In this document: positions 1 through 20,909 of the stretch, piece by piece | Numbering within the stretch: the stretch's first letter is position 1 | How the letters are laid out: every line of letters begins with the position of its first letter | Virus record (IMG/VR): IMGVR_UViG_3300014838_000366 | Coordinates: 1 to 20,909 of that record | DNA: 20,909 bases | Direction: 5' to 3' (one strand) | Source: a virus | Program-made: the position numbers and the translations under genes | Notes under the pieces: model-generated | The model's database searches: none | What the model was told of the DNA's origin: nothing | The model's input: the letters and a program-made list of their open reading frames with translations, nothing else

Positions 1-620
1 AGATTTTATTCACTACCGGAGCAACTTCAGGCAACGCTTCGTCTATTGAACTGAACAAGGCCACCTTTATCTTGCCGCCGGCCTCGTCAACTGGTTTAGC
101 GTTTCAGTGCAAGAAGTGTTTCTTTGCTACTCGACTGTGGCTCACTACCCCAGCAACCACAACCTTCGTTGCAGGCTTGGTAAACGCTTCAGCAACTCCT
201 TCAGCCACTATCACCGACGGCATCTATATCTCGGCCACTTCGTTGACCTCGATGAATATGTATGCTTATAGTGGTTCAACTCTCCAGTGGACTGTAGCAA
301 TCCCAGCCGCTGTACTAACGGCTTACTACGCTGCTGCCAAGTGGATCGACATTGGCTTCTACATGACCAAAGAACAGAACGTCTATGCCCAGGTTGGCTT
401 CCCACTCTTTGGATATAACCCGCAGCAGAACTGGTCTGGCACCAATAACGTGAATGCCACACCAGTGCCTAAGGCCAATGTGGCGGCTTATCAGGTTGGT
501 GTCAGCGGTACGTGGACTCCGAGTACAGCGTTACTAACACCCGCAGTCATCATCCAGACTTCGTCGGCGGCTGCCAAGACTGCCTATGCGGACTTTATCT
601 TCGCGGCTAAGGAGCGTTAA
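1..620 (+). CDS. Putative phage virion protein, 5' end cut by window edge
   Basis: The reading frame (codons from base 3) is open from the left edge to the TAA at 618-620, so the real start lies outside the window. The in-frame TTG at 72 is unlikely to be the start, because the upstream codons read naturally as protein. The visible part is about 205 residues, rich in Thr, Ala and Ser, with alternating short hydrophobic stretches and no signal peptide or membrane helix. The pattern of a CFFATRLWL-like strand, a FVAGL turn, a DGIYI strand and a later WIDIGFYM strand resembles beta-sandwich (jelly-roll) virion proteins common in environmental podovirus contigs. It sits just upstream of the head-tail adaptor, where capsid or head-decoration genes are expected. 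The structural role is inferred from position and fold-like pattern; the exact function is not recognised. Confidence 0.55.
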   Translation, partial: ILFTTGATSGNASSIELNKATFILPPASSTGLAFQCKKCFFATRLWLTTPATTTFVAGLVNASATPSATITDGIYISATSLTSMNMYAYSGSTLQWTVAIPAAVLTAYYAAAKWIDIGFYMTKEQNVYAQVGFPLFGYNPQQNWSGTNNVNATPVPKANVAAYQVGVSGTWTPSTALLTPAVIIQTSSAAAKTAYADFIFAAKER

Positions 621-623
621 ACG

Positions 624-1013
624 ATGGACATTAAGATGGGTGCGGACAGTGATAACAGTTGTCGAGTTACCATTTCAGGTGATCTTGACAAAGCGTTAGA
701 GTTGCCCGCGCCTATCTTTCTTTTCAAGGACTTGAAACAAAGTCTTCGGCCTATTAAAGGATTACGGCTTGACTGCATTCAATGGGCGATTCAAGAGAAA
801 ATGGGGTTTAACCTTTGGTGGTTGATTGAGCCGGCGGCCAAGCCACCAAAGGTTAAACTCATCCTTCCTATCGAGTCTCGAGGATTCTTTGATTTCGAGA
901 AAATCACAGCAATCCAGTCTCCTCCTGAGGCTGTTGGTGTTGGAGTTACTGCGTTCAAAGTCACTGAGAAAGCTATGACCTATCTGATTATGATGGACTT
1001 TACCAGGCTTTAG
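624..1013 (+). CDS. Small conserved-type phage protein of unknown function
   Basis: A 129-residue protein starting at ATG 624, with a good AAGGAG ribosome site at 609-614. It begins 3 bases after the upstream stop and ends 2 bases before the adaptor gene. It has no membrane helix or signal peptide. Visible features are a Trp-rich stretch (FNLWWLIEP, residues about 82-90), a Pro/Lys segment and a C-terminal half with predicted beta strands. I do not recognise the family. Its place between a virion protein and the adaptor suggests a minor structural or assembly role, but that is inference only. Start, ribosome site and tight packing make it a convincing gene. Confidence 0.7.
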   Translation: MDIKMGADSDNSCRVTISGDLDKALELPAPIFLFKDLKQSLRPIKGLRLDCIQWAIQEKMGFNLWWLIEPAAKPPKVKLILPIESRGFFDFEKITAIQSPPEAVGVGVTAFKVTEKAMTYLIMMDFTRL

Positions 1014-1015
1014 TC

Positions 1016-1780
1016 ATGTCAACTCCAGTTGTTCCGCCTTCTATGACTAACTCCTATGGCATCATCTGTGATGCTATGAAGGACGTCGGCAAGCTCCGTG
1101 CGGGGCAGGTTCCCGACGGTGAAATCTTAATGGAGAACCAACGCCGGCTAAACAAGCTCATCAACTACTACATGACCCAAGGGTTGAAGCTTTGGTTACT
1201 TCAAGACACCAATGTCCCTCTCGTGCCGCCGCTCTCTGCAGCCCAAGGTGTAGCTCTTTACACCTTCGGCCCCTCAGGCACAAATCCAATGCCCAAACCT
1301 TTGAGGGTCAAATTCGGCTATTTCCTTTACAACGCTTCCAGTGCTCAAGCTGGTACCCAGTATCCCCTGATCCCTATGTCTTATCCGGACGAATATCAGA
1401 CACTATCCCAAACCTTGCAGCCTGGAAGCGTTACCAGCTATGCAGTCAACAAGCAGCAATCAACCCTCAATGTTTACCTGTGGAATCCTGCTGACGCCTT
1501 TACTGCCTCCAACGGTTCAGTTCACTTTGTCTTCGAAATGCCTGTGACTAACTTCACTGGCCTTACCGACCAAATGAACTTCCCAATCGAATGGGCTTTA
1601 CTGCTCGAGTGGGGTCTTGCGGATCAGATCAAAACTGGCCAGCCGCTTGCTGTCCAAGCCAATGTTTCTCAGATGGCCGCGAAGTACCAAGCAGCTCTTG
1701 AGGACTGGGATGTCGAAGATGCTGATACTTCGATTCAACCTGATCAGCGAACGTACCAGGGTTATGGGAGATTCAAGTAA
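1016..1780 (+). CDS. Head-to-tail adaptor / tail accessory factor (P22 gp4-like)
   Basis: A 254-residue protein. The N-terminal part is helical, with a pattern of the type LMENQRRLNKLINYYMTQGL followed by LWLLQDTNVPLV. The middle has strands including an LRVKFGYFL segment and a PMSYPDEYQTLS segment, and the C-terminal part contains FPIEWALLLEWGLADQI. This order is typical of podovirus adaptor proteins of the P22 gp4 type, which bind under the portal ring and begin the tail. It is longer than P22 gp4 (166 residues), with extra beta-rich material in the middle. Its stop overlaps the start of the gene-10-like gene (TAATG), the same partner order as in P22-type tails. The ribosome site is weak, so coupling to the preceding gene is likely. 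The family call rests on motif pattern only. Confidence 0.6.
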   Translation: MSTPVVPPSMTNSYGIICDAMKDVGKLRAGQVPDGEILMENQRRLNKLINYYMTQGLKLWLLQDTNVPLVPPLSAAQGVALYTFGPSGTNPMPKPLRVKFGYFLYNASSAQAGTQYPLIPMSYPDEYQTLSQTLQPGSVTSYAVNKQQSTLNVYLWNPADAFTASNGSVHFVFEMPVTNFTGLTDQMNFPIEWALLLEWGLADQIKTGQPLAVQANVSQMAAKYQAALEDWDVEDADTSIQPDQRTYQGYGRFK

Positions 1781-2481
1781 TGGCCGGGGAACAACTCTCC
1801 CAAGCTGGTTCAATGGCTCGACCTAAGCGTTGGCCGTTGGTCAATACGCTGTCGAATCGTCAAGATAACTTTTACAAAGACGCGCGGTTGGTCAATGCGT
1901 ATGCGGAGAAGGATAAACTCACCGGCGAGTACCGTGTGGAGAAGCGGCCAGGGTTTTCGCCTTCCCCGATTTACACTCCACCCTCTGGTCCAGGGCAAGG
2001 AATTTTTGCTCAACCTGTTTTTATTCCGGCCGGCCCGGTAGAGTTCTTCGGCGTGTGTGCTCAGTTTGTCTACATTGCTAACAACCAAGCTTATTATACT
2101 CTCTTTGGCCCTGGGGCAACAAGTACACAGATTGCCTTCGCAGTGCAAATATCGAATCCACTTTATGCTAATTCAGCAACCAAGGCAAGGTTCCTGGCTG
2201 TTCCAGGATCGGCAACTACTAATCCAATAATTCTGTTCGGCGGCGGCCAGACCTCGATCCCCGGCGGCCCGAAGGCTTATTGGGTTTCTACCAGCGGCGT
2301 TTCGAGCCTGCCGCCTTATGTACCTGCGATAACCACAGGTGTTCTTACCCCAGGCATCAATGGATTCCCGACCAGTACAGTCCCTGGGTTTGTTTATCTC
2401 GACGGCTATGTCTACGTCATGGATATCTACGGAGCTATCGGGAAACCACTACTCAAAACGCGATTGTCAATTGGTCTGTGA
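1780..2481 (+). CDS. P22 gp10-like DNA stabilisation/tail protein, N-terminal part (frame broken)
   Basis: A 233-codon frame with GGGAG at 1766-1770 ahead of ATG 1780; the start overlaps the adaptor stop. Residues about 18-60 carry the family's opening pattern: PLVNTLSNRQDNFYKDARLV, then an acidic stretch ending in KRPGF. Residues up to about 221 end in FVYLDGYVYVMDIYGAIG, a typical gp10-type strand. After about base 2442 this frame gives 13 unrelated residues and a TGA, while the rest of the family reads on in the -1 frame (2445-3353). The protein belongs to the tail-plug/packaged-DNA stabilisation family, which binds below the gp4-type adaptor. The two parts together would be about 524 residues, a reasonable length (P22 gp10 is 472). 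Confidence 0.65.
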   Translation: MAGEQLSQAGSMARPKRWPLVNTLSNRQDNFYKDARLVNAYAEKDKLTGEYRVEKRPGFSPSPIYTPPSGPGQGIFAQPVFIPAGPVEFFGVCAQFVYIANNQAYYTLFGPGATSTQIAFAVQISNPLYANSATKARFLAVPGSATTNPIILFGGGQTSIPGGPKAYWVSTSGVSSLPPYVPAITTGVLTPGINGFPTSTVPGFVYLDGYVYVMDIYGAIGKPLLKTRLSIGL

Positions 2482-3353
2482 ACTATATCGCCGCGATCAA
2501 TGAGGGTGATTTAGCAGTTTTTCTTGCTAAGCAACTAAGCTACGTTATCGCCATCAAACAGTGGTCTATACAGATATTCTATGATGCTGGAAACACTACT
2601 GGGTCTTCTCTATCTCCTCTCGCAGGAGCCGTTTATAACTTCGGCTGCCTCCACGCCGATACGATTGCAGAACTCGATGGGGTCTGGTTTTTCGCTACGC
2701 AGTCAAAGCAAGGCACCTCAAAGATCGTTAGGATCGAAAATCTTCAAGTCAAATTTGTCTCTACCCCAGCTGTCGAACGAATCCTCGATCTTGACGTAGG
2801 TGACCAGTGGGCTTCAATGGCGTTTCAGCACGCAGGACATACTTGGTATATAATTACTAATATGACTGATAACGTCACTATGGTCTATGATGTAGGAGAG
2901 GATCTTTGGTACAATTGGACGGATTTTCAGGCGAATTACTTTCCTGTAATTGATCGCTGTTTGTCCTTTGCTGGAATGGAGTGGCACCAGATGCTGGCAA
3001 CAGGACAGGTTTATCAGCTCGACGGAGACTATATCTATCCTACAGATTACGGCAACGTAGTTCCAGTGGACATTTATACACCAAACTTTGACGATGGGAT
3101 TGATCGAATTAAGTTCTTGTCCCAGATGCGTTTCAATGCGGATCAGACTAATGGATCGAAACTTTACCTCCGCTCGTCAGAGGATGATTATCAAACCTGG
3201 ACCAACATGCGGATGGTGGATTTGAGTCAGAAGAGACCGATCTTGAATGACGAAGGTTCGTTCTACCGCCGTGCGTATCACTTTAGGCACTTTGCCCCTA
3301 CCCCATTTAGACTTTCTTCAGTTGATTTGCAAATGGATATAGGTGTTCTATGA
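2445..3353 (+). CDS. P22 gp10-like DNA stabilisation/tail protein, C-terminal part (-1 frame)
   Basis: This is the continuation of the preceding gene in another frame; no independent start is proposed. An upstream ATG at 2280 in this frame exists, but the residues it would add up to about 2440 are Arg/Cys-rich and not protein-like, so they are a shadow. From 2445 the sequence contains NAIVNWSVNYIAA, a QLSYVIAIKQWS strand, an IFYDAGNTTGSSLSP segment and VSTPAVERIL. These match the order seen in gp10-type proteins, where a strand ending in an aromatic-rich FYD motif precedes a GSPLSP-like loop and an ST-x-AIE motif. The C-terminal half has repeated WYxxT/DLWYNW-type strands consistent with beta-propeller-like architecture. 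The stop overlaps the next gene's ATG (ATGA at 3350). Confidence 0.65.
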   Translation, partial: TTTQNAIVNWSVNYIAAINEGDLAVFLAKQLSYVIAIKQWSIQIFYDAGNTTGSSLSPLAGAVYNFGCLHADTIAELDGVWFFATQSKQGTSKIVRIENLQVKFVSTPAVERILDLDVGDQWASMAFQHAGHTWYIITNMTDNVTMVYDVGEDLWYNWTDFQANYFPVIDRCLSFAGMEWHQMLATGQVYQLDGDYIYPTDYGNVVPVDIYTPNFDDGIDRIKFLSQMRFNADQTNGSKLYLRSSEDDYQTWTNMRMVDLSQKRPILNDEGSFYRRAYHFRHFAPTPFRLSSVDLQMDIGVL

Positions 3354-3595
3354 GCTTGTTCAACGTTCCAAACCAAGTTGCTATCACCAGCGAGTCCTAC
3401 AAAGTTTCAGTAATCTGGGGTCAGTTATTTACCAACATAACGAATCTGTTGAACCTGGGCTACCCTCAGCCGGCGGCGAATAGTTCGACTCCCCAGTCAG
3501 TAACGATACCAATTGGTAAACTCACCACAGGCGGGATGAACGGTTCACTAACCTTCACCAATGGGCTTCTCACTTCAGCAGCAATCCCGACATGA
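3350..3595 (+). CDS. Small phage protein of unknown function (81 aa)
   Basis: An 81-residue protein translationally coupled at both ends: ATGA overlaps at 3350 with the gene-10-like gene and at 3592 with the cupin gene. The N-terminal half has amphipathic helix character (SVIWGQLFTNITNLLNLG). The C-terminal half is Ser/Thr/Gly-rich with short strands. No membrane segment, cysteine or catalytic motif is seen and the family is not recognised. Its place in the tail cluster suggests a virion component such as a small tail or fibre accessory protein, but this is unsupported beyond context. Confidence 0.6.
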   Translation: MSLFNVPNQVAITSESYKVSVIWGQLFTNITNLLNLGYPQPAANSSTPQSVTIPIGKLTTGGMNGSLTFTNGLLTSAAIPT

Positions 3596-4041
3596 ACAAC
3601 CTGGTGATGAAGGACAAAATTCAAAGGCTCAAAGAGGCTTGTGTTAATTTGCCACAAACCGCCTTGCCCACTGAGCACTTCTTCCTTGATGGAATGTACC
3701 TTCGCCAATGCTTCATTCCCAAGGGCACAGTTTTTGTTGGCCGGGTTCATAAGAAAGATCACTTCTTCATGATTCTCCGTGGAGCCGCTGAAATCACTAT
3801 GGACGAAAAGGTTATTCGTGTAGTTGCGGGGATGATCTTTCTATGCCCACCTGGTACTCGCCGTGCAGGCGTCACGCTTGAAGATACTGTCTTCGCTGGG
3901 GTAATTCGCACAGATAAGACTGATATAGCAGAGATTGAAGAAGATCTCGCTGTCTACGATCCTACTGCTCGATTTGGCGTTGGCAATATAATGCTGCCGC
4001 CGTTACAGGAGAGATTAAATGAATCGTTTAAGAAAGACTGA
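3592..4041 (+). CDS. Cupin-fold domain protein
   Basis: A 149-residue protein whose residues about 35-108 follow a single-domain cupin: strand GMYLRQCFIPKGTVFVGRVH, then DHFFMILRGAAEI, a turn with EKVIRVVAG, and FLCPPGTRRAG followed by strands. Cupin motif 1 is recognisable with His53 and His57, but the usual Glu is not evident. Motif 2 has G80 and P86-P87-G88, but Arg residues where the metal-binding His normally lies. Metal binding may therefore be weak or absent, pointing to a structural or ligand-binding role rather than classic dioxygenase-type catalysis. The gene lies between tail and ejection protein genes and overlaps the next gene by 23 bases. The fold call is from pattern; the role in the virion is unknown. 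Confidence 0.6.
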   Translation: MNNLVMKDKIQRLKEACVNLPQTALPTEHFFLDGMYLRQCFIPKGTVFVGRVHKKDHFFMILRGAAEITMDEKVIRVVAGMIFLCPPGTRRAGVTLEDTVFAGVIRTDKTDIAEIEEDLAVYDPTARFGVGNIMLPPLQERLNESFKKD

Positions 4042-4621
4042 AGCGGCTCTGGTTGCAGGCGAGTGGTTCGACCACTTTAAAGGAACGAAGTACTTTGGTG
4101 ACATTGCCATAGGCATCGGGTTGGCGGTAACTGCTGGTGCTTCAATCTATTCTACAACCACTCAGGCCGGGATTGCGAATCAACAATTGGCATTGGAGCA
4201 GACACAGAACCAAAGGCAGAACACAGCGTTCACCCAATTACAGCAATTGATTCAAAATCCTGGGAGCTTTCTCAACAGTCCAGTCTTTACTTCAGCTCTC
4301 AATGTTGGTGAAGCCGGCGCAGCCCATGCTAATGCAGCAAGCTTTGGAGGGGCTTCGACTTCAGAGAGTGAAAACCTGTTGACCTACGGCCAGGGGTTCG
4401 CGTCGCAGCAATTATTGAGCCAAGAGCAGTTGCTGGCTGGAATGTCAGGAACGGGGTTCAATCCGGCAGGAGCTGGGTCAGCGGCTTCTAGTGCAGCATC
4501 GAGCGCAGCAGGTAGTCTAGCTTCACTGGGTGGGCTGCTTGGGTTCTTTGGTTCAAGCGGGCTGGCGGCCTCCGGCGGTGGTGGTGGTGCAGCCTCGACT
4601 GGTGGTGGGGTGGGTTTCTAA
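4019..4621 (+). CDS. Putative internal virion / DNA ejection protein (small)
   Basis: A 200-residue protein with a strong AGGAGAG site at 4007-4013 upstream of ATG 4019, inside the end of the cupin gene. Residues about 27-44 are a hydrophobic segment (GDIAIGIGLAVTAGASIY) that could span or insert into a membrane. Residues 50-80 form a Gln-rich amphipathic helix. Residues 81-140 contain an NPGSFLNSPVFTSALNVGE motif and a YGQGFASQQL helix, a pattern seen in small podovirus ejection proteins (roles analogous to T7 gp14 or P22 gp7). The last 55 residues are Ala/Ser/Gly-rich and low complexity, ending in a polyglycine run. As the first of four consecutive internal-protein-type genes, it probably enters the host envelope during DNA injection. 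Confidence 0.55.
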   Translation: MNRLRKTEAALVAGEWFDHFKGTKYFGDIAIGIGLAVTAGASIYSTTTQAGIANQQLALEQTQNQRQNTAFTQLQQLIQNPGSFLNSPVFTSALNVGEAGAAHANAASFGGASTSESENLLTYGQGFASQQLLSQEQLLAGMSGTGFNPAGAGSAASSAASSAAGSLASLGGLLGFFGSSGLAASGGGGGAASTGGGVGF

Positions 4622-5727
4622 TGGCTGACGACCTTGCTTCAATCTTCACCGGCGCTGTCCAAGCGGGGCAGCAGTATCAACTGGGCAAGTTCCAGATTCA
4701 GGAAGCTCCGGTTAAGCTGGAGAGCGAAAAGCTAGCGCTGAAAATTGCTCAACAAGACTTCGATCGGCGGCAACAGATGGCGAATATGCTTGCTGGAACG
4801 AAGATTCCTCAGGGCAGTGACCCACTGGAAAACGCACAGAATACTCTGTTGACTATGGGTTCGATTGCCGCGCAGACAGGCTTTCCAGAGGAATCAGCGC
4901 AGTTCATTTCTAAGGGTTCGATAATTGCAGAGCAAAGAGAGAATGCAGAATATAAGCAATATCAAGAAGCTATGGGTAGAGCAGAGTTCTCGGAACAAAT
5001 TCTGGGTAGTGTGACTGACGAGGCGAGCTGGAAGGCGGCTCATGCTTATATTAAACTAATGACAGGAAAACCAAGTGCGTTGGAAGGACAACCGTATTCA
5101 CCGGAGTTGGTTGCGACGCTAAGGGACGCAACAACTAAACATCTCGACGCTGCAACAGCAAAATACAGGCAAGCACAGACAGAGCGGGAAAAGACTTTGA
5201 TGCAAGCTGATCTAGCATCGGTAGATCAGCGTAAGTCTGCTGCGCATTTGAACAACGTTAAAGCCGGTACAGCAACTAAGAACGGTGGTTTAGGGATCGT
5301 GGCTAAGCCACAAAACATCTCAATGGTGGCTAGGGCGATAGTCAAAGATTCTAATGACGTTATATCAATGACTGATGCTATGGTTGCCGCCGATCCTATT
5401 GCCCTCGATGTTGAACAAAAGATGCGTACCATCAGTGGTCTGACTCGCCCCCAAGCGATCAAGATGGCGATTAACGAAGCCAAACAGAGCGGAGCCTTGG
5501 CTCTCAACAAGCCTGGACGAGTGGCACCTGGTTCATTACCGACTAGGGCATTGCCGTTACCTGCAGATCCCAGCAAATACGAAGATCAAAAGTGGTACAT
5601 TGGCAAAGCTGGTGAAGTTCGTTGGTATGACAAAGAAACCAATCGTTTTTATAAAAAAGGTGAAGGTCCAGATCCTGGCGAACCTGAGCCAGAGGATAAC
5701 GCTTTAACTCAGGAGTCACCTGAATAA
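4621..5727 (+). CDS. Putative internal virion protein (helical)
   Basis: A 368-residue, mostly helical protein starting in a TAATG overlap with the previous gene. The N-terminal 60 residues are Gln/Leu/Lys-rich with coiled-coil character (GQQYQLGKFQIQEAPVKLES onward). Residues about 160-215 form a second charged helical region (EKTLMQADLASVDQRK). Residues about 315-345 contain a small aromatic motif with KWYIGKAGEVRWYD, and the C-terminus is Pro/Glu-rich and probably disordered. No catalytic motif, signal peptide or membrane helix is visible. Position and composition suit a middle-sized ejection/core protein (role analogous to T7 gp15 or P22 gp20), which is inference; the sequence family is not recognised. 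Confidence 0.5.
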   Translation: MADDLASIFTGAVQAGQQYQLGKFQIQEAPVKLESEKLALKIAQQDFDRRQQMANMLAGTKIPQGSDPLENAQNTLLTMGSIAAQTGFPEESAQFISKGSIIAEQRENAEYKQYQEAMGRAEFSEQILGSVTDEASWKAAHAYIKLMTGKPSALEGQPYSPELVATLRDATTKHLDAATAKYRQAQTEREKTLMQADLASVDQRKSAAHLNNVKAGTATKNGGLGIVAKPQNISMVARAIVKDSNDVISMTDAMVAADPIALDVEQKMRTISGLTRPQAIKMAINEAKQSGALALNKPGRVAPGSLPTRALPLPADPSKYEDQKWYIGKAGEVRWYDKETNRFYKKGEGPDPGEPEPEDNALTQESPE

Positions 5728-6899
5728 TGGATACAGGGCTATCACCTGCTGAATTTGCTGACTCCCCTGTGAAGCCGAAAACGAAAGTTTCACCAGGTCT
5801 GGCACCGAGTGACTTTGCTGGTGCCCCGGCGGCAAAGCCTCAAAACTCAGGTCCCTCAGCCTTTGGGCAATTCCTTGAGCATTCCAAATCCGCGCTTCGG
5901 GCGGCTAACCAAGCCTCAATGGAGAACCCAATCAAAGCTCGAGAGGCGCTGTTCTCTACAGGGGTTAAGGCTATCAGTAGTTTCGCCTCCTTTGCCGCCT
6001 CGGGTGTAGCCGCCTTGGCTAAGACTATGACTAACCCAGGAAAGAACGTCGATGAAGCTGTTGGGCACTTTGTCAACAACCAGGAGAAACTTGAACAGCA
6101 GCTGCAGATAATCAACTCTGCCCCCGAAAACAAGCAGGAAGAAGCCTTTACAGGATTGTTGAATATGCTGCCCGAGGGAATCAAAGCGATTGGTGATACT
6201 GTGTATGACAAGACGCGAAGCGCGTTGTTGGCTGCAGGTGCGCAGGCTTTGACCACGCTGTTAACTCTGTCGCCGGAGTCAGTGGTTAAGGTGCTCAAAG
6301 GCGGCTATGGTAAAATCACGCCGACAAAGACTTCGACTGCGATTGACGAGTTAGTTGCTACGCAGCCCGAAGCCGCTGAGACCATTGTAATGCATATTGA
6401 ACAGGTTGATCCTGAGCTGTCCAAGGAGATGAAAAAGCAAATCCGCGAAGGGCGCAAGGCTACCAAAGACGATCTTAGAAAGGTTGGCCGCCGAGCCGGC
6501 GAGGCAGATTTCCAGGAAGATCTTCATGAAGGATTAACCATCAAGGGTAGAGATGTGGGTGCACCTGGGACTGATTTAACAGTTGAAGATGCTCAACGTC
6601 ATGCAGAGATGCTTCGTCGCATGGAGGCGGAGAAGGCAAGGTCCCCAACTCCGCCGCCGGTGAATCCTGAGAGAATCTCTGCCTCAGTACGAACAGCGGT
6701 GAGGGAGGGGACAGAGGCAATAGGGAGGCCGGTGAAGGTGGAGGTTAAGCCCTTTCCAGGGATTCCAGCTGATAAGTCATTGACAGAGTGGAATAACGAT
6801 AAGAAAGATGTTCTCTACTTCGACCAGGGCAAGCCTGTCACCCGCGGCGAAGTCCACGACGCCGCCAACCCCGAGGACTTCCTGCCGCCATGTCAATAG
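5727..6899 (+). CDS. Putative internal virion protein with duplicated N-terminal motif
   Basis: A 390-residue protein with AGGAG at 5711-5715 and a TAATG overlap start. Two copies of a short motif open the protein: GLSPAEFADSPVKP (residues 4-17) and GLAPSDFAGAPAAKP (residues 24-38). An Ala-rich, moderately hydrophobic helical region follows (about 80-100), then a helical stretch of charged residues (about 205-300) and a Pro-rich linker. The C-terminal 60 residues look like a small globular segment with KDVLYFDQGKPVTRGEVHDA. No enzymatic motif is seen. It overlaps the next gene by 10 bases. It is probably part of the ejection/core complex by context. A fusion with the next reading frame by a -1 shift is possible but not demonstrated. 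Confidence 0.5.
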   Translation: MDTGLSPAEFADSPVKPKTKVSPGLAPSDFAGAPAAKPQNSGPSAFGQFLEHSKSALRAANQASMENPIKAREALFSTGVKAISSFASFAASGVAALAKTMTNPGKNVDEAVGHFVNNQEKLEQQLQIINSAPENKQEEAFTGLLNMLPEGIKAIGDTVYDKTRSALLAAGAQALTTLLTLSPESVVKVLKGGYGKITPTKTSTAIDELVATQPEAAETIVMHIEQVDPELSKEMKKQIREGRKATKDDLRKVGRRAGEADFQEDLHEGLTIKGRDVGAPGTDLTVEDAQRHAEMLRRMEAEKARSPTPPPVNPERISASVRTAVREGTEAIGRPVKVEVKPFPGIPADKSLTEWNNDKKDVLYFDQGKPVTRGEVHDAANPEDFLPPCQ

Positions 6900-9412
6900 T
6901 CTGTGATCCGAATCGAAACAAGCGCTTTCCTGGCGTCGAAATAGCCAAGGGTAAGATGGAGGTTCTCTACTCTGGGTTGATCGAGACTCTCAACCCTGAA
7001 GCTAAAGGACCAATTGCTAGGGCTGCCGGGTCGGAGATTGCTCAAAACTTTTTCGAAGAAGCCCATCGGCAACACGTTCGTTGGGACAAGCCCGCTTGGA
7101 CACGGCGGACGCACTTTATGAAGTTAGGCAAAGAGGCCTCCATCGAATTCCTTAAACAGATGGAGAAGGGGGTTCAGTTCAAGAACCCCGAGCTTGAACA
7201 GTTCCGTCTGGCCTATCGTGCGTGGACGGATGAAATGATTAGGCAGGACGAGCTTACCTATGCTAAAGCGGGTAAGGACTTGCCTTACGATGCACTCGAG
7301 CACTACGTACCGCGACAGTTCGAAGATGGGCCGGCGGTGATCAAATTCTTTGACAACAAATACAAGGGACGAAAGTGGGCCGATCCGAGGTTTATCCGCA
7401 CGCGCAAGTTTGAGCTGCTGCAGGAAGCACTAGATGCGGGGTATTCGCTTAAAGAGTGGAACCCTGAAGTCATCATGCAACAGCGGCAATTTGCTTCGGA
7501 CATAGCTGAACTGCGCTCTCAATTACTCGACGACATGACTAAGAGAGGAATTGCAATCGAAGCTTTTGAAGGGCAAGAGATTCCCCCTGACGGATCGTAT
7601 CACCGCGAAAGCTGGAGAGCTCCAACAGGGCAGCGGTATTGGGTTAAGGAAGAAGCTTATCCGGTAATGAAGACAGCGTTGGATTCAAAGTCATTATGGA
7701 ATCTACAAGAGACTCCTTTACAGAGAGCAATCTCTACAGGGTTTCGCGGGTGGATGGGGGCGAAGAATAGATTAGTTCCCTTCAAACTAGCATGGAGCCT
7801 CTTTCATCCTTTCCACGTCACTCACATTGACGCGGCGGCAGAGCTGACTCGACTCCAGGTTCTAATGGCTGGAAACCCTACGTCGAAGAACGTAGCCAAT
7901 ATGCTTCAGATGTTTGTTACCGGGACGCCAACTAACCCGCTGGGTGCAACAGGAATTGCCTATCGCGCATGGTGGGACAATCCCAAAACTGGATATCCAT
8001 TACTGCGAGCCTTTCAAGGCCGCCGGTCGTTTAGTTCTCTAAGTGAAGTTGACAAAGCCGCCTATCGCGATATGGCCGAGGGTGGACTGGTGCCTACACG
8101 GCCCAAGGAAGAAACTGATAATGCGGTTCAGAAATTCAAGGATGCAATTTACCAGCGTCATGTAGGGCGAGCAACGTTTGAACTTCCTTGGGTCGTCATG
8201 CACGGCTTAGGGTATCCGATCTACAACCTCTGGATTCCAACTCTCAAGATCGCTTCGTACCTCAAAGATACCAAGGTTTGGAGAGAGTTAAACCCGACGG
8301 CTCCGGATTTCACCCGCCAAGAGGCCTTTCGTCGAATCGCGCGGCATGTCGAATCACGCTATGGAGAAATGAACTACCAGGCAATGTTCATGAATCGTTA
8401 TCTCAGAGACATAGGTGTAGCGTCGAACTTGAGTTTAGGCTGGAATCTAGGGTTTTTGGATGTCTATGCCGGCGGCGCAATTGATGCTGTGAAGACTGTT
8501 ACCACTAAGGATTCGGTCAAATCAAAGCTCGCTAAGGGACAGTTTGACAAACCTCTTTATCTATTGAATTACACAATTTCTGGCCTGGCGATTGGCGGAT
8601 TGATGACTTACTGGCTGGCCAAACAGATGCCCCAGTCAATCTTGGATTATACCAATCCGCTTAGCGGCGAGAAAGACTCTAACGGGAAGCCGATTCGTCT
8701 AAACACTCCAATGTTCACCCATGAGTTTTCTTCCCTCTACAAGCACGCCCAGCAAGAAGGCATCGCGGCCGGCGTGTCGGATTTCCTCTGGGCCAAAGGT
8801 TCAGGCATCTACGAAATGGCTAAGTCTTCATGGACTGGGATTAACTCACTGCATCAAGAGATTCGAGACGGGTATGCTCCAGCATACAAGCAACTCGAAG
8901 AAACCTTAGCCTACGAACTCGGTGACCTCAACGCTATGAGCCTGAAGGCTCTCAACCTCGCTCCTGACGCAAATGCAGCTAAGATGCGAGCGTTGGCTGT
9001 AGTTGGCTTCGGCCCGGCGGGCAAGTACATTAGCGAGTCTGCGGTTGAAGGAAAGATCTCTACTGAATTCAACAAGACACGGCCGCAGCAACAATCCTAC
9101 AACTCTGTCCAACTAGGTAAGGATACCAAGCAATTGAGAGAACTGTATAAACGCGACGATTCGACCTATGAACAGTTTTTGGAAAGCACTAAACAGAAAT
9201 ACGGCATGGATGATAAAGACATTCATCGAATGGAAAAGATGTTTGGAAAGGAGGAAACCTTCGATCCCTCGGTTTATATGTTCTCCAAGCTCGAGTACGC
9301 AAAACAATTGAATTTGCTTAAAGAAATCAAAGAGCCCGAGGAACGCGAGCGCTATCTGGCTCATGTAGGGAAGGAGAAGCGGAGAAAACTTGAAGAGGCG
9401 TTGGAGGAATGA
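6890..9412 (+). CDS. Large internal virion protein, polyvalent-protein-like
   Basis: An 840-residue protein. Visible parts in order: a helical N-terminal region (about 20-130) with many charged residues; an EHYVPRQF motif (137-144), seen in large polyvalent phage proteins; a mixed region to about 300; a helix-rich region containing FKLAWSLFHPFHVTHIDAA (298-316); and a hydrophobic segment YLLNYTISGLAIGGLMTYWL (557-576) that could insert in a membrane. A G-E-K-D-S-N-G-K-P-I-R loop follows (593-603), then a Lys/Glu-rich C-terminus. These resemble large polyvalent proteins with LPD-type domains, and in position and size the protein parallels the biggest podovirus ejection protein (T7 gp16-like role). 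No transglycosylase catalytic motif was found. The ribosome site before ATG 6890 is weak (GAGG at 6873-6876). The function is inference. Confidence 0.5.
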   Translation: MSIVCDPNRNKRFPGVEIAKGKMEVLYSGLIETLNPEAKGPIARAAGSEIAQNFFEEAHRQHVRWDKPAWTRRTHFMKLGKEASIEFLKQMEKGVQFKNPELEQFRLAYRAWTDEMIRQDELTYAKAGKDLPYDALEHYVPRQFEDGPAVIKFFDNKYKGRKWADPRFIRTRKFELLQEALDAGYSLKEWNPEVIMQQRQFASDIAELRSQLLDDMTKRGIAIEAFEGQEIPPDGSYHRESWRAPTGQRYWVKEEAYPVMKTALDSKSLWNLQETPLQRAISTGFRGWMGAKNRLVPFKLAWSLFHPFHVTHIDAAAELTRLQVLMAGNPTSKNVANMLQMFVTGTPTNPLGATGIAYRAWWDNPKTGYPLLRAFQGRRSFSSLSEVDKAAYRDMAEGGLVPTRPKEETDNAVQKFKDAIYQRHVGRATFELPWVVMHGLGYPIYNLWIPTLKIASYLKDTKVWRELNPTAPDFTRQEAFRRIARHVESRYGEMNYQAMFMNRYLRDIGVASNLSLGWNLGFLDVYAGGAIDAVKTVTTKDSVKSKLAKGQFDKPLYLLNYTISGLAIGGLMTYWLAKQMPQSILDYTNPLSGEKDSNGKPIRLNTPMFTHEFSSLYKHAQQEGIAAGVSDFLWAKGSGIYEMAKSSWTGINSLHQEIRDGYAPAYKQLEETLAYELGDLNAMSLKALNLAPDANAAKMRALAVVGFGPAGKYISESAVEGKISTEFNKTRPQQQSYNSVQLGKDTKQLRELYKRDDSTYEQFLESTKQKYGMDDKDIHRMEKMFGKEETFDPSVYMFSKLEYAKQLNLLKEIKEPEERERYLAHVGKEKRRKLEEALEE

Positions 9413-10731
9413 GAGTTCTAATCATGGATATAGAAGGCGGCGGAACTGGGATCAATCTTGCCCTCCGCGCCCAGGACGATGGACATGATGTGAAGTACTG
9501 GATGCCTACGAAGGGCGGCAAGCCGCGGCCCTATGGCGATGGTTTGTTGACCAAACCACTTGAGTGGGAATCCTCTATGGACTGGGCAGACCTCGTAGTT
9601 CTTACAGGAAATAACAAATATGCCGATGCGCTTGCTAGGTACTTTGGAAAGGGTTATCCTATATTTGGCGCAAACATTAAAGGGGCTGAACTTGAACTTG
9701 ACCGTGGGAAGGGACAAGAAATCCTTAAGCGTTATGGCATTAAGACCATTCCCTATGAAGTTGTTGCGAGCCCTGAAGAGGGAATTGCGCTTATCAAAGA
9801 AACAGGAAAAGCCTACGCGATGAAGCCTTGGGGAGGGACCGAAGATTGTGCGTTGACCTATGTCAGCCGCGAACCTGACGACGGGATCTTTACTCTTGAT
9901 AAATGGAAGCGTGAAGGTTTATTCAAGGGCCAACTGATGATGCAGGAGAAAATCGACGGAATCGAAATGGGCATTGCTGGATGGTTTGGCCCAGGCGGTT
10001 GGTCAGCAGCATTGGAAGAGAGCTTCGAGCATAAGAAATTCCTTAACGACGATCTTGGGGCGAACACCGGGGAGATGGGAACGGTTATACGTCACGTTAA
10101 GCAGTCTAAGCTGTTTGACTTCATACTGGACCCCATCACGGACTATCTGCACTCTATCAACTATGTGGGAGACTGTTCAGTCAACTGCATGATTGATCCC
10201 AAGGGCAAGATTTGGCCGATGGAGTTTACAACAAGACTTGGGTGGCCAGACTTTAACATTCGCCAAGAAGTCTTTAAAGGAGATTCGGTTCAGTGGATGA
10301 AGGATTTGATTGATGGTAAAGATACTTTGGAGGTTTCATCAAAAATTGCTTTGGGCGTTGTTATGGCTCATGGAGATTTTCCTCATGAGCATGACGGGGC
10401 AGATGTGTGGTCTGACTTCCCTATCTATGGGATTACAAATGAGAATTATACCCACCTGCATTTTCAACAAGTGAAAGAGGGTAAAGGATTTTTGTGGTCA
10501 AAAGGCAAACTCGCGCGGCCGACCATGATGTTGACTGCAGGAACGTATGTGATGGTGGTTACTGGAGCTGGAGGAACAGTTGAAGCTGCGCAGAAGAAGG
10601 CATACGATATTGCTTGGGAGATTAAGTGGCCGAGCAATATCTTATTCCGAACGGATATTGGGAAGAGATTGAAAGACCAACTCGATGAACTGCACAAGCA
10701 CGGGTTTGCTGAAGGAATGAACTATGCCTGA
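9409..10731 (+). CDS. PurD-like ATP-grasp protein (phosphoribosylamine-glycine ligase family)
   Basis: A 440-residue protein with the three-part layout of GAR synthetase. There is an N-terminal Rossmann-like strand (MRVLIMDIEGGGTG), an ATP-grasp core from about 95 to 300, and a C-terminal domain ending in VMVVTGAGGTVEAAQKKAYD and RTDIGKR, which matches the PurD ending closely. Core features include LKRYGIKTIPYE (106-117), candidate ATP lysine K139, EKIDGIEMGIAG (180-191), HKK (208-210), GANTGEMG (217-224) and MEFTTRLGWPDF (271-282). PurD enzymes join glycine to phosphoribosylamine using ATP in purine synthesis. Here the usual R-[LF]-G-D-P-E signature is RLGWPD, the metal-ligand Asn of E-x-N is Thr274, and the Gly-Lys-Gly ATP loop is not evident. 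A different acceptor or weak activity is possible. The start overlaps the previous stop (ATGA). Confidence 0.75.
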   Translation: MRVLIMDIEGGGTGINLALRAQDDGHDVKYWMPTKGGKPRPYGDGLLTKPLEWESSMDWADLVVLTGNNKYADALARYFGKGYPIFGANIKGAELELDRGKGQEILKRYGIKTIPYEVVASPEEGIALIKETGKAYAMKPWGGTEDCALTYVSREPDDGIFTLDKWKREGLFKGQLMMQEKIDGIEMGIAGWFGPGGWSAALEESFEHKKFLNDDLGANTGEMGTVIRHVKQSKLFDFILDPITDYLHSINYVGDCSVNCMIDPKGKIWPMEFTTRLGWPDFNIRQEVFKGDSVQWMKDLIDGKDTLEVSSKIALGVVMAHGDFPHEHDGADVWSDFPIYGITNENYTHLHFQQVKEGKGFLWSKGKLARPTMMLTAGTYVMVVTGAGGTVEAAQKKAYDIAWEIKWPSNILFRTDIGKRLKDQLDELHKHGFAEGMNYA

Positions 10732-11134
10732 AGGTATAGTTAAAGGCCCAGCAGATTTCTTCCGCCCTGGCGACTGGAACGTCGTCTGCTCGATCTGCGG
10801 GATCAAGGGCAAGGCGAGTGAGATGGTCAAGAATTGGCAAGGCTTGTATCGCCATCCTCGGCATAACGAGCCGAGGCAGCCTCAAGACTTTGTACGTGGT
10901 ATAGCGGATATTCAAGCGCCGCCCTGGGTTCAGCCGCCGGAAGATCTATATGTGCAAATTTGCACGCCGGCTGGGATCTCGGCAATCCCGGGCTATGCTT
11001 TGCCTGGGTGTATGATTCCAGGGCGGCGCATCGCAATTTTACCTTCAGGTGCGGTGATTACTGGCACCTTGCCGCCCGTTCCAGGCGGGGGCTATACCGT
11101 TCCTGACGCACCAACAGGAGTTCATGCAGCATGA
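10724..11134 (+). CDS. Zinc-binding (CxxC-HxxH) virion-associated protein with fibronectin-type C-terminal stub
   Basis: A 136-residue protein, ATG 10724 with AAGGA at 10712-10716. Residues 17-57 read DWNVVCSICG, then KASEMVKNWQGLYRHPRH and EPRQPQDFV. Cys22, Cys25, His44 and His47 form a plausible CxxC-HxxH zinc site. Related-looking small phage proteins usually have a second Cys pair and the same RHPQDFVRG ending. The middle (about 75-120) is Pro/Gly-rich. The last residues, TVPDAPTGVHAA, are the opening strand of a fibronectin type III domain whose remainder is the start of the next frame at 11131. The gene therefore may be the N-terminal part of a longer fibre protein, either fused by a -1 shift or split by a real stop-restart. 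No enzymatic function is assigned. Confidence 0.65.
   Translation: MPEGIVKGPADFFRPGDWNVVCSICGIKGKASEMVKNWQGLYRHPRHNEPRQPQDFVRGIADIQAPPWVQPPEDLYVQICTPAGISAIPGYALPGCMIPGRRIAILPSGAVITGTLPPVPGGGYTVPDAPTGVHAA
11116..11120 (+). promoter_or_regulatory. Possible restart ribosome site for the fibre frame
   Basis: AGGAG lies 10 bases before ATG 11131. Because the same bases encode the conserved Thr-Gly-Val of the fibronectin opening strand, the site may be accidental. It is what would allow stop-restart rather than a frame shift at this junction. Confidence 0.35.
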
Positions 11135-13752
11135 GCAATGGCTACGCTACAGTTTCGTTTATCCCGCCTGTAAACAACGGCGGTACGCCTGTGTTTGAAT
11201 ACTACGTTATGGCCTTTGTGGAAGGGAATCCAACAGGAATTTTTGCTACTGGGGCAACGAGTCCGATTGTAGTTCCAGGATTGACTAATGGGACGACGTA
11301 TACTTTTGAAGTCTATGCGATAAATCTAGTGGGTGCAGGGCCTTACAGTGTTGCGTCGAACCCGGTTACGCCTTCTACAGTACCGAGCCCACCAACAGCA
11401 CTGGTTGCGAATGCAGGAAATGGACAGGCTACAGTGAGTTTTACAGCAGGAAGCAACGGCGGCTCGGCAATTACGGGATATACAGCAACTGCATCAAGCG
11501 GGCAGTTTGCGAGTGGCGATGCGACGGGAGACCCGATTACGATCCCTGGACTGGTCAATGGAGTAGCGGTAACGATTACAGTCGTAGCGACAAATATTAA
11601 TGGAAACTCGGTAGCCTCGGCTCCGTCGAATCCAGTCACGCCGCAGGCCGCTATAACAGTTCCGGGGCCACCCACGGCATTGAAAGCTACTGCGGAAATA
11701 CTCTCAGCCTCGGTAGCTTTTACGCCGCCACAGAATAACGGCGGCTCGCCGATTACTGGGTATATCATTACTTCGACTCCACCAGGAGGGTCAGGAACTG
11801 GAACGGCAAGTCCAATTACCGTTAGTGGCTTGACTGCAGGGCAATCTTACACTTTTACCGGAGTCGCAATTAATTCAGTTGGCCAGAGTGTTGCATCTAG
11901 CCCATCGAATCCTGTGACTCCACTTCCACAAGCCACAGCACCGACACAACCTTTAAGCCCTTCGGCAGCCCCTGGAAACACTTCGGCAGTAGTGACTTTT
12001 AACCCTCCTGCGTCAAACGGCGAGAGTGCCATTACAGGGTATCAAGTCAATACCTTGATTGCAGGTGTAGTTACAGGGTCGCCAGTGTTAGGTGGAGCAA
12101 CTGAACTTTCAATTACCGTTACTGGTTTAACTAACGGCCAGGCTTATACCTTTACAGTCCAGGCTATTAATGCGGTGGGAACCGGCCCAGCAAGTGTACA
12201 GACAAACTCAGTAACTCCAGTAGCCTCGCCTACGGTTCCTACACCGCCACAGAATCTGGTGGCTACAGCAGGAGTGTTGAGTGCGTCGGTGACTTTTCAG
12301 CCACCGGCTTCGGACGGCGGCTCGGCAATTACGGGATATACAGTTACCGCTTCGACAGGGCAACATAAGTCAGGGGCTTCGAGTCCAATTGTAGTCACAG
12401 GGCTGGCTGGAGGTACAGCAGTTAACTTCACAGCCATTGCGACTAATGCGGTAGGGAACAGCAATGCTTCTGCTGCGTCGAACACTGTAACTCCTAAAGC
12501 AGCATTGACAATTTCGAGCCCTTTGAGTGGATCAGCTTTGCCAGGAGCTACATCAGGACTGGCGTATACAGTTACGATTATGGCGGCTAATGATACAACG
12601 CCGGATAGCTGGTCGGCTTCGGGTCTACCTACTGGATTGGGAATTGCGTCGTCTGGGGCACATACGGCGGCAATCACAGGAACAACAACGGATGTAGGGA
12701 ACTTTAATCCTTCGGTAACCGTACAGGACTCAACGACGCCGACGCCGCAATCTTTTACCGCGAACTACACGCTTTCGGTAGCAAGTGGGAGCGGCGGCCT
12801 AGCCGCGCCGGGAAACGTTCAGTTGCTTTACCAAGGCGGCAATGGTCCGGGGCAATCGGCATTTGATCCGACTAACGTCTTTTTTATTCCAAACAAACCT
12901 AATACATCAGTTATTCAATTCAGTACTGTTGCTGGTGCTGTGTCGTATAAAATCTATCGAAGCCTCAATGGGGCACCAGCAACGTTTCTGGCTCAAGTTA
13001 CTGCAGGTAGTGGGGCTACTCAGACTTATGAAGATGACACTGCAACTACGTGCTCCGGGTCTAATCCTGCAGTCACTGTACCAATGTTTGCTCAAGCTAA
13101 TGGTTATGCTTATTACCTTTCAACTGTTAATTCTTCTAACGTTGAAGGGCCGAGGTCAACTCAGTTCTCTTGGTGGTTTTATCAAACACAATCGGGAACG
13201 CTACCACTTGGTGGACTGTTTCAGTCCTACAACAACGGTGCGACTACAGTTTACGGCGGCTCGATTGGTGCAAGTGGCCCTTGCATCATAAACACCTATA
13301 GTGCAGAGTATGATGAATTTATTGACGCTTTTGGGAATAACTGTTGCAACTGGAATATGTGGTCAAGTGGGTTTAACTATCTCACCGTTGACCTGTGGGA
13401 TACAGTAGCAGGAACTGTCTATCATCTAGTACCTCATGTAAGGACTTCAGGTGGTGATGACCTTGATGATCTGTTTGAGTCAAACGGTACAAATGGTTAT
13501 GCTTATACGGTTACCAATCCTGTTGCTAATGCTTGGACAACAATCAAGATTCCCTTGGCAATGGTAGGTTCAACTCTGGGACTGAGAACTGACTATCGAG
13601 TTTCAGCGCCAGGAAACAATCCAAACGATGGGAAGTTTGGAACTCCTGCAATAACCCAGTGGTCAATGTACAAGATGGATTTTCAGCTTCAGTCGTCTAG
13701 AGGCTCAAATTACGTTTCCGGGATTCGCAACTACGGTTTGACTGTGATTTAA
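11131..13752 (+). CDS. Tail fibre / adhesin with tandem fibronectin type III domains
   Basis: An 873-residue extracellular-type protein, Thr/Ser/Gly/Ala-rich with few charged residues. Five tandem fibronectin III repeats are visible at about residues 1-80, 87-170, 178-262, 273-362 and 371-453. Each has an NGGSxITGY turn, a GLTNGxxYTFxVxAxNxxG strand pair and an SNPVTP end. Residues 459-550 resemble a cadherin-like putative Ig (He_PIG) domain. Residues 558-665 hold another fibronectin-like unit. The last 200 residues form a distinct lectin-like or carbohydrate-binding domain with NWNMWSSGFNYLTVDLWD and W-TTIKIPLAMVG strands. The first repeat lacks its opening strand, which is encoded at the end of the preceding gene. 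AGGAG at 11116-11120 could support a restart at ATG 11131. Likely role: host-surface binding as a fibre distal to the tail. Confidence 0.75.
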   Translation: MSNGYATVSFIPPVNNGGTPVFEYYVMAFVEGNPTGIFATGATSPIVVPGLTNGTTYTFEVYAINLVGAGPYSVASNPVTPSTVPSPPTALVANAGNGQATVSFTAGSNGGSAITGYTATASSGQFASGDATGDPITIPGLVNGVAVTITVVATNINGNSVASAPSNPVTPQAAITVPGPPTALKATAEILSASVAFTPPQNNGGSPITGYIITSTPPGGSGTGTASPITVSGLTAGQSYTFTGVAINSVGQSVASSPSNPVTPLPQATAPTQPLSPSAAPGNTSAVVTFNPPASNGESAITGYQVNTLIAGVVTGSPVLGGATELSITVTGLTNGQAYTFTVQAINAVGTGPASVQTNSVTPVASPTVPTPPQNLVATAGVLSASVTFQPPASDGGSAITGYTVTASTGQHKSGASSPIVVTGLAGGTAVNFTAIATNAVGNSNASAASNTVTPKAALTISSPLSGSALPGATSGLAYTVTIMAANDTTPDSWSASGLPTGLGIASSGAHTAAITGTTTDVGNFNPSVTVQDSTTPTPQSFTANYTLSVASGSGGLAAPGNVQLLYQGGNGPGQSAFDPTNVFFIPNKPNTSVIQFSTVAGAVSYKIYRSLNGAPATFLAQVTAGSGATQTYEDDTATTCSGSNPAVTVPMFAQANGYAYYLSTVNSSNVEGPRSTQFSWWFYQTQSGTLPLGGLFQSYNNGATTVYGGSIGASGPCIINTYSAEYDEFIDAFGNNCCNWNMWSSGFNYLTVDLWDTVAGTVYHLVPHVRTSGGDDLDDLFESNGTNGYAYTVTNPVANAWTTIKIPLAMVGSTLGLRTDYRVSAPGNNPNDGKFGTPAITQWSMYKMDFQLQSSRGSNYVSGIRNYGLTVI
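11456..11485 (+). repeat. 30-bp direct repeat, copy 1 (fibre gene)
   Basis: Identical by eye to 12314-12343. It encodes the GGSAITGYT turn region of the second fibronectin repeat. The copies are 858 bases (286 codons) apart, so recombination between them would stay in frame. Confidence 0.8.
12314..12343 (+). repeat. 30-bp direct repeat, copy 2 (fibre gene)
   Basis: Second copy of the repeat at 11456-11485, in the fifth fibronectin unit. Other fibronectin units carry diverged versions of the same stretch. Confidence 0.8.
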
Positions 13753-13761
13753 GGAACTAAA

Positions 13762-15855
13762 ATGGCTTTCACCTTTACTCCGCAGAATTTCGTTGATCAG
13801 GTCGGACCGGTAGCTGCAGCGGCTTGGCTGAACGGGGTTGATTTGACTGTTAATAACGCTCTGCAAGGCTTGACTACTACAGCTGAAATTGCAGCGTTAT
13901 TGGGAGTTACATCAATCTCGTTGCCGCTGGCGATCAATCAAGGCGGTACAGGGGCTACGACGGCGGCTGGTGCGCTAACTGCCCTGGGGTTCAACCAGGG
14001 TCTGGTTGGTACTACCCTTTGGCCCCAGACGGCGCAGGAAGTTATTGCAAGTGTTGTGCCGGCGAACTATGCCTATCCGCCAGGAGATATACGGCGCTAC
14101 GGCGCAATTGGCGATGGTGCAACGGATAATGCAGGGTTTCTAACTACAGCAAACTCAGTTGGGATTCCATTGGTGATTCCGTTGGGGACTTACAACTTGA
14201 ATTCAGGGGTTACGCTTACCGCGCAATTGAACTTCATCGGTGGTATTTTCAAGCCAGTGAGTTCGACTCTGACGTTGAACTGTTCAATCAATGCGGCGGC
14301 AGTGCAGATATTTGATGTATCTTCTAGCGGAGTGGTTGCTGGAAAATTCCAGGCTGCGTGCTATCCTGTTGAGTGGTGGGGCGCTTTTGGTAATGGAAAG
14401 CGCGGAAATTCAGGGGTGTTAGCTTCGAGCACCGCATTTACGGATGCTAATGCGAGCTTTACTGCCGCCGACGTAGGCAAAGCTATCTTTATTCAACAGC
14501 TCCCAGGAACCTCAAACCCTACATTTATTGGAACGATTGCAGCTTATGTATCCGCTACGGCGGTTACACTGAATACTGCTGCGACGTGGAGTGGAACGGG
14601 GTTGAGTTATTACTATGGCAAGGACGATACAGCGGCGATTACAGCGGCGAATAATTCAGTTGGTCAACTCACGTCGTACTTTGGACCGGCGACTCCTTAT
14701 AACCTTTATAACCAAATCAACGCATTGGCTTTCACCGGGTCGAATATCTATCTGACTACCGCGGCAAATACAATCGCAGGCGGCTCGACAGCCGGCGGCT
14801 GGATGGGGGTGAACGGCTGGCCAACTATTGCTTTTGGTGTTGCCGGTGGGACTACAGATTGCTTGACAATGGGAGCAGGGGCGAATACTAACGGCGCTTT
14901 TATTGAGAACTTGACTTTAGATGGAAACTACAGTGGGCAAGAACTGTTACGCGTAGCAGGTTATCAATCTCCGCGTATCAAGAATTTGAAGCTATTGAAT
15001 GCAAAGCGGAATTCTCTGGCTTTCACTCCGGCGGCCGGAAGTTGGGTTCAACAGGGAGATTTTCAAAACGTCTATATTCTGTCCTCTGGACTGCATAATG
15101 TCTACATTAACCCTGCATCGACGGCTTATGTTAACGAGTGTGACTTTATCAATCTCAACATGCAGGGATGTTCAGCGTTGCAGAACGGTGGTGCAGCGTT
15201 CTACCGCGATACTGGAGCAGGAGCGACAGATAGCTGGACGATTATGAATTACAAAGCAACAGCTATTCTCGAGGGAAGCTTTGTACCTTCTGGCTCTCCC
15301 TTTGTTTTTGCCACGAGCTGTTTTTCAGAGGTAGGAATTTCCTTCAAGAATGGATATAGCGAAGGCGGATCGTCAGGGAGCCCTATTGGGGCTACAAACG
15401 CACCGTTCTTTGTTGCTTCGACCTGTGCGGTTAAGATCAAGATTGAAGGTTATTACTCAAACTACTGGGGTATGCTGATCACCCATGCAGATCATGATGC
15501 AGCAAGTTCATTTACCGGGATTCCACATGGGAACTCCCAAGGGTTGATGACCGCACCGCTGAATAATGGATATGCGGGGGACTTCTTTATTTTCGTGACC
15601 GACGGTGGAGGGGTGAACTTTGACTACGCGAGGTTCTCGGTGATAGGTTCGGGGCTGGGCACAAGTGGGGCGGTAGTCACGCAGATAGGAACAACGGTTT
15701 CTTCTGCGACGCCGCTGAGTTGGACTGTGACAGCTTCGAACTCGAGTAATCATCTGATCATCACCTTCAACAACACCGGCGTAAGTGGGAATTTGAATGT
15801 TTCCTATTCAGCATTAGGCAGAGACTTCGGTGCGATACCGGCGTATAATTACTAG
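13762..15855 (+). CDS. Tailspike protein, right-handed beta-helix (pectate-lyase-like)
   Basis: A 697-residue protein with an AAGGA site at 13751-13755. The N-terminus contains FVDQVGPVAAAAWLNGVDLT, an anchor-type opening common in phage tail proteins, and the GGTGATTAAGALTALG collar motif (61-76). Residues 109-123 have the DIRRYGAIGDGATDN signature that begins pectate lyase-type beta-helices. A second entry motif appears at WWGAFGNG (about 206-213), but it is separated from its matching GKDDTAAI (about 285-292) by a roughly 70-residue insert of the FTAADVGKAIFI type. The middle and C-terminus are repetitive beta-helix-like strands and a Ser/Thr-rich tip. Likely role: receptor binding, possibly polysaccharide depolymerisation; catalytic residues cannot be assigned from sequence. 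Confidence 0.75.
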   Translation: MAFTFTPQNFVDQVGPVAAAAWLNGVDLTVNNALQGLTTTAEIAALLGVTSISLPLAINQGGTGATTAAGALTALGFNQGLVGTTLWPQTAQEVIASVVPANYAYPPGDIRRYGAIGDGATDNAGFLTTANSVGIPLVIPLGTYNLNSGVTLTAQLNFIGGIFKPVSSTLTLNCSINAAAVQIFDVSSSGVVAGKFQAACYPVEWWGAFGNGKRGNSGVLASSTAFTDANASFTAADVGKAIFIQQLPGTSNPTFIGTIAAYVSATAVTLNTAATWSGTGLSYYYGKDDTAAITAANNSVGQLTSYFGPATPYNLYNQINALAFTGSNIYLTTAANTIAGGSTAGGWMGVNGWPTIAFGVAGGTTDCLTMGAGANTNGAFIENLTLDGNYSGQELLRVAGYQSPRIKNLKLLNAKRNSLAFTPAAGSWVQQGDFQNVYILSSGLHNVYINPASTAYVNECDFINLNMQGCSALQNGGAAFYRDTGAGATDSWTIMNYKATAILEGSFVPSGSPFVFATSCFSEVGISFKNGYSEGGSSGSPIGATNAPFFVASTCAVKIKIEGYYSNYWGMLITHADHDAASSFTGIPHGNSQGLMTAPLNNGYAGDFFIFVTDGGGVNFDYARFSVIGSGLGTSGAVVTQIGTTVSSATPLSWTVTASNSSNHLIITFNNTGVSGNLNVSYSALGRDFGAIPAYNY

Positions 15856-15863
15856 GAGGCGAA

Positions 15864-16217
15864 ATGATTACTGCGTCACTTGGAGAACTCCAACGAACCC
15901 ATACACTGCTGGTGGCAAAGCTGATTCTCTTTTGCTATGGGGAAGGATACGAGCTTACCTGGGGCGAAGCGTATAGAACCCCACAGCAAGCTCAGTGGGA
16001 TGCCCAGCACGGAACAGGGATTGTAAACTCGGTTCACTGTGATCGGCTGGCCGTCGATCTTCAATTGTTCAAGGACGGAGTTTACTTGACCGACCCGGCG
16101 GCCTACAAGTTCCTGGGGGAGTTTTGGAAGCAACTAGATCCCTTGTGTCGTTGGGGCGGAGATTTTACTACTGTTGACGCAGATCACTTTTCCATGACCT
16201 ACGGAGGTAGATCATGA
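15864..16217 (+). CDS. Endolysin-type M15 peptidase (D-Ala-D-Ala / L-Ala-D-Glu peptidase family)
   Basis: A 117-residue single-domain enzyme with an AGGAGG site at 15854-15859 overlapping the tailspike stop. The M15 pattern is complete: WGEAYRT (33-39), then SVHCDRLAVDL with zinc ligands His58 and Asp65, and WGGDFTTVDADHFS with catalytic-position Asp105 and zinc ligand His108 (spacing D-x-x-H; many relatives use E-x-x-H). M15 phage enzymes cut peptidoglycan cross-bridge peptides to release progeny. There is no signal peptide or cell-wall-binding domain, as in globular endolysins that rely on a holin; holin-like genes follow directly. The stop overlaps the next start (ATGA at 16214). Confidence 0.85.
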   Translation: MITASLGELQRTHTLLVAKLILFCYGEGYELTWGEAYRTPQQAQWDAQHGTGIVNSVHCDRLAVDLQLFKDGVYLTDPAAYKFLGEFWKQLDPLCRWGGDFTTVDADHFSMTYGGRS

Positions 16218-16444
16218 CTTATGAAGTCAATATCGAAACTGGTGGGTGGATTGCTTCGGCTGTGTTGGCACTTTGGGGTCTTTTACTGCGAACTATGCTT
16301 GGGCGTCACTATAAAGCACAAGACGAAACGAATCAAAGATTGAGCTTTATTGAGAGAGAACTTGCGCTGTTGAGAGGCAGATTCGAAGAACGAGATAGGG
16401 TTTGGGGTAAAACGACCTGGATGGATGATAACAGGAGAGACTGA
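16214..16444 (+). CDS. Small one-TM coiled-coil lysis-cassette protein
   Basis: A 76-residue protein with GGAGG at 16203-16207 upstream of ATG 16214. Residues about 10-29 are a membrane helix (GGWIASAVLALWGLLLRTML). Residues about 36-62 form a charged amphipathic helix of coiled-coil type (QDETNQRLSFIERELALLRG). The arrangement of an N-terminal membrane anchor followed by a coiled coil resembles inner-membrane spanin-type or accessory lysis proteins, though it is shorter than typical Rz. It is coupled to the endolysin upstream and the holin-like gene downstream. A role in lysis is inferred from context. Confidence 0.6.
   Translation: MTYEVNIETGGWIASAVLALWGLLLRTMLGRHYKAQDETNQRLSFIERELALLRGRFEERDRVWGKTTWMDDNRRD
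16433..16438 (+). promoter_or_regulatory. Ribosome binding site fixing the holin-like gene start
   Basis: AGGAGA lies 7 bases before ATG 16446 and within the end of the preceding gene. An in-frame ATG at 16425 has no comparable site, so 16446 is preferred. Confidence 0.6.
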
Positions 16445-16445
16445 A

Positions 16446-16715
16446 ATGCCAATGCCTCAGATGCCGAAAGAATTTAGCTTCAAGTATGTGATGTGGGTTC
16501 TTTGGTGCAATGCAGTAACAGTGCTAGTGACGATTCAAGGTGTTCTAGCCGCGATCACACTGGACCCAACATTAATGAGCCACGTAATCTTTCATTGGGT
16601 TAGCATAGGGAATGCGCTTTTAGTGATTGTCCTGGCGCAGATCGAGCGCAGAGGGCCAAAGGTGGAGGATCAAGACTCCGCCCCTTTAGTTCAACAACCG
16701 GAGATGAAGAAATGA
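16446..16715 (+). CDS. Holin-like two-TM protein
   Basis: Using ATG 16446 (AGGAGA at 16433-16438) gives 89 residues; an in-frame ATG at 16425 would add 7. Two hydrophobic helices are evident, about 14-37 (YVMWVLWCNAVTVLVTIQGV) and 46-66 (HVIFHWVSIGNALLVIVLAQ), separated by a short loop. A charged C-terminal tail ends in KK. Size, two helices and the charged tail suit a class II-type holin, which forms lesions that let the M15 endolysin reach the wall. It sits two genes after the endolysin. The holin call is based on topology and context, not sequence family. Confidence 0.6.
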   Translation: MPMPQMPKEFSFKYVMWVLWCNAVTVLVTIQGVLAAITLDPTLMSHVIFHWVSIGNALLVIVLAQIERRGPKVEDQDSAPLVQQPEMKK

Positions 16716-17005
16716 GTACAAGTGTAGGTCAAGCTTTTGTAGCAATGATCGAGAGCGATCTGGCGACAGTGGGCGGTGCGCCGCTGGTGGCCTTTATACA
16801 GGCTGAAATTGCGGCGAAGGGGAACTTTGCGCTGCAGGCGGCGAATCTATTGCAGTTCCAAGCCGGAGCGCCGGCTATGGGAATCGCGTTGGGAGTTGAG
16901 CTGGAGCAACAGGTGTTGCAGTTGGCTTTGGGCAAGGTTCAAGCAGCAATCGCTGCCAAGACTTCGCCGTCGTCGACTTCCACAATTTACCCTACCACAT
17001 CATGA
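16712..17005 (+). CDS. Small Ala-rich helical phage protein, unknown function
   Basis: A 97-residue protein with a GGAGAT site at 16700-16705, coupled by ATGA to the holin-like gene before it and to the papain-fold gene after it. It is Ala/Leu/Gln-rich and predicted mostly helical (residues about 5-80), with no strongly hydrophobic membrane segment and a Ser/Thr-rich tail. I do not recognise the family. Its position in the lysis cluster is the only functional hint. Confidence 0.6.
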   Translation: MSTSVGQAFVAMIESDLATVGGAPLVAFIQAEIAAKGNFALQAANLLQFQAGAPAMGIALGVELEQQVLQLALGKVQAAIAAKTSPSSTSTIYPTTS

Positions 17006-17490
17006 AGCAGCTAACCTGGCAACTGGTTCGAGGGCTCGGACGAAGCTCGAGGTTGATCGGGTTTTGGGGGCTGGGGTTTTACAGCCACATCGACGTGCTC
17101 ACGCCGACAGGGATGTTGCGTGGAGCACGCTCGGACTGGATTAAAGGCATACCGCCGGGGTATATGGATAGACCTTATGATTACGAACGGTGGGAGGCGC
17201 AGACACAGTTTACCCTTGAGGTTTCAGAGGACCAGTACGACAAATACTGGAGGTATTCAGACAAGCAACTCTACAAGCCTTATGACTTTAGAGGGTTGAT
17301 TAAGACCTTTGTCTTTGGTCGTAACTGGCGGGATGACGATTCGTGGTGGTGCTCAGAGGAGGTCGCGATGAACGGCGAAGTAGCGGGAATTTGGACACTC
17401 CCGGAGCATGTGAAAAACGTTGAACCAGGGCATTGTGCTTTTCTGCTCGCCGGGAAATCAGCAGTGATTAAGGAGATTCTATGCCGCTAG
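17002..17490 (+). CDS. Putative circularly permuted NlpC/P60-like (papain-fold) hydrolase
   Basis: A 162-residue protein. The order of motifs is His first, Cys last: GFYSHIDVLTPTG with His29, LRGARSD, RPYDYERWE, KPYDFRGL (92-99), then DSWWCSEEVA with Cys117 followed by Ser-Glu. This order fits permuted papain-fold enzymes of the YiiX/NlpC-P60 permuted group, in which His lies N-terminal to the catalytic Cys. Such proteins hydrolyse amide or ester bonds in peptidoglycan peptides or lipids. It could be a second lysis enzyme or a virion-borne hydrolase. No clear ribosome site is present; the ATGA overlap suggests coupling. The fold assignment is moderately confident, the substrate unknown. Confidence 0.6.
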   Translation: MKQLTWQLVRGLGRSSRLIGFWGLGFYSHIDVLTPTGMLRGARSDWIKGIPPGYMDRPYDYERWEAQTQFTLEVSEDQYDKYWRYSDKQLYKPYDFRGLIKTFVFGRNWRDDDSWWCSEEVAMNGEVAGIWTLPEHVKNVEPGHCAFLLAGKSAVIKEILCR

Positions 17491-17687
17491 TCAATGGGTG
17501 GGCGTTGTATTCAACGCTGGAGAATACGTTCAGCCAAAACTTCGTTACGTGGAATGCAGATTTGGAGCAACTTTTGGCCTCGGCGGCTGGCTCACCAGGG
17601 GTTTATTACGTAGTCCCAGTGAGCCAGCTGGTGATGGAAGTGGTTATTACACTTCCGGGGCCGCCGACCGCAGTGACTGCGAGTTAG
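17481..17687 (+). CDS. Small phage protein of unknown function, last gene of the + arm
   Basis: A 68-residue protein starting at ATG 17481 with AGGAGA at 17470-17475, overlapping the papain-fold gene by 10 bases. It contains a short helical segment (ADLEQLLASAAG) and a beta-type half (GVYYVVPVSQLVMEVVITLP). It ends in PGPPTAVTAS, which resembles the linker that opens fibronectin III domains in the fibre gene of this window, but no domain follows. The family is not recognised. Confidence 0.5.
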   Translation: MPLVNGWALYSTLENTFSQNFVTWNADLEQLLASAAGSPGVYYVVPVSQLVMEVVITLPGPPTAVTAS

Positions 17688-17746
17688 AGGCGCCCGCAAT
17701 GGGGGAATTATAGGCGCCTACGGCCTCGTCAGTGTCGCCGTTTTTT
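17688..17746. terminator. Hairpin and possible terminator between convergent arms
   Basis: AGGCGCC (17688-17694) pairs with GGCGCCT (17713-17719) around an 18-base loop. It spans the gap between the two convergent genes and reaches the stop codon of the - strand gene. A second, shorter stem, ACGGC (17720-17724) with GCCGT (17737-17741), is followed by T6 (17741-17746) on the + strand, which would stop rightward transcripts inside the end of the opposing gene. Neither stem is long; the location at a convergent junction is the best support. Confidence 0.4.
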
Positions 17747-18899
17747 CATCCATCTTGATTAGTCCTGCTTTTATCGCGCCAGCAACAATAGACTCGAAGT
17801 CACGAAGGAACGGAAACGCTGCGTGAATGAAGGCATAGGCCTTTGAGTAAGGAACTGGAGAGTTCTTGACCACGAAGTCAACCAAGCGTTCGGCCTGAAT
17901 TGAATTCTCAGTTCGACCAATCTTGGAAAAGACTTTGGGCATATCAACTTCGAGATCTGAAATCATTTTGACTGCGAGGATCAAGTCGTCCCGCTCAATC
18001 ACTAACTCGTCTCGGCATGAGGCGGCCAGGATCATGGCAAGCTTGTGTACATGGGTTTGCTTGCGGGCTAGGTAGCTCCGATACCAGTCTGGGTGGTGGG
18101 ATTTTTTGAAGTTCTCTGAATGCTTCTCGTACCAGGTTTCGCCCCACTCTCTGGCTTCTTTTGATAGAACGTAAGGGCCGACAAGGTTCGTAGCTATATA
18201 CTCGAGATCTGCGCGTAGCTTCTCTTGGGTCTCCTTCAGCCCTGGTGGGATGTGATAAATGGGGTAGGCGACAAGCTTGGCCTTTTCCTCTGTATAGACA
18301 AATAGACACCTGGAAGTGAACCCTCCACCGATGACGTATTCAGGGAAATTACCTGCGATCCATGAGGGCGTAGTGCAGGCAATAAGATTGATCCAGGGGT
18401 TTTCTACTTTATCGTTGCCAGAGTTTTTTGTTACCTTGGAAAAACCTCCTTGTTTAGAGTCCCAGAGAGTTACTAGCAAATCAATCATTTCACGATCAGT
18501 TGGATTAATAAGGTTGCCAAACTCACTGGACTCCAGGGTCAAAGCACACTGGGTGTGGAAATCACCTTCAACATCGAAAGATTCTGTTGAGGTTGCGAAG
18601 GCGGTTACTAGAGCAGGCCAGGTAACGATATCAGGGCCGAAGGTTACGCCAGGAACCTTGTGAAGGATATCCATTGCGATGGCTACGGTGGTGGACTTGG
18701 AGACAATACCGGGAGGGGCTACGAAAATTATATAATGGTTGCAGCACCAACGATAGTAGCCCATCGAGAGCCAGACACGTCGACGGAGAGCGCCAGCCAC
18801 GGCGGCTACACCAGACCAAAAGTGCATACGCTTGGGGGCTTCGCTGAAGCCAGCATATTCAACGTAGGCAGCAAGCCAGTCAGGGTAGTTGCGAGCCAT
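17718..18899 (-). CDS. P-loop ATPase, DUF3987-like phage helicase/primase-type replication protein
   Basis: A 393-residue protein. Residues 61-70 form a P-loop variant, APPGIVSKST (K68, S69), with Ser where the second Walker glycine usually is. A hydrophobic strand ending LESSEF (122-127) is the likely Walker B region, and GGGFTSRCLFVY (191-202) contains a candidate arginine finger. FGPDIVTWPALV (87-98) between them is typical of this phage family. DUF3987-type proteins are predicted replication ATPases found next to DNA polymerases. The C-terminal 130 residues are helical with a small wing-like end. It lies 52 bases downstream of the polymerase on the same strand, with a purine-rich ribosome site before its ATG, so both are probably co-transcribed. 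Confidence 0.6.
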   Translation of the reverse strand: MARNYPDWLAAYVEYAGFSEAPKRMHFWSGVAAVAGALRRRVWLSMGYYRWCCNHYIIFVAPPGIVSKSTTVAIAMDILHKVPGVTFGPDIVTWPALVTAFATSTESFDVEGDFHTQCALTLESSEFGNLINPTDREMIDLLVTLWDSKQGGFSKVTKNSGNDKVENPWINLIACTTPSWIAGNFPEYVIGGGFTSRCLFVYTEEKAKLVAYPIYHIPPGLKETQEKLRADLEYIATNLVGPYVLSKEAREWGETWYEKHSENFKKSHHPDWYRSYLARKQTHVHKLAMILAASCRDELVIERDDLILAVKMISDLEVDMPKVFSKIGRTENSIQAERLVDFVVKNSPVPYSKAYAFIHAAFPFLRDFESIVAGAIKAGLIKMDEKTATLTRP

Positions 18900-18951
18900 T
18901 AGCCTTTCTCCCCACTACAAATACGAGGTTTAATTACACAAGGATCTAGGT

Positions 18952-20909
18952 TCATGCACAGGCTCCCCAGCTTACTTCCGACGTTTTGACGCTGAACGGG
19001 ATAACAAGGGGGTCTTCGTAGGGAACTGTGATATGGCCGCAGTCCTGAATTCTGCCCCGCATTTCGGGCATTGAACTAGGATACTGACCTGCGAGACTAT
19101 CGTGCACTTGAAGCAACACTTGCACATCGGGCAGCGTTTCGAAGATATCCATCCAGATTTTGTTGATAACGACGCTGACGGTGGATTGGGGGATCCAAGC
19201 GATGGCTTCGGGGATGATTGAATCCACTCGGTCAAAGATGTACCAGCGATAGCCAAATCTGTTTTCAATGAAACGGGATTTGTTAACTTGATTCTTAACT
19301 CTATCATGCCAGCGTTTGATACCAGGATGCGCACCGAACCATAAGGCTTGAGCGCGTTCAACTTCTCTAACAGTCCATCCGGTATGAGCAGCCATAGTGC
19401 GTGGCTGGCCGCCGTAGTTGGTTCCATGACAAAATACCTTGGCAAATTCTCTGAGCATCTTCATAGGCGCCCGCCATGAAGGATACTTAGGATGGGTCTC
19501 GACCAGCTCAGAAAGGTCAGGAACCGTTTTGTTTTGAAGGACATAAGCGTTCATTAGATGAACGTCAACGCCTTGGTGTAGTGCAGCTTTAAGCATCGGG
19601 TCGTCGGCTTCCCAGACTACAACTTGTAGATCAGCTCGATCTAGATCTCCATCGAAGAAGGTGTGTCCTGGATCAGGTATGAACATTGATCTGAGATTGG
19701 GAAACGTATAAGGATCTCCGAGGCCGGCGGTGGGCCCTCGAGCAGCCGCTTTTCCCATAGACTTAGATTTTTCAGAAGGAACAGTCTGTAAGTTCGCTCC
19801 GCCGCCGAAAGCATTAGTGGAAGACGACAGTCGATAGGTTTTAGGCGCAGACTTACCTGATGCAGATCCTCCGATATTATAAGCACAACGCATTCGATTG
19901 TCTTCGTCAAGCGTGGCTTCGAGGAACGACGACAGGAAGATGCTAAGCGTTCGACAATCAGCGATTGCGTTGACGAGAGGTTGTAAAAGTGGTTCTCGTT
20001 TAGCGATGGTTTGGAGAGCTTCGTCATTTAAAGTGGGCCTCGCGGGTTTGCTTTTGGTCGCCCGAGTCATGATGGGGGGTTGTTTCAGATCATCGTAAAA
20101 CAAAGTGTGCATTTGCTTTGGGCTGGCAGGGTTGAAATCGTGTCCAAGGAGATCGCGGATAAAAGTCCTGCGTCTCTCAATTTCTCCAGTGACTTCCACC
20201 GTAAGTTTTTCTCTCTGAATAAGGTCGATTCTAACTCCTCGCTGCATCGTCTGCAAAACGGGCCAAAATAGTTTCTGTTGGAAATCATGGACTTTCTCCA
20301 AGCCAAGTTTAGTTACCAAGTCGAATTCTACTCGACCGCCTTCGTCAGTGTAGACGCAATCCTCGCAGTTGTAGTACCAGAGTTGTTCTTCACCTAGACG
20401 TTTGTCCCAATTTTTCCCTTCGTCCTTCCAATAAACGTAATAATTGCAGTACATCGACGCCTGAAAGGCTAAAGACTTTGGCAAGTCGGAGAAGATCGAG
20501 TGCTGGGAGATCATACAATCTTGTACTACGTTCGGTACAAAGTGCCAGTGACGCCATGTGTATTGAGAGTCGTATAGAATGTTTTGACCTACAACTTGAG
20601 CGTTAGGATGGCAGAGGACTTTCTGTAGCAGCCATACTATTTCTCCTTCGTGTTCAGCGTTCCAGTATCCGTCTCTGGACTCGACGCACATGAAGGGGAT
20701 GCAGATGGCGTCGGTGAGGGACCAACTGAGCCCGGCGCAGGCGATGTGGCCTGAGCGGGTTTCGAGGTCGAAGGACAGGCGCTGGGAGGCAATGGCCAAG
20801 GATCCCAGTAGGGACGTGAGAACTCCTTTGGCCTGATCAAATGTTGGACGAATGATGAATTTCCAATCGGGCTTCGGATACGGGATGCCAGAGCGGAATC
20901 GAGCAGCTC
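18952..20909 (-). CDS. polA: DNA polymerase family A with 3'-5' exonuclease, N-terminus beyond window
   Basis: The frame is open through the right edge. A TTG at 20797-20799 is in frame, but 36 plausible codons precede it, so the real start is outside. Numbering from that TTG gives 615 visible residues. Exonuclease motifs: D11-x-E13 (FDLETRSG), N73 with Y76-D77, and Y143-x3-D147 (DEDDy set complete). Polymerase motifs: A, DLDRADLQ with D385 and D390 at the positions of Pol I D705 and E710; B, R450-x3-K454-x3-H458-x3-Y462-G (HGTNYGG); C, QVHDSL with H566-D567-S568. Position 458 equals Pol I Phe762, and motif C has Ser where Glu is usual. It copies phage DNA and proofreads; the neighbour ATPase is probably its replication partner. 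Confidence 0.9.
   Translation of the reverse strand, partial: AARFRSGIPYPKPDWKFIIRPTFDQAKGVLTSLLGSLAIASQRLSFDLETRSGHIACAGLSWSLTDAICIPFMCVESRDGYWNAEHEGEIVWLLQKVLCHPNAQVVGQNILYDSQYTWRHWHFVPNVVQDCMISQHSIFSDLPKSLAFQASMYCNYYVYWKDEGKNWDKRLGEEQLWYYNCEDCVYTDEGGRVEFDLVTKLGLEKVHDFQQKLFWPVLQTMQRGVRIDLIQREKLTVEVTGEIERRRTFIRDLLGHDFNPASPKQMHTLFYDDLKQPPIMTRATKSKPARPTLNDEALQTIAKREPLLQPLVNAIADCRTLSIFLSSFLEATLDEDNRMRCAYNIGGSASGKSAPKTYRLSSSTNAFGGGANLQTVPSEKSKSMGKAAARGPTAGLGDPYTFPNLRSMFIPDPGHTFFDGDLDRADLQVVVWEADDPMLKAALHQGVDVHLMNAYVLQNKTVPDLSELVETHPKYPSWRAPMKMLREFAKVFCHGTNYGGQPRTMAAHTGWTVREVERAQALWFGAHPGIKRWHDRVKNQVNKSRFIENRFGYRWYIFDRVDSIIPEAIAWIPQSTVSVVINKIWMDIFETLPDVQVLLQVHDSLAGQYPSSMPEMRGRIQDCGHITVPYEDPLVIPFSVKTSEVSWGACA

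Follow-up and report, generated by a model that had tools for sequence, protein, structure and literature searches.

The Ligase Gene and Its Late Cassette

The record under study, IMGVR_UViG_3300014838_000366, is a 20.9-kb viral record, and the window described here is the whole stretch of DNA from position 1 to position 20,909. A gene for a PurD-like ATP-grasp ligase is located at 9409..10731 on the plus strand, as are all other features described below, and comprises an open reading frame of 440 amino acids with an ATG start. It is preceded by the gene of a large late protein, which in the window is divided into an N-terminal part (5727..6899) and, in another frame, a C-terminal part of 840 amino acids (6890..9412), the latter being a homolog of one-piece proteins of 1180–1689 amino acids in relatives. 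The start of the ligase gene and the stop of the upstream gene share the four bases ATGA (9409..9412), and an 8-base overlap connects the end of the ligase gene with the gene of a 136-amino-acid protein (10724..11134), whose family (cl7) is also found in ligase-free cassettes. Translational coupling at both ends had been proposed in the first-pass annotation and is borne out by these overlaps; the upstream 4-base overlap recurs in 61 of 83 family loci. The same annotation referred to the upstream product as an ejection protein, which agrees with its size and position, whereas the gene has no PHROG or Pfam match; the large late protein is probably of the ejection type, by position and size only.

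A neighborhood survey of relatives revealed a common gene order, i.e., tail protein, stabilization protein, small variable gene, two smaller late proteins, large protein, ligase, small protein, and tail fiber, and the ligase gene directly follows that of the large late protein in nearly all loci of sufficient length. The location within a late virion cassette, as originally proposed, is therefore conserved across the family. The variable slot of the cassette is occupied in the window by a cupin gene (3592..4041), a possible partner of the ligase, and in relatives by a GNAT or an Asp/Asn hydroxylase-like gene. These variable-slot enzymes were rejected as constant partners; GNATs also occur in a ligase-free cassette. 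A fixed upstream partner protein was also dropped, since the upstream large protein spans several clusters (10, 13, 29, 35, 41, 50, and 59, which are not joined by the clustering comparison used) while the overlap persists. A DNA-level search for the upstream gene in cultured phages returned nothing, and the ligase has no universally linked partner gene.

The ligase gene is accessory in its lineage. In the cultured Alcaligenes phage vB_Af_QDWS535, the large gene of a related cassette is directly followed by a lysozyme gene, with no ligase, and the contigs L190, L197, and L204 contain the complete large gene and the next small gene, with the ligase absent. Only L190, L197, L204, and OK172329 were used as clear ligase-free cases, as L153 and L007 are one contig and ligase-free counts are inflated by incomplete contigs. 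The ligase is present in about half of the cassette-bearing contigs with enough downstream sequence, a rough figure owing to contig truncation. At least four relatives have the cassette without the ligase, which is therefore not an essential virion-building step of the whole lineage.

Distribution of the Family

Scanning IMG/VR at the protein level yielded 12 loci, comprising 11 with 38–80% identity across most or the whole of the sequence and one fragment (L012), and a profile scan yielded at least 227 relatives, from which 80 loci were kept. Five more copies come from assembled bacterial genomes, among them those of Paraburkholderia rhynchosiae and Paraburkholderia sp. C35; the Paraburkholderia copies adjoin the phage-type cassette. 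Among 50,697 phage records, the single clear member was MW202796 (Manatee Spring), with 40% identity; other matches in phage collections, at 21–29% identity, were set aside; several of these, in mixed records, are clearly bacterial PurD or carry that annotation. Among 398 Pseudomonadota genomes, the sole match at E ≤ 1e-30 was the prophage-type copy of P. rhynchosiae, the genome on which the search was centered. From this distribution, the ligase family is therefore essentially viral.

A gene restricted to this contig by mis-assembly had been named in the first-pass annotation as a finding that would speak against its reading. The possibility that host contamination or mis-assembly placed a bacterial gene in the contig is refuted by the related loci, which are derived from many samples and, where examined, agree in gene order, by the Paraburkholderia copies beside the same cassette, and by the overlaps with phage genes at both ends. 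Furthermore, family pairs with measurable dS have dN/dS of 0.04–0.14, indicating strong purifying selection. Searches of PHROG and of the PADLOC defense families with the ligase returned no match, and the phage family was not found described in literature searches. The ligase represents a new viral branch of an uncharacterized family of PurD-like ligases.

Fold and Separation From GAR Synthetase

The AlphaFold2 model, which is based on 50 family sequences, has a pLDDT of 93.8 and a pTM of 0.91. All 15 best Foldseek matches in the PDB are GAR synthetases (best 2yw2; TM 0.75/0.78, E ~1e-28), and the next tier consists of PurK and biotin carboxylase (E ~1e-17); a sequence-profile search is in agreement (2yw2 at 3e-38). 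The predicted structure is accordingly that of an ATP-grasp enzyme, and among the viral structures of BFVD none was close (best E 1e-10, query TM < 0.5). The ligase resembles PurD (GAR synthetase, EC 6.3.4.13; TIGR00877; 1gso, 2yw2, and 2ys6) in its overall fold, in the ATP-grasp core, and in the RxDIG segment of the C domain, which the first-pass annotation had pointed out and which is real and common to both proteins. The PurD-type fold and this segment favor the view that the gene encodes a genuine GAR synthetase and acts as an auxiliary metabolic gene to raise host purine synthesis during infection. Annotation pipelines do assign phage purD genes, which may or may not belong to the ligase family, to auxiliary metabolic genes (PMC11097641).

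However, domain and signature comparisons render a GAR synthetase very unlikely. Pfam detects GARS_A (7e-8) and GARS_C (8e-9) in the window protein, both above the gathering scores, and both domains are found in 50 of 50 family members, whereas GARS_N is found in none of the 50; a control true PurD has all three domains, with GARS_N at 3.5e-38. The "whole GAR synthetase architecture" initially described is thus retained in the fold but not in the sequence. The NCBIfam purD model TIGR00877 matches the window protein with 89.5 bits (E 2e-25), far under the 288-bit equivalog cut-off. The GGREHA loop of the PurD N-domain, in which R, E, H, and A are 100% conserved in the aligned PurDs, is absent from the phage family, the AYSPA loop is deleted, and the signature PS00184 (R[LF]GDPEx) is replaced by RLGWPD, with W279 in 83 of 83 phage sequences versus Asp in 29 of 29 PurDs.

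Phylogenetic and genomic evidence points in the same direction. The ligase family is separated from PurD in the tree with 100/100 support and on a very long branch, and each of the five bacterial genomes with a ligase copy also has its own true PurD, which scores 471–574 bits versus 71–108 for the ligase. The first-pass annotation would have been contradicted had the closest homologs been ordinary PurD, which is not the case. Moreover, purM and purF are absent from 18 family genomes or records of 44–57 kb, and the late location also argues against a purine-synthesis gene. Judged by its sequence, the ligase is not a GAR synthetase despite its PurD-like fold, and, in line with the earlier reading of an altered PurD, the signatures, tree, and bit scores predict that it most likely ligates another pair of substrates.

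Active-Site Residues

In Aquifex PurD, ATP is bound by K103, K143, E185, E192, and K214, glycine by D212, R287, and E292, and Mg by E100 and K214 (PMC8880213). For comparison, 83 phage sequences were aligned with 29 true PurDs, with Aquifex numbering for the PurD residues. Fixed in all 83 phage sequences are E96, R99, K139, Q179, E186, E207, K209, E222, E272, T274, R276, and W279. On the nucleotide side, E96 and R99 (9694..9705) correspond to the Mg/ATP ligand E100 and to K103, and K139 (9823..9825) corresponds to the ATP ligand K143; in the segment Q179..E186 (9943..9966), which corresponds to the ATP ligands E185 and E192, the first Glu is changed to Gln throughout and the second is kept. 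In E207-H208-K209 (10027..10035; PurD D212, H213, and K214), the Lys is kept and the glycine-binding Asp is invariably Glu. From these fixed positions, the ATP and Mg residues are regarded as retained, with the substitutions K103R and E185Q, types that occur in other ATP-grasp enzymes. Overall, the ligase has equivalents of PurD E100, K143, E192, K214, E283, and R287, and of the ATP-grasp core the two basic residues, the ribose/adenine Glu, and the acidic metal ligand are kept; the second metal ligand, usually Asn, is Thr274 in 83 of 83 sequences, a change that could weaken catalysis.

By contrast, the glycine side and the signatures differ from PurD, with D212E, G227E, A230T, N285T, and D290W fixed. 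The motif TGEMGT (10066..10083) replaces TGGMGA of PurD, giving E222 and T225, and the YSPA loop that follows in PurD is deleted. Similarly, EFTTRLGWPD (10222..10251) replaces EFNxRxGDPE; E272 and R276 are kept, T274 and W279 replace N285 and D290, and the E292 position is variable. Of the three glycine ligands, therefore, only the Arg is kept. A further change, G271N, is found in 81 of 83 phage sequences. The altered residues listed in the first-pass annotation are exact and family-wide (T274, W279, and the Glu of TGE, each in 83 of 83). Its statement that a Gly-Lys-Gly loop is lacking applies to the window, where Cys147 is a feature of the clade, but less well to the family, in which 77 of 83 members have Lys at that position, without flanking glycines.

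The altered metal and glycine ligands and Cys147 in the window clade, together with the virion-cassette location and the coupling, are features of a possible pseudoenzyme, whose PurD fold would serve a structural or chaperone-like role in the virion. The invariance of seven catalytic positions for ATP, Mg, and carboxylate (E96, R99, K139, E186, K209, E272, and R276) in the 83 divergent sequences makes this less likely; the seven residues are also found in cellular paralogs, which are not virion proteins. We consider a pseudoenzyme improbable.

Cellular PurD-Like Paralogs

Proteins encoded on Halarchaeum and Roseomonas plasmids match the ligase better than PurD does (9e-46 and 2e-29, respectively), and a further copy on a Sphingomonas plasmid is frame-broken. 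The three paralogs have the ligase-type E207, TGEMGT, N259, and T274 (EFTxR), the loop deletion is shared by the two intact proteins (Halarchaeum and Roseomonas), and all three join the phage family apart from PurD with 100/100 support. They differ from the phage members in that they are rare, share ~28–33% identity with them, and have Tyr or Asn in place of W279. The Halarchaeum protein, used as a query against viral contigs, had no match. The paralogs have different neighborhoods without a common gene context, and thus point to no single substrate; the Roseomonas gene is located among genes for a type III PKS, a methyltransferase, an FAD monooxygenase, and an aminotransferase.

In 2011, "extra" PurD-like proteins of haloarchaea (Hlac_1553 and rrnAC0307) were judged not to be GAR synthetases because GARS_N and the Mg sites are missing and the Asp of R[LF]GDPE is lost; the N-terminal loop is also lost (PMC3261824). 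By the published description, these losses are the same as those of the phage family, and the two proteins are presumably orthologous to it. No reaction was found for any of these cellular non-GARS paralogs. The reaction of the ligase, once found, would also explain these look-alikes, which have been unexplained since 2011.

Proposed Function

Taken together, the gene probably encodes a neofunctionalized, PurD-derived ATP-grasp carboxylate-amine ligase that is produced late with the virion proteins and acts on a non-PRA acceptor. The chemistry, substrates, and role that follow are what we infer from the features described above. Briefly, ATP and Mg would first serve to convert a small carboxylate held by the retained Arg276, in all probability an amino acid or a similar compound, to an acyl-phosphate; attack by an amine that is not phosphoribosylamine would then yield an amide. 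The ligase would be made late, its translation being coupled to that of the large late, probably ejection, protein. From this late coupled synthesis, therefore, a use of the product in late infection or in the particle is most likely, although placement in the late module may reflect no more than the timing of expression. A virion protein, the envelope, and a small molecule are all compatible as targets; the acceptors suggested in the first-pass annotation, for example a virion protein, a modified nucleotide, or a host-surface ligand, are candidates.

It is conceivable, though doubtful, that the ligase modifies the viral particle by linking an amino acid or a similar group through an amide to the phage's own late (ejection or tail) protein; if so, phages of this lineage would have an enzyme dedicated to modifying their own particle. 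A narrower version of the ligase reading, to which we give the same tentative standing, replaces particle modification with a diffusible small molecule or a change of the host envelope (e.g., against superinfection). The accessory distribution within the lineage, the neighbors of the Roseomonas paralog listed above, and a proposal, cited in PMC10580990, that amidoligases of other phages modify the cell wall are consistent with the latter, whereas the phage ligase lacks a constantly linked gene for transport or tailoring and the overlap partner is the gene of a probable virion protein.

The family is a widespread and strongly conserved viral enzyme family in which the ATP-grasp engine is intact and the substrate side is changed, and its annotation as a purine gene would wrongly class it among auxiliary metabolic genes. 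The ATP-grasp/amidoligase sets of LUZ24-like and OM43 phages (PMC3890496; PMC10580990) are likewise phage ligases of unproven substrate. The amidoligase and glutamine amidotransferase partners of those sets are not seen with the present ligase, and the sets further differ in having a shorter ATP-grasp protein (291 amino acids in UFV-P2) and in being located in an early-gene module.

Genes of the ligase cassette

The late gene block that carries the PurD-like ligase has a second place for modifying-type enzymes, namely the slot after the stabilisation protein, where the small enzyme differs from phage to phage. This position is occupied by a cupin in the window (3592-4041), and across the window and three related loci (L069:4915-5367, L080:1764-2351, and L020:5349-5852) its contents comprise the cupin, a GNAT acetyltransferase, an Asp/Asn beta-hydroxylase-like protein, and another protein whose PRSGSSW motif is sulfotransferase-like. 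Upstream of the ligase, the large late protein is encoded in the window as two pieces in different frames (5727-6899 and 6890-9412), whereas one continuous protein of 1180-1689 aa is found in relatives; the split is either a sequencing error or a genuine break. Elsewhere in the window, a 162-aa protein (17002-17490) was labeled enoyl-CoA hydratase-like by PHROGs at just 6.7e-6, but its sequence, judged only by eye, is more suggestive of a papain-type (YiiX/NlpC-like) fold. In cassette-bearing phages, a GroES-like co-chaperonin is encoded soon after the portal-position gene (L013:23757-24092; 3531-3872 in OK172329, a phage record with a related cassette lacking the ligase).

Annotation of purD in Viral and Cellular Records

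Viral purD was given as a purine AMG in a snow-virus study (PMC11097641), which may or may not concern the ligase family, and such annotation merits a second look. Four purD-bearing matches in the phages collection (H5, H6, H18, and H19, in records of 49-501 kb) look like host DNA within phage collections because they carry ordinary bacterial purD. The cellular paralogue on a Sphingomonas daechungensis plasmid (L211:9938-11238) is annotated as two ORFs, and the gene is broken.
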